Part shown: positions 1 through 64,000 of the stretch, one piece after another | Layout: the number at the start of each line of letters is the position of its first letter | Numbering within the stretch: position 1 is the first letter of the stretch | Source: Methylomarinovum tepidoasis | GTDB taxonomy: Bacteria > Pseudomonadota > Gammaproteobacteria > Methylococcales > Methylothermaceae | NCBI RefSeq assembly: GCF_030294985.1 | Contig: NZ_AP024718.1 | Location: 682,001 to 746,000 of the forward strand | Reading direction: 5' to 3' | DNA length: 64,000 nt | Position numbers and translations under genes: made by a program | Notes under the pieces: generated by a model | Told to the model about the DNA's origin: nothing | What the model saw: only the letters and a program-made list of their open reading frames with translations | Database searches by the model: none

Positions 1-1598
1 TCGCCGGGAGACGCCGTGAACCCTTCCCTGGGGGCTTGAGGATGGCCGTCCGGGCCATCCACACTCCCGGCAAGCCTGTCCCCTCCACTTTGGGCACGCT
101 TGCGCCGCAACAACAGATCACTCACCATCGGCGCCGCCAACAGGGCGTAGATCAGCGACCCCAGCATCGCCAGAGCCACGGTGTAGGCCAAGGGACGGAA
201 GGTCTTGCCTTCCACGCCCTGCAAGGTGAACAGGGGCAGGAACACCACGATGATGATGGCGATGGCGAAGACGATGGGCCGGCCCACCTCCAGACAGGCA
301 CGCCGCACCACGTGCCAGCGGGGTTCGTCGGCGGGCGCCAGGGCCAGATGGCGGTCCACGTTCTCCACCATGACGATGGTGCCGTCCACCATCATGCCGA
401 TGGCGATGGCCAGTCCGCCCAGGGACATCAGGTTGGCCGACATGCCGAGCCACTTCATGGCGATGAAAGCGAACAGCACCGAAAACGGGATCGCCACCGC
501 CACCACCAGACTGGGGCGGAAACCGCCCATGAAAACCAGCAGCACCAGAGCCACCAGGACGATGCCCTGGACCAGGGCCGAAGTGACGGTGTGCACCGCT
601 GCCTCGACGATGTCCTTCTGTTGGTAGTACGGCTTGATCCGGACCCCTTCCGGCAGGGCGCGGTTGATCTCGGCGATTTTCTTCTCCACCCGCTCGATCA
701 CGGTGGAGGCGTTGCTGCCGTAGAGCTTGATCACCATGCCGGCGACCACCTCGCCTTCGCCATTGCGGGTCTGAAGCCCGTAGCGGATCGCCCCGCCAAT
801 GCGGATGTCGGCCACTTGGCGCAGATAGACCGGGCGGCCATCCACGGTCTTGACCACGATGTTGCCCAGATCGTCGATGCCCTTGGCCAATCCGACGGAA
901 CGGACGATGAGCTGTTCTCCCCCCATCACCAGATACTGGGCGCCGACGTTGAGATTGTTGGCTTCGATGCGGTGGACCAGTTCCGCCAGGGTGAGATCGT
1001 AGCTCAACAGGGCGTCGGGATCGACCACCACCTGGTACTGCTTCTCGAAGCCGCCGATGCCGAGCACTTCGGTGACCCCGGGCACGGTCTGGAGGTTGAA
1101 CTTGACCACCCAGTCCTGCAGGGTGCGCAGCTCTTCCAGGGAATAACGTCCGGTGCTGTCCTCCAGATAGTAGAACAACACCAGCCCCATACCGGTGGAA
1201 ATGGGCCCCATCTGCGGATTGCCGAAGCCGGGCGGGATCTGCTCGCGGGCCTCCTGCAGACGCTCGTTGACCAGCTGGCGGGCGAAGTAGATGTCCATGT
1301 CGTCCTTGAAATAGACGTTCACCACCGACAGACCGAAGTTGGACACCGAGCGGATCTTCTCGATGCCCGGCAAGCCGGTCATGGCTGCCTCCACCGGATA
1401 GGTGACGTACATCTCCACCTCGTTGGGGGCCAGTCCCTCGGTGAGGGTGAACACCTGGACCAGGTTGGGCGAGACGTCGGGAAAGGCGTCTACCGGCAGT
1501 TGCCGATAGCTGTGGAATCCGGCCGCCATCACCAATACCAGCAGCACACCGATCAGCAGGCGGTTTTTGAGGGAAAATTCGATGAGTCGTTCGATCAT
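1..1598 (-). CDS. Heavy-metal efflux RND pump, CzcA/CusA family (partial, runs off left edge)
   Basis: This is the inner-membrane proton/metal antiporter of a tripartite efflux pump. It starts at the ATG at 1596-1598 and stays open to base 1, giving about 532 of an expected 1030 or so residues. The N-terminus has the family form (first membrane helix at residues about 12-28, then PVDAFPDVSPNLVQV). The motif AIAIGMMVDGTIVMVEN at about 397-413 is the HME signature in transmembrane helix 4, with the key Asp at about 405. It lies 11 bases after the adaptor gene, last visible in a CzcI-C-B-A type order. The metal cannot be read from this half; the motif is not the classic Zn-type DFG form, so the substrate is open. 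Confidence 0.93.
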   Translation of the reverse strand, partial: MIERLIEFSLKNRLLIGVLLVLVMAAGFHSYRQLPVDAFPDVSPNLVQVFTLTEGLAPNEVEMYVTYPVEAAMTGLPGIEKIRSVSNFGLSVVNVYFKDDMDIYFARQLVNERLQEAREQIPPGFGNPQMGPISTGMGLVLFYYLEDSTGRYSLEELRTLQDWVVKFNLQTVPGVTEVLGIGGFEKQYQVVVDPDALLSYDLTLAELVHRIEANNLNVGAQYLVMGGEQLIVRSVGLAKGIDDLGNIVVKTVDGRPVYLRQVADIRIGGAIRYGLQTRNGEGEVVAGMVIKLYGSNASTVIERVEKKIAEINRALPEGVRIKPYYQQKDIVEAAVHTVTSALVQGIVLVALVLLVFMGGFRPSLVVAVAIPFSVLFAFIAMKWLGMSANLMSLGGLAIAIGMMVDGTIVMVENVDRHLALAPADEPRWHVVRRACLEVGRPIVFAIAIIIVVFLPLFTLQGVEGKTFRPLAYTVALAMLGSLIYALLAAPMVSDLLLRRKRAQSGGDRLAGSVDGPDGHPQAPREGFTASPG

Positions 1599-1609
1599 GT
1601 CTGCCTCCC

Positions 1610-2770
1610 TCAGTGGTGATGACCGGCGTCCATTTCGCCCTTGCCGAGTTCGGCCTTGAGCAGAAAGGCGTGACGGGCCACGTAGGTCTCACCGGGCCGC
1701 AGACCGGAAAGAATTTCCACCTGCCAGGGGTTGCGCCGGCCCAGCCGGACCGGACGCGGCTCGAAACGGTCGTCCTCGCGCACGAACACCATCGGCTGCA
1801 TCTCGATCGCCACCACCGCTTCGGCCGGGACCACCAGTCCCTCGACCTCAGCCACGGTCACCTCGGCCCCCACGAACATCCCCGGCCGCCACAGCCGCCC
1901 GGGATTGTCCAGAATCACCCGAGCCTGGGCGGTGCGGGTGGCTTCGTCGAGCACGGGGCTGACGTAGTCGATCGTACCTTCGGCTGGCTCGAACCCTTCC
2001 GCCCCGATGCGCACCGGCTGGCCGGGACGCACGTCGGGCAGGTCTTTCTGATACACCGTCAGCAAGACCCAGACCCGACTCAGATCAGCGAGCACGAAGG
2101 CGCTGCGGTCACTGCGAAGGAACTCCCCCAGAGCCGCGTGCTTCTCGATCACCTGACCGGTCGCAGGCGCCCGCAGCAGATAGCGGGACAGGTCCACCTC
2201 CTGGTGGTTCTCAAGCAGACGGTCGATCTCCGCCCGGGTCAGCCCAAGGGCCTGGAGGCGGTGGCGGGCCGCGTCCAGGGCGACGGCGGCGGCGATCTGG
2301 GCCTGTTGGGTCTGCAGGAATTCCCGTCTGGAGGTGATCCCCTTGCGGTACAGTTGCCTTTCGCGGGCCAGATTGGCATTGGCCAGATCCAACCGGCTCT
2401 TGGCAATCAGCAGCTCGGCCCGGGCCTGGGCCAGTTCCCGGCTGCTGAGCTGCGCCAGCGGCTCGCCGGCTTCGGCCCGGTCCCCCACTTCTTTGAACAC
2501 CTGCCGGACGATGCCGGCTACCTGGGGCACCACATGATAGAGACGATCGGGAGCGGCCACCACTTCGCCGCTGAGATGACGAGTCAGCGCCAGCCTGCCG
2601 CGGGCGGCGGTGGCCAGCTCGATACCGAACTCCTTCAGCACCGCCGGCGCCAAATGCAGCGCTTCGTGTTCGTGCTCATGTTCATGGTCTTCGTGCTGTG
2701 GTTCTCCGGCGGCCGGTGCCCGTGCGAGCAGCAGGCCGGTCAACAATACGATCCAAAGGGAAATTTTCAT
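1610..2770 (-). CDS. HME efflux periplasmic adaptor, CzcB-like
   Basis: This is the periplasmic adaptor (membrane fusion protein) that joins the RND pump to the outer-membrane channel. It has 386 residues. The signal peptide covers about 1-21, followed by a His/Glu-rich stretch at about 26-36 (six His) and a C-terminal HHH, both plausible metal-binding segments. The core has the usual order: barrel-sandwich hybrid (VVPQVAGIVRQV near 83), helical hairpin (about 110-180) and beta barrel (VLADLSRVWVLLTVYQKDL). The ATG overlaps the TGA of the upstream TolC-like gene by 4 bases, so the two are translationally coupled. Confidence 0.93.
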   Translation of the reverse strand: MKISLWIVLLTGLLLARAPAAGEPQHEDHEHEHEHEALHLAPAVLKEFGIELATAARGRLALTRHLSGEVVAAPDRLYHVVPQVAGIVRQVFKEVGDRAEAGEPLAQLSSRELAQARAELLIAKSRLDLANANLARERQLYRKGITSRREFLQTQQAQIAAAVALDAARHRLQALGLTRAEIDRLLENHQEVDLSRYLLRAPATGQVIEKHAALGEFLRSDRSAFVLADLSRVWVLLTVYQKDLPDVRPGQPVRIGAEGFEPAEGTIDYVSPVLDEATRTAQARVILDNPGRLWRPGMFVGAEVTVAEVEGLVVPAEAVVAIEMQPMVFVREDDRFEPRPVRLGRRNPWQVEILSGLRPGETYVARHAFLLKAELGKGEMDAGHHH

Positions 2771-4119
2771 GACGATGCCTCGTGAACAGGTAGGGTGGAA
2801 TCCTGCGGCAGACTGCCGAGCAGACGCTCGACCGCCGCTTGCCAGAGATGCCAGGCCATCCAGGCCGCCAGCTGGCGGCGCCTGGCGGTGAACAGGGTGC
2901 GCTGGGCGTCGATCAGGTCGAGAACGCCGACCTTACCGAGACGGTAGGCGTCCCGGATCGCCGTGAACGCCGCCTCGGCGTTGGGCAGCACCTCGTCGCG
3001 CAGCAATCGGGCCTGCACGTCTGCCCGGCGCCAGCGCTGATAGGCGGCGACCAGCTGGCGGCGGGCTTCCACCAGGGCGGCACGGCGGCGCTGTTCGGCC
3101 TGTCCCAGTCCGGCCCGGGCCTCCGTCACCTGTGTGCGCTGATCGTTGAACAGAAACAAAGGCACCTGAAACACGGCGACCGCTGCCACATCACCGTTTT
3201 CGGCATATTGGCGGACACCGCCCCGGACCGTCAGGTCGGGAATCGTCAATGCCCGCGCCAATTCCAGCTGGCGCTGACGCCGTACCATCTCGGTGGCCCA
3301 ACGGGCCACATCAGGATTCTGCGCCAGCCGGGCGACCAGCGTTTCCAGCGGGGGAAGGGAGGCCAGCCGGCTCAGATCGCCGACGGCGCGATCGAAGCGC
3401 GGGACCAGATCCCCCCAGGAGGCAGCCAGGCGCTGGCGGGCATCCGCCAGCCGAGTGCGGGCCTCGGCGCTGGCCAGACGGGCCTGGGCCAGTTCCACCC
3501 GCGCCTTGTAACGTTGCAGGCGCGACACTTCACCGGCCCGCACCCGGGCGTCGACAGTAGCGTACAGCCGCTCCGCCAGAGCCTCCATACGCTGGGACAG
3601 CGCCAGTTCCTCCTGGGCGGCGAGCACCTCGATGAACGCCTGACGGGTGCTCAGAGCAGTCTGCAGCCGCCGGGCCTCGTAGTCCCAGATCGCCAGGTCG
3701 CGTTCACTGCTGGCGAGACGGTGGCGCTTGCCGCGCTTGCCCCCCAGCTCGATCAGCTGACTCAGCATCAAGGTGGTTTCGGCGACGTTGTAGCCGCGAT
3801 GGCTGCCGGACCCCCCGAAATCCTCCACGGCGATTCTGAGACGCGGGTTGGGCAACAGTCCGGCCCGAATCCTGCGCGCTTCGCGGACCTGGATTTCCCA
3901 GGTGGCGGCGTTGAGGCGGGGGTTGTGGCGCAGGCTCAGGGCCAGAGCCGTTCTCAGGTTAAGGATCTTGGGGACCGGCGCTTCGGCCCCGGAAGACTCT
4001 GCCGCAGGGGGCGGCGGTTCCGGGACCGCCGCCTGTCCGGGCATGGTGACGATCAAAGCGGCCAGCAAAAACGATCGGCCGCCGGTGGCGAATACGGTTC
4101 CGCCAGGGAATACCTGCAT
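2767..4119 (-). CDS. TolC-family outer membrane channel, CzcC-like
   Basis: This is the outer-membrane channel of the first HME system. I chose the ATG at 4119 (450 residues) because AGGAGG-like sequence sits 7 bases upstream and a signal peptide follows, ending near PGQAA. Two internally repeated outer-membrane-efflux regions are visible: LNLRTALALSLRHNPRLNAA near the N-terminus, and a second coiled-coil half ending in a run typical of TolC proteins (AYRLGKVGVLDLIDAQRTLF). It overlaps the adaptor gene by 4 bases. Its position between the CzcI-like gene and the adaptor matches czcICBA operons. Confidence 0.92.
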   Translation of the reverse strand: MQVFPGGTVFATGGRSFLLAALIVTMPGQAAVPEPPPPAAESSGAEAPVPKILNLRTALALSLRHNPRLNAATWEIQVREARRIRAGLLPNPRLRIAVEDFGGSGSHRGYNVAETTLMLSQLIELGGKRGKRHRLASSERDLAIWDYEARRLQTALSTRQAFIEVLAAQEELALSQRMEALAERLYATVDARVRAGEVSRLQRYKARVELAQARLASAEARTRLADARQRLAASWGDLVPRFDRAVGDLSRLASLPPLETLVARLAQNPDVARWATEMVRRQRQLELARALTIPDLTVRGGVRQYAENGDVAAVAVFQVPLFLFNDQRTQVTEARAGLGQAEQRRRAALVEARRQLVAAYQRWRRADVQARLLRDEVLPNAEAAFTAIRDAYRLGKVGVLDLIDAQRTLFTARRRQLAAWMAWHLWQAAVERLLGSLPQDSTLPVHEASS

Positions 4120-4194
4120 GAAATTTCCTCCACGAATCGAGCGGGCACGAACGGACAACCAGCGCGCAGGGCGCCGGCTGGAAGACAGCGCGCC

Positions 4195-4533
4195 TCAGAC
4201 GATGGGAGGGCGGGGTGTGGGCGGGCGGATCAGGGGAGAGAAATGGGAACGGTAAGGCGGCGGCCAGCTGTCGGGAGGCGTGAGGACGGCGACGGTGAAG
4301 TCAGGCGGTAAGGCCATCCCTCCCACATGACCGCCGTGATCGTAACTGCAGAAATGACAGGAATCGTCTCCCGGATCGCCGTGAACCGCCTCTTTTCCCG
4401 CTTCCGGCTGCATCGAAAACAGCGGGTGAAGCTGATGATCACCGGCTGCGTGCACCACATGGACGTCGGTCAGCAGCCAGGTGGCCATCCACAGGGTCGT
4501 GAAAATCAACAGGCAGCAAAGGAGACGATTCAT
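4195..4533 (-). CDS. Small secreted Cys/His protein, CzcI-like
   Basis: A 112-residue protein that opens the first HME operon. It has an N-terminal hydrophobic signal (about 1-20), a His-rich segment and a compact Cys/His motif, CHFCSYDHGGH, at about 59-69, then a Pro-rich C-terminus (SHFSPLIRPPTPRPP). This combination and the position upstream of czcC match the CzcI/CopL-like small proteins of metal-resistance operons. Their role is thought to be periplasmic metal binding or regulation, not settled. It lies about 75 bases upstream of the TolC-like gene. Confidence in the function is lower than in the gene itself. Confidence 0.72.
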   Translation of the reverse strand: MNRLLCCLLIFTTLWMATWLLTDVHVVHAAGDHQLHPLFSMQPEAGKEAVHGDPGDDSCHFCSYDHGGHVGGMALPPDFTVAVLTPPDSWPPPYRSHFSPLIRPPTPRPPIV

Positions 4534-4558
4534 GTTTTTATCATAGCATGCCCCGAAC

Positions 4559-4945
4559 TCAGGGCAGATACTTGATGGCGGCCACCACCAGACCGCCGAC
4601 GGTGAGCGTGAGAGCGAAGGACCAGCGCATGAAACGGTCGATGCGTTCGGTCAGCCGTTCGAAGCGGGTATCGATCTGGGCAAAACGGGCATCGATCTGG
4701 GCGAAACGCTTCTCGTTGTACTCGAGCATCTGCTCGAAGCGCTTGTCCACTTGCTCGAAACGCTTCTCCATCAGGTGGAAGCCCTGCTCCATCAACTCCC
4801 GCTGGTGCTTGAGCTCCTCCTCGACCCGGACGATCCGCTCTCTCAGTTCCAGATCGTAGCGCACCGTTCCGGCTGGAAGGCGGGCGTCCACTTCCTCGCG
4901 GATCAGGCGGCGCAGCTGTTCGAGATCTTCTTCGGCAAAGGGCAT
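4559..4945 (-). CDS. Coiled-coil protein with C-terminal membrane anchor (paralog 1)
   Basis: A 128-residue protein of unknown function. Residues 1-55 are charged and helical. Residues about 55-100 are a run of short units of the type KRFEQVD or RFAQID, predicted to form a coiled coil. The last 20 or so residues (WSFALTLTVGGLVVAAIKYLP) form one membrane helix, so it should be tail-anchored with a long cytoplasmic rod. The layout recalls DUF1640-type proteins. The first 60 and last 45 residues are almost identical to the paralog at 6569-7126, and both genes share promoter-like DNA. It ends 25 bases from the start of the CzcI-like gene, in the same direction. Confidence 0.85.
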   Translation of the reverse strand: MPFAEEDLEQLRRLIREEVDARLPAGTVRYDLELRERIVRVEEELKHQRELMEQGFHLMEKRFEQVDKRFEQMLEYNEKRFAQIDARFAQIDTRFERLTERIDRFMRWSFALTLTVGGLVVAAIKYLP

Positions 4946-4989
4946 GGCGGGTGGACTCTTCGGAATTCGCTAAACCTTATAAGATCAGA

Positions 4990-4998
4990 AGTATATCA
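4990..4998 (-). promoter_or_regulatory. Extended -10 promoter of coiled-coil paralog 1
   Basis: On the minus strand this reads TGATATACT, an extended -10 (TG-n-TATACT), about 45 bases before the coiled-coil start codon. The same sequence with similar flanks recurs at 7164-7172 in front of paralog 2. No transcription start is known. Confidence 0.45.
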
Positions 4999-5034
4999 GA
5001 GCCATAACCCGATCAATGCGGTTACCTTGATGGG

Positions 5035-5135
5035 GCGGCACGATAACCGGCCGGATTCAGCCGATGACGCTTGAGCTTGTGATAGACCGCCCGGGGAGTC
5101 AGCCCCATGGCAGCACAAGACGGTTTCCGGGGTGA
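5035..5135 (-). pseudogene. Possible remnant of a sigma-54-type activator C-terminus (Fis-like HTH)
   Basis: On the minus strand, positions about 5132-5037 encode CAAMGLTPRAVYHKLKRHRL and a short tail before a TAA. The core LTPRAVYHKLKRH looks like the recognition end of the Fis-type helix-turn-helix that closes NtrC/NifA-family activators. Nothing upstream in this frame resembles the AAA+ domain, so at most the last 30 or so codons remain. The match is short and judged by eye; chance similarity is possible. The rest of 4946-5260 holds only the paralog promoter and the leader of the cupin gene. Confidence 0.4.
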
Positions 5136-5260
5136 TAGGCGAACCGCCTCTGGGCAGCTGCCGGTGCTGCGACCACCCGGCTGGCAGGACGGCCTGGGAC
5201 TAGGAGGTGGTAATCTGGGCGCTGTTGACGGGAAACGCCTTACTAGAGGAAAATTTCGCG

Positions 5261-5671
5261 ATGAAACGCATACTGACACTGACCAGTCTGGTCCTACTGA
5301 TCGCCACGAAGGCATGGGCGACCGGCATGCTTCAACGGGACGTATTGCTGGCCCGTCCCGTGACCCTGCCGGACGCCCATATCGTCACCCGGGTGATCCG
5401 GGTCACCTTCCCGCCCGGCTTCCGCACCCCTAAGCACATCCACAAGGGCCCCGGGCCCCGCTACGTGCTCTCGGGAGAAATCCGCATCATCGACAAGGAA
5501 GGCGCCAAAATCTACCGCCAGGGACAGGTGTTCTGGGAAACCGGCGAGCCGATGGTGGCGGAAAACGCCGCCGCCGGCGAGACGGTACTGTTGATCTTCG
5601 AGATGACGCCCGAAAAGCAAGCAGAATCCACGCCGCGCCGCCGCAAGATCGTCATTCGACCACAACGTTAA
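5261..5671 (+). CDS. Secreted single-domain cupin protein
   Basis: A 136-residue protein with signal peptide [20 protein letters not shown] and one cupin fold. The cupin motif 1 region is [16 protein letters not shown]: the two His metal ligands are present, but the usual Glu position is not conserved. I chose the ATG at 5261 over an upstream in-frame start at 5207 because AGAGGA sits just before it and it places the signal peptide at the N-terminus. It lies 20 bases before the carbonic anhydrase gene, so the two are probably cotranscribed. The substrate is unknown; these small secreted cupins are often annotated only by fold. Confidence 0.85.
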
Positions 5672-5691
5672 CTCACCAGAGGAGAACCGAC

Positions 5692-6270
5692 ATGAGCAAG
5701 ATCGTCGAAGAAGTCCTGAAAGCCAACGAACAGTATGCCGCCACCTTCGACAAGGGCGACCTGCCGATGCCGCCGGCGCGGCACTTCGCCATCCTCACCT
5801 GCATGGACGCCCGCCTCGATCCGGCCAAGTACGCCGGCCTGTCCGAGGGAGACGCCCACGTGATCCGCAACGCCGGAGGGCGGGCCAGCGACGACGCCAT
5901 CCGCTCCCTGGTGATCTCCTACAAGCTGTTGGGCACCCGGGAATGGTTCGTGATCCATCACACCGACTGCGGCATGGAGACTTTCACCGATCAGATCATG
6001 GAGAACCTGCTCGCCAGCAGCCTCAAGACCGCTCAGCTGACCGGGGAAGGCTGGAAGGACGTGGGCGAAGGTCCCGGCTCGCCCTGGGGCAAGTACATCC
6101 GCTGGCTCACCATCGAAAACCAGAAACAGAGCGTGGTCGATGACGTGGTGCGGATCAAATCCCACCCGCTGGTACCGGCGGAGATTCCGGTCTACGGTTA
6201 CATCTACGACTGCAAGACCGGCCGCCTGATCGAAGTGCCCGAAGCCACCGAGGCCGGCCGGGCCCGGTAA
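5692..6270 (+). CDS. Beta-class carbonic anhydrase
   Basis: Interconverts CO2 and bicarbonate in the cytoplasm (no signal peptide). It has 192 residues. The zinc ligands are visible as C37 in CMDARLD, H90 and C93 in HHTDCG, with the Asp39/Arg41 dyad beside them; this is the pattern of the short beta-CA subclass. A ribosome binding site AGAGGAG precedes the ATG at 5692. It follows the cupin gene by 20 bases and ends at a clear terminator. The pair is flanked by the two coiled-coil paralogs. Confidence 0.93.
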
Positions 6271-6292
6271 GCGGAAGGCACCATAAGACGGG

Positions 6293-6319
6293 AAAAGGCC
6301 GGGAAACACCCGGCCTTTT
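6293..6319 (+). terminator. Rho-independent terminator after carbonic anhydrase
   Basis: An 11-base-pair stem (AAAAGGCCGGG / CCCGGCCTTTT) with a 5-base loop and a T run, 22 bases after the carbonic anhydrase stop. Confidence 0.9.
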
Positions 6320-6329
6320 TCCTTTCCAC

Positions 6330-6505
6330 CGCCGGTTGGCGCAAAACTGCAACTTCGGATTCGACCACCCCTTGGTGGGACCGGCTGCTGGGTACTTACC
6401 GCGATCAACCCCGCCGCGGTCACGAGATCATGACCCTCGGGATTCACGACATCCGCCAGCGGTGCCAAGTCCTGCGGTCCTCAGGGATGCTGCTGTTGCC
6501 TTTTA
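6330..6505 (+). pseudogene. C-terminal fragment of a sterol desaturase / fatty-acid hydroxylase family gene
   Basis: Two overlapping frames read NFGFDHP and then, after a one-base shift near 6372, PWWDRLLGTYRDQPRRGH followed by EIMTLGIHDIRQ and LLLPF. This is the characteristic C-terminus of the sterol desaturase family (NFGF-x-PWWDRLFGTYR-x-QP-x-x-GH-x-x-MT-x-G). The rest of the gene, including the His boxes, is missing; the fragment starts directly after the carbonic anhydrase terminator. It is a decayed remnant with at least one frameshift. Confidence 0.72.
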
Positions 6506-6568
6506 CCGCACCGGTGGATGGCTATGTCCTCAACCGGAGGACTGGAAACCCGTCCGGACGGCGAAAAT

Positions 6569-7126
6569 TCAAGGCAGATATTTGATGGTGGCCACCACCA
6601 GGCCGCCGACGGTGAGCGTAAGTGCGAAAGACCAGCGCATGAAGCGATCGATGCGCTCGGTCAGGCGTTCGAAGCGGGTATCGATCTGGGCAAAGCGCTT
6701 CTCGCTGTACTCGATTATCTGTTCGAAACGCTTGTCCATTTGCTCGAAGCGTTTATCCACCAATTCAAAGCGCTTTTCTACTTGCTCGAAGCGTTTGTCC
6801 ACTTGCTCAAAGCGCTTGTTCATGTCCTCGCGCATCTCTTCGAAACGCTTGTCCACCTGCTCGAAGCGCTTTTCTACCTGCTCCAAACGCTTGTCCACCT
6901 GCTCGAAGCGCTTGTTCATGTCCTCGCGCATCTCTTCGAAGCGCTTGTCCATGAGGCGGAAACCCTGTTCCATCAGCTCCCGTTGATGCTTGAGTTCCTC
7001 CTCCACACGGAGGATGCGGTCCCGCAATTCCAGATCGTAACGGACCGTTCCGGCCGGAAGGCGGGCATCCACCTCCTCGCGGATCAGGCGGCGAAGCTGT
7101 TCGAGGTCTTCCTGGGCAAAGGGCAT
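6569..7126 (-). CDS. Coiled-coil protein with C-terminal membrane anchor, repeat-expanded (paralog 2)
   Basis: A 185-residue paralog of the protein at 4559-4945. The N-terminal 60 residues and the C-terminal 45 (including the anchor WSFALTLTVGGLVVATIKYLP) are nearly identical. The middle is longer: residues 60-91 and 92-123 are two copies of a 32-residue unit (an 11-residue KRFEEMREDMN step followed by three 7-residue KRFEQVD-like steps) that match at 30 of 32 positions. The rod is therefore a mixed 11/7 repeat, as expected for a coiled coil. Function unknown. The same-orientation copy 2 kb away brackets the cupin-carbonic anhydrase pair. Confidence 0.85.
   Translation of the reverse strand: MPFAQEDLEQLRRLIREEVDARLPAGTVRYDLELRDRILRVEEELKHQRELMEQGFRLMDKRFEEMREDMNKRFEQVDKRLEQVEKRFEQVDKRFEEMREDMNKRFEQVDKRFEQVEKRFELVDKRFEQMDKRFEQIIEYSEKRFAQIDTRFERLTERIDRFMRWSFALTLTVGGLVVATIKYLP
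6758..6949 (-). repeat. Tandem duplication of a 96-bp unit inside the coiled-coil gene
   Basis: Copies at 6854-6949 and 6758-6853 encode the 32-residue units described for the gene. They keep the reading frame and differ by a few bases, mostly silent. Shorter 21-base steps are visible within each copy. Confidence 0.85.
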
Positions 7127-7163
7127 GGCGGACGAAATATCAGGTCAAGCGCTTGAAGTTGAA

Positions 7164-7172
7164 AGTATATCA
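7164..7172 (-). promoter_or_regulatory. Extended -10 promoter of coiled-coil paralog 2
   Basis: Minus-strand TGATATACT, the same extended -10 and flanks as at 4990-4998, about 40 bases before the start codon. The remaining sequence to 7263 shows nothing else I can support. Confidence 0.45.
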
Positions 7173-7263
7173 GAACCAAAATCCCCGGACAGGATGTCCG
7201 ACCCCTGGTTTTCAGGACGCCACTGCGCTATATTTCAGTCATCCAAAATCAAAATCCAGTACG

Positions 7264-7602
7264 GTGATTTCAAGGACGCTGTTCTATCTGTTGTTGGTTT
7301 GTTCCGCCTTCCTGGCCTCGGCCGGAGAGGGGAAGCAGCCTGTGGCCTCATCCGCAGAAATCACCGCCACCCGTTCGGCCAGCGTAACCGCAGCCCCGGA
7401 ATCTGCCGTACGCTGCGTTCACCACTGTCAGCGCTGTCGCACGGCCCTGTCCACCTGCGGCTGTGGGGCCACGGCGTTGCCGGCAGAGACGGGCCTCGTC
7501 GTCGCCGGCGGGACAGAAGCCCTGCCCGGGATCGGCTCCCTTCCGGCATTCCTTAGTCACACCTTCCCGCCCCCTGGAAAACCACCCCGAATCCTCGCTT
7601 GA
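7264..7602 (+). CDS. Small secreted Cys-rich protein heading the Cus-like operon
   Basis: About 112 residues from a GTG at 7264. A hydrophobic signal (TLFYLLLVCSAFLASA) is followed by a Cys-rich patch (CVHHCQRCRTALSTCGCG). The C-terminus, SHTFPPPGKPPRIL, resembles the Pro-rich end of CzcI-type proteins, and its place in front of a TolC gene mirrors the CzcI-like gene of the first operon. No convincing Shine-Dalgarno sequence was seen, and an ATG in the same frame exists at 7153, so the start is uncertain. Likely a periplasmic metal-binding accessory; this is inference from position and composition. Confidence 0.55.
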   Translation: MISRTLFYLLLVCSAFLASAGEGKQPVASSAEITATRSASVTAAPESAVRCVHHCQRCRTALSTCGCGATALPAETGLVVAGGTEALPGIGSLPAFLSHTFPPPGKPPRILA

Positions 7603-7682
7603 CGACGACACCGGCCCTGCGCCGGTGACAGGCCGGTTCGCGCCCGCGAACCCCGATTTCGTTCCCCAAGCGAGGAGACCGC

Positions 7683-8966
7683 ATGAAATCCTATTGGTGG
7701 CTTGGCCTGATGCTGATCTTCGGTATCGCCCAGGCCGAAACGACCGATCAACTGACCCTGGAACAAGCCCTGGCGCAGGCGGAACGCCGCAACCCGTCCC
7801 TGGCGGCGATCCGCGCCCGCTATGAGGCGCTTCGGACCCTCCCGGATCAGGCCGGCAGCCTGCCGGACCCGGAGATCAGCTTCAACGCCCTCAATCTGCC
7901 GGTCGATACCTTCGACATCCCCCAGGAGGCCATGACCCAGTTGCAGCTGGGGCTGAGCCAGAAGTTCCCTTTCCCCGGCAAACTGAGACTCAAGGCCGAG
8001 GCGGCCGAATGGGAGGCGCGGGCCGCCGGCGACGACGTCGAGGAATGGCGGCTGCGCCTGCGGCGCGACGTGGAAGGTCTGTGGTGGCGGCTGTTCTATC
8101 TCGATCGTGCCCTGGAGATCGTCTCCCTCAACCAGAACCTTTTGCGCCAGTTCGTCGAGATCGCCCAGACCAAGTACAAAGTGGGCCAGGGGTTGCAGCA
8201 GGACGTCCTGCTGGCCCAGCTGGAACTGTCGCGCCTCATCGACCGGGAACTGCAGCTGCAGGGGCTGCGGGCGCAGGAAGCGGCCCGGATCAACGCATTG
8301 CTCGACCGCCCGGCGGACACTCCGGTGACCCTGCCCCGCAGCACCCCCCGGCAACTGCCGGAACCGGCTGCGGAAGCCCGGCTGTTCACCTTGGCGGCGC
8401 ATAACCGCCCTCTGCTGGCGCGGGTGCGTAAACAGATAGAGGCCGCCAAGACCCGGGTCGCGCTCGCCAAGAAAGACTTCTTCCCGGACTTCAAACTGGG
8501 AGCAGCCCACGGATTCCGCAGCGGCCGCAATCCGGATGGCTCCAGCCGCACCGATTTCCTGAGCTTGAAGCTGAGCATGAGCGTGCCCCTGTATTTCGCC
8601 ACCAAGCAGGCCCGGGCGGTGGACCAGCGCCAGAGCGAACTGATCCGCGAGCGGTTCCAGTGGCAAGACACCTGGAACCGGGTCCGCGCCGAGATCGCCT
8701 CGGCCCTGGCCGACTACCGCCGTGCCCGCAACCAGGTGGTGCTGTTCGACCGGGGCATCATCCCCCAGGCCCGCCAGACGGTGGCATCGATGCTGGCCGG
8801 GTATCAGGTGGGCAAAGTGGACTTCCTCAACCTGGTCAGCGCCCAGATCACCCTCTACAACTACGAAATCCAGTACTGGAAGACCCTGGCCGAAGCGCGC
8901 CAGGCGCTGGCGAAGCTGGAAGCTGCCGTCGGCAAACCTGTCACAAGCCAAAAAGGAGCCAAATGA
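7683..8966 (+). CDS. TolC-family outer membrane channel, CusC-like
   Basis: 427 residues with a signal peptide ending near IAQA. The N-terminal part (LTLEQALAQAERRNPSLAAI) and later coiled-coil halves are typical of HME-linked TolC proteins, ending in YQVGKVDFLNLVSAQITLYNYE. An AGCGAGGAG-like site precedes the ATG. Its TGA overlaps the start of the adaptor gene by 4 bases (ATGA), so the genes are coupled. It provides the outer-membrane exit of the second metal pump. Confidence 0.92.
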   Translation: MKSYWWLGLMLIFGIAQAETTDQLTLEQALAQAERRNPSLAAIRARYEALRTLPDQAGSLPDPEISFNALNLPVDTFDIPQEAMTQLQLGLSQKFPFPGKLRLKAEAAEWEARAAGDDVEEWRLRLRRDVEGLWWRLFYLDRALEIVSLNQNLLRQFVEIAQTKYKVGQGLQQDVLLAQLELSRLIDRELQLQGLRAQEAARINALLDRPADTPVTLPRSTPRQLPEPAAEARLFTLAAHNRPLLARVRKQIEAAKTRVALAKKDFFPDFKLGAAHGFRSGRNPDGSSRTDFLSLKLSMSVPLYFATKQARAVDQRQSELIRERFQWQDTWNRVRAEIASALADYRRARNQVVLFDRGIIPQARQTVASMLAGYQVGKVDFLNLVSAQITLYNYEIQYWKTLAEARQALAKLEAAVGKPVTSQKGAK

Positions 8967-10297
8967 TGCCGTGGAAATGGATCGTGATCGTGCTGATCGC
9001 CTTGAGTGTGGGTCTGGGGTCCGGCTACTGGCTGGCCAGCCGTCAGGTTGGGCCAAAGCCCTCTGCCGTCAGCGCCGGCGGCTGTGATGAGCCCATGTTC
9101 TACCGCCACCCCATGAACCCGGCCATCACTTCCAAGACGCCCGCCAAGGACGAGATGGGCATGGACTACATCCCCGTCTATCCGCCCGGCTGTCCCGGCG
9201 CCACAGAGGCCGGCGGCCCGCCGGGGACGGTGGTGATCGATCCCACCGTGGTCCAGACCATCGGTGTGCGCACCGCCAAGGTGGTTCGCCGCGACTTTTC
9301 CCACCCCATCCACACCGTCGGCCGGGTCAGCTACGACGAAGACCTGCTCGCCCGCCTCCATCCCAAGACCGAGGGCTGGATCGAAAAGCTCTATATCAGC
9401 GAAACCGGTGAATTCGTCGCCCGCAATGCCGAGCTGCTGAGCCTCTACTCCCCCCAGCTGGTTTCCAGCGAGCAGGAATACCTGCTGGCGCTCAAGAGCC
9501 TGCGCCTGCTGAAAGACAGCCCCTTCGAGGACATCAGCCATGGCGCCCGGGAGATGGTCAAAAGCGCCCGCGAGCGGCTGGAGCTGCTGGACGTGCCGGA
9601 ACACCAGATCCGCGAACTGGAGCAGACCGGCCGGATCATGAAAAGCCTCCATATCCATTCGCCCTTCGACGGCTATGTGGTCCACATAGGGGTACGCGAG
9701 GGCCAGTACGTCACCCCCCAGACCGAGCTGTATCTGATAGCGGATCTGAGCAAGGTCTGGGTCTATGCCGACATCTACGAATACGAACTGCCCTGGGTGC
9801 GGGTGGGCGATCCGGCGGAGATCACCCTGACCGCCGTCCCCGGGCGGGTGTTCCGGGGGCAGGTGGTCTACGTCTACCCTTACGCCGATCCCAAGACCCG
9901 CACCATCAAGGTCCGCCTAGAGTTCGACAATCCCGACCTGATCCTGAAGCCGGAACTGTTCGCCAACGCCACCCTCCACACCCGCCCCAAAACCGGCGTG
10001 CTAACCATCCCCAGCGAGGCGGTGGTGCGCACCGGTCTCAAGGAGCATGTTTTCGTGGTCAAGGGTCCGGGCCGGTTCGAACCGCGCATCGTCGAGCTGG
10101 GCGTTCCCGCCGACGGCTGGGTTGAGGTCCTGGCGGGGCTTTCCGAAGGCGAGGAGGTGGTAGTTTCCAGCCAGTTCCTGATCGATTCCGAATCCAGGCT
10201 GCAAGAGGCGCTGTCCAAGTTCACCGAGCCGGCGAAGCAGAAAATGCCGGGAATGAAGCATATGGACGGCATGCAGCACGGAGGCGGCCATGATTGA
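8963..10297 (+). CDS. cusB: CusB-like periplasmic adaptor with heavy-metal-binding domain
   Basis: 444 residues. After an N-terminal membrane/signal helix (about 6-25) comes a short heavy-metal-binding domain of the YHS-like type: MFYRHPMNPAITSKTPAKDE then MGMD (about 45-68), preceded by Cys41. The usual adaptor domains follow (GWIEKLYISETGEFV; IHSPFDGYVVHIGVREGQYV; VWVYADIYEYELPWVRVGD). The C-terminus is Met/His rich (MPGMKHMDGMQHGGGHD), a typical copper- or silver-binding composition. It starts inside the stop of the TolC gene and overlaps the pump gene by 8 bases. Substrate Cu/Ag is inferred from these Met-rich parts. Confidence 0.9.
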   Translation: MMPWKWIVIVLIALSVGLGSGYWLASRQVGPKPSAVSAGGCDEPMFYRHPMNPAITSKTPAKDEMGMDYIPVYPPGCPGATEAGGPPGTVVIDPTVVQTIGVRTAKVVRRDFSHPIHTVGRVSYDEDLLARLHPKTEGWIEKLYISETGEFVARNAELLSLYSPQLVSSEQEYLLALKSLRLLKDSPFEDISHGAREMVKSARERLELLDVPEHQIRELEQTGRIMKSLHIHSPFDGYVVHIGVREGQYVTPQTELYLIADLSKVWVYADIYEYELPWVRVGDPAEITLTAVPGRVFRGQVVYVYPYADPKTRTIKVRLEFDNPDLILKPELFANATLHTRPKTGVLTIPSEAVVRTGLKEHVFVVKGPGRFEPRIVELGVPADGWVEVLAGLSEGEEVVVSSQFLIDSESRLQEALSKFTEPAKQKMPGMKHMDGMQHGGGHD

Positions 10298-13200
10298 GAA
10301 AATCATCTCCCTGTCCCTGCGCGAGCGATTTCTGGTGCTGCTTTCGACCGTGCTCCTCCTGGGGGCTGGGATTTGGGCCTGGAGGACCACCCCCCTGGAC
10401 GCCATTCCCGACCTTTCCGACGTGCAGGTGATCATCTTCACCGAATACCCAGGGCAGGCGCCCCAGGTAGTGGAGGACCAGGTCACCTATCCCCTGACCA
10501 CGGCGATGCTGGCAGTGCCCAAAGCCAAGGTGGTGCGCGGTTATTCCTTCTTCGGCTACTCCTTCGTCTACATCATCTTCGAAGACGACACCGATCTGTA
10601 TTGGGCCCGCTCGCGGGTGCTGGAATATCTCAACTATGCCAGCAAGCGACTGCCTCCGGGCGTGACGCCCTCCCTGGGCCCGGATGCCACCGGGGTCGGG
10701 TGGATCTATGAATACGCCCTGGTGGACAAGAGCGGCAAACACGATCTAGCAGACTTGCGCTCGCTCCAGGACTGGACCCTGCGCTATCCCCTCCAGACCG
10801 TCCCCGGGGTGTCTGAGGTGGCCTCCATCGGCGGCCACGTCAAGCAGTACCAGGTGGAGGTCGATCCCAACGCCCTGTTGGCTTATAACCTGCCCCTGAC
10901 CAAGGTCAAACAGGCCATTGCCCGCTCCAACAACGACGTCGGCGGCAGGCTGATCGAGATGTCCGAGACTGAGTACATGGTGCGCGGTCTGGGTTACATC
11001 AAGACCCTGGATGATCTGAAAAGCGTGCCGGTGGGGGTGGATGAGAACGGCACCCCGATCCGCCTCAAGGATGTGGCCGACATCCATCTCGGGCCGGAGC
11101 TGCGGCGGGGACTGGCGGAGCTGAACGGTGAGGGGGAAGTGGCCGGCGGCATCGTGGTGATGCGCTCCGGCGAGAACGCCCTGGAGACCATCCGTCGGGT
11201 CCGGGAAAAGCTCGAGGAGCTCAAAGCCGCTCTGCCGGAGGGGGTGGAGATCGTGCCGGTGTACGACCGTGGTGACCTGATCGAGCGGGCGGTGGCCACC
11301 CTCGAAACCGCGGTGAGCCAGCAGCTGGTCATCGTCAGCCTGGTCATCGGCCTGTTTCTGCTCCACGCCCGATCCACCCTGGTGGCGGCCATCAGTCTGC
11401 CCCTGGGCGTCCTGGGGGCATTCGTGCTGATGCGCTGGCAGGGGATCAGCGCCAACATCATGTCCCTGGGGGGAATCGCCGTGGCTATCGGCGACATGGT
11501 GGACGGCGCCATAGTCATGGTGGAAAACGCCCACAAGCATCTGGAGCGGGCCGAACGGGAAAAGGGCGCGCCTTTGACCGGCACCGAGCGCTGGCAGGCG
11601 ATCGGGGCGGCGGCGCGCGAGGTAGGGCCGGCGTTGTTCTTTTCCCTGCTGGTGATCATGGTGGCGTTTCTGCCGATCCTGGCGCTCCAGGCTCAGGAGG
11701 GCCGGCTGTTCCGACCGCTGGCCTTCACCAAGTCCTACGCCATGCTGGCGGCGGCGGTCCTGACCGTGACGGTGGTGCCGGTGCTGCTCGGTTATTTCGT
11801 CCGTGGCCGCATTCTACCGGAGGCACAAAATCCGGTGGCCCGCGCGCTCCATGCCCTCCACCGGCCGCTCCTGCGCGGGGCGATGCGCTGGCGGGGCCTC
11901 ACCCTGGCGCTGCTTGCCGGAGTGCTGGCCTCCACCCTGTATCCCTTTTCCCGCCTGGGGAGCGAGTTCATGCCGCCTTTGGACGAGGGCGACATCCTCT
12001 ACATGCCCACCACGTTCCCCGGCATTTCCATCACCAAGGCCCGTGAACTCCTGCAACAGACCGACAAGATCCTCAAGACCTTTCCCGAGGTCCATCACGT
12101 CTTCGGCAAGGTGGGACGGGCCGAGACCGCCACCGACCCGGCCCCCCTGTCGATGATCGAGACCACGGTCAGGCTCAAACCCCGGGACCAATGGCCCGAT
12201 CCGGCCAAGACCACCCGAGAGCTGATGGCGGAGATGGACAGGGCGATCCGCTTTCCCGGCCTGGCCAACGCCTGGACCATGCCGATCAAGACCCGCATCG
12301 ACATGCTCTCGACCGGCATCAAGACGCCGGTCGGCATCAAAGTCTCCGGCCCGGACCTGAACGAACTGCAGCGGCTTTCCGAGGCCATCGAGCAGGCCAT
12401 GAAGACGCTGCCGGAGACTCTCTCGGCTTTCGGCGACCGGGCCGTGGGCGGCTACTACGTGGATTTCGACATCGACCGCTTCGAAGCGGCCCGCTACGGC
12501 CTTACCGTCGGCGACGTCCAGGACGTGATCCAGAGCGCCATCGGTGGCATGAACGTCACCTGGACCGTGGAAGGGCTGGAGCGCTATCCGGTCAACCTGC
12601 GCTACCCCAGAGCCTTCCGCGACAACCTGGAGATGCTCAAGCGAGTTTTGATCCCCACTCCCACCGGCGCCCAGATCCCCCTGTCCCAGGTGGCAGACCT
12701 GAAACTGCGGCGCGGCCCGCCGTCGATCAAAAGCGAGGACTCGCGCCCCAATGCTTGGATCTACGTGGACATCAAGACTTCGGACATCGGCGGCTTCGTG
12801 GCCAAGGCCAAGCGGGTGCTGGCCGAACAGGTGAAAATCCCACCCGGCTATACGGTGAGCTGGTCGGGCCAGTTCGAATACATGGAGCGGGCCGCCAAAA
12901 GGCTTAGGGTCATCATTCCAGTCACCCTGGGGCTGATCTTCCTGCTGCTCTATTTCACCTTCGGCAACTTCACCGAACCGCTGCTGGTGATGCTGACCGT
13001 TCCCGTCGGTCTGGTGGGCGGCATCTGGCTGTGCTGGTGGTACGACTTCAACCTGTCGGTGGCGGTGGTGGCAGGTTTCATCGCCCTGGCCGGAACCGCC
13101 GCCGAAACCGGTGCGGTCCTGCTCAAATACATCGACGTGGAGGTGGAATCCCGGCGTCGGGCCAAGGGAGCGCCCCTGGATCGGGAGGAAATCCTGGCGG

Positions 13201-13448
13201 CGGTGGAGGAAGCCACCTCGCTCCGGGTACGGCCGGTGGTCATGACCGCCGTCACCACCATCCTGGGGCTGGCGCCGATCTTCTGGAGCACCGGCACCGG
13301 AAGCGACGTGGCCCGCCCCATCGCCATGCCGGTCTTCGGCGGCATGACCACAGTCATGATCGCCACCCTGCTGGTGTTTCCGGTGCTCTACAGCTTGGTG
13401 TTGCAGTGGCAGGAACGGCGGCTTGTTCCCACCTCCAAGCGATGCTAA
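10290..13448 (+). CDS. cusA: CusA-like heavy-metal efflux RND transporter
   Basis: Full-length (1052 residues) inner-membrane pump. N-terminal PLDAIPDLSDVQVI and the helix-4 motif GGIAVAIGDMVDGAIVMVEN followed by AHKHLE (Asp at about 402-406) place it with the Cu/Ag-type HME group, although the Gly in VDGA differs from the Ala of the best-studied CusA. Twelve membrane helices are expected, with two large periplasmic loops. It overlaps cusB by 8 bases. The complete TolC-CusB-CusA set should span the envelope and expel metal from periplasm or cytoplasm. Confidence 0.95.
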   Translation: MIEKIISLSLRERFLVLLSTVLLLGAGIWAWRTTPLDAIPDLSDVQVIIFTEYPGQAPQVVEDQVTYPLTTAMLAVPKAKVVRGYSFFGYSFVYIIFEDDTDLYWARSRVLEYLNYASKRLPPGVTPSLGPDATGVGWIYEYALVDKSGKHDLADLRSLQDWTLRYPLQTVPGVSEVASIGGHVKQYQVEVDPNALLAYNLPLTKVKQAIARSNNDVGGRLIEMSETEYMVRGLGYIKTLDDLKSVPVGVDENGTPIRLKDVADIHLGPELRRGLAELNGEGEVAGGIVVMRSGENALETIRRVREKLEELKAALPEGVEIVPVYDRGDLIERAVATLETAVSQQLVIVSLVIGLFLLHARSTLVAAISLPLGVLGAFVLMRWQGISANIMSLGGIAVAIGDMVDGAIVMVENAHKHLERAEREKGAPLTGTERWQAIGAAAREVGPALFFSLLVIMVAFLPILALQAQEGRLFRPLAFTKSYAMLAAAVLTVTVVPVLLGYFVRGRILPEAQNPVARALHALHRPLLRGAMRWRGLTLALLAGVLASTLYPFSRLGSEFMPPLDEGDILYMPTTFPGISITKARELLQQTDKILKTFPEVHHVFGKVGRAETATDPAPLSMIETTVRLKPRDQWPDPAKTTRELMAEMDRAIRFPGLANAWTMPIKTRIDMLSTGIKTPVGIKVSGPDLNELQRLSEAIEQAMKTLPETLSAFGDRAVGGYYVDFDIDRFEAARYGLTVGDVQDVIQSAIGGMNVTWTVEGLERYPVNLRYPRAFRDNLEMLKRVLIPTPTGAQIPLSQVADLKLRRGPPSIKSEDSRPNAWIYVDIKTSDIGGFVAKAKRVLAEQVKIPPGYTVSWSGQFEYMERAAKRLRVIIPVTLGLIFLLLYFTFGNFTEPLLVMLTVPVGLVGGIWLCWWYDFNLSVAVVAGFIALAGTAAETGAVLLKYIDVEVESRRRAKGAPLDREEILAAVEEATSLRVRPVVMTAVTTILGLAPIFWSTGTGSDVARPIAMPVFGGMTTVMIATLLVFPVLYSLVLQWQERRLVPTSKRC

Positions 13449-13481
13449 GCTTTCCGGAATCAATCTTGACCGGCCCGTAAA

Positions 13482-13844
13482 TTGAGCCTGCTGCGCCTTT
13501 ACGTCACTCTGTTTTTCTGCCTGCTGCAGGTGTTCGCGCCCCTGCTGCACGCCTATGTGGGAGCGGACGCTTCGCCGACGGCGGTTCACCTGCCCGGCCT
13601 GGAGCAGGTCGCCACCGACGGGCAACCGGCCGCCCCGGCCGAGGGGGTGCTGGTGTGCGCGGCCAAAGGCGTACGCCCCGGGGCGGTGGTGTTTTCCTGC
13701 GAAGCGGGCCCCGTTCCCGGCCAGTGCCCACTCCCCGATTCGCCGCGGATCGAGACGAGCCTGCCGCCCTGGGAGCGGACCTGCCGTCGTATCTTTTATC
13801 CTCCTTCCCCTCCGAGCCGCGCCTCGCCCACACGGGTGTCCTGA
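13482..13844 (+). CDS. Small secreted protein at the end of the Cus-like operon
   Basis: About 120 residues from a TTG at 13482, 33 bases after cusA. It begins with a strong signal peptide (LYVTLFFCLLQVFAPLLHA) followed by a short HLPGLE segment, and the C-terminus is Pro/Ser/Arg rich. Small proteins with this signal peptide style are commonly found behind HME genes; no function is assigned. No strong ribosome binding site is visible, so the start is uncertain. Confidence 0.55.
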   Translation: MSLLRLYVTLFFCLLQVFAPLLHAYVGADASPTAVHLPGLEQVATDGQPAAPAEGVLVCAAKGVRPGAVVFSCEAGPVPGQCPLPDSPRIETSLPPWERTCRRIFYPPSPPSRASPTRVS

Positions 13845-13907
13845 TACCCTTGCGGCTTTCCGGCCCGCTTCGCCGGAAACGATTCAACTTCTCGACAGGT
13901 AAGAACC

Positions 13908-15182
13908 GTGCGCAAACTGTGTCACTGGCTGTTTTGCGCCTGTCTGCTGGTCCAGGCAGCTGGCGGACAGGCCCAGGAGGATCTGCTGGCCCCCCACCGG
14001 GACGAACTCCGTTACGATCCCGAACTGACCCTGGCCCAGGTGGTGGAAACCGCCCTGGCCAACTTCCCTCGCAGCCGGCTGGCGGCTGCTTTCCGCGAGG
14101 ATGCGCGGGCCTGGGAGCGGCGCTCCGGCGGGATTCTGGCAGGCCCCGTGATGTTCGGCACCACCTACAGCGGCGACCAGGTGGGCGACGACACCGGCGC
14201 CTGGGAAATCGACAACGATCTCACCTTCATGCTGTGGAAGTGGGGCCAGCGCAGCGCCGCCCGCGAGGTGGCCGACCACGCCGCCAAACACGCCGCTTCC
14301 TATCGGCGGGCCCTGGCGTTGCAGGTGGCGGGGCTGGTGCGTGAGGCCCTGTGGGATCTGCGTCTCAAGCGCAGTGCCTACGAAACCGCACGCCAGCTGC
14401 TGGCGGTGGACGAGAAACTGGCGGATGCCGTGCGCAAACGGGTCGAGGCCGGCGACTTGGCCCGCACCGATCTGCTGCTGGCCCAGACCGAGGTGCTCAA
14501 CCGCCGGACCGAAGCTACGACCTTGGAGGCCGAATGGATGCACGCCCGCCGCCGTTATCTGAACTTGGTGCGCCTGGAGCGGGCGCCGCAGAACTTCCGG
14601 GAAACCCGGGCCCCTGTCGCCGCCATCCCTTCCGATCATCCTCTGCTGGCCGCCGCCAGCGCCCGCATCGACCAGCTCAAGGCCAAGGTGCGCTGGACCC
14701 GTTTCGAATCCGACACCGGCAACCAGCAGGTCTATCTCACCGTCGGCGGCACCCACGCCAAAGCGGCACGGGGCGGGCCCACCACCCACGGGCTGATGGC
14801 CAACCTGACGATCCCCTTCGGCGGCGGCCGCTATCAGGCCCCCAACGTCGCCGCCGAAGCCGTCGCCCTGGCGGAGGCGGAAAGCCAGCGGGGCGAACTG
14901 CAACGGCGTCTGGAGCGGGACCTGCACGAAGCCGAACACGCGCTCCTGGTGGACCGGCTCCAGCTGGAAGCGGCCGAATCCCGTCACCGGCTGGCCCGGG
15001 AGAACCTGAAACTGGCCCGCCAGGCCTTCGCCGCCGGGGAGATGGACCTGATCGACCTGCTGCGCATCCAGAAACTGGATCGGGAAGCCCTGCGCGACGC
15101 CCGCCAGTGGCGCCTCCGCCGAGACCGCGACATCGCCCGTTACAACCAGGTCGTGGGCGTATTGCCATGCGACGCTTGCTGA
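13908..15182 (+). CDS. TolC-family outer membrane protein of a decayed third HME locus
   Basis: 424 residues from a GTG at 13908 with a signal peptide ending near GGQA. It has the TolC-family architecture (LTLAQVVETALANFPRSRLAAAF; later FAAGEMDLIDLLRIQKLDREAL). It is open end to end and may still be functional. The adaptor and pump that should follow are reduced to fragments (next three entries), so this channel has no intact partner here; it could serve another system or be in early decay. The adaptor remnant begins inside its last codons. Confidence 0.88.
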   Translation: MRKLCHWLFCACLLVQAAGGQAQEDLLAPHRDELRYDPELTLAQVVETALANFPRSRLAAAFREDARAWERRSGGILAGPVMFGTTYSGDQVGDDTGAWEIDNDLTFMLWKWGQRSAAREVADHAAKHAASYRRALALQVAGLVREALWDLRLKRSAYETARQLLAVDEKLADAVRKRVEAGDLARTDLLLAQTEVLNRRTEATTLEAEWMHARRRYLNLVRLERAPQNFRETRAPVAAIPSDHPLLAAASARIDQLKAKVRWTRFESDTGNQQVYLTVGGTHAKAARGGPTTHGLMANLTIPFGGGRYQAPNVAAEAVALAEAESQRGELQRRLERDLHEAEHALLVDRLQLEAAESRHRLARENLKLARQAFAAGEMDLIDLLRIQKLDREALRDARQWRLRRDRDIARYNQVVGVLPCDAC

Positions 15183-15337
15183 TTCCATTGCTGTTTCTGA
15201 CCACCGCGGCGCTCGCCGACGAAGTGCGCCTCTCCGCCGACCGATAGCAGCGCCTGGGACTGAAAGTCGCCTCCGTGCGCAAGGCGGAGCGGATGCCCCT
15301 GGGCAGAGCGCCGGCGCAGGTGACGGTGCCGCCGGAG
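15167..15337 (+). pseudogene. N-terminal remnant of an HME adaptor (CzcB-like), with internal stop
   Basis: An ATG at 15167 opens a good signal peptide (MRRLLIPLLFLTTAALA) and the start of an adaptor protein, but a TAG at 15245-15247 interrupts it. The frame then continues with QRLGLKVASVRKAERMPLGR and APAQVTVPPE, a normal adaptor N-terminus. At about 15337 the adaptor sequence ends and CzcA sequence begins in the same frame. More than 300 codons of the adaptor are missing. Confidence 0.8.
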
Positions 15338-15718
15338 AACGACCGGCTGGCCGCCGCCCTGGAAAGCAACAACCGCAACGACGGCACCGGGTGCCTGGAA
15401 ACCGGAGAGGAATCCCTGATCGTCCGCAGCCACATCCAGACCCTGGAAGACGTGCGCCACATCGTCGTGGCCGAACGCAGCGGAATGCCGATGCGCGTCG
15501 GTGACGTGGCCGAGGTCCGCATCGGCGCCCTGACCCGCTACGGCGCCCTGAGTGCCGATGGTGAGGGCGAGACGGTCGAGGGCCTGGCGTTGAGCCTACG
15601 GGGCACCAACGCCGGCCAGGTGGTGAAAGCGGTGCAGGCCAAGCTCGGGCAGCTGGAGGCCGGCCTGCCACCGGGGGCGCGCATCCGGGTGCTGTACGAC
15701 CGCGGCAAGCTGGTGACG
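15335..15718 (+). pseudogene. Internal fragment of a CzcA-type HME pump
   Basis: In frame with the adaptor remnant, about 127 codons read as the periplasmic porter region of CzcA (LAAALESNNRNDGTG; DVRHIVVAERSGMPMRVGDV; AEVRIGALTRYGALSADGEG; ending at VLYDRGKLV, just before where transmembrane helix 2 should begin). About 210 N-terminal and about 690 C-terminal residues are absent. No membrane helix remains, so no pump activity is possible. Confidence 0.85.
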
Positions 15719-15722
15719 GTCA

Positions 15723-15836
15723 GTGTGCGTGGACCAAACGCGCCTTGACGACCTGCTGGCCGATCTGGCGCGCCATTTCGGTGGCAGCGGAATCCGTTAT
15801 TGGGTGGTACCAGTGGTGCGGGAAGGAGAAGTTTGA
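15723..15836 (+). pseudogene. C-terminal fragment of a DUF3240 protein
   Basis: Directly after the CzcA fragment, a different frame reads CVDQTRLDDLLADLARHF, then GGSGIRYWVVPVVREGEV and a TGA. The ending (HYWV-x-PV-like) is the hallmark of DUF3240, a small protein commonly encoded right after czcA. Only the last 37 codons or so survive. It stops 4 bases from the end of pssA on the other strand. Confidence 0.68.
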
Positions 15837-15840
15837 ACTG

Positions 15841-16608
15841 CTACGACCGCTCCCGACGCCGCTTGAGACGCTGGCGGACAGCACGGCGGCGGCGGCGCAG
15901 TTCGATGAAAGTCCACACAGGCCCAGAAACGGCGTAAGCGGCGAAAGCCAAAAACAGCACCAGCTGGGGCTGGGTGGCGACGACCGCCAGTGCCAGGACG
16001 ATGGCGATGATGACCACGAAGGGCACCCGGCGGCGGATGTCGAATTCCTTGAAGCTGTAGTAGCGGAAGTTGCTGACCATCAGCAGACCGGCGGCCAGGG
16101 TGATGAGCGTCGCCACGTAGCGCATCGCCTCGCCCTGCAGGCCATAGGTCTCCCCGACCCAGATGAACCCGGTGACGATGGCGGCGGCCGAGGGGCTGGG
16201 CAGTCCCTGGAAGTAGCGTTTGTCCTCGACCCCGATCTGGGTGTTGAAGCGCGCCAGCCGCAGCGCGGTGGCGGCGGCGTAGACGAAGGCGGCGAACCAG
16301 CCAAGCTTGGCCAGGCTCGACAGGGACCACAGGTACATCACCAACGCCGGCGCCACGCCGAAGGACACCATGTCCGACAGGCTGTCGTATTCGGCGCCGA
16401 ACGCGGTTTGGGTGTGGGTGAGGCGCGCGACCCGGCCGTCGAGCCCGTCCATGATCATGGCGGCGAAGATGGCCGTCGCCGCCAGCGCAAAATGGCCGTT
16501 CATAGCCGCGGTGATGCCATAGAAGCCGCCGAACAGGCAGCCGGTGGTGAACAGATTCGGCAGCAGATAAATGCCGCGGCGGCGTCTGCCGGAATGGGAA
16601 GTGGCCAT
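15841..16608 (-). CDS. pssA: CDP-diacylglycerol--serine O-phosphatidyltransferase
   Basis: Makes phosphatidylserine from CDP-diacylglycerol and serine, the first step to phosphatidylethanolamine. It has 255 residues and several membrane helices. The CDP-alcohol phosphatidyltransferase motif is complete: DGLDGRVAR, eight residues, G, then EYDSLSD. I chose the ATG at 16608 (GTAGAGG just upstream) over a GTG four codons earlier. It follows ilvC after a hairpin at 16650-16684 and may have its own promoter or depend on readthrough; the ilv-pssA order is common in proteobacteria. Confidence 0.95.
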   Translation of the reverse strand: MATSHSGRRRRGIYLLPNLFTTGCLFGGFYGITAAMNGHFALAATAIFAAMIMDGLDGRVARLTHTQTAFGAEYDSLSDMVSFGVAPALVMYLWSLSSLAKLGWFAAFVYAAATALRLARFNTQIGVEDKRYFQGLPSPSAAAIVTGFIWVGETYGLQGEAMRYVATLITLAAGLLMVSNFRYYSFKEFDIRRRVPFVVIIAIVLALAVVATQPQLVLFLAFAAYAVSGPVWTFIELRRRRRAVRQRLKRRRERS

Positions 16609-16649
16609 AGCCTCTACCACCGCTTCATCGGTTGCTCATCCTGCAAGGC

Positions 16650-16684
16650 GCGGCGGGGACGCCCCACAGGTCCGTCCCCGCCGC
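16650..16684 (-). terminator. Strong hairpin between ilvC and pssA
   Basis: A perfect 12-base-pair stem (GCGGCGGGGACG / CGTCCCCGCCGC) with an 11-base loop. There is no U tract on either strand, so it may attenuate or stabilise the ilv message instead of ending it. Confidence 0.5.
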
Positions 16685-16713
16685 CCAGCATCGTCATGCC
16701 ACTGCCGCCGGAA

Positions 16714-18249
<1,536 letters not shown>

Positions 18250-18250
<1 letters not shown>

Positions 18251-19989
18251 CAGGCCAGCTCCCGGTCCACGTTGATCCACGGCGGCAGGCGCATCTGGTG
18301 CTGGGCCTTGCCGGCCTCCACCATCGGATAGACGTTCTCGGTGCGGTCGGTGATGAAGTCCAGGAACACCAGCCGGTCGCGGTGGCGCATCGCCTCCTCC
18401 AACGCCGGGCGCACGTCCTCGGGCTTTTCGATCCGCATGCCGACATGGCCGTAGGCCTCGGCCAGGCGCACGAAGTCGGGGATGGTGTCCATGTAGGAAT
18501 GGGAATAGCGGCTCTCGTAGGTGAATTCCTGCCACTGCCGCACCATGCCCATGTAACGGTTGTTGAGATTGACGATCTTGATCGGAGTCTTGTACTGGAG
18601 GGCGGTGGACAGTTCCTGGATGCACATCTGGATGCTGGCCTCGCCGGTGACGCAGACCACGTCGCTGTCGGGATGGGCCAGCTTGACCCCGATGGCCGCC
18701 GGCATGCCGAAGCCCATCGTTCCCAGACCGCCGGAATTGATCCAGCGGCGCGGCTTGTCGAATTTGTAGTACTGGGCCGTCCACATCTGATGCTGGCCCA
18801 CGTCGGAGGTGACATAGGCCTCGCCCCGGGTCACCTCCCACAGTTGTTCGATGACGTACTGGGGCTTGATCAGCGGGCTTTTTCGGTCGTAACGCAGACA
18901 ATCGACGGCGCGCCAGCGTTCGATCTGCTCCCACCAGGCCGCCAGGGCCTCCGCGTCCGGCTGCTTGCCACTGGCCCGGAGGGCGGCGATGAGGTCGGCC
19001 AGGACCGGCTTCACGTGGCCGACGATGGGAATGTCCACCGGCACGTTCTTGGCGATGGAGGCCGGGTCCACGTCGATGTGGATGACCTTGGCGTAGGGGC
19101 AGAATTCGTCCAGTTTGCCGGTGACGCGGTCGTCGAAACGGGCGCCGATGGCGATGAGCACGTCGCACTCGTGCATGGCCATGTTAGCCTCGTAGGTGCC
19201 GTGCATCCCCAGCATCCCGAGGAACTGGCGGTCGGTGCCCGGATAGGCGCCCAGCCCCATCAGCGTCAGGGTGATGGGGAAACCGAGCAGGCGGGTGAAT
19301 TCGGTCAGCTCCGCCGCCGCCTCGCCCAGAATCACGCCCCCGCCGGCATAGATCATGGGGCGTTTGGCCTCGAGGATCAGCTCCGCCGCTTTTCGGATCT
19401 GGCGCGGATTGCCATGCAGTTTCGGCTTGTAGGAGCGCAGCGAGACGGACTGCGGGTAATGATACGGAATCCTGACGTTCGGGTCGGTGATGTCCTTGGG
19501 GATGTCCACCAGCACCGGGCCGGGGCGGCCGGTGGTAGCGATGTGAAACGCCTTTTTGATGGTTTCGGCCAGCTTGCGGCGGTCTTTCACCAGGAAATTG
19601 TGCTTGACGCACGGGCGGGTGATGCCGACGGTGTCGCATTCCTGGAAGGCGTCGCTGCCGATCACCGGCGTCGGCACCTGGCCGGTGAGCACCACCATCG
19701 GGATCGAGTCCATGTAGGCGGTGGCGATCCCGGTCACCAGGTTGGTGGCCCCGGGACCGGAGGTGGCCAGCACCACGCCGGGCTTGCCGGTGGCGCGGGC
19801 GTAACCGTCGGCCATGTGGGTGGCGCCCTGCTCGTGGCGCACCAGCACGTGCTTGACGTCTTCCTGGCCGAACAGGGCGTCGTAGATGTGCAATACCGCC
19901 CCGCCGGGATAGCCGAAGATGTATTCGACCCCCTCGTCCTTCAAGGCCTGGACCACGATTTGCGCGCCGCTCAGTTCCACCGCTGACAC
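18250..19989 (-). CDS. ilvB: Acetolactate synthase large (catalytic) subunit
   Basis: Thiamin-diphosphate enzyme condensing pyruvate with pyruvate or 2-oxobutyrate. It has 579 residues. Visible: GYPGGAVLHIYDAL with the catalytic Glu nearby (VRHEQGATHMADGYARATGK), FAD/TPP domains, and the TPP-binding GEASIQMCIQELST into NNRYMGMVRQW. The open frame begins at a GTG at 19989, but a second GTG at 19980 gives the usual family N-terminus MELSGAQ and may be the real start. It leads the ilvB-ilvN-ilvC operon. Confidence 0.96.
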
Positions 19990-20017
19990 CTGGTTACCTA
20001 TGGAGAAATAGCCAAGT

Positions 20018-20047
20018 AATCTACTGTATTGATTGGCTTGCCGTCAA
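20018..20047 (-). promoter_or_regulatory. Candidate promoter of the ilvBNC operon
   Basis: Minus-strand TTGACG (-35, 20042-20047) and TAGATT (-10, 20018-20023) separated by 18 bases, about 30 bases before the ilvB start. No leader peptide rich in branched-chain codons fits the short leader, so classical attenuation is unlikely. Confidence 0.5.
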
Positions 20048-21273
20048 GGCGGCGCCTCGAACAGGCGCGCCAGGGGAACGTTGAAGCTGCGCTCAAGCGC
20101 TTCGCTCACCGGTGTCAGCAACGGCCGCAGCTCGGCCTGCGCCCGGGTCGGCGACGGCAGGAGGTAGGGATGGCTGCGGTACAGGTCCCCCAGCGAATGC
20201 AGATGGGGATCGCGCCGCAGCAGCCAGGCGCCGCTTTCGTCACGGGCGAGCCAGCCATTGCCCTGGAGGATCTGCAGGACCCGGTCCAGCGCCGCTGGAC
20301 TCAAGGCCGGCCAGTGACGGGCCAGATCCGCCTCGGTGAGCAAACGGTCGTCGCGCTGGCCCAGCCAGATCCGCTTGAGCAAGCCGTAAGCCAGATCGAG
20401 ATCGTGCTCAGGCACGGGAATGGCGTTCTCCTCCGCGCCTTCCCGGAAGGTATGCAGACAGAAGGTGAACTGGGCCCCCACCAGGGTCACCATCCACGAC
20501 AGGTACAGCCATACCAGGAAGATCGGCACCGCCGCCAGCGCCCCGTAAATGGCCTCGTAGGTGGGAAAACGGGTGATGTAAGCGGTGAATCCAGCCTTGG
20601 CCAGTTCGAACAGGGCAGCGCTCAAAGCGCCGCCGGCGACAGCCAGCCTGACTTTGACCCGGGCATTGGGCACCACCAGATACAGCAGGGTGAAAGCGAC
20701 GGTCTCGAACAGGAAGGGCAGCAGTTTCAGCAACCCGAAGGCCGGCCCGGTTTCCCCCCAATGGGCCTGGGCCATCAGCCTGGAAGTGACCGCCACCGCC
20801 GCCCCCAGCAGCAGCGGCCCCAGGGTCAGCACCGACCAGTACACCAGCAGCCGGCGATGAATCGCCCGGTAAGGCGGCGCCCGCCAGATCTCGTTGAGCG
20901 ACTTTTCGATGGTGATCATCAGCATCAGGGCGGTGACGATCAGGAACAGAATGCCGGGGCCGGTGAGCTTCTTGGCTTTGTCGGCGAAGGTGTAAACGTA
21001 CTGCTGGATCGTCTCCCGCGCCGCCGGCACCAGCTGCTCGAACAAAGCGTCCATCAGCCGGTCGCTGATCTCGTGGAAAGCGGGGAAGGCGGTGAAGATC
21101 GCCAAGGACAGCGCCAGCAGCGGCACCAGCGCCAGCAGGGTGGTATAGGAAAGGGCGGCGGCGCTGTGGGTGCAGTGGCTCTCGCCGAAGCGGTGCCAGA
21201 AATAGCGCCAGAAGGCGGCTGTGCAGCGGAGGACGTTGGCCGCCCGTCGGCAACCGTGGTAAGATTCGGGCAC
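20044..21273 (-). CDS. YihY/UPF0761 family inner membrane protein
   Basis: 409 residues: six or so membrane helices in the first 290 residues ([40 protein letters not shown] with [26 protein letters not shown]), then a soluble C-terminal domain with winged-helix-like features. The family was once called ribonuclease BN, which proved wrong; the role is unknown. Its 3' end overlaps the ilvB promoter region. Confidence 0.9.
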
Positions 21274-21308
21274 TTTACCCTAACCGGAACGAGCAACAGA
21301 CAAGGTTT

Positions 21309-21527
21309 ATGGCCAAAGAAGACGTCATCGAAATGGAAGGTACCGTGATCGAGACCCTACCGAACACCATGTTCCGGGTCAAGCTCGACAACGGTCACGT
21401 GATCACCGCCCACATCTCCGGCAAGATGCGCAAGCATTACATCCGCATCCTCACCGGCGACCGGGTCAAAGTGGAAATGACGCCTTACGACCTGACCAAG
21501 GGCCGGATCACCTTCCGCCTCAAATGA
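21309..21527 (+). CDS. infA: Translation initiation factor IF-1
   Basis: 72 residues, a single S1/OB-fold domain ([54 protein letters not shown]) that is full length and highly conserved. IF-1 occupies the A site of the 30S subunit during initiation. It is convergent with clpA, as in many gammaproteobacteria; a GC hairpin at 21537-21551 lies between them. Confidence 0.98.
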
Positions 21528-21542
21528 GCCAAGCCACCCGCC

Positions 21543-23819
21543 TCAGGCGGGGGTGACCGGCTTGCCGCTCTCCACCGAGAATTTCAATTCGCCGCCCTGC
21601 ACGAAGAATTTGACGTGCCCGCCTTCGGTCAGACGGCCGAACAGCAGATCCTCCGCCAACGGCTTTTTGACGTATTCCTGAATCACCCGCGCCATCGGCC
21701 GCGCCCCCATCTTGGGATCATAACCGCGCTCGGCCAGCCATTCGCGCGCTTGCGGAGTCAGCTGCAGGGTGACGCCGCGCTCGGCCAGCTGTGACTCCAG
21801 CTCGAAGATGAACTTGTCCACCACCTGGCCGATAACCTTGCGGCCCAGCGGGCGGAACTGGACGATGGCGTCGAGGCGGTTGCGGAATTCCGGGGTGAAG
21901 GTCTTTTCGATCACCTGCATGCTGTCGCTGGCGTGGTCCTGCGGCGTGAAGCCGATGGACGCCCGGCTGGTTTCCGCCGCCCCGGCATTGGTGGTCATCA
22001 CCAGGATGATGTTGCGGAAATCCGCCTTGCGGCCGTTGTTGTCGGTCAAGGTGCCGTGATCCATCACCTGCAGCAGCAGGTTGAAGACGTCCGGGTGGGC
22101 CTTTTCGATCTCGTCCAGCAGCAGCACCGCGTGGGGATGCTTGTTGACCTCCTCGGTCAGCAGCCCGCCCTGGTCGTAGCCGACGTAACCGGGAGGCGCG
22201 CCGATCAGGCGCGATACCGTATGCCGCTCCATGTATTCGGACATGTCGAAGCGAATCAGCTCCAGACCGAGCAACCTGGCCAGCTGGCGGGTGACCTCGG
22301 TCTTGCCGACACCGGTGGGCCCGGCGAGGAGAAAGGCGCCGATGGGCTTGCTCTCGGTGCGCAACCCGGCGCGGGCGAGCTTGATCGCCGTCGCCAGCGC
22401 CTCGATAGCCTCGTCCTGACCGTACACCAGCATCTTGAGATTCTTTTCCAGATCGCGCAGCTTTTCCTTGTCGTTGGCCGACACCGTGCGCGGCGGAATA
22501 CGGGCGATCTTGGCGACGATGTGCTCGATTTCCCCGGTGTCGATCACCGCCTTGCGCACGTTCTCGTCGAGCAGGCGCTGGCGGGCTCCGGCCTCGTCGA
22601 TGACATCGATGGCCTTGTCCGGCAGATGGCGGTCGGTGATATAACGGGCCGCCAGCTGCGCCGCCGCCTTCAGGGCCTCCTCGGTGTACTTGACCTGATG
22701 GTGCTCCTCGAAGCGGGTCTTGAGCCCCTTGAGGATCTCGAAGGTTTCCTCCACGCTGGGTTCGTGGACGTCGATCTTCTGGAAGCGCCGCGCCAGGGCC
22801 CGGTCCTTCTCGAAGATGCCGCGATATTCCTGATAGGTGGTCGAACCGATGCAGCGCAGCTCGCCGGAGGCCAGCATCGGCTTGATGAGGTTGGAGGCAT
22901 CCATCACCCCCCCGGAGGCGGAACCGGCGCCGATGATGGTGTGGATTTCGTCGATGAACAGAATCGCCTCCGGCTGCTTCCTCAGCTGGGCCAGCAGGGC
23001 CTTGAGACGCTTCTCGAAGTCGCCGCGGTACTTGGTGCCGGCCACCAGGGCGCCAAGGTCGAGGGAATAGATGACCGCATCCCTGAGCACCTCGGGCACC
23101 TCCTCCTCGACGATCTTTTTCGCCAGCCCTTCGGCGATGGCGGTCTTGCCGACCCCGGCCTCGCCCACCAGCAGCGGGTTGTTCTTGCGCCGGCGGCACA
23201 GCACCTGGATGGTGCGCTCGATCTCCGCCTCGCGGCCGATGAGTGGGTCGATGCGCCCTTCCCGGGCGGCCTCGTTGAGGTTGGTGGCGTACTTGGTCAA
23301 GGGATTGGTGGCGTTGGCCGGCTGGGCCTCGTCGCCGTTCTCGTCCATACCGGAGGCGGAAGGCTCGTTGTCTTCGCTTTCGTCCTTCACCTTGGAGATG
23401 CCGTGGGCCATGTAGTTCACCACGTCGAGACGGGTGATGTCCTGCTTGTGAAGCAGATAGACAGCGTGGGAATCCTGTTCGCTGAAGATCGCCACCAGAA
23501 TGTTGGCGCCGGTGACTTCCTTCTTGCCGGAGGACTGGACGTGGAAGACCGCCCGCTGCAACACCCGCTGGAAACCCAGGGTCGGCTGGGTTTCCCGGTT
23601 GACCCCGGGCGGAATCAGCGGAGTGGTCTCGTCGAGAAACTGGACCAGCTCCTCGCGCAACTGCTCGACGTTGCCACCGCAGGCACGCAACACCTCGACC
23701 GCGCTGGCGTTGTCGAGCATCGCCAGCAACAGATGTTCCACGGTGATGTATTCGTGACGTTTGTTGTGCGCGTATTTGAAAGCGGCGTTGAGGGACTGTT
23801 CCAGCTCTTTGCTTAACAT
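21543..23819 (-). CDS. clpA: ATP-dependent Clp protease ATP-binding subunit ClpA
   Basis: The unfoldase that feeds ClpP. It has 758 residues from the ATG at 23819. Order: Clp N-domain ([20 protein letters not shown]), an acidic linker at about 142-165, first AAA module (Walker [27 protein letters not shown]) and second AAA module ([28 protein letters not shown]), then the sensor-2 region. An in-frame extension of 53 codons upstream runs into clpS and is not protein-like. It follows clpS by 28 bases. Confidence 0.98.
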
Positions 23820-23847
23820 GACGGGACCCGTTCGGTCTGTTGATCTC

Positions 23848-24177
23848 TTAGGCTTCTTCCATCGTACACAACAACGGATGCTGGTGGCGACGGGAATATT
23901 CGTTGACCTGTTGCACCTTGGTCTCGGCCACGTCGCGGGTGAACACGCCGCACACCCCGACACCGCGAGTGTGGACATGGAGCATGATCTGAGTGGCCTT
24001 CTCCTCGCTCATGGCGAAAAACCGCATCAGCACCTCGACGACGAAATCCATCGGCGTGAAATCGTCGTTAAGGAGGATCACCTTGTACAGTGGCGGCCGT
24101 TTGAGTTTCGGGCGCGCAGTCTGAACCGCAGTGCCGGTACCGCCGTCCTCGGGCTGATCGTCATTATATTGCGACAT
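23848..24177 (-). CDS. clpS: ATP-dependent Clp protease adaptor ClpS
   Basis: 109 residues from the ATG at 24177. A flexible N-terminus is followed by the conserved fold: [20 protein letters not shown], then [22 protein letters not shown]-like sequence. It binds N-degron substrates and hands them to ClpA, encoded just downstream. The open frame extends 25 codons further upstream, but that part is not conserved in the family. Confidence 0.97.
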
Positions 24178-24264
24178 CGCTCGCTCTGGATATCTCCCTG
24201 TTGTCAGTCGCCGGATATCGTGCATCGTCAACCTCCGCATTCGACAGGTCAAGCGCTGCAGGGT

Positions 24265-25032
24265 TCAATGCCGCGGCCGCAGATAACGGCTGTAGGATTC
24301 GGTACGGATGGTTCCACCCCGGTCCAGCAGCGGCACGATCCACATCTCGTACATGGACACGATCCACATGAACACGAACGACATCGCCATCCCCGCCCCG
24401 CCGGCCACCACCAGCCAGGCGAAATGGGGCGACAGCTTGGTGAGCCACCAGGAAACGATGTCGGTCATCTGGAAAATGAACGGCATCGCCACCGCGACCG
24501 CCTTAAGGTATTCCGGCACGCCGGAGGCGAAGCAGAAGATGATCCCCACGAACATGAAGATGAAGGAAATGCCGAAGAGGTGAATGTGGGACACCCGCAC
24601 CAAAGACTGGATGGTGGCGCCGGTGTCGGTTTCGGCCCGCTTCTTCAGTTCTTCGTAGCGGTGGAAATCGGGCAGGGAGGAGTTGGCGTTGTGGCACATC
24701 ACGCAGCGCTTCTCCACGATCGGCTTGATGGTCTTCTCATACACGTCCTGCGGGGCACCGTCCCGCGCCCACTGGATGATCTGGAAGCGTTCCTGGGGTG
24801 GAGCGTAAGGCTTCATCGGACCGTTGAGCATCACCTCGAGCTTGGAACCGGAGCGGTTGCCGTAATAGCTGTAGACGATGTCCTCGATGGAGAGGCCGAA
24901 CTTGCCGTCCGCCAGGCCGTGGGTGAACAGAATCTGCAGCATCGCCACGAAATAGCCGATGGCGATGATGATGAGATAGGAAGAGAACAGCACCTTGGCG
25001 GAAAACGGCAGATTGCGCAATTCGTAGGTCAT
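24265..25032 (-). CDS. Membrane protein with a single c-type heme motif
   Basis: 255 residues from the ATG at 25032. One membrane helix near residues 15-37 is followed by a periplasmic-type segment with one heme-binding motif CVMCH at 110-114, then about four more membrane helices (HIHLFGISFIFMFVGIIFCF; IFQMTDIVSWWLTKLSPH; LVVAGGAGMAMSFVFMWIVS). Bacteria of the methane-oxidising type carry similar unnamed proteins; the electron partner is unknown. Several His residues in the helices could bind a b-type heme. It sits alone between clpS and nudJ. Confidence 0.75.
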   Translation of the reverse strand: MTYELRNLPFSAKVLFSSYLIIIAIGYFVAMLQILFTHGLADGKFGLSIEDIVYSYYGNRSGSKLEVMLNGPMKPYAPPQERFQIIQWARDGAPQDVYEKTIKPIVEKRCVMCHNANSSLPDFHRYEELKKRAETDTGATIQSLVRVSHIHLFGISFIFMFVGIIFCFASGVPEYLKAVAVAMPFIFQMTDIVSWWLTKLSPHFAWLVVAGGAGMAMSFVFMWIVSMYEMWIVPLLDRGGTIRTESYSRYLRPRH

Positions 25033-25142
25033 AACCAAGTACACAGCCCGATGGAAAATCGAGTTTCAATTATTTGTCGCCGGCCCCGGTTTGGCAAGAC
25101 AAAATCCAGTAAAATGGTTGGGTTTACATCCATGGAACTTTT

Positions 25143-25582
25143 ATGATCTGGAAACCCAACGTCACCGTCGCCGCCGTCGTCGAGCGCGACGGCCGCTATC
25201 TGCTGGTCGAGGAGGTCGTCGAAGGTCGCCGTGTCTTTAACCAGCCCGCCGGTCACCTGGAGCCGGACGAATCATTGCCGAATGCGGCCCGCCGCGAGGT
25301 GCGCGAGGAAACCGGCTGGGCCTTCGAACCCGAAGCGCTGGTGGCGGTGCAGCTGCTGCCGGTGTCAGACGCGCTGACCTTCCTGCGCTTCACCTTTTAC
25401 GGCCAGGTGTGCGACCACCGCCCGGAGCAGCCGTTGGACGAGGGCATCGTCGCCACCCACTGGCTCACCCGGGCCGAAATCGAGGACCGGAGGGAACGGC
25501 TGCGCAGCCCTTTGGTCCTCGATTCCATCCATGCGTATGAATCCGGACAACGCTGCCCCTTGAGCCTGTTGCGACATTACCC

Positions 25583-25586
<4 letters not shown>
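25143..25586 (+). CDS. nudJ: NUDIX phosphatase, NudJ-like
   Basis: 147 residues with a complete Nudix box, [20 protein letters not shown] then TGW (about 38-60). In E. coli NudJ hydrolyses thiamin pyrophosphate precursors and nucleoside di/triphosphates and is also encoded next to mnmA; here its last codons overlap mnmA by 4 bases. The identity rests on the box, size and neighbour. Confidence 0.9.
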
Positions 25587-28043
<2,457 letters not shown>

Positions 28044-28047
28044 AATC

Positions 28048-28063
28048 TGTGACCCGGGTCACA
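28048..28063. promoter_or_regulatory. Perfect 16-bp palindrome TGTGACCCGGGTCACA (CRP/FNR-like site)
   Basis: TGTGA-N6-TCACA is the core of a CRP-type operator and here is perfectly symmetric. It lies 5 bases after the purB stop and about 200 bases before mtaB. No convincing -10 follows at the standard distance, so its target is unclear. Confidence 0.45.
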
Positions 28064-28167
28064 ACCCGATCCTGTTTCTATGCCACACTTAAGACCATGG
28101 TTGTCGTACGGATGGCGGTGAATCTGCCCTCTATCCCCTCCTCCCTCCACCGCCGTCGCCGCAACCT

Positions 28168-28204
28168 AACCCCGGGAGCCGCCAGGACGGTAGCTTCCGG
28201 GGTT
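28168..28204 (+). terminator. Rho-independent terminator after purB
   Basis: A 12-base-pair stem (AACCCCGGGAGC / GCTTCCGGGGTT, one G-U) and a run of six T. Confidence 0.88.
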
Positions 28205-28258
28205 TTTTGTTGATCCTTGTTAAAATAATCGGTTACCGATCAACCTGTGGATGAGGGG

Positions 28259-29527
28259 ATGCAAGTCGCGTTTCAAACCCTAGGATGCCGTCTCAACGAA
28301 GCCGAAACCGAGGCTTGGTCGCGCCAGTTCCGCGCCGCCGGCGCCCGGGTGGTGCCGGCGGACCGGGCCGACGTGGTGGTGCTCAACACCTGTGCGGTGA
28401 CCGGCGAGGCGGCCCGCAAATCCCGGCAGTGGATCCGCCGCCTCAGGCGCGCCAATCCCGACGCCCGCCTGGTGGTCAGCGGCTGCTATGCCAGCCTGCG
28501 ACCGGAACAGGTAGCCCGGGAGTTGGGGGTGGACCTGGTCGTCCCCAATCGCGACAAGGACCGGCTGGTGGAGCTGGCCCGGCAGCTGCTGCCCGCCCCT
28601 GCGACCGCAGCGCACGAGGCGCCGGTCTTCACCCGCAGCCGCCAGCGGGCTTTCGTCAAGGTTCAGGACGGCTGCCGTCATCGCTGCACCTTCTGCATCG
28701 TCACCGTGGCCCGGGGGGAGGAACGCAGCCGCCCGGTGGACGAGGTGGTTGCGGAAATCCAGGCGCTGCGCCGGGAGGGCGTGCAGGAGGCGGTCCTCAG
28801 CGGCATCCATCTGGGCGGCTACGGCAGCGATCTGGGAAGCTCGCTCACCGCACTGCTCCGCGCCGTCCTGGAACGGACCGATCTGCCGCGCCTGCGCCTG
28901 GGTTCGCTGGAGCCCTGGGAGCTGGGCGAGGACTTCTTCGCCCTGTTTCGCGACCCGCGGTTGATGCCCCATCTGCACCTGCCGCTGCAGAGCGGCTCCG
29001 ATGCCGTGCTCAAACGCATGGCGCGGCGCTGCCGGGTGGCGGACTTCCGCACGCTGGCCCTGACGGCGCGCCGCCACCGCCCCGATCTGGTGCTGACCAC
29101 CGACATCATCGTCGGCTTTCCCGGCGAGACCGAAGCCGACTTTCAACAGACGCTGGCGCTGGTGGAGGAAATCGGCTTCGCCCACGTGCACATCTTCCCC
29201 TATTCCCCCCGCGAGGGGACGGCGGCGGCGGCCTTTCCCCATCAGGTGGACGAAAAAACCAAGAAGGACCGCAGCCGCCGCCTCCACCGACTGGCAGCCA
29301 CGCTGCGGCACCAGGTTCTGGAAGCCTGGGTCGGAAAGACGGCGGCGGTGCTGTGGGAAAGGGGCGAATGGCATGACGGGCGGCGCTGGTTCAGCGGCTA
29401 CACCCCCCACTACCTGCGGGTGCAGATGCCGGCGCCGGAGGGAACCGATCTCAGCAACCGGATCCAGACCGTCAGGCTCGCCGCGGTGGCTCCGGAAGGC
29501 GACCGGCTCGTGGCCGAGCCGGTTTGA
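28259..29527 (+). CDS. mtaB: tRNA (N6-L-threonylcarbamoyladenosine(37)-C2) methylthiotransferase MtaB
   Basis: Radical-SAM enzyme that adds a methylthio group to t6A37 of tRNA. It has 422 residues from the ATG at 28259 (an in-frame GTG at 28247 is possible). The N-terminal methylthiotransferase domain has three cluster Cys (FQTLGCRLNEAE; LNTCAVTGEAARKSRQ; VSGCYASL). The radical-SAM motif is CRHRCTFC (about 140-147), and the C-terminus carries a TRAM-like domain. It has its own transcription unit. Confidence 0.95.
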   Translation: MQVAFQTLGCRLNEAETEAWSRQFRAAGARVVPADRADVVVLNTCAVTGEAARKSRQWIRRLRRANPDARLVVSGCYASLRPEQVARELGVDLVVPNRDKDRLVELARQLLPAPATAAHEAPVFTRSRQRAFVKVQDGCRHRCTFCIVTVARGEERSRPVDEVVAEIQALRREGVQEAVLSGIHLGGYGSDLGSSLTALLRAVLERTDLPRLRLGSLEPWELGEDFFALFRDPRLMPHLHLPLQSGSDAVLKRMARRCRVADFRTLALTARRHRPDLVLTTDIIVGFPGETEADFQQTLALVEEIGFAHVHIFPYSPREGTAAAAFPHQVDEKTKKDRSRRLHRLAATLRHQVLEAWVGKTAAVLWERGEWHDGRRWFSGYTPHYLRVQMPAPEGTDLSNRIQTVRLAAVAPEGDRLVAEPV

Positions 29528-29528
29528 G

Positions 29529-30278
29529 TCAGTTCTGGCCCTTGCGGGCGCCGACGAAATAGACCGTGGCCGCAATCACCGCCGCCGGCGGCACGAGGAT
29601 GTTGAGCAGCGGCACGCCGATTCCGAACATCACCACCCCGCCCAGGGTCAGATTGCCCAGCTTGGCCCGGGCCAGCAAGCGGCGCTGCTCGGGGAACAGA
29701 ATGTCGTGATTGGCCAACGGATAGGCGGTGTATTCCAAACCCATGAACCAGGCATTGAACAGCAGCCACAGGAACGGCGCGGCCAGATTGAGCCCCGGAA
29801 TGACCGAGATGACGGCCAGCGGAATCGCCCGGGTGACGAAATACCACAGCCGCCTCAATTCCGCCCCCATTTCCCGCATCACCGCCCGGGTCAGGCTGGT
29901 TTCCGGCGGCTGGGGCGCGGTTCCGGTGAGCAGTTCCTCGGTGCGCTCGGCCAGCTTGTCGTAGAAGGGGGAGGCCAGCAGGTTGGCCACCAGGGTGAAA
30001 CTGAAGAAGGTGATGAGGATGAAGGCCAGCCCGAACAGGGGCCAGAGCAGCCATTCCAGCCAGTCGAGCCAGGACGGAATCAGCCAGGCGAGAAAATCGG
30101 CGAAGTAGTAGCTCGCCAGGGCGAAAGCGCCGGCATAGAGCAGGAAATTGATCGCCAGCGGGATGAGGACGAAGCGGCGCAGGCTCGGCCTGGGTAACAG
30201 GACGAGCCCTTGCCACAGGCACCGCAGGGCGTAGACAGGATTGTTGAGCTTACGGGTATCGTAACGGTCGATGGCCAT
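29529..30278 (-). CDS. cysZ: Sulfate transporter CysZ
   Basis: 249 residues from the ATG at 30278. Inner-membrane protein of the CysZ/EI24 family with about four to six hydrophobic segments (PLAINFLLYAGAFALASYYF; LAFILITFFSFTLVANLLAS; PLLNILVPPAAVIAATVYFV). It is thought to import sulfate for cysteine synthesis. Convergent with mtaB, with only one base between the two stops, and 56 bases downstream of the acyltransferase gene. Confidence 0.9.
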   Translation of the reverse strand: MAIDRYDTRKLNNPVYALRCLWQGLVLLPRPSLRRFVLIPLAINFLLYAGAFALASYYFADFLAWLIPSWLDWLEWLLWPLFGLAFILITFFSFTLVANLLASPFYDKLAERTEELLTGTAPQPPETSLTRAVMREMGAELRRLWYFVTRAIPLAVISVIPGLNLAAPFLWLLFNAWFMGLEYTAYPLANHDILFPEQRRLLARAKLGNLTLGGVVMFGIGVPLLNILVPPAAVIAATVYFVGARKGQN

Positions 30279-30334
30279 GGCGGTTTGTGGTTCCGGTTTG
30301 CAAAGGATACCATTGTACCGCCTTCCCCACCCGG

Positions 30335-31012
30335 TCAGGCGGCCATCATCGGACAATCGACCGGGTACAACTGCGAATAACGCAACAGGGTGTTTTGGCG
30401 GCTGAACATGGCGTGGACCTCCCGGGAACGCTCGGGAATGCCGTCGAACGCCGTCGCCAGCTTCGCCAGATAAGGATAACGGGTTCCCCGATGCTCACAG
30501 GGATCTCCGATGATGTCCATATGCATCCCCAGGTTGCCGACGATACGCATGATCGAGCGCCGGCATAGAAACAACCAGTAGTCAAGCCCGACCTGGGCGC
30601 TGTAATCGCGGGCGGCACGGATCAAGCCCAACAGCACTTCCGGCTCGCTGACCTGCTGGCGCTCACCGTGACGACGGTAGGATTTCAGAATGGAAAGACG
30701 GGACAATTCCGCAAAATACCTGCCCCCCGTCTCGACCCCTTCAAGGGAAAAACGGGCGACCCGGGCCATCGGCAGGCTTTCCGGCTTACCGAATACCAGA
30801 CGGGCGGTCCCGACCCACTCGCCGCTGTCGAGGTGCTGGATCAACAAATGCGCGGAATGGTTATCATAGGCGTCGATTTCCTGTTGGTCGCAGAAACGTT
30901 CGACCGGTTCGAAACGCTTTTCCAGGCAATAGACCTGATAGCGCAAACGATAGTGGATGGATTTGCCTTCCTTGGTATCGGCAAGGACCGCCCGGTAGCG
31001 TCTATCAAACAT
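30335..31012 (-). CDS. PEP-CTERM/exosortase system-associated acyltransferase
   Basis: 225 residues of the GNAT-like family that accompanies exosortase systems, related to N-acyl amino acid synthases. Conserved features: HYRLRYQVYCLEKRFEP (about 20-36), YDNHSAHLLI, VARFSLEG, ELSRLSILKSYRR and GLDYWLFLCRRSIMRIVGNL. The strong GGGAGGAG site in front of the ATG at 31012 supports the start. No exosortase, EPS cluster or PEP-CTERM protein is in the window, so it is an orphan here. The substrate is unknown. Confidence 0.83.
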   Translation of the reverse strand: MFDRRYRAVLADTKEGKSIHYRLRYQVYCLEKRFEPVERFCDQQEIDAYDNHSAHLLIQHLDSGEWVGTARLVFGKPESLPMARVARFSLEGVETGGRYFAELSRLSILKSYRRHGERQQVSEPEVLLGLIRAARDYSAQVGLDYWLFLCRRSIMRIVGNLGMHMDIIGDPCEHRGTRYPYLAKLATAFDGIPERSREVHAMFSRQNTLLRYSQLYPVDCPMMAA

Positions 31013-31121
31013 CCTAGCTCCTCCCTCTTATCATCTATAGTTCTATTTATCTAACGAAATTTATCTGCCCCTCGTATTTGTGAGCAAAAAACATACCATT
31101 AGGGCGAAAACGATTACGTGG

Positions 31122-31140
31122 CAGAATCTAAGGGATTCTG
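31122..31140. repeat. Inverted repeat CAGAATC-N5-GATTCTG
   Basis: A perfect 7-base inverted repeat with a 5-base spacer in the AT-rich intergenic region 31013-31312, about 110 bases upstream of the acyltransferase start; a possible operator. Confidence 0.35.
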
Positions 31141-31244
31141 TGAAACCGTAAGTGACGCCAAAATGCGACATTCCATACGATTCGATGCCAAACATTTTGG
31201 TCAAAAATGAAAGATAAGACTTTGACATTCAATGAAACTGAACA

Positions 31245-31262
31245 TGTCGCTAATTAGCGACA
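31245..31262. promoter_or_regulatory. Perfect 18-bp palindrome TGTCGCTAATTAGCGACA
   Basis: Two more copies of the half-site TGCGACAT lie at 31164-31171 and 31287-31294, so GCGACA occurs four times in 130 bases. This looks like a cluster of sites for one dimeric regulator of the quinone oxidoreductase gene, the divergent acyltransferase gene, or both. The 300-base region is notably AT-rich against the genome. Confidence 0.5.
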
Positions 31263-31312
31263 CATCAGCATCCAGATGAACAATTGTGCGACATGAACAA
31301 CCTGAATCCAGC

Positions 31313-32293
31313 ATGAAGGCGATAGAAATCACCCATCCCGGCGGTCCGGAGGTTCTGCAGCTGACGGAAAGGCCGGCCCCCCGGCCGGGACCGGGAGAAG
31401 TCCTCATCCAGGTCAAGGCGGCCGGAGTCAACCGGCCCGACGTGGTTCAGCGTCAGGGGCTTTATCCACCGCCCCCCGGCGCCTCCGACATCCCCGGCCT
31501 GGAGGTCGCCGGCATCATCACGGCCGTTGGCCCTGAGGTGTCACAGTGGCAGCACGGGGATGCGGTCTGTGCCCTACTGACCGGCGGCGGTTACGCCGAA
31601 TACTGCATCGCTGCGGCGGACCTGTGTCTGCCGATCCCCAAAGGTCTGGATTTCGTCCAGGCCGCCGCCATCCCAGAAACCTTCTTCACCGTCTGGCACA
31701 ACGTGTTCGAGCGTGGCCAGCTGCGCCGGGGAGAAAATTTCCTGGTTCACGGCGGCGCCGGCGGGATCGGCACCACCGCGATCCAGCTCGCCCGCGCACT
31801 GCGCCAGGCGGAGGTCTATACCACCTGCGGCACCCCGGAAAAATGCCATTTCTGCGAAGACCTCGGCGCCCGGGCCGCGATCTGCTACCGCCGCGAAGAT
31901 TTCGCCGCCCGCATCGCCGAACTGACCGCCGGCCGGGGGGTCGATCTGATTCTCGACATCGTCGGCGCCCCCTATTTGCCCCACAACCTGCGGTCCCTGG
32001 CGGAGGATGGGCGCTTGGTCATCATCGCCGTGCAGGGCGGCCCCAAGGGGGAGATCAATCTGCTGCCGGTCTTCCTCAAACGGCTGACCATCACCGGCTC
32101 CACCCTGCGCCCGCGACCGCCCGCAGTGAAGGCCGCCATCGCCCGGCAACTGCGCCAGCACGTCTGGCCCCTGCTGGAAAGCGGCCAGGTACGGCCGATC
32201 ATCCACAGGGTATTGCCCCTGGCTCAGGCCGCCGAAGCCCACCGCCTGCTGGAAGCAGGTGAAGTCATCGGCAAAATCGTGCTCGTCCCCTGA
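31313..32293 (+). CDS. NAD(P)H quinone oxidoreductase, zinc-independent MDR family (PIG3-like)
   Basis: 326 residues from the ATG at 31313 (a GTG nine codons earlier is possible; neither has a clear ribosome site). It is a medium-chain dehydrogenase/reductase of the quinone oxidoreductase group: VKAAGVNRPDVVQRQGLYPP (substrate domain), VHGGAGGIGTTAIQLARAL (Rossmann), and IVGAPYLPHNLRSLAEDGRLVI-type sequence. Structural zinc Cys residues are absent, as expected for this group. It reduces quinones or enones with NADPH. It probably has its own regulated promoter. Confidence 0.9.
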   Translation: MKAIEITHPGGPEVLQLTERPAPRPGPGEVLIQVKAAGVNRPDVVQRQGLYPPPPGASDIPGLEVAGIITAVGPEVSQWQHGDAVCALLTGGGYAEYCIAAADLCLPIPKGLDFVQAAAIPETFFTVWHNVFERGQLRRGENFLVHGGAGGIGTTAIQLARALRQAEVYTTCGTPEKCHFCEDLGARAAICYRREDFAARIAELTAGRGVDLILDIVGAPYLPHNLRSLAEDGRLVIIAVQGGPKGEINLLPVFLKRLTITGSTLRPRPPAVKAAIARQLRQHVWPLLESGQVRPIIHRVLPLAQAAEAHRLLEAGEVIGKIVLVP

Positions 32294-32342
32294 AGAGGCC
32301 GCCGAAGTGATCTATCTTTAGACTTTAGAAAGGGACTTTCCG

Positions 32343-32356
32343 CGCTTGGCCAAGCG
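32343..32356. repeat. 14-bp palindrome CGCTTGGCCAAGCG
   Basis: A perfect palindrome 15-28 bases before the start of the unknown 453-residue gene; a candidate operator or a simple hairpin over the ribosome entry region. Confidence 0.3.
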
Positions 32357-32370
32357 GCGAACATCTACAA

Positions 32371-33732
32371 ATGACGACAGCGGTTTCAACTTTCGATCCG
32401 GCGACCATCTCGGCGTGGCTCATCGAACTGGAGGACAGCAAACCCAGGAAACGCGCCAGCGCGCTCTATCAGCGCCTCCAGCAACTCAATGGCGCACACC
32501 TCGAGGCCGATTCCAGCCTTCAGCAGCTGGAACGCCTGCGGGGACCGGTGTTCGCCGCCGCACAGGCATTGGCCGGGGTGTTCCTTCAAGAAATGAAGGA
32601 CTCATACCTGGCGGCCCGCAAAACGGCCAAGCTCTGTATTTTCCTGCAGCATCAACTGGCCAGCGGCTACGAACACTTGTCCGGCCCTTTGGCGCACCAG
32701 CGCGTCCTGGCCTCGCTCGGGCAAATGCTGTTGCACTTTCATCAATTGGGCGAGCCTCCCGGCACCGCCTTCTGGCGCCGCATCTACCACGGGATGGGGG
32801 ACGGCCAGGCGAACGGTGAACTCGATCACCACGTCGACGACCCGGTTCAAGGAACCTGCCTGAGCCCACGGGAACAACTGTATCGAATCCTCACCTTCGC
32901 CGCCCTGCCCGCAAGCCGCTTCGAGGCGTCCGATCTCCACACGCTGTACCAACACCTGCAAAGGAGCGACGGCCTGGAGATCCGGGGTAACCCGACTGAA
33001 CCTCGATGGGTCTTCGATCCCGGCCAACCGGCCCCGCCCCGGCATCCCGACGCCGACCCTCCCACCTGGCCGTGGCACGGTTTCAGCGCCCGTCTCCGAA
33101 AGGAGGAAGGACTGCCCCACCGCGTCGCGGCCCGGCTGCAGCATCATCTGGGACAACCGCCTGCCGAAGTTTTGTCCGCCGGATGCCGGGTGGAAGAGAT
33201 TTGGACGGGGCATGCCAGGATCGCTGAAGAACTGCAGCACCGCCACCAAGGCACCGAAACCCTGAACTGGCTCGAAGTCCCCTCCCTGGAGCTGGTGACC
33301 GCCGCAGACCCGGTCCCGATGGAGCAAAAGGGCATCCACCGTTATCTCCAGGCCAAACTGACCCACCACCCCCAGGACTCGTTGGCAGTGCTGGAGGTGG
33401 ACAGGACGCTTCCTTTCGACCGGCTGCTGGCCCTGAAAGGCTTCGACGGGCAGCTGACCCTGGCCGTTGCCCGCTGGTGCGTCGCCGGCAAGTTCGGCAA
33501 ACCCCACCGTTACGGCCTGGACCTTTACCAGGGACAACCGCGCTGCGGCCTGGCGCTGATTCCGGATCGGGGCCCACAGCCGGCAATCCGCTTGCCGGAC
33601 ACGAACTTCGTGTTCCTGCCTCCGGTCAGATTGAAGCTCGGCACCGAGATTCTCATCGATGCGGCCCCTACGAAAAGCGGCCGGTTGCTCGAATGGAGCG
33701 GGGATTTCTGCGCCTATGCGCTCCAGCCATGA
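32371..33732 (+). CDS. Unknown 453-residue protein upstream of recF
   Basis: I do not recognise this protein with certainty. It has no signal peptide and no membrane segment. The first 110 residues are helical (LYQRLQQLNGAHLEADSSLQ; RGPVFAAAQALAGVFLQEM) and recall the N-terminal helical part of a family of gammaproteobacterial regulators of unknown role. The middle has a proline-rich linker (about 205-235), and the C-terminus is beta-rich and ends LLEWSGDFCAYALQP without a recognisable PilZ motif. Codon use looks native. It ends 27 bases before recF, where dnaN would normally lie. The start has no good ribosome site. Confidence 0.7.
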   Translation: MTTAVSTFDPATISAWLIELEDSKPRKRASALYQRLQQLNGAHLEADSSLQQLERLRGPVFAAAQALAGVFLQEMKDSYLAARKTAKLCIFLQHQLASGYEHLSGPLAHQRVLASLGQMLLHFHQLGEPPGTAFWRRIYHGMGDGQANGELDHHVDDPVQGTCLSPREQLYRILTFAALPASRFEASDLHTLYQHLQRSDGLEIRGNPTEPRWVFDPGQPAPPRHPDADPPTWPWHGFSARLRKEEGLPHRVAARLQHHLGQPPAEVLSAGCRVEEIWTGHARIAEELQHRHQGTETLNWLEVPSLELVTAADPVPMEQKGIHRYLQAKLTHHPQDSLAVLEVDRTLPFDRLLALKGFDGQLTLAVARWCVAGKFGKPHRYGLDLYQGQPRCGLALIPDRGPQPAIRLPDTNFVFLPPVRLKLGTEILIDAAPTKSGRLLEWSGDFCAYALQP

Positions 33733-33759
33733 ACGGCGCCGATCCGTTATCATGAACGG

Positions 33760-37267
<3,508 letters not shown>

Positions 37268-37270
37268 GCC

Positions 37271-38065
37271 ATGCTGCCCTACCCCCGCATCGACCCGGTC
37301 GCCGTCCGCCTGGGACCGCTCAAGGTCCACTGGTACGGCCTGATGTACGTCTTCGGCCTACTGGGCGCCTGGTGGCTGGCGCGGTGGCGGGGGCCGAGGT
37401 TCGGCTGGCGCAAGGAGGAGATCGACGATCTGGTCTATTACGCCGCCTTCGGGGTGGTGCTGGGCGGGCGCACCGGCTACATGCTGTTCTACAACCTGCC
37501 AACCCTGCTCCACGACCCGCTGAGTTTCTTCCGGGTCTGGGAAGGCGGGATGTCGTTCCACGGTGGCCTGCTGGGTGTCCTGGCGGCCGTGGCGCTGTTC
37601 GGCCGCAAGTACGGCCGCGCCTTCTGGGAGGTGACCGACTTCATCGCCCCCTTCGTCCCCATCGGACTGTTCTTCGGCCGTATCGGCAATTTCATCAACG
37701 GCGAACTGTGGGGCAAGGTCAGCGATGTCCCCTGGGCCATGGTGTTCCCCACCGGCGGCCCGCTGCCGCGCCATCCCTCCCAGCTTTACGAAACCGCTCT
37801 CGAAGGGATCGCCCTGTTCGCGATCCTGTGGTGGTACTCCGCCAAGCTTCGGCCGAGGATGGCGGTTTCCGGCCTGTTTCTGCTGGGCTACGGCACTTTC
37901 CGTTTTCTGGTGGAGTTCATTCGCGAGCCCGACGCCCACATCGGCTATCTGGCCTTCGGCTGGGTGACCATGGGCCAAGTACTGTCGCTGCCGATGATCG
38001 TGGCCGGAACCTTGCTGCTGTGGTGGGCCCATCGCCGGGAGAACGCCCATGCGTCCTTATCTTGA
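37271..38065 (+). CDS. lgt: Phosphatidylglycerol--prolipoprotein diacylglyceryl transferase
   Basis: 264 residues with about seven membrane helices. The Lgt signature [15 protein letters not shown] is present near 135-150, with HPSQLYE (the essential region in the C-terminal half) and the N-terminal [10 protein letters not shown]. It transfers diacylglycerol to the lipobox Cys of prolipoproteins in the inner membrane. It starts 3 bases after gyrB and overlaps thyA by 17 bases, the lgt-thyA pairing seen in E. coli. Confidence 0.97.
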
Positions 38066-38843
38066 ACTCCTCCAGGACATCCTCGACCACGGGACTCCTA
38101 AGGACGACCGCACCGGCACCGGCACCCTGAGCGTGTTCGGCCGCCAGCTGCGCTTCGATCTTACCCAGGGCTTCCCCCTCCTGACCACCAAGAAACTGCA
38201 CTGGCCTTCCATCGTCCACGAGTTGCTGTGGTTCCTGTCCGGCAGCACCAACATCCGCTATCTGCACGAGCACAAGATCACCATCTGGGACGAATGGGCC
38301 GACGACAACGGCGAGCTGGGCCCGGTTTACGGCAAGCAGTGGCGCGCCTGGGAGACGCCGGACGGTCGCACCATCGACCAGCTCGCCGAAGTGGTGGCGA
38401 CAATCCGCCGCGATCCCGACTCGCGCCGCCTGCTGGTGAGCGCCTGGAACGTGGCCGACGTAGGACGCATGGCGCTGCCGCCGTGTCATTACAGCTTCCA
38501 GTTCTACGTCGCCGCAGGGAGGCTCTCGTGCCTGTTCAACATGCGTTCGGTGGACGTCTTTCTGGGGCTGCCCTTCAACATCGCCAGCTATGCCCTGCTG
38601 ACCCACATGGTGGCCCAGCAGTGCGACCTGGCGCCGGGGGAGCTGATCTGGAGCGGCGGCGACGTCCACCTCTACCGCAACCACCTGGAACAGGCCCGTC
38701 AGCAGCTGGGCCGCCAGCCTTACCCGCCGCCGCGGCTGGAGATCCTGCGCCGACCGCCAAGCCTGTTCGCTTACCGCTTCGAGGATTTCCGCCTCCACGA
38801 CTATCAGGCCCATCCCCATATCAAGGCGCCGGTGGCGGTATGA
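38049..38843 (+). CDS. thyA: Thymidylate synthase
   Basis: 264 residues, the usual short form. Converts dUMP to dTMP with methylene-tetrahydrofolate. The catalytic Cys lies in [14 protein letters not shown], with the phosphate-binding [14 protein letters not shown] and [19 protein letters not shown]. It overlaps lgt at the start and folA at the end (ATGA), coupling dTMP synthesis with regeneration of the folate it oxidises. Confidence 0.98.
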
Positions 38844-39367
38844 GCAGGCCGAGCCGCATCAGCCTGATCGTCGCCATGGCCCGGGGACGGGTCATCGGCC
38901 ACCGGGGGCGGATGCCCTGGCATTTGTCCGAGGACCTCAGACGCTTCCGCCGCATCACCTGGGGCAAACCCATCCTGATGGGGCGGCGCACCTTCGAAGC
39001 CATCGGCCGGCCCCTGCCGGGGCGGGTCAACATCGTGCTGTCGCGCTCGCCGGATTTCCGTCCCGACGGCTGCCAAGTGGCGAGCTCTCTGGAAGCAGCG
39101 CTGGAACTGGCCGGCGGCCAGGAACTGATGGTCATCGGTGGCAGCCACGTCTACCGTCATCTGCTACCGCAGGCGGATCTGCTCTATCTCACCCTGATCG
39201 ACGCCGATTTTCCCGGCGACACCTTCTTTCCCCCGTGGGAGGCGGCGCAGTGGCAGGAAATCGAGCGGGAGGAACGGGCGGCGGGGGCCGCTTTCCCCCA
39301 CCCTTACCGCTTCGTGACCCTGCGGCGGATCAGCCCGGCTTGCGGTAGCAGGGACAATCGATACTGA
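38840..39367 (+). CDS. folA: Dihydrofolate reductase
   Basis: 175 residues. Reduces dihydrofolate to tetrahydrofolate. Typical motifs: [56 protein letters not shown] and MVIGGSHVY. The start overlaps the thyA stop by 4 bases. The last 38 bases overlap the 3' end of apaH on the other strand. Confidence 0.97.
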
Positions 39368-40148
39368 TTCGGTACATCTCCCCGTCCAGGCGCAGTGCGG
39401 TCAGCTGCCCGCCCCAGAGGCAGCCAGTGTCGATACCGTAGCATCCCCGCTCGGCCACGAATCCCAGCGTGGACCAGTGACCGAAGACGATTTCCTGCCC
39501 CTCGCTGCGCCGCCCCGGCACCTGGAACCAGGGCAGCAGCCCTTGCGGCTGGCTTCCCGGCGGCCCGGAGAATCTGAGCGCCAGGCGCCCTTCACGGTCG
39601 CAATAACGCAGCCGGGTGAAGCAGTTGACGATGAAACGCAGCCGGTCCCAGCCCTGCAAGTCCTCGGACCACACATCCGGTTGATCGCCGTACATGTGTT
39701 TGAGGAATTCCTCCAGCCGGTCGCTCTGGAGCACCGACTCCGCTTCCCGGGCGCAGCGGCTGGCGGTGTCGATGTCCCACTGGGGCGGCAGGCCGGCATG
39801 GAGCAGGCAGAAACGCTGGTCGCGGTGGAACAGCGGCCGGTGACGGAGCCAGTCTAGCAGCACGTCCCGGTCGTCCGCCTCGAGCACGTCGGCCAGGTCC
39901 TGGCGGTGCTTGTAATCCTGACCGTGGGCCACCGCCAGCAGATGCAGGTCGTGATTGCCCAGGACGGTCACCGCCCGGTCTCCCAGGGCCTTGATGAAAC
40001 GCAGGGTCTCCAGCGAATGGGGCCCGCGGTTGACCAGATCGCCAGTGAACCAGAGCAAGTCCGCCGCCGGATCGAAATTGATCTTGTCCAGCAGCTGCTG
40101 CAGTTCGAAAAAACAACCCTGAATGTCCCCGATCGCGTAATGCGCCAT
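39330..40148 (-). CDS. apaH: Bis(5'-nucleosyl)-tetraphosphatase (symmetrical)
   Basis: Hydrolyses Ap4A to two ADP. It has 272 residues from the ATG at 40148. It is a calcineurin-like phosphoesterase: AIGDIQGCFFELQQLL (about 5-20), FTGDLVNRGPHSLETLRFIK, VLGNHDLHLLAVAHG and VFGHWSTLG carry the metal ligands. An in-frame extension runs upstream through the structured intergenic DNA and is not part of the gene. Convergent with folA, overlapping by 38 bases. Confidence 0.96.
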   Translation of the reverse strand: MAHYAIGDIQGCFFELQQLLDKINFDPAADLLWFTGDLVNRGPHSLETLRFIKALGDRAVTVLGNHDLHLLAVAHGQDYKHRQDLADVLEADDRDVLLDWLRHRPLFHRDQRFCLLHAGLPPQWDIDTASRCAREAESVLQSDRLEEFLKHMYGDQPDVWSEDLQGWDRLRFIVNCFTRLRYCDREGRLALRFSGPPGSQPQGLLPWFQVPGRRSEGQEIVFGHWSTLGFVAERGCYGIDTGCLWGGQLTALRLDGEMYRISIDCPCYRKPG

Positions 40149-40225
40149 GGGTACGAGACTCCGGAAAGGGTTCGATGGAAAGGGCGCCACTTTGTACCCC
40201 AGCGGGAGAGAGATTGCAAGTTGGG

Positions 40226-40407
40226 CGTTGAATCCGCTTGGCACCCGTCCATTGGCGCTTCTGGGGACTGGAAAGGGTCTGCCGGGCAGAAATTCGTCCG
40301 TGAATTTAGGCCCGGCGCGGCCCTCCCTGGCCGCTGCAGACCCTTCCCAGCCCCCTCCGGCAGAAGTGGCGGATCGAGACCGCGGGGAATTTACGAAATT
40401 GCCAACG
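40226..40407. repeat. Multi-branched palindromic element (three-way-junction fold)
   Basis: Within the 328-base gap 40149-40476 lies an unusually self-complementary stretch. An outer stem (40263-40282 with 40336-40355, about 18 of 20 paired) encloses two hairpins. The first is GCCGGGC-AG-AAATTC (40281-40295) with GAATTT-AG-GCCCGGC (40302-40316), loop GTCCGT. The second is GCGGCC (40317-40322) with GGCCGC (40329-40334). Further pairs outside are ATCCGC 40232-40237 with GCGGAT 40369-40374, and CGTTG 40226-40230 with CAACG 40403-40407. It could be a structured RNA, an untranslated leader, or a non-autonomous mobile repeat. Confidence 0.6.
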
Positions 40408-40476
40408 GCTTCAAAGTTTTCCCACCGGCGGCGGCCTATGCTTGTTCCTGAAAGCAAGCAACCGGGAGAGAAAACC

Positions 40477-40632
40477 ATGACCACCTTCCTCAACGAAAAA
40501 CTGGAACTGAGTCTCATCGGCTTTGCCACCCTGGTGTACAGCGCCGGCTTCATGGCCATCGCCTCTGTCGGCTATCTGCTCGACGAGATCCGGCACCTGC
40601 TGACCGCACCGCCGGAACCGCAAAGGCATTGA
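40477..40632 (+). CDS. Small single-pass membrane peptide (51 residues)
   Basis: A 51-residue frame with a good ribosome site (GGGAGAG, 11 bases before the ATG) and one hydrophobic helix (LSLIGFATLVYSAGFMAIAS; about 11-35) between charged ends (MTTFLNEKLE and PPEPQRH). It ends 24 bases before a perfect terminator. The structured element lies directly upstream, so its message may begin with that fold. Function unknown. Confidence 0.6.
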   Translation: MTTFLNEKLELSLIGFATLVYSAGFMAIASVGYLLDEIRHLLTAPPEPQRH

Positions 40633-40656
40633 CCTTCCATCCGTATCCTCTCCTTG

Positions 40657-40676
40657 AATCCGGCAGCCGCCGGATT
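40657..40676 (+). terminator. Terminator after the small membrane peptide
   Basis: Perfect 8-base-pair stem (AATCCGGC / GCCGGATT), loop AGCC, followed by TCTTTTA. Confidence 0.8.
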
Positions 40677-40730
40677 TCTTTTATGCGGCTATACTGATTC
40701 CCAGACACCATCCATCGGGAATCTACCGCC

Positions 40731-41312
40731 ATGCGTCTGCTGTATCTCGCGCTGCTGTTGTCTTTCAGCCTTGCCTGCCGGGCCGAACCGGCGGCGGAGC
40801 TGTTCTCCGCCGCCGCCCGGGGGCGGATCAGCCAGGTGGAATCGTTGCTGCGTCAGGGAGTCGCGGTGGACAGCCGGACCGCGACCAGGCGCACGCCGTT
40901 GATGATCGCCGCCTATTTCGGCAACGAGCGCATCGTCCGCCTGCTGCTGGGTTACGGCGCCGACGTCAATGCCACCGACAACCGTGGGGTGACGCCGCTG
41001 ATGGAGGCGGTGGCCGGCGGCTGGCCCAGAGTGGTTCGATGGCTGCTGGCTTCCGGCGCCGATGTCGGAGCCAAGGATCAAAGCGGCCTGACCGCCCTCG
41101 ACCGTGCCCACCAGAAAGACCATGCCGATCTCGTCCAACTGCTGCAGGGCGATGAGAACAAAGACGAAAATGCGGCCGACGGCGACACAGCTGATAAAGA
41201 CGCCCAAACCCAGCAGAAAGACGGCACCGATAAAAAGGAAGGCGACAAGAAACAGGAAGCCGCTCCAAAAGCCGATGCTGCGAAAACCAAGGCGGAGGAA
41301 AAATCCGGTTGA
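40731..41312 (+). CDS. Secreted ankyrin-repeat protein with charged tail
   Basis: 193 residues. A signal peptide (about 1-18, ending SLACRA) is followed by three to four ankyrin repeats (about 25-135; RTPLMIAAYFGNERIVRLLL, GVTPLMEAVAGGWPRVVRWL, GLTALDRAHQKDHADLVQLL). The last 55 residues are a low-complexity Lys/Asp/Glu/Ala tail. Likely a periplasmic protein-binding scaffold; the partner is unknown. It lies 20 bases upstream of mpl in the same direction. Confidence 0.82.
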   Translation: MRLLYLALLLSFSLACRAEPAAELFSAAARGRISQVESLLRQGVAVDSRTATRRTPLMIAAYFGNERIVRLLLGYGADVNATDNRGVTPLMEAVAGGWPRVVRWLLASGADVGAKDQSGLTALDRAHQKDHADLVQLLQGDENKDENAADGDTADKDAQTQQKDGTDKKEGDKKQEAAPKADAAKTKAEEKSG

Positions 41313-41332
41313 ATCCGGTACCATAGCCGCCC

Positions 41333-42724
41333 ATGCACATCCACATCCTCGGCATCTGCGGCACTTTCATGGGCGGGCTGGCCCTGCTGGCTCGTGAATT
41401 GGGGCTGAGCGTCAGTGGTTCGGACCAGAACGTCTACCCCCCCATGAGCACCCAACTGGAGGCGGCGGGCATCCGTCTTTCGCCCTACGATCCCGCCAAC
41501 CTGCACCCCCGTCCCGATCAGGTGATCATCGGCAACGCCCTGTCGCGGGGCAACCCGGAGGTGGAAACGGTGCTGAACCGGCGCCTGCCCTACACTTCCG
41601 GCCCCCAGTGGCTGGCCGAGACGATATTGCAATCGCGACGGGTGATCGGCATCGCCGGCACCCACGGCAAGACTACCACGACCGCCATGGTGGCCTGGAT
41701 TCTGGAGGCCGCAGGTTTAGCGCCCGGTTTTCTGATCGGCGGCGTCCCCAAGAATTTCGGCCGCTCAGCCCGGCTGGGTAGCGGCGAATGGTTCGTCATC
41801 GAGGCCGACGAATACGACACCGCCTTTTTCGACAAGCGTTCCAAATTCGTCCATTACCGGCCCTGGATCGCCGTGCTCAACAACCTGGAATACGATCACG
41901 CCGACATCTTCCCCGACCTGGCGGCGATCCAGACCCAGTTCCACCACTTGGTCCGCACCGTACCCGGCCAGGGACAGCTGCTGGTCGCTTCCGGTGACGA
42001 GAATCTGGAGGCGGTGCTGGCCCGGGGCTGCTGGAGCCTGGTGGAACGCTTCGGGATTCAGGCCGGAGACTGGCAGGCGCAGCTGCAGCGCGAAGACGGC
42101 AGCCGTTTCCGGGTGAGCCGCCGGGGAGAGATGCTCGGCGAGGTCGCCTGGGAACTGAGCGGCCGCCACAACGTCGCCAACGCCCTGGGAGCTATCGCCG
42201 CCGCCGTCCACGCCGGCATTCCGGCATCCGACGCCATCGAAGCCCTGGGAAGTTTTGCCGGGGTCAAACGCCGCCTGGAACTGCGCGGCGAGGCCGCTGG
42301 CGTACGGATTTACGACGATTTCGCCCACCACCCGACAGCGATCGCCACCACCCTTGACGGATTGCGGGCCCGTATCGGTGACGAGCGGCTGGTGGCGATT
42401 CTGGAACCGCGCTCCAACACCATGCGCATGGGTGTCCACAGCGAGCGCTTGGGACCGTCTTTGGCCGCGGCCGACGTGGTCTATCTCTACAGGCCACCCG
42501 ACCTGGGCTGGGATCCCCGCCTCCTGACCCGAACGCATCCGCACCTGTACTGCTTCGAAGATCTGGACGCGCTGCTGGATCGCCTCCTTGCCGACAGCCG
42601 CCACGGCGACCACTGGGTTTTCATGAGCAACGGCGGCTTCGGCAACATCCATCAACGGGCCCTGGAAGGACTGCGGAAACAGAGCGGAATGTTCCACGTG
42701 GAACATTCCCAGATCGCTACCTGA
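41333..42724 (+). CDS. mpl: UDP-N-acetylmuramate:L-alanyl-gamma-D-glutamyl-meso-diaminopimelate ligase
   Basis: Recycles murein tripeptide by joining it to UDP-MurNAc. It has 463 residues of the Mur ligase family: N-terminal HILGICGTFMGGLALLAREL, ATP loop GIAGTHGKTTTTAMVAWIL, EADEYDTAFFDKRSKFVHY with the Lys modified in the family, and C-terminal YDDFAHHPTAI. Its last codons contain a parS site, encoding MFHVEH as in recF. It ends at a bidirectional terminator. Confidence 0.96.
   Translation: MHIHILGICGTFMGGLALLARELGLSVSGSDQNVYPPMSTQLEAAGIRLSPYDPANLHPRPDQVIIGNALSRGNPEVETVLNRRLPYTSGPQWLAETILQSRRVIGIAGTHGKTTTTAMVAWILEAAGLAPGFLIGGVPKNFGRSARLGSGEWFVIEADEYDTAFFDKRSKFVHYRPWIAVLNNLEYDHADIFPDLAAIQTQFHHLVRTVPGQGQLLVASGDENLEAVLARGCWSLVERFGIQAGDWQAQLQREDGSRFRVSRRGEMLGEVAWELSGRHNVANALGAIAAAVHAGIPASDAIEALGSFAGVKRRLELRGEAAGVRIYDDFAHHPTAIATTLDGLRARIGDERLVAILEPRSNTMRMGVHSERLGPSLAAADVVYLYRPPDLGWDPRLLTRTHPHLYCFEDLDALLDRLLADSRHGDHWVFMSNGGFGNIHQRALEGLRKQSGMFHVEHSQIAT
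42690..42705. promoter_or_regulatory. parS site TGTTCCACGTGGAACA (in mpl 3' end)
   Basis: Perfect palindromic 16-mer matching the ParB-binding consensus, within the coding end of mpl. First of three sites in 101 bases. Confidence 0.9.
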
Positions 42725-42728
42725 GCGA

Positions 42729-42744
42729 TGTTCCACGTGGAACA
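42729..42744. promoter_or_regulatory. parS site TGTTCCACGTGGAACA (after mpl)
   Basis: Second copy, identical to the first, 4 bases after the mpl stop. Confidence 0.9.
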
Positions 42745-42774
42745 TTGCCACGGCAGACCATCACGGAGAGAAAA

Positions 42775-42790
42775 TGTTCCACGTGAAACA
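42775..42790. promoter_or_regulatory. parS site TGTTCCACGTGAAACA
   Basis: Third copy, with one half of the other common form (GAAACA). It abuts and partly overlaps the terminator stem. Confidence 0.88.
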
Positions 42791-42819
42791 AAAGGGGGCG
42801 CTGAGCGCCCCCTTTTGTT
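42787..42819. terminator. Bidirectional terminator between mpl and yfdX-like gene
   Basis: Perfect 15-base-pair stem (AACAAAAGGGGGCGC / GCGCCCCCTTTTGTT) with a 3-base loop; A and T runs allow it to act in both directions. Confidence 0.9.
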
Positions 42820-42837
42820 CTGCGACGATGTCCCGTC

Positions 42838-43752
42838 TTATTCCGCCTTGTGCGGCTTGGAGACCTCGGTACGGAAGCCACCTACCGCCTTGCGCAGCTT
42901 GGCCATCATCTGGTTCAGGCGTTCGCCCCATTTCTGACGCTTGACCTGTTTTTCCAGGTCTTCGATCTGCTTGTACAGGGGTTTGTAGTCCTTGTCGATG
43001 TCGCCGTAACCCAGCGCCTGGGCGACACGCAGCTGGTATTTGGCGTTTTCCAGATAGCGCAGAATTTCATCCTCCTGCGGCTGCTTGGCATGGGCCAGTT
43101 CGTCCGCCTTGCGCAGCATCGCCTCAGCCCGCAGGACCGGAATCGGAATCACCGATTCGGTGATCACCAGAGTATTGAGCGCTTCGATCAGGGTTTCCTT
43201 GGCTTCCTTGACCTTGCCCTGATCGATCAGCGGGGCCACTTTTTTGATGATCTCCGGATACAGCGCCAGCGGCAGGTTGGTGGTGGTGATGCGGATTTCG
43301 CTGGCCAGCGGCGTGAGCAAAGCACGGGCATCCTGCACCTTGCCATCGTCCAGCAGATCCTCGGCCTCATCGACGATCTTCTTGATCGCCTTCAGGTCTC
43401 CCTTGAAGTCGATGATGATCGCTTCGCTGTCGACAGGAATCAGTCCCAGTTCCGGACGGCGGGCGATGAGCAACGCCAGTTTGCCGTTGGCGATTTCCAG
43501 ATGGGCCAGGGCCTCCTCGGTCCTGCCTGCTTCCAAAGCGGCCAGAGCGGCTCTGGTGGCCAGTACCGCCTCGGCGGCCTCCTTGACCACCGCATCCTCA
43601 CCGCGACTGATCGCTTTCTGTTGTTCCGCACGCACCTGCGGCTGGACTTCCTGGCGGGTGGCTTGATGGTCCTTGCCTGCCGCCTGTGCCGGTGCGGTCA
43701 CGATCAGAAGCAGAAACAACCCTGCAAGATGCCAAAACGTTTTCAAACGCAT
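42838..43752 (-). CDS. YfdX family periplasmic protein
   Basis: 304 residues from the ATG at 43752 (GGAGGATTTGTA just upstream). Signal peptide to about residue 24 (VTAPAQA). The body is almost all helical, with the YfdX features HLEIANGKLALLIARRPELG and VDSEAIIIDFKGDLKAIKKI. In E. coli YfdX belongs to the EvgA acid-resistance regulon and has chaperone-like properties. Here it is the third gene of hdeD-unknown-yfdX, which supports an envelope stress role. Confidence 0.85.
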   Translation of the reverse strand: MRLKTFWHLAGLFLLLIVTAPAQAAGKDHQATRQEVQPQVRAEQQKAISRGEDAVVKEAAEAVLATRAALAALEAGRTEEALAHLEIANGKLALLIARRPELGLIPVDSEAIIIDFKGDLKAIKKIVDEAEDLLDDGKVQDARALLTPLASEIRITTTNLPLALYPEIIKKVAPLIDQGKVKEAKETLIEALNTLVITESVIPIPVLRAEAMLRKADELAHAKQPQEDEILRYLENAKYQLRVAQALGYGDIDKDYKPLYKQIEDLEKQVKRQKWGERLNQMMAKLRKAVGGFRTEVSKPHKAE

Positions 43753-43790
43753 TACAAATCCTCCTATGGATGTTTTCAGGTCAGTTAAAG

Positions 43791-44483
43791 TCATTTAAAG
43801 GTGGCCAACAGCTTGTCGACCTTTTCCGCGATGTCGATTTCGAACAGCGCGATCGTCGGAACTAGCCAAGACAGCCGGAAGCGGGCGTCCTTGTCCTTGT
43901 TTTCACCGAAGTACGCGAGCGCCACCCGACCGAAGCCCATTTCCTTCTCCACTTTCTTGGCCTCGCGTAGGAAACGCCGCGGGACGTTGGGCAGCCGGCC
44001 GAAGGGAACCGGCTTGCCTTCCTGCCCCCGGTGTTTGACCAGTTCCGTCGCCGTCCCTACGCTCCGAATGGCCTCGGCCACCTGAGGCAGACGCTGCTTC
44101 TTGCAATAGGCCATGAGCAGGGAAGCGGCCGGCAGACGCAGAATCTCGATGTTCTCGTCTCCCTCGCGCAGCTGCCCGATCAGCAGGGCGGTTCCCTCCG
44201 CCATGGCGATATGGGCATACAGCTTCTTGTTTTCGGGAAGCTCCGTCAGGATCTCCTCCACCTCGAAGCGGCTGCCGTCTTCCTCGTACACATCCTGGGC
44301 ACGATGCCGATCGGCGGCACCGGTGAAGAAAGTCGTTTCACCGTCGCGACGGCCGGCGATCAGATCCAGCCCCCACCGTTTGAGCGACTTGAACCGGAAT
44401 TCCCGTTCCTTCTCCGGCTGCCCCAGGGTTTCGAAGACCAGGGTGTTGAGCGCAATCAGTTCACGCAGTTCCTGTGGCGTCAT
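43791..44483 (-). CDS. Unknown 230-residue protein between hdeD and yfdX
   Basis: Starts at the ATG at 44483. I do not recognise it. It is soluble, with no signal peptide, mixed charge and several helices ([40 protein letters not shown]). A central segment, [20 protein letters not shown], is the most hydrophobic part. It starts 4 bases after the hdeD-like gene and ends 38 bases before yfdX, so all three are almost certainly one operon. A cytoplasmic partner of the envelope stress proteins is a guess from context. Confidence 0.75.
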
Positions 44484-44487
44484 GATC

Positions 44488-45066
44488 TCAGGCTCCCTGC
44501 TGGGATTCCTGCTTGCGCTTTTCCAGCGCCACTGCAACCAGCATGGCACCGTTCATGACCAGCTCGATGGCGATCAGCAGCCCCAGCACCCAAAGGGCCG
44601 TCCACGGCATTCCCATCATGATGATGGTCGCCATCAGGATGTCAGCGATACCGACGGCCGCCAGAGTTCCCCAGGGCTGGCCCTGCTTGCGCAGTTCCAC
44701 GGCGACATAGACGCGATAGACACCCATCGCCAGGAAGACGCCGGCCAGCATCGCCGTCAGTACGAAGGAACCGGCAATCGGATTGAACACCGTCAGCAGG
44801 CCGCCGATGATGTAGAAAATGGCGATCAAGGTGTGCATCGCCTTGCCCTTCCAGTCCTGGATCTCCTTACCAAACAGGGCGTGAGCCAGCTGCATACAGC
44901 CGCTGACCAGCATGAAGGCCCCGAAGAACACCACCGTGGTGATGGTCAGGGTGAAACTCATCCCCATGCCGATCACCCCGAGGACCACCATCACGATCCC
45001 CAGTGCCAGCATGGTCTTCCAGGATTTGGGCAGGTTCTCCAGATTTTCAGACATTTCAGCGTTCAT
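44488..45066 (-). CDS. HdeD family acid-resistance membrane protein (DUF308)
   Basis: 192 residues with six membrane helices in three hairpin pairs, the HdeD fold ([80 protein letters not shown]). HdeD protects E. coli at high cell density under acid. First gene of a three-gene minus-strand operon with a candidate promoter at 45122-45151. Confidence 0.88.
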
Positions 45067-45121
45067 GGCATTTACCTCTCAGATTGTTGATTGTTAACGG
45101 CGGTTTTTTTGCCGCGCCTTG

Positions 45122-45151
45122 GGTATATGGGGCAGGATGATTGGAAATCAA
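45122..45151 (-). promoter_or_regulatory. Candidate promoter of the hdeD operon
   Basis: Minus-strand TTGATT (45146-45151), 18 bases, TATACC (45122-45127). It overlaps the divergent promoter for the DUF1269 gene. Confidence 0.45.
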
Positions 45152-45170
45152 CGGGCCGAGGCTTTATGAT
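45141..45170 (+). promoter_or_regulatory. Candidate promoter of the DUF1269 gene
   Basis: TTGGAA (45141-45146), 18 bases, TATGAT (45165-45170). Its -35 shares bases with the hdeD -35, so the two promoters are divergent and overlapping. Confidence 0.45.
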
Positions 45171-45200
45171 GAAGAAAAACAACTAAACGGAGGATGAGCC

Positions 45201-45725
45201 GTGATCAGACTGGTTTTGCTGGTTCCCGAAGTCGAGACCGCCAAAAAGATCGTCGCCGACCTGCTGCTGGCGGGCTTGGACAAGGACGAAATCCACATCA
45301 TCGCCAAAGAGGGGGTTCCCCTCGACGGCCTGCCCGAAGCGGGCCTGACGGAAAAGACGGACCTGATCCCCGCCATGAAACGGGGCCTTGCGGCCGGTTC
45401 CGCCACCGGCCTGCTGGCGGGTCTGGCGGCGGTGCTGCTGCCGACGGGCCTGGTCGCCGCCGGCGGTGCCGTGATTCTGGCGGCCACGCTGGCGGGGGCG
45501 GCCATCGGCGCCTGGTCGGCAGCCCTGGTGGGGGTCTCGATCCCCAGTGAGGAGGTGCGCAAGTACGAGCAGGCGATCGAGCAGGGGCAGCTGCTCATGC
45601 TCATCGACATTCCCAAGTCCCGCGCCCAGGAGATCTGCGAGATCATCCGCAGGCATCATCCCGAAGCGGACATCAGGGAAGCCGAATACATCCCGCCGCC
45701 GCTGCCGGAAATGCCCGACGAATAA
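45201..45725 (+). CDS. DUF1269-like membrane-associated protein
   Basis: 174 residues from a GTG at 45201 with CGGAGGA just upstream. An N-terminal ferredoxin-like part (IRLVLLVPEVETAKKIVADL) is followed by a Gly/Ala-rich hydrophobic hairpin (about 62-105; AAGSATGLLAGLAAVLLPTG) and a second alpha/beta part (LLMLIDIPKSRAQEICEIIR). This matches the DUF1269 / general-stress type of protein. Function unknown; divergent from the hdeD operon and possibly co-regulated with it. Confidence 0.8.
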   Translation: MIRLVLLVPEVETAKKIVADLLLAGLDKDEIHIIAKEGVPLDGLPEAGLTEKTDLIPAMKRGLAAGSATGLLAGLAAVLLPTGLVAAGGAVILAATLAGAAIGAWSAALVGVSIPSEEVRKYEQAIEQGQLLMLIDIPKSRAQEICEIIRRHHPEADIREAEYIPPPLPEMPDE

Positions 45726-45731
45726 GTCCTT

Positions 45732-45762
45732 CGAGAACACCCCCGCTCCGGGGGCGTTCTCG
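45732..45762. terminator. Terminator between the DUF1269 gene and nqrF
   Basis: Stem CGAGAACACCCCC / GGGGGCGTTCTCG with one mismatch, between convergent genes. The T run is weak on the plus strand. Confidence 0.65.
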
Positions 45763-45764
45763 TA

Positions 45765-47027
45765 TCAGCCGCCGAAATCGTCGAAGAAGATATTGTCGCG
45801 CTCGACCCCTAGCTCATCCAGCATCTGCAGTACCGCTTTAAGCATCGGCGGCGGGCCGCAGAGGTAGTAATCGCATTCCTCCGGCGCCGGATGATCCTTG
45901 AGATACAGGTCGTAGAGCACCTGGTGGATGAAACCGGTCGGCCCCTGCCAGTCGTCCTCCGGGCGCGGCTCCGACAGCGCCACCTGCCAGCGGAAATTGT
46001 CGTGCGCGCGCGCCAGGCGCTCGAATTCCTCGGCGTAGAACAGCTCCCGCAAGCTGCGGGCGCCGTACCAGAACGAGATCTTCCGCGACGTCCGGACCCG
46101 CTCGAGCTGATCGACGATCATCGAGCGCAACGGCGCCATACCGGCCCCACCGCCGATAAAGATCATCTCGGTGTCGCGCTCGCGCACGTAGAACTCCCCG
46201 AACGGGCCGGTCAGCTTCACTTGGTCGCCCGGTTTGAGGGAAAACACGTAAGAGGAGACCCGCCCCGGCGGCGCCTCCGGTTTGTCCTGAGGCGGCAACT
46301 GCAGGCGGACGTTGAGACGGACCCGGTTGCCCTCCGCCGGGGCGTTGGCCATGGAATAGGCGCGGCTGGAGGGCTTGTCGATCGTCACCTGATAACGCCA
46401 CCAATCGAAGCGGTCCCAGTCTTCACGGAAGCGGGGATCGATATCGAAGTCCGCAAAACGGATCCTCGCCCTCGGCGCTTCCAGGAGAATGAACTGGCCG
46501 GCGCGGAAACGCAGGGGCGGCAGGGGGAGCTCGATGACCGGCTCCTTGATCAGCGGCGTCAGGTTGCGGTTGGAAACCACCGTGCCGATCCAGGTGTGGG
46601 AGCCCAGCACCTCCGGCGGCACCCTGACCTTCAAGGGACGTTTGACCGGAATCTGGCAGCTCAGCCGCCACCCTTCCCTGAGAAGGCGCGCGGGCAGCCT
46701 GGCGCGCTCGGTCGGCAGCACCGGCCCCACCCCCTCGACGATCAGACGGCACTGGCCACAGGTCCCCTGCCCGCCGCAGGCCGAAGGGACGTGGATGCCG
46801 TGCTCCACCAAGGCCCACATCAGCTTGGTCCCGGCAGGCACCTTGAGGGTTAGTTCGTCGTTGACCACCACCGGAACCTCCCCCTCCGGGACCAACCAGA
46901 GCTTCGCCAGCAACACCAACAGGCTCAGCACCAGCACCAGGCCGACGAAGACACCGACCCCTAGCAGGATCAGATCCCCCTTCTGCGCCCATACCTCGGC
47001 GGCCTGGGCCAACCATTCGCGCGTCAT
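45765..47027 (-). CDS. nqrF: Na+-translocating NADH:quinone reductase subunit F (NADH dehydrogenase module)
   Basis: 420 residues. One N-terminal membrane helix (about 19-44), a 2Fe-2S ferredoxin domain with Cys at 84, 90, 93 (ACGGQGTCGQC) and 124 (RLSCQI), an FAD domain with RAYSMAN, and an NADH-binding part (GGGAGMAPLRS; YYLCGPPPML). All redox-binding motifs are intact. It overlaps nqrC by 4 bases. Subunits A, B, D and E, which make the sodium pump, are not in this window. Confidence 0.95.
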   Translation of the reverse strand: MTREWLAQAAEVWAQKGDLILLGVGVFVGLVLVLSLLVLLAKLWLVPEGEVPVVVNDELTLKVPAGTKLMWALVEHGIHVPSACGGQGTCGQCRLIVEGVGPVLPTERARLPARLLREGWRLSCQIPVKRPLKVRVPPEVLGSHTWIGTVVSNRNLTPLIKEPVIELPLPPLRFRAGQFILLEAPRARIRFADFDIDPRFREDWDRFDWWRYQVTIDKPSSRAYSMANAPAEGNRVRLNVRLQLPPQDKPEAPPGRVSSYVFSLKPGDQVKLTGPFGEFYVRERDTEMIFIGGGAGMAPLRSMIVDQLERVRTSRKISFWYGARSLRELFYAEEFERLARAHDNFRWQVALSEPRPEDDWQGPTGFIHQVLYDLYLKDHPAPEECDYYLCGPPPMLKAVLQMLDELGVERDNIFFDDFGG

Positions 47028-47791
47028 CGCTCACCCTCCCGACGCAGACGGGCCAGATAGGGACCATACCCCTCCGGCCCCAGCCAATACCGCACCAGAC
47101 GGTCCACCGCCCGGGTCGTCAGCGTCGCCCCGCTCAAGCCGTCAACCTGATACGCGGCGGCCGGCGATCTCGGCGGGACCGAACCCTTGACCACCCGGAT
47201 CGCCACATTCCCGCTTTCATCGTAGGCCAGTTTGCCGCGCCACAGTGCCTGCCAGCGGGGATTGGCGATCTCACCACCCAGTCCCGGCGTTTCCTTCTGT
47301 TGGAAAAACGTGATGCCGGCGATGTGACGCAGGTCGTTCTCCAGCGCCAGATAACCGTACAGGGTGGACCACAGCCCCTTGCCGACGATCAGCAGTGCCA
47401 CCCTTCCTGTACCTTTGACGACATAGAGCGGCATCAGCCTGGGTCTGCGCCGGAGGCCGATGCGTTCCGGTGGAATCGGCTTGCTGTAACGGGGATCGCG
47501 GGCGGCCCTGTCGAAATCGAAAGCATCGGGCTGTAGATAGCGCGGCAACCCCTGAAACGACACCGGCTCGGCCCGGTGCAAGTCGATCAGGCGCGCATCG
47601 ATCGCTTCACGGTAGGCGCTGAGCGGTTCGGTCGCCTCGATGCCGACAACCGCCAGGATATGACGAATCCGCTCCAGACGCAGATTCCTCTCCTGCCGCT
47701 CCGCCAGCAACACCGCCGCCGCGGTGACCATGAACGAACACACCAGCGCGACGCTCAGCACCACCGTCAAGGCACCCAGAACCTTACGCAT
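47024..47791 (-). CDS. nqrC: Na+-translocating NADH:quinone reductase subunit C
   Basis: 255 residues from the ATG at 47791. One N-terminal membrane helix (about 7-30) and a periplasmic FMN-binding domain; the flavinylation motif SGATLT is at about 220-225, with the last Thr as the expected FMN attachment site. GKGLWSTLYGYLALENDL and TFFQQKETPGLGGEI are conserved NqrC segments. First of a nqrC-nqrF pair. A protein that attaches FMN (ApbE) must be encoded elsewhere. Confidence 0.95.
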   Translation of the reverse strand: MRKVLGALTVVLSVALVCSFMVTAAAVLLAERQERNLRLERIRHILAVVGIEATEPLSAYREAIDARLIDLHRAEPVSFQGLPRYLQPDAFDFDRAARDPRYSKPIPPERIGLRRRPRLMPLYVVKGTGRVALLIVGKGLWSTLYGYLALENDLRHIAGITFFQQKETPGLGGEIANPRWQALWRGKLAYDESGNVAIRVVKGSVPPRSPAAAYQVDGLSGATLTTRAVDRLVRYWLGPEGYGPYLARLRREGER

Positions 47792-47868
47792 GGTGTTCCA
47801 TCCTATATGGTTTGTGTCGCCACAATATGCGGGCCGGGAGGGTGGATTGCAAGGGCAGGTGGGCAAGC

Positions 47869-47896
47869 AAAAAGGCCGGCATACAGCCGACCTTTT
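47869..47896 (-). terminator. Terminator after tRNA-Thr
   Basis: Minus-strand stem (AAAAGGTCGGC / GCCGGCCTTTTT, one mismatch) with loop TGTAT and a T run, 18 bases after the tRNA 3' end and 78 bases before nqrC. Confidence 0.8.
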
Positions 47897-47913
47897 AATT
47901 TTTCGGGGAGGAT

Positions 47914-47989
<76 letters not shown>

Positions 47990-48033
47990 TGCGAAGAAAT
48001 GGGAATTATACGACCAAACGATGCAAATTTGAA

Positions 48034-48330
48034 TCAGTCGGCAGACTCCTCTTCCAGCCAGGATTGCAGGGCCTTGACGATGTTTTTGGCCTGATCACGG
48101 CTGGAGATGTTGAACTTGGAACGCTGCTGGTACTGGCCGTCGCGCTTCTGGTAGCGGCGAATGGTGTATTTTTCCGGACCGTATTCGCCTTTACGGGCGT
48201 CCCATTCCTGATAGCGGAACAGGATGGTGGTCCAGGCGCCCTTGGAGAGGATGACCTTGTCCAGTTCCTTGACGGTCTGGAGGTCACCTTCGTAATAGTT
48301 GACGGTCAGCTCTTCGGGTTTTTCGGCCAT
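48034..48330 (-). CDS. Conserved small protein, possibly PC4-like
   Basis: 98 residues from the ATG at 48330. It is hydrophilic with a beta-rich middle (KGAWTTILFRYQEWDARKGE; EKYTIRRYQKRDGQYQQRSK) and a C-terminal helix (DQAKNIVKALQSWLEEE). The arrangement resembles small single-stranded DNA-binding PC4-type proteins, but this is a weak resemblance by eye. It starts 2 bases after yqcC in the same direction, so it is cotranscribed with yqcC and the beta-propeller gene. Confidence 0.75.
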   Translation of the reverse strand: MAEKPEELTVNYYEGDLQTVKELDKVILSKGAWTTILFRYQEWDARKGEYGPEKYTIRRYQKRDGQYQQRSKFNISSRDQAKNIVKALQSWLEEESAD

Positions 48331-48332
48331 GC

Positions 48333-48665
48333 TCAGTCCTGGGTCAGTAATTCGTCGAAGTCGCGCAGCAGGCGGAGGAGGCGTTTGCTTTCGATCCCGG
48401 AGCCGGCGAACCACTCCTCGGCCATGGGGGCGATGCCGCATTGGCCGGGCAGCGGGCCGCCGGCTTCGATCAGGGGTTTCATGCGCTCCAGAAACACGAA
48501 CTGCAGCCACTGGGGAAAGGATAACGTATCGCAACAAAAGGGCAACGGACTGGCGAGCGCCTCGTCGCTGGGACGCGCCTCTTCCCACAGTCCCAGACGG
48601 CGCAGCTCCGCCTCCAGTTCCAGCAGCAGATCGGCGGCGCGGTCGATACGCTCGGGATCGCTCAT
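48333..48665 (-). CDS. yqcC: YqcC family protein (DUF446)
   Basis: 110 residues, helical. The family hallmark is LSFPQWLQFVFLERMKPLIE followed by a small-residue stretch (GPLPGQCGIAPMAEEWF). In E. coli yqcC lies beside truC, a tRNA pseudouridine synthase; truC is not here. Function unknown. It overlaps the beta-propeller gene by 4 bases. Confidence 0.88.
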   Translation of the reverse strand: MSDPERIDRAADLLLELEAELRRLGLWEEARPSDEALASPLPFCCDTLSFPQWLQFVFLERMKPLIEAGGPLPGQCGIAPMAEEWFAGSGIESKRLLRLLRDFDELLTQD

Positions 48666-49624
48666 GGGCCGATGAAGTTGCCGAAGCCCCGACTGCCTTC
48701 GCCTGTCGGGATGGTCTTCAAGGGCTTCAGGTCATGCATGTCGAGGACCGACACTGAATTGCTGAACCAGTTGACCACATACACCCGCCGGTCGTCCGGA
48801 TGGGTATCGATGCCTTCCGGGTATTCTCCCACCGCCAGGGTGTCGATGATCTTGAGGGCGTCGGCGTCGATGACCGACACGGTGTCGTCGTACTGATTGG
48901 TCACCACCACCCGGCTGCCGCCCTGGGCCAGGGTGATGGCGTAGGGACGGTCCCCCACCTTGACGGTGGCGACGGGTTTGAGGGTTTCGGCATCGAGCAC
49001 GCTGACATCGTTGCTGATCACGTTGGCGGTATAGAGACGGCCGCGTTTCTCGTCGAGGGCGATGCCGAAGGGATGGGAGCCCACCTTGCCGGTGGCGAGG
49101 GTTTTGAAGGCCCGGGTGTCGACCAGCGCGACCGCATCGTCATCGCGATTGGCGACATAGAGGCGTTTGCCGTCGCGGCTCACCGCCATGCCGGCCGGGG
49201 ACTTGCCCACCGCCACCTTGGCGATGACCTTGCGCCGATCGAGATCGATGACGCTGACGCGGTGCTCGTACCAGTCGGCCACGTAACCGCGCCGGCCTGC
49301 CGCATCCACGGCCACCCCGACCGGCCCTTCCCCCACCGGGATCGCATCCAGCACTTCCAGGCGCTCGCCGTCGATCACGGTCACGTCCCGGCTCTGCGGA
49401 TTGGTGATCAGCACCCGGCGGCCGTCGCGGCTGACCGCAACGCCGGCCGGCTTTTTCCCCACCTTGAGGGTCTTGACGACCCAATCGGTGGCGGTGTCGA
49501 TCACCGAGACGCTGTCGGCGCCCTGGTTGGTGATGAAGGCGTAGGGCTTGGCGCTGGCGGCACCAAAAAAGAAGGCGGCTGACGCCGCCAAAATCAGGGT
49601 GGATAGCAATGGAGAACGGAGCAT
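48662..49624 (-). CDS. Secreted YVTN-family beta-propeller protein
   Basis: 320 residues: signal peptide to about 25 (AAFFFGAASA), then about seven 42-residue YVTN/YncE repeats of the form GKRLYVANRDDDAVALVDT with GDRPYAITLAQGG-like turns. It forms a seven-bladed propeller in the periplasm. Similar proteins occur with PQQ-dependent alcohol oxidation systems. It starts 6 bases after the MxaD-like gene, which makes a shared role in periplasmic alcohol oxidation plausible. Confidence 0.9.
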   Translation of the reverse strand: MLRSPLLSTLILAASAAFFFGAASAKPYAFITNQGADSVSVIDTATDWVVKTLKVGKKPAGVAVSRDGRRVLITNPQSRDVTVIDGERLEVLDAIPVGEGPVGVAVDAAGRRGYVADWYEHRVSVIDLDRRKVIAKVAVGKSPAGMAVSRDGKRLYVANRDDDAVALVDTRAFKTLATGKVGSHPFGIALDEKRGRLYTANVISNDVSVLDAETLKPVATVKVGDRPYAITLAQGGSRVVVTNQYDDTVSVIDADALKIIDTLAVGEYPEGIDTHPDDRRVYVVNWFSNSVSVLDMHDLKPLKTIPTGEGSRGFGNFIGP

Positions 49625-49630
49625 ATCGCG

Positions 49631-50218
49631 TTACTGGCTTTCGGCGATCTGTTTCAGATGATCGAGTCCCTGGCGGTAGAATTCGGTCACGGCCTTGATG
49701 GCGGCTTCCTCGTTCATCTCCGGCGGCGGGTTGTTGTTCATGTAGGCACGGTAGAAGGCGCCGCGCCAGACGACTTTGGTCTTGCCGTTGGCCTCTTTGA
49801 CCTCGAAGATGCTGGAATAGTTCGCCACCGGAATGACCGGCACCTTCACCTCGGCACCGGACCAGGTAATGGTCTTGGCGGTGCTGATTTCCTCGTCCGG
49901 GGTGCAGCCGCAGAAGGTCTTGTACATCCGCTTCTTGGGATCGTACTTCTTCAGCTCCTCGACGATCCAGCCGCCACCCGCCAAAGTCACTTTGCGCTTG
50001 GCGCCCTTCTTGGTGCCGTCGCCTTCCAGGGTGCAGGACTTGACCTGCGGGTGCCATTTCTCGATGCTGCAGAAATCCTTGACGATCTCCCAGACCTTGG
50101 CCGCCGGGGCGTCGATCACGACCTCTTCGGCCACTTTCTGCCGGCTCGGACCGTGGGCCTCGGCGCTGACGGCCCATACCAGGGCCAGCAGGGAAAACAG
50201 GGGGATGAGTTTACGCAT
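49631..50218 (-). CDS. MxaD-like SRPBCC protein (methanol oxidation accessory)
   Basis: 195 residues from the ATG at 50218. Signal peptide MRKLIPLFSLLALVWAVSAEA. The SRPBCC (START-like) domain begins VAEEVVIDAPAAKVWEIVKD and has FCSIEKWHPQVKSC, PVIPVANYSSIFEV and GAFYRAYMNNNPPPEMNEEA near the end, which is the MxaD pattern. MxaD of methylotrophs is a periplasmic protein that aids methanol dehydrogenase and its cytochrome. No mxaF or xoxF gene is in the window. This is the best sequence sign of a methylotrophic host. Confidence 0.8.
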   Translation of the reverse strand: MRKLIPLFSLLALVWAVSAEAHGPSRQKVAEEVVIDAPAAKVWEIVKDFCSIEKWHPQVKSCTLEGDGTKKGAKRKVTLAGGGWIVEELKKYDPKKRMYKTFCGCTPDEEISTAKTITWSGAEVKVPVIPVANYSSIFEVKEANGKTKVVWRGAFYRAYMNNNPPPEMNEEAAIKAVTEFYRQGLDHLKQIAESQ

Positions 50219-50264
50219 CAGCTCCTCCAACGATGGGGTTGCAAGGTTCGACCAAAATCATAAA

Positions 50265-51734
50265 TCATGACAGCGTTTTCTCCAGAAGGCAACGGCCGGC
50301 AACCGGGAGAATTTCCCGGGCGTATTCCTCTAGCGCCTCCAGTATTGCCGCATCGCCCTGAACCGCCTCTGAACGCAAACGCGCCAGTTCCCGCCAGAAA
50401 TCCTCCCACACGATCGAGGCCCCCCGTTCCGGGCACGTCAGGCGCTCGATACGGAAGCGTTCCCAACGCGCCCGCTCCTCGGCCGACAGGGTTTCGGGCC
50501 AGTTGCGGGCCCGGAACCGGAACAGCAGCTCCGGCAGGCGGGGATCGTCGAAATCCGCTTCGAAATGACGCAACCGCTCAGGGTCGAGGCGATGCACCTG
50601 GGCCATCAGCGCCCGGTCCCTGGCGCTGAAGAAGCCGCCGCGGTAGAGCGCCAGTTCCGGGTCCAAGGGCGCCTCTTCCGCCTCGGGCCATTGCAGCAAT
50701 TCCGGCAGCACCGTCTCGACCGCCCGCCGGTGCCGGCGCAACCAGGCCAGATGGCGCTCGCAGGCGGCCAGATCGATTCCCAGGCGCTCGGCGTCTTGCG
50801 AACGCAGCGCGTTAGGCGGCGCCAGTACCGGGCAGCGGTTCAGGCGAACGGTCTTGAGCGCCGGCCGGGTCTCGTCCTCTGCCAGTTCCCTCGAGGGCGT
50901 GTAAAGCAGCCGCCGCAGCTGTTCTGTCTCCAGCTCCAGCAGCATGGCCGGATCGACGCTCAGGTCCCAGACCGCCACCCCGTTGGGATTGCCCGGGTCC
51001 CACCCCACGGGGGCGACCAGCGCCAGGCAGCCGCGGCGGGCGGGGTACTTCTCCGACACGTGCAGCAACGGTTTCAGCGTCTCCAGATCGATCAGCCGCC
51101 GCAGCGCGTCCTTGCGGCGATGGTCGAAGCAATAGGCATAGAGCCTGGGTTGGCGCGCACGGACCAGCCGCGCCAGGGCGATGGTGGCACGCACGTCGGC
51201 CAGGGCGTCGTGGGCTTCTGCATGGGCGATGCCGTTGGCGGCGGTCAGGCGCTCGAGGCGGAAGCTGGGCGCCCCGTCCTCGCGCTCGGGCCAGACGATC
51301 CCTTCCGGGCGCAGGGCATAGGTGAGGCGGACCACGTCGATCAGATCCCAGCGGGAGTTGCCGCCCCGCCATTCCCGGGCATAGGGATCGTAGAGATTGC
51401 GGTAGAGGGTGTGGCGGGTGACCTCGTCGTCGAAGCGGATGTTGTTGTAACCGGCCACGCAGGTTTCCGGCCGGGAGAACTCGGCGTTGATGCGGGCGAT
51501 GAATTCGTCCTCGCACACGCCTTTCTCCCACGCCAGCTGCGGGGTGATGCCGGTCACCAGACAGGCGGCCGGCTGGGGCAGGAAATCGGGGGCCGGGCGA
51601 CAGTACAGCACCAGCGGCTCGCCGACGGGGTCGAGATCCTCGTCGGTGCGGATACCGGCGAACTGGGCCGGGCGGTCGCGCACCGGATCGGCGCCGAAGG
51701 TCTCGTAGTCGTACCAGTACAGGCTCGGGGGCAT
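50265..51734 (-). CDS. sbcB: Exodeoxyribonuclease I
   Basis: 489 residues from the ATG at 51734. Degrades single-stranded DNA 3' to 5' in recombination and repair. DEDDh nuclease motifs: YWYDYETFGADP (Asp9, Glu11), GYNNIRFDDEVTRHTLYRNL and AEAHDALADVRATIALARLV (His and Asp), followed by the SH3-like and helical C-terminal domains. An in-frame ATG 13 codons earlier lacks a better ribosome site. It lies 46 bases upstream of the MxaD-like gene. Confidence 0.95.
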   Translation of the reverse strand: MPPSLYWYDYETFGADPVRDRPAQFAGIRTDEDLDPVGEPLVLYCRPAPDFLPQPAACLVTGITPQLAWEKGVCEDEFIARINAEFSRPETCVAGYNNIRFDDEVTRHTLYRNLYDPYAREWRGGNSRWDLIDVVRLTYALRPEGIVWPEREDGAPSFRLERLTAANGIAHAEAHDALADVRATIALARLVRARQPRLYAYCFDHRRKDALRRLIDLETLKPLLHVSEKYPARRGCLALVAPVGWDPGNPNGVAVWDLSVDPAMLLELETEQLRRLLYTPSRELAEDETRPALKTVRLNRCPVLAPPNALRSQDAERLGIDLAACERHLAWLRRHRRAVETVLPELLQWPEAEEAPLDPELALYRGGFFSARDRALMAQVHRLDPERLRHFEADFDDPRLPELLFRFRARNWPETLSAEERARWERFRIERLTCPERGASIVWEDFWRELARLRSEAVQGDAAILEALEEYAREILPVAGRCLLEKTLS

Positions 51735-51760
51735 GACGCGGGATACAGGTAAATTCAAGG

Positions 51761-51766
51761 TATAAT
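51761..51766 (+). promoter_or_regulatory. Candidate -10 element (TATAAT) of guaBA
   Basis: A consensus TATAAT 32 bases before the guaB start. No good -35 is seen at 16-18 bases, so an activator or UP element may be needed. Confidence 0.4.
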
Positions 51767-51768
51767 AA

Positions 51769-53268
<1,500 letters not shown>

Positions 53269-53270
53269 GC

Positions 53271-56790
<3,520 letters not shown>

Positions 56791-56794
<4 letters not shown>

Positions 56795-57612
56795 CGGCGC
56801 AGGCAGGCGATGACCGGTGCCGTTTGCGGCCTGACCCCGCGCCAGATGCGGAAGGCTTCCGCCGCCTGCTCCACCAGCATTCCCAGGCCGTCGACGCTGA
56901 GACCGGCGCCGTGATCGAGGCCCCAGCGCACGAACGCCGTCGGGACATCGGCGTACATCAAATCGTAGCAGACCGCCCCGGGCGCCAGCAGGTCATCCGG
57001 CAACGGCGGCAATGCCCCCTGCAGGCTGGCGGAAGTGGCGTTGATCACCACATCGAAGCGGCGTCCCGCCAGTGCGGCAAAGCCACACGCCGCCACCTGT
57101 CCCAGGGCGGCAAAGCGCCGCGCCAATTCCTCGGCCCGGGAAACGGTACGGTTGGCGATGACGATCTCCCCCGGTCGCTCGGCCAGCAGCGGCCCCAGAA
57201 CGCCCCGGGCCGATCCTCCCGCCCCCAGCAGCAGCACCCGTTTTCCGGTCAGCGCCACTTCCAGGTTCACGGTCAGATCGCGCACCAGACCGACGCCGTC
57301 GGTATTGTCGCCATGCAGGATATCGTCCCGGTCCCACCACAGGGTGTTCACCGCCCCGCTCAGGCGGGCCCGCTCGGTGAGCACCTGTGCCGCCTCGAAG
57401 GCCTGCTCCTTCAAGGGAACCGTGCAGTTGAGCCCGGCGCCGCCGCCGGCGCGGAAGGTCCGCAGCGCAGTGGCGAAGCATTCCGGCGGCACGTCCTGGG
57501 CGGTGTAGACGAGCGCCTCGCCGGTCTGTTCGGCGAAAAGCCGGTGGATCTGGGGCGATTTGCTGTGGCCGATGGGATGGCCGAAGACAGCGTAACGGTC
57601 CGGTTCAGGCAT
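56791..57612 (-). CDS. aroE: Shikimate dehydrogenase
   Basis: 273 residues. Reduces 3-dehydroshikimate with NADPH in aromatic amino acid synthesis. Substrate motif [20 protein letters not shown], catalytic Lys in [11 protein letters not shown], Asp in [17 protein letters not shown] site [15 protein letters not shown] with NRT. Upstream end overlaps the membrane protein gene by 8 bases. Confidence 0.97.
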
Positions 57613-58177
57613 GTTCGCTCAGACGGCACGCCTCCCGACGGCCGCGCACAATGGTATAAATGATGAACAGTACCGCCAAACCGACCACGAGGGGTAGAAA
57701 TGGTTCCACCAGCGCGATCAGCATCGCGGAAACGCCCAGGAAAACCCCGGTGAGGCTGAAGCGCCAGCCGATGCGGATGCCGTCGAGGAAGGTGGCCAAC
57801 CCCAGAATCAGCAGCATCACCAGGGCGGCGGCCTCCTCGTTCAGCACCCGGGCGAAGTGCAGCACGAAGACGCCGATCACGGTACACAGCGCCCCGCCCC
57901 AGTGCAGCGCCTGAATCTTGAGCAAGGCACCGATGGGATAACCGTGCACTTCACCTTTGACCCGCGCCTGGGCCCATCCGGCGACGATCGCCGCCAGCCC
58001 GAACAGCGGAATCATCGTCAGCCAGTAGAGATAGGCATCCTGGGGGGAGAAGTCGGTGATCACCGCCCCGCCGACCGACAGCAGCAGCATGACGATCAGC
58101 ACCGCCTCATCGAGCCAGACCACCACCTTACGCGGCGCCTCGGTTTCCAGCGGTCGTTCTTGTTCTTCGTCGCTCAT
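57605..58177 (-). CDS. Unknown integral membrane protein (190 residues)
   Basis: Five membrane helices are predicted by eye (about 24-41, 50-68, 92-112, 118-133 and 140-175, the last perhaps two). The N-terminus is charged. I do not recognise the family. It starts 3 bases after hemB and overlaps aroE by 8 bases, so hemB, this gene, aroE and mltF are probably one minus-strand transcript. A link to heme or shikimate synthesis is not implied. Confidence 0.8.
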
Positions 58178-58180
58178 CGG

Positions 58181-59242
<1,062 letters not shown>

Positions 59243-59307
59243 TTATCCCGGTCGCCGCGGTTATGATAAGCAAAATCTCTCACGATATGGACCTTTGGGA
59301 GCGTTCG

Positions 59308-60885
<1,578 letters not shown>

Positions 60886-60925
60886 CTATTGACTGAATGA
60901 CATCGGCAGCCGCTAGATTAGCACA

Positions 60926-61711
60926 ATGTCTTCCCGGGATTTTGACCTGAACCAAACCCGCGACCGTCTGTTCGCCGACCCTCAGACCCCGGTCGCCGCC
61001 TTCCGCTTCGACGACCGGGTCGCCAGAGTCTTCGACGACATGATCGAGCGCTCGGTGCCCGGTTACCGCACCATCGTCACCGCCATCGGCCTGCTCGGCG
61101 AACGCCTGGCCCGTCCCCACAGCCGCTGCTACGATCTGGGATGCTCCCTGGGGGCGGTGAGCCTGGCGCTGGCGCAGCGGATCCAACTCCCCGGCTGTGA
61201 GATCATCGCCGTCGACAACGCCTGGCCGATGCTGGCGCAGATGCGCCGGCGCCTCGCCGCGCTGGAGCCGCTGCCGACGCCCGTCCGCCCCGTCTGCGCC
61301 GATCTGGCCGACGTTCGCATCGACAACGCCTCCCTGGTGGTGCTCAACTTCACGCTGCAATTCGTACCCTTGCCGCAGCGGGCCGACCTGATCGCACGCA
61401 TTCATCAGGGGCTGGTTCCCGGCGGCGTGCTGATCCTGTCGGAGAAGATCGCCCTCGAAGATCCCCGCCAGCAGGCCCTGTTCACCGAGCTGCATCACGC
61501 CTTCAAGCGCGCCCAGGGTTACAGCGGCCTGGAGATCGCCCGCAAGCGGGCGGCCCTGGAGAACGTGCTGGTCCCCGAACCGCTCGCCGTCCACCGCCAC
61601 CGCATCGAGCAGGCTGGATTCACCAGCGTCGAGGTGTGGTTCCAGTACTTCAACTTCCTGTCGCTGATCGCGATCAAGGCCCCGGCATCGACAGGGCAAT
61701 CGCATGAATGA
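60926..61711 (+). CDS. cmoA: Carboxy-S-adenosyl-L-methionine synthase
   Basis: 261 residues. Makes carboxy-SAM from SAM and prephenate for cmo5U34 in tRNA. SAM fold with YDLGCSLGAVSLALAQRI and NFTLQFVP; FQYFNFLSLIAIK at the end is typical. The partner cmoB usually follows cmoA directly but is absent here; the next sequence is intergenic. Confidence 0.95.
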   Translation: MSSRDFDLNQTRDRLFADPQTPVAAFRFDDRVARVFDDMIERSVPGYRTIVTAIGLLGERLARPHSRCYDLGCSLGAVSLALAQRIQLPGCEIIAVDNAWPMLAQMRRRLAALEPLPTPVRPVCADLADVRIDNASLVVLNFTLQFVPLPQRADLIARIHQGLVPGGVLILSEKIALEDPRQQALFTELHHAFKRAQGYSGLEIARKRAALENVLVPEPLAVHRHRIEQAGFTSVEVWFQYFNFLSLIAIKAPASTGQSHE

Positions 61712-61758
61712 ATACTCAAAGAAATCATGGGGCTACAAGGCTAACAAGCGCACCGTAG

Positions 61759-61782
61759 GCCGGATAAGTGCAGCGATCCGGC
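61759..61782. repeat. REP-like hairpin (GCCGGAT-N10-ATCCGGC)
   Basis: A perfect 7-base inverted repeat within GTAGGCCGGATAAG...GATCCGGCAC, the form of repetitive extragenic palindromes. It lies in the 386-base gap between cmoA and the EVE gene, ahead of 6S RNA. Confidence 0.6.
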
Positions 61783-61875
61783 ACGATGCCTCCTCCAGGC
61801 TACGAACCTGAACCGGATCGTCACCCGAATTCTGCAAGAAGACGCATCCTGAGCCCCCGTTTCGCCATCTTGGTG

Positions 61876-61881
61876 TACAAT
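61876..61881 (+). promoter_or_regulatory. -10 element (TACAAT) of 6S RNA
   Basis: TACAAT 8 bases before the expected 5' end of 6S RNA, preceded by a poor -35 match. Confidence 0.55.
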
Positions 61882-61888
61882 TAAACCA

Positions 61889-62074
61889 GTATCCCCTGCA
61901 GCGTGCGAAACGTCCCGGGGTTACCTCTTGAGCCTAATTCCAAACCCTGGGAGCGGGTGCCTGGCGATGGTGTGCATGTCCGCCATGTGCGGGAAGCCTG
62001 ATTCGCCACCGAAGCTCCCACTTGAACCGACCGGTTCAAGAGCAAAGGGACGTTACGGCGCAGGCGGGGGATAC
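61889..62074 (+). ncRNA. ssrS: 6S RNA
   Basis: About 186 bases. The 5' and 3' ends pair (TATCCCC with GGGGGATA and further), a large internal bubble follows, and the 3' part carries the diagnostic ACTTGAACC-GACC-GGTTCAAG hairpin before GGGACGTTACGGCGCAGGCGG. 6S RNA mimics an open promoter and traps sigma-70 RNA polymerase in stationary phase. Its position before the EVE gene and rpiA matches the gammaproteobacterial neighbourhood, although ygfA (fau) and zapA are not present. The exact ends are inferred. Confidence 0.85.
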
Positions 62075-62097
62075 ATTCCTTTCCCATCCGCGCCTTC

Positions 62098-62580
62098 ATG
62101 AGCCGATCCACCCGCCGTTACTGGCTGCTGAAATCAGAACCGACCACCTTCGGTATCGATGACCTGGCCGCCTGCCCGGACCAGACCACCCATTGGGACG
62201 GGGTTCGCAACTACCAGGCCCGCAATTTTCTTCGTGACCGGATGCAAGGGGGCGATCAGGCCTTCTTCTATCATTCCAACTGCAAGGAGCCAGGCATCGT
62301 CGGCACCGTGGAAATCGTCCGTGCCGGCTACCCCGATCACACCGCCTTCGACCCGGACAGCTCCTATTACGATCCTAAAAGCACGCCGGAAAATCCGCGC
62401 TGGTTCATGGTGGACGTGCGCCTGACGGAACGTTTCCCCCACACCCTCACCCTAGCGGAAATCAAACGCCACGGCGACCGCCTGGAGGGGTTGGCGCTGC
62501 TCCGCCGCGGCAATCGCCTTTCGGTGATGCCGGTGGCGCCGGCGCATTGGCGGTTTCTGCTGGAACTGGCCCGCCGCTAA
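62098..62580 (+). CDS. EVE domain-containing protein
   Basis: 160 residues, the whole protein being one EVE (PUA-like) domain: [58 protein letters not shown] and [12 protein letters not shown] domains bind modified bases in DNA or RNA. It starts 24 bases after the end of 6S RNA and 75 bases before rpiA. The target base is unknown. Confidence 0.92.
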
Positions 62581-62654
62581 CCTCCGTTGCCAAGCAGCGG
62601 CCATGGCCGCTATCATCGTCGGTTCCAAATTCCGAAACACCTAAGGAGATGTCC

Positions 62655-63317
62655 ATGAGCTCTGCCGACGACCTCAAACGCAAAGCCGCCGAAGCCGCCC
62701 TCGAATACGTGCGCGGCATCCCCATCCTCGGCATCGGCACCGGTTCCACCGTCAACCATTTCATCGATCTGCTCGCCGATTTCAGGCACGAAATCGAGGG
62801 CGCCGTCTCCAGTTCCGAGGCCAGCACCGAACGTCTGAAGAAGCTGGGCATCCCGGTCCTCGACCTCAATGCCGTCGGCGACCTGGAGGTCTATGTGGAC
62901 GGCGCTGACGAAATCAATCCCCATCTGCAGCTGATCAAGGGCGGTGGCGGCGCCCTGACCCGGGAGAAGATCATCGCCGCCGCCAGCCGCAAGTTCGTCT
63001 GCATCGCCGACGAGGGCAAATATGTGGACGTGCTCGGCCGCTTCCCGTTGCCCATCGAAGTGATCCCGATGGCCCGCAGCTACGTCTCCCGGCAGATGGT
63101 CAAACTCGGCGGCCAGCCGCAGTGGCGTGAAGGCTACGTTACCGACAACGGCGGCCAGATCATCGATGTCCACAATCTGGAGATCCTCAAACCCATCGAG
63201 CTGGAACAGAACATCAACAACATTCCCGGGGTGGTCACCGTCGGCATCTTCGCCCTGCGGCCGGCGGACGTGGTCCTGCTCGGCACCCCCGAAGGCGTCA
63301 AGACCCTGAGCCGTTAG
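62655..63317 (+). CDS. rpiA: Ribose-5-phosphate isomerase A
   Basis: 220 residues from the ATG at 62655, chosen because AAGGAGA lies just before (an ATG 6 bases earlier falls inside that site). Interconverts ribose-5-phosphate and ribulose-5-phosphate. [35 protein letters not shown] and LTREKIIA carry the active-site residues. It is followed by a bidirectional terminator. Confidence 0.97.
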
Positions 63318-63340
63318 ACCTTCTCGTGTCAGCTCCCATC

Positions 63341-63365
63341 AAAAAGCCCGCTATGCGGGCTTTTT
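63341..63365. terminator. Bidirectional terminator after rpiA
   Basis: Perfect 11-base-pair stem (AAAAAGCCCGC / GCGGGCTTTTT), loop TAT, between rpiA and the convergent UPF0182 gene. Confidence 0.92.
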
Positions 63366-63370
63366 GCATT

Positions 63371-64000
63371 TCAGGGGACGACGGCTTCCCGCGCGGGTTC
63401 CGGCAGCGGTAGCGCCGGTGCTCCCGGATTGACGCCCTCCAGGGTCTGCCCGCGCAGTTCCAGCTCCCGCACTGTCTTGGCGAGCAACTCCTGACGCAAC
63501 CTGTCGAACGCTTCTTTGAGGGAACGCTCCATCACCACCACGTTGCCCATGGAGACGATGATCCGGGTCAGCTGCGGAATGCGGGTCTCGCCGGCGGCGA
63601 TCAGATAGACCGGCTGCACGTACAGCACCGAGTGCCCCACCGGCAGGACGATGATACGGCCGCGCTTGACCTGAGAGCCCTGTTGGTTCCACAAGGTGAA
63701 GGCGGCGGAGATTTCCGGGTCCTGGTCGATGAGGGCGTCGATCTGGGCCGGTCCGTCCACCTGCACTTCCTTCTTGAACTGGTAGACCACCAGCTCGGGC
63801 ACGTAGGGCCCTTCGGTCAGATCGCGGACCCCGGCGATCGCCAGCGCCCGCAGATTGTCGCGGCCGATCGGGGTCAGGGGACTGATCTGTACGAAGGGTT
63901 GCAGATGCGGATGGGATTTCTCCACCAGCTGGACCGTCAGGTAGTAGGGCAGCTTGGGCACGTCCTTGACTTTGGCGAAGTCCCAGGTGTCGGCCTGCTG
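63371..64000 (-). CDS. UPF0182 family membrane protein, C-terminal part (runs off right edge)
   Basis: About 209 residues are visible; the frame stays open to base 64000, so the N-terminal membrane part lies outside. The visible part matches the large periplasmic domain of UPF0182 (COG1615) proteins: PFVQISPLTPIGRDNLRALA, EGPYVPELVVYQFKKEVQVD, GRIIVLPVGHSVLYVQPVYL and RIPQLTRIIVSMGN. Full-length members have about 900 residues with seven or so N-terminal helices. Function unknown. Confidence 0.9.
   Translation of the reverse strand, partial: QQADTWDFAKVKDVPKLPYYLTVQLVEKSHPHLQPFVQISPLTPIGRDNLRALAIAGVRDLTEGPYVPELVVYQFKKEVQVDGPAQIDALIDQDPEISAAFTLWNQQGSQVKRGRIIVLPVGHSVLYVQPVYLIAAGETRIPQLTRIIVSMGNVVVMERSLKEAFDRLRQELLAKTVRELELRGQTLEGVNPGAPALPLPEPAREAVVP

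Follow-up and report, generated by a model that had tools for sequence, protein, structure and literature searches.

Between apaH and the gene for a 51-residue membrane peptide in the genome of Methylomarinovum tepidoasis IN45 lies a large branched palindrome, which raises the question of whether the locus holds a structured RNA or the trace of a mobile element. We analyzed it within a window of 64,000 nucleotides, this being the whole stretch of DNA under study. A sequence-only reading had described an 18-of-20-pair outer stem closing over two further perfect hairpins of 13 and 6 pairs. The stem (hereafter the inner stem) was confirmed, as was the 6-pair hairpin (hairpin 2; GCGGCC/GGCCGC), but the 13-pair one (hairpin 1) consists of 7 + 6 pairs around a 2 × 2 internal loop and is not strictly perfect. 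In the minimum-energy fold 16 of the stem pairs are used (40263–40280 with 40338–40355), while positions 40281–40282 go to hairpin 1. The claim that such complementarity lies beyond chance also held when the fold of 40200–40430 was compared with dinucleotide shuffles, 1 of 200 being as good on the + strand (z −2.8) and none of 200 on the − strand (z −4.6). When the window was searched with the Rfam covariance models at gathering scores, only 6S RNA and one tRNA were found, and the palindrome had no match. The 6S RNA gene is located at 61890–62074 on the + strand (86.5 bits).

A DNA search of the M. tepidoasis genome (G000) revealed ten further copies, with 80–92% identity over 80–134 bases, plus fragments. 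Among 61 genomes, comprising this one, nine of the same genus and 51 from other genera, seven had matches (G000, G002, G003, G004, G007, G008 and G009), all of them from the one genus, in which they represent seven of ten genomes; the element was unmatched in G001, G005 and G006 of the same genus and in every one of the 51 genomes from other genera. In a collection of 84,980 species, the exact core of the element occurred in 12 stretches, each belonging to one of two Methylothermaceae MAGs; the core was unmatched in viral contigs, and a plasmid collection searched with the window copy gave no match. From the regions around many, not all, of the matches in the 61 genomes we took 64 copies; the alignment of 49 rows used below leaves out 15 of these because they were incomplete, ran into a contig end or aligned poorly. 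The aligned copies place the true unit at 40237 to about 40375 (Table 1), so that the extent of about 180 bases first assigned to the palindrome (40226–40407) had to be revised. In the window copy the right end is no longer recognizable over its last bases, and the target duplication is not clear.

Table 1. Features of the palindromic element and its immediate flanks, in window coordinates
Feature	Position	Strand	Remark
Decayed MITE copy	40237–40375	+	about 139 bp, against the usual 145 bp; alignment of 64 copies; full-length mode 145 bp
Left terminal inverted repeat, degenerate	40237–40250	+	CTTGGCACCCGTCC; family form CTYAMCACCTATCA
Inner stem, left arm	40263–40282	+	GGGGACTGGAAAGGGTCTGC; 18/20 pairs with 40336–40355
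Hairpin 1	40281–40316	+	7 + 6 pairs, 2 × 2 internal loop; first two bases also able to pair in the stem
Hairpin 2	40317–40334	+	6 pairs
Inner stem, right arm	40336–40355	+	
Right terminal inverted repeat, degenerate	40362–40375	+	intact form GAAGTGATAGGTGGTAAG
Putative left target-site copy	40228–40236		TTGAATCCG; placed by analogy with intact copies
Possible remnant of right target-site copy	40377–40382		AGACCG; orthologous site in M. caldicuralii, AATCCG
apaH promoter-like motif	40191–40219	−	TTGCAA (40214–40219), 17 nt, TACAAA (40191–40196); loose-pattern match

Intact copies are about 145 bp long and have inverted ends (CTYAMCACCTATC...), both of which match one motif; in the alignment the ends read CTYAMCACCTATCA.../...TGATAGGTGGYAAG and the flanks are duplicated. 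Among the loci gathered for this count, 39 copies had both ends within 45–200 bp at no more than 3 mismatches, a set that includes the same insertion in sister genomes (e.g. L046/L050) and hence fewer independent events. The modal size was 145 bp (17 of 39) and the range 53–146 bp. Nine-base-pair target duplications were perfect in 17 of the 39 and matched at at least 7 of 9 bases in 26, a level reached in 0.2% of controls in which the flanks of different copies were paired; in the remaining 13, at most 6 of 9 bases matched, and one of them, L042, has a 10-bp duplication instead. Mean flank identity was 0.755 at length 9 and at most 0.36 for every other length between 4 and 13, and the short derivatives of 53–68 bp (L147, L211, L212) also had duplications at 8–9 of 9 bases. 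We then searched ten genomes for nine joined sites of G008 and G009 and aligned three of them: the G008 copy L114 has a clean empty site in G004 (L114/L296) with one target copy, the L045 site is empty in G004 with six extra bases, and the L041 site in G005 is empty but diverged. Because it is dispersed, with inverted ends, 9-bp duplications and a clean empty site, the element is a MITE; as in other such families, there is no room for a transposase gene between the terminal inverted repeats, and the target duplication is of fixed length. The alternative offered from the sequence alone, a non-autonomous mobile palindrome that might be dispersed, was thus borne out.

REP and REPIN sequences are palindromes of 20–40 bp that are linked to a RAYT transposase and lack a target duplication; the 145-bp unit with its 9-bp duplication does not fit this description. 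We compared the 11 other copies and fragments in G000 with mechanically called ORFs. Four were clear of them apart from edges (L059, L061, L063, L064) and seven were overlapped by a chosen ORF, mostly of 68–168 aa; two longer ORFs, of 570 aa at L066 and 411 aa at L067, also reach into element copies. Prokaryote MITEs (reviewed in PMC10969869), among them Correia, ERIC/RU-1 and MITEAba12, are likewise short and non-coding, with inverted ends, target duplication, many copies and transcripts predicted as stable stems, but they have other ends and another sequence, and the Methylomarinovum element was found in one genus only. The review calls MITEs typically AT-rich, whereas the G+C content of the window copy is 67% (window, 64%).

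Of 301 Methylococcales genomes, 28 have the end motif, including 24 from outside the genus, compared with single matches in 3 genomes for a reversed-motif control. One locus, L238, spans 1,192 bp, has both ends and encodes a 352-aa DDE protein, which matches PF01609 (E 1.4e-12) and scores 142.8 bits against the NCBIfam model NF033591 (IS4), whose cut-off is 152. The motif DYGSRWAIEPTFSDFK, read by eye in this protein, fits Y-(2)-R-(3)-E-(6)-K, the YREK signature by which the IS4 family is defined in PMC2266710. No target duplication was found at L238. Of ten Methylococcales loci examined for a related transposase, L238 among them, eight are bounded by both ends, 1033–1192 bp apart; perfect 10-bp duplications were found at two of the eight (L319, L324) and none at the other six, and a stop lies inside the transposase match in four of the ten (L317, L320, L323, L325). 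Among four plasmid records, both ends and perfect 10-bp duplications were found in Methylomagnum (L269) and Methylobacterium (L270), the latter being one alphaproteobacterium with the same ends, while a second Methylomagnum plasmid copy (L268) had one end only and that of Skermanella (L271) no good end pair.

These elements are like the IS4 family, as described in PMC2266710, in their 5′-CT start (nearest to the IS10 and IS50 subgroups), a length of about 1.2 kb, the YREK signature and 9–10 bp duplications, whereas the MITE, which has no transposase, has only the terminal bases in common with it. The intact-looking IS found here measure 1165–1193 bp and have 10-bp duplications, against 1200–1350 bp and 9 bp given there for IS10, and the subgroup is not settled. 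Other Methylococcales MITEs (L272–L280, L282, L239, L241) have the same ends, 9–10 bp (mostly 10-bp) duplications and a long inner palindrome but differ in interior sequence; some copies are longer, as if they carried further inserts. Interior homology with the Methylomonadaceae MITEs was considered and rejected: the only likeness was one 12-mer in common, whole or in part, which was reached by 1–26 of 200 shuffles in four elements, two others being at chance level, and the query consensus mixed variant letters.

An autonomous element with matching ends was thus found outside the genus but not in it. At E 1e-40 the transposase was detected in 8 of 201 genomes, none within the genus, and the seven MITE-bearing genomes, two of them complete, yielded no such transposase (best match E 0.057, at noise level). 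Relatives of the L238 transposase with 30–44% identity occurred in the genus only in G005 and G006, both without a MITE match; around them, at no more than 3 mismatches, there were only chance-like end pairs and no target duplications, and G005 has one isolated end motif. Left-end and two-end patterns revealed no autonomous partner in the genus among the matches listed. The 30 loci examined of 93 PF01609 matches, plus 20 further end sites, yielded decayed or deleted MITEs, IS with other ends, or nothing recognizable. A 446-aa IS of G000 was rejected as a partner, its own ends (CACCCTATTACCCAC) being different. PF01609 transposase matches numbered 49 in M. caldicuralii (G003) and 5 in M. tepidoasis.

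In the genus, then, the MITE looks orphaned. An assembly gap hiding the helper is possible in the MAGs; in the two complete genomes, loss or lateral supply of the helper is likelier than such a gap. Against a link with the candidate helper, the MITE and the IS have only their ends in common, the genus yielded no autonomous IS with these ends, and target duplications are 10 bp long in the IS relatives but 9 bp in the Methylomarinovum MITE. We infer that the MITE was mobilized by those IS or by a lost close relative.

The setting of the window copy bears on a different reading, in which the palindrome would act as a terminator in both directions or would insulate the divergent genes, apaH and that of the peptide, from each other. 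Two divergent genes do flank it, and when the apaH intergenic region of nine genomes, this one included, was searched with the 49 copies, G003 had an orthologous copy that has lost most of its interior, and close to the same position there was a copy in G009 and a fragment in G004; these may represent one old insertion or several. However, in five of the nine genomes (G001, G002, G005, G006, G008) the interval from apaH to the next gene was free of the element, and a terminator scan found no T-tract terminator. In G008, a weak, decayed element match lies downstream of the peptide gene. The 51-residue peptide, which has no Pfam match, was seen by reading beside apaH in G003, G004, G008 and G002 and was unseen there in G009, G006, G005 and G001. 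On the apaH strand, a loose TTGCNN-16/18-TNNNAN pattern had a 17-nt-spaced match in all nine genomes, the M. tepidoasis one included; a stricter consensus promoter scan called no promoter at the apaH motif. The window element begins 17 bases beyond this motif, on its upstream side, and the peptide gene (40479–40634) has a possible −10 box near 40438, downstream of the element and about 60 nt away. Because the element lies upstream of both promoter-like motifs, it is probably outside the apaH mRNA, to judge from the sequence, and neither the apaH nor the peptide mRNA should contain it. With the stem predicted to be inside neither transcript, a terminator or insulator is extremely improbable.

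The same position argues against a leader of the small membrane peptide, which the sequence-only reading had proposed along with a structured RNA. In its fullest form that proposal would have a cis-regulatory leader or small RNA, with a selected three-way fold, spread by transposition and then retained. The stronger fold of the − strand is in its favor, as is co-variation. In the 49 copies 90.7% of cells pair, 15 pairs are changed on both sides (8.8 in shuffles) and 63 cells are double-changed (17.3 in shuffles), with none of 500 shuffles as high, counts that are inflated by relatedness among the copies; further pair types are weakly raised, at 37 versus 33.7, with 20 of 500 shuffles as high. 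In 39 comparisons between nearest copies, however, the per-site difference was 0.070 in the inner stem, as fast as at unpaired sites (0.066), compared with 0.037 in hairpin 1 and 0.054 in hairpin 2. Of 86 inner-stem pairs changed between nearest copies, 69 were changed on one side only, 11 on both sides from Watson-Crick to Watson-Crick and 6 on both sides otherwise. In hairpin 1, 31 changes were one-sided and 3 were compensated (0.7 expected), and an A·C mismatch is retained in 43 of 49 copies; hairpin 2 had 25 one-sided changes and no pair altered on both sides. Compensatory changes are therefore present, in that the stem co-varies, but a slowing of the inner stem relative to unpaired sites is absent. 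The lower rate in hairpin 1 is weak evidence of some constraint on that hairpin, whether as DNA or as RNA. Considering also that Rfam gave no match and that the M. caldicuralii orthologue lacks most of the interior, the proposal of an RNA or leader is not supported; the case for a conserved RNA is weakened by the site rates, yet the stem co-variation and the slower hairpin 1 remain, and we judge it very unlikely.

Since the inner stem is not slowed but its double changes are in excess (17, against 3.6 expected if the two sides were independent), the pattern fits occasional arm-to-arm correction or founder effects. The MITE reading could accordingly be refined: inner-stem pairing may be maintained by template switching between the palindrome arms in DNA replication, to which we give an even chance. 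The excess of double-sided changes beneath a predominance of one-sided ones is consistent with this mechanism, which PMC8794818 proposes as a creator and maintainer of hairpins, but subfamily founder effects would give the same pattern, and the four G000/G003 orthologous pairs contained just one compensated change (T-A to C-G).

With its dispersion, ends, target duplication and empty site, and with the same ends present on IS4-family IS elsewhere, the window palindrome is very probably an old, decayed MITE copy that was moved in trans by an IS4-family transposase. Such a transposase (DDE, cut-and-paste) would have recognized, in trans, the terminal inverted repeats of about 14–18 bp of a non-coding element of about 145 bp, and insertion would have generated the 9-bp target duplication. 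The large inner palindrome would be the interior of the element, its pairing probably maintained through arm-to-arm exchange as the element is copied and not through selection for an RNA, and the window copy would now be near-neutral between the apaH and peptide promoters. It is well supported that this is a new family of MITEs from Methylomarinovum and its relatives, ordinary in kind, with ends common to IS4-family elements of its order; in the literature on Methylomarinovum genomes, Methylothermaceae transposable elements and Methylococcales MITEs, we found nothing evidently on this family. A bolder idea is that IS4-type MITEs across Methylococcales carry long branched palindromes independently, the folded interior helping the element, either as a hairpin aiding IS4 transposition or as an RNA protecting or regulating host transcripts, so that they survive and multiply as orphans after transposase loss; we consider this improbable. 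The analysis explains a conspicuous palindrome that might have been taken for a new RNA, and the family offers a candidate helper in the same order together with intact, truncated and empty sites. The co-variation of the stem in a DNA element whose inner stem changes at the pace of its unpaired sites calls for caution in covariation-based RNA discovery.

Elsewhere in the window are four palindromes that we take to be parS-like (TGTTCCACGTGGAACA, 0–1 mismatch), at 34781–34796, 42690–42705, 42729–42744 and 42775–42790; 0.17 would be expected at up to 3 mismatches. One is located just before an ORF that is presumably gyrB-like, and three at the end of or beyond an ORF that is presumably mpl-like. 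Beside the latter cluster, at 42787–42819, there is a perfect 16-nt inverted repeat with a 1-nt gap.
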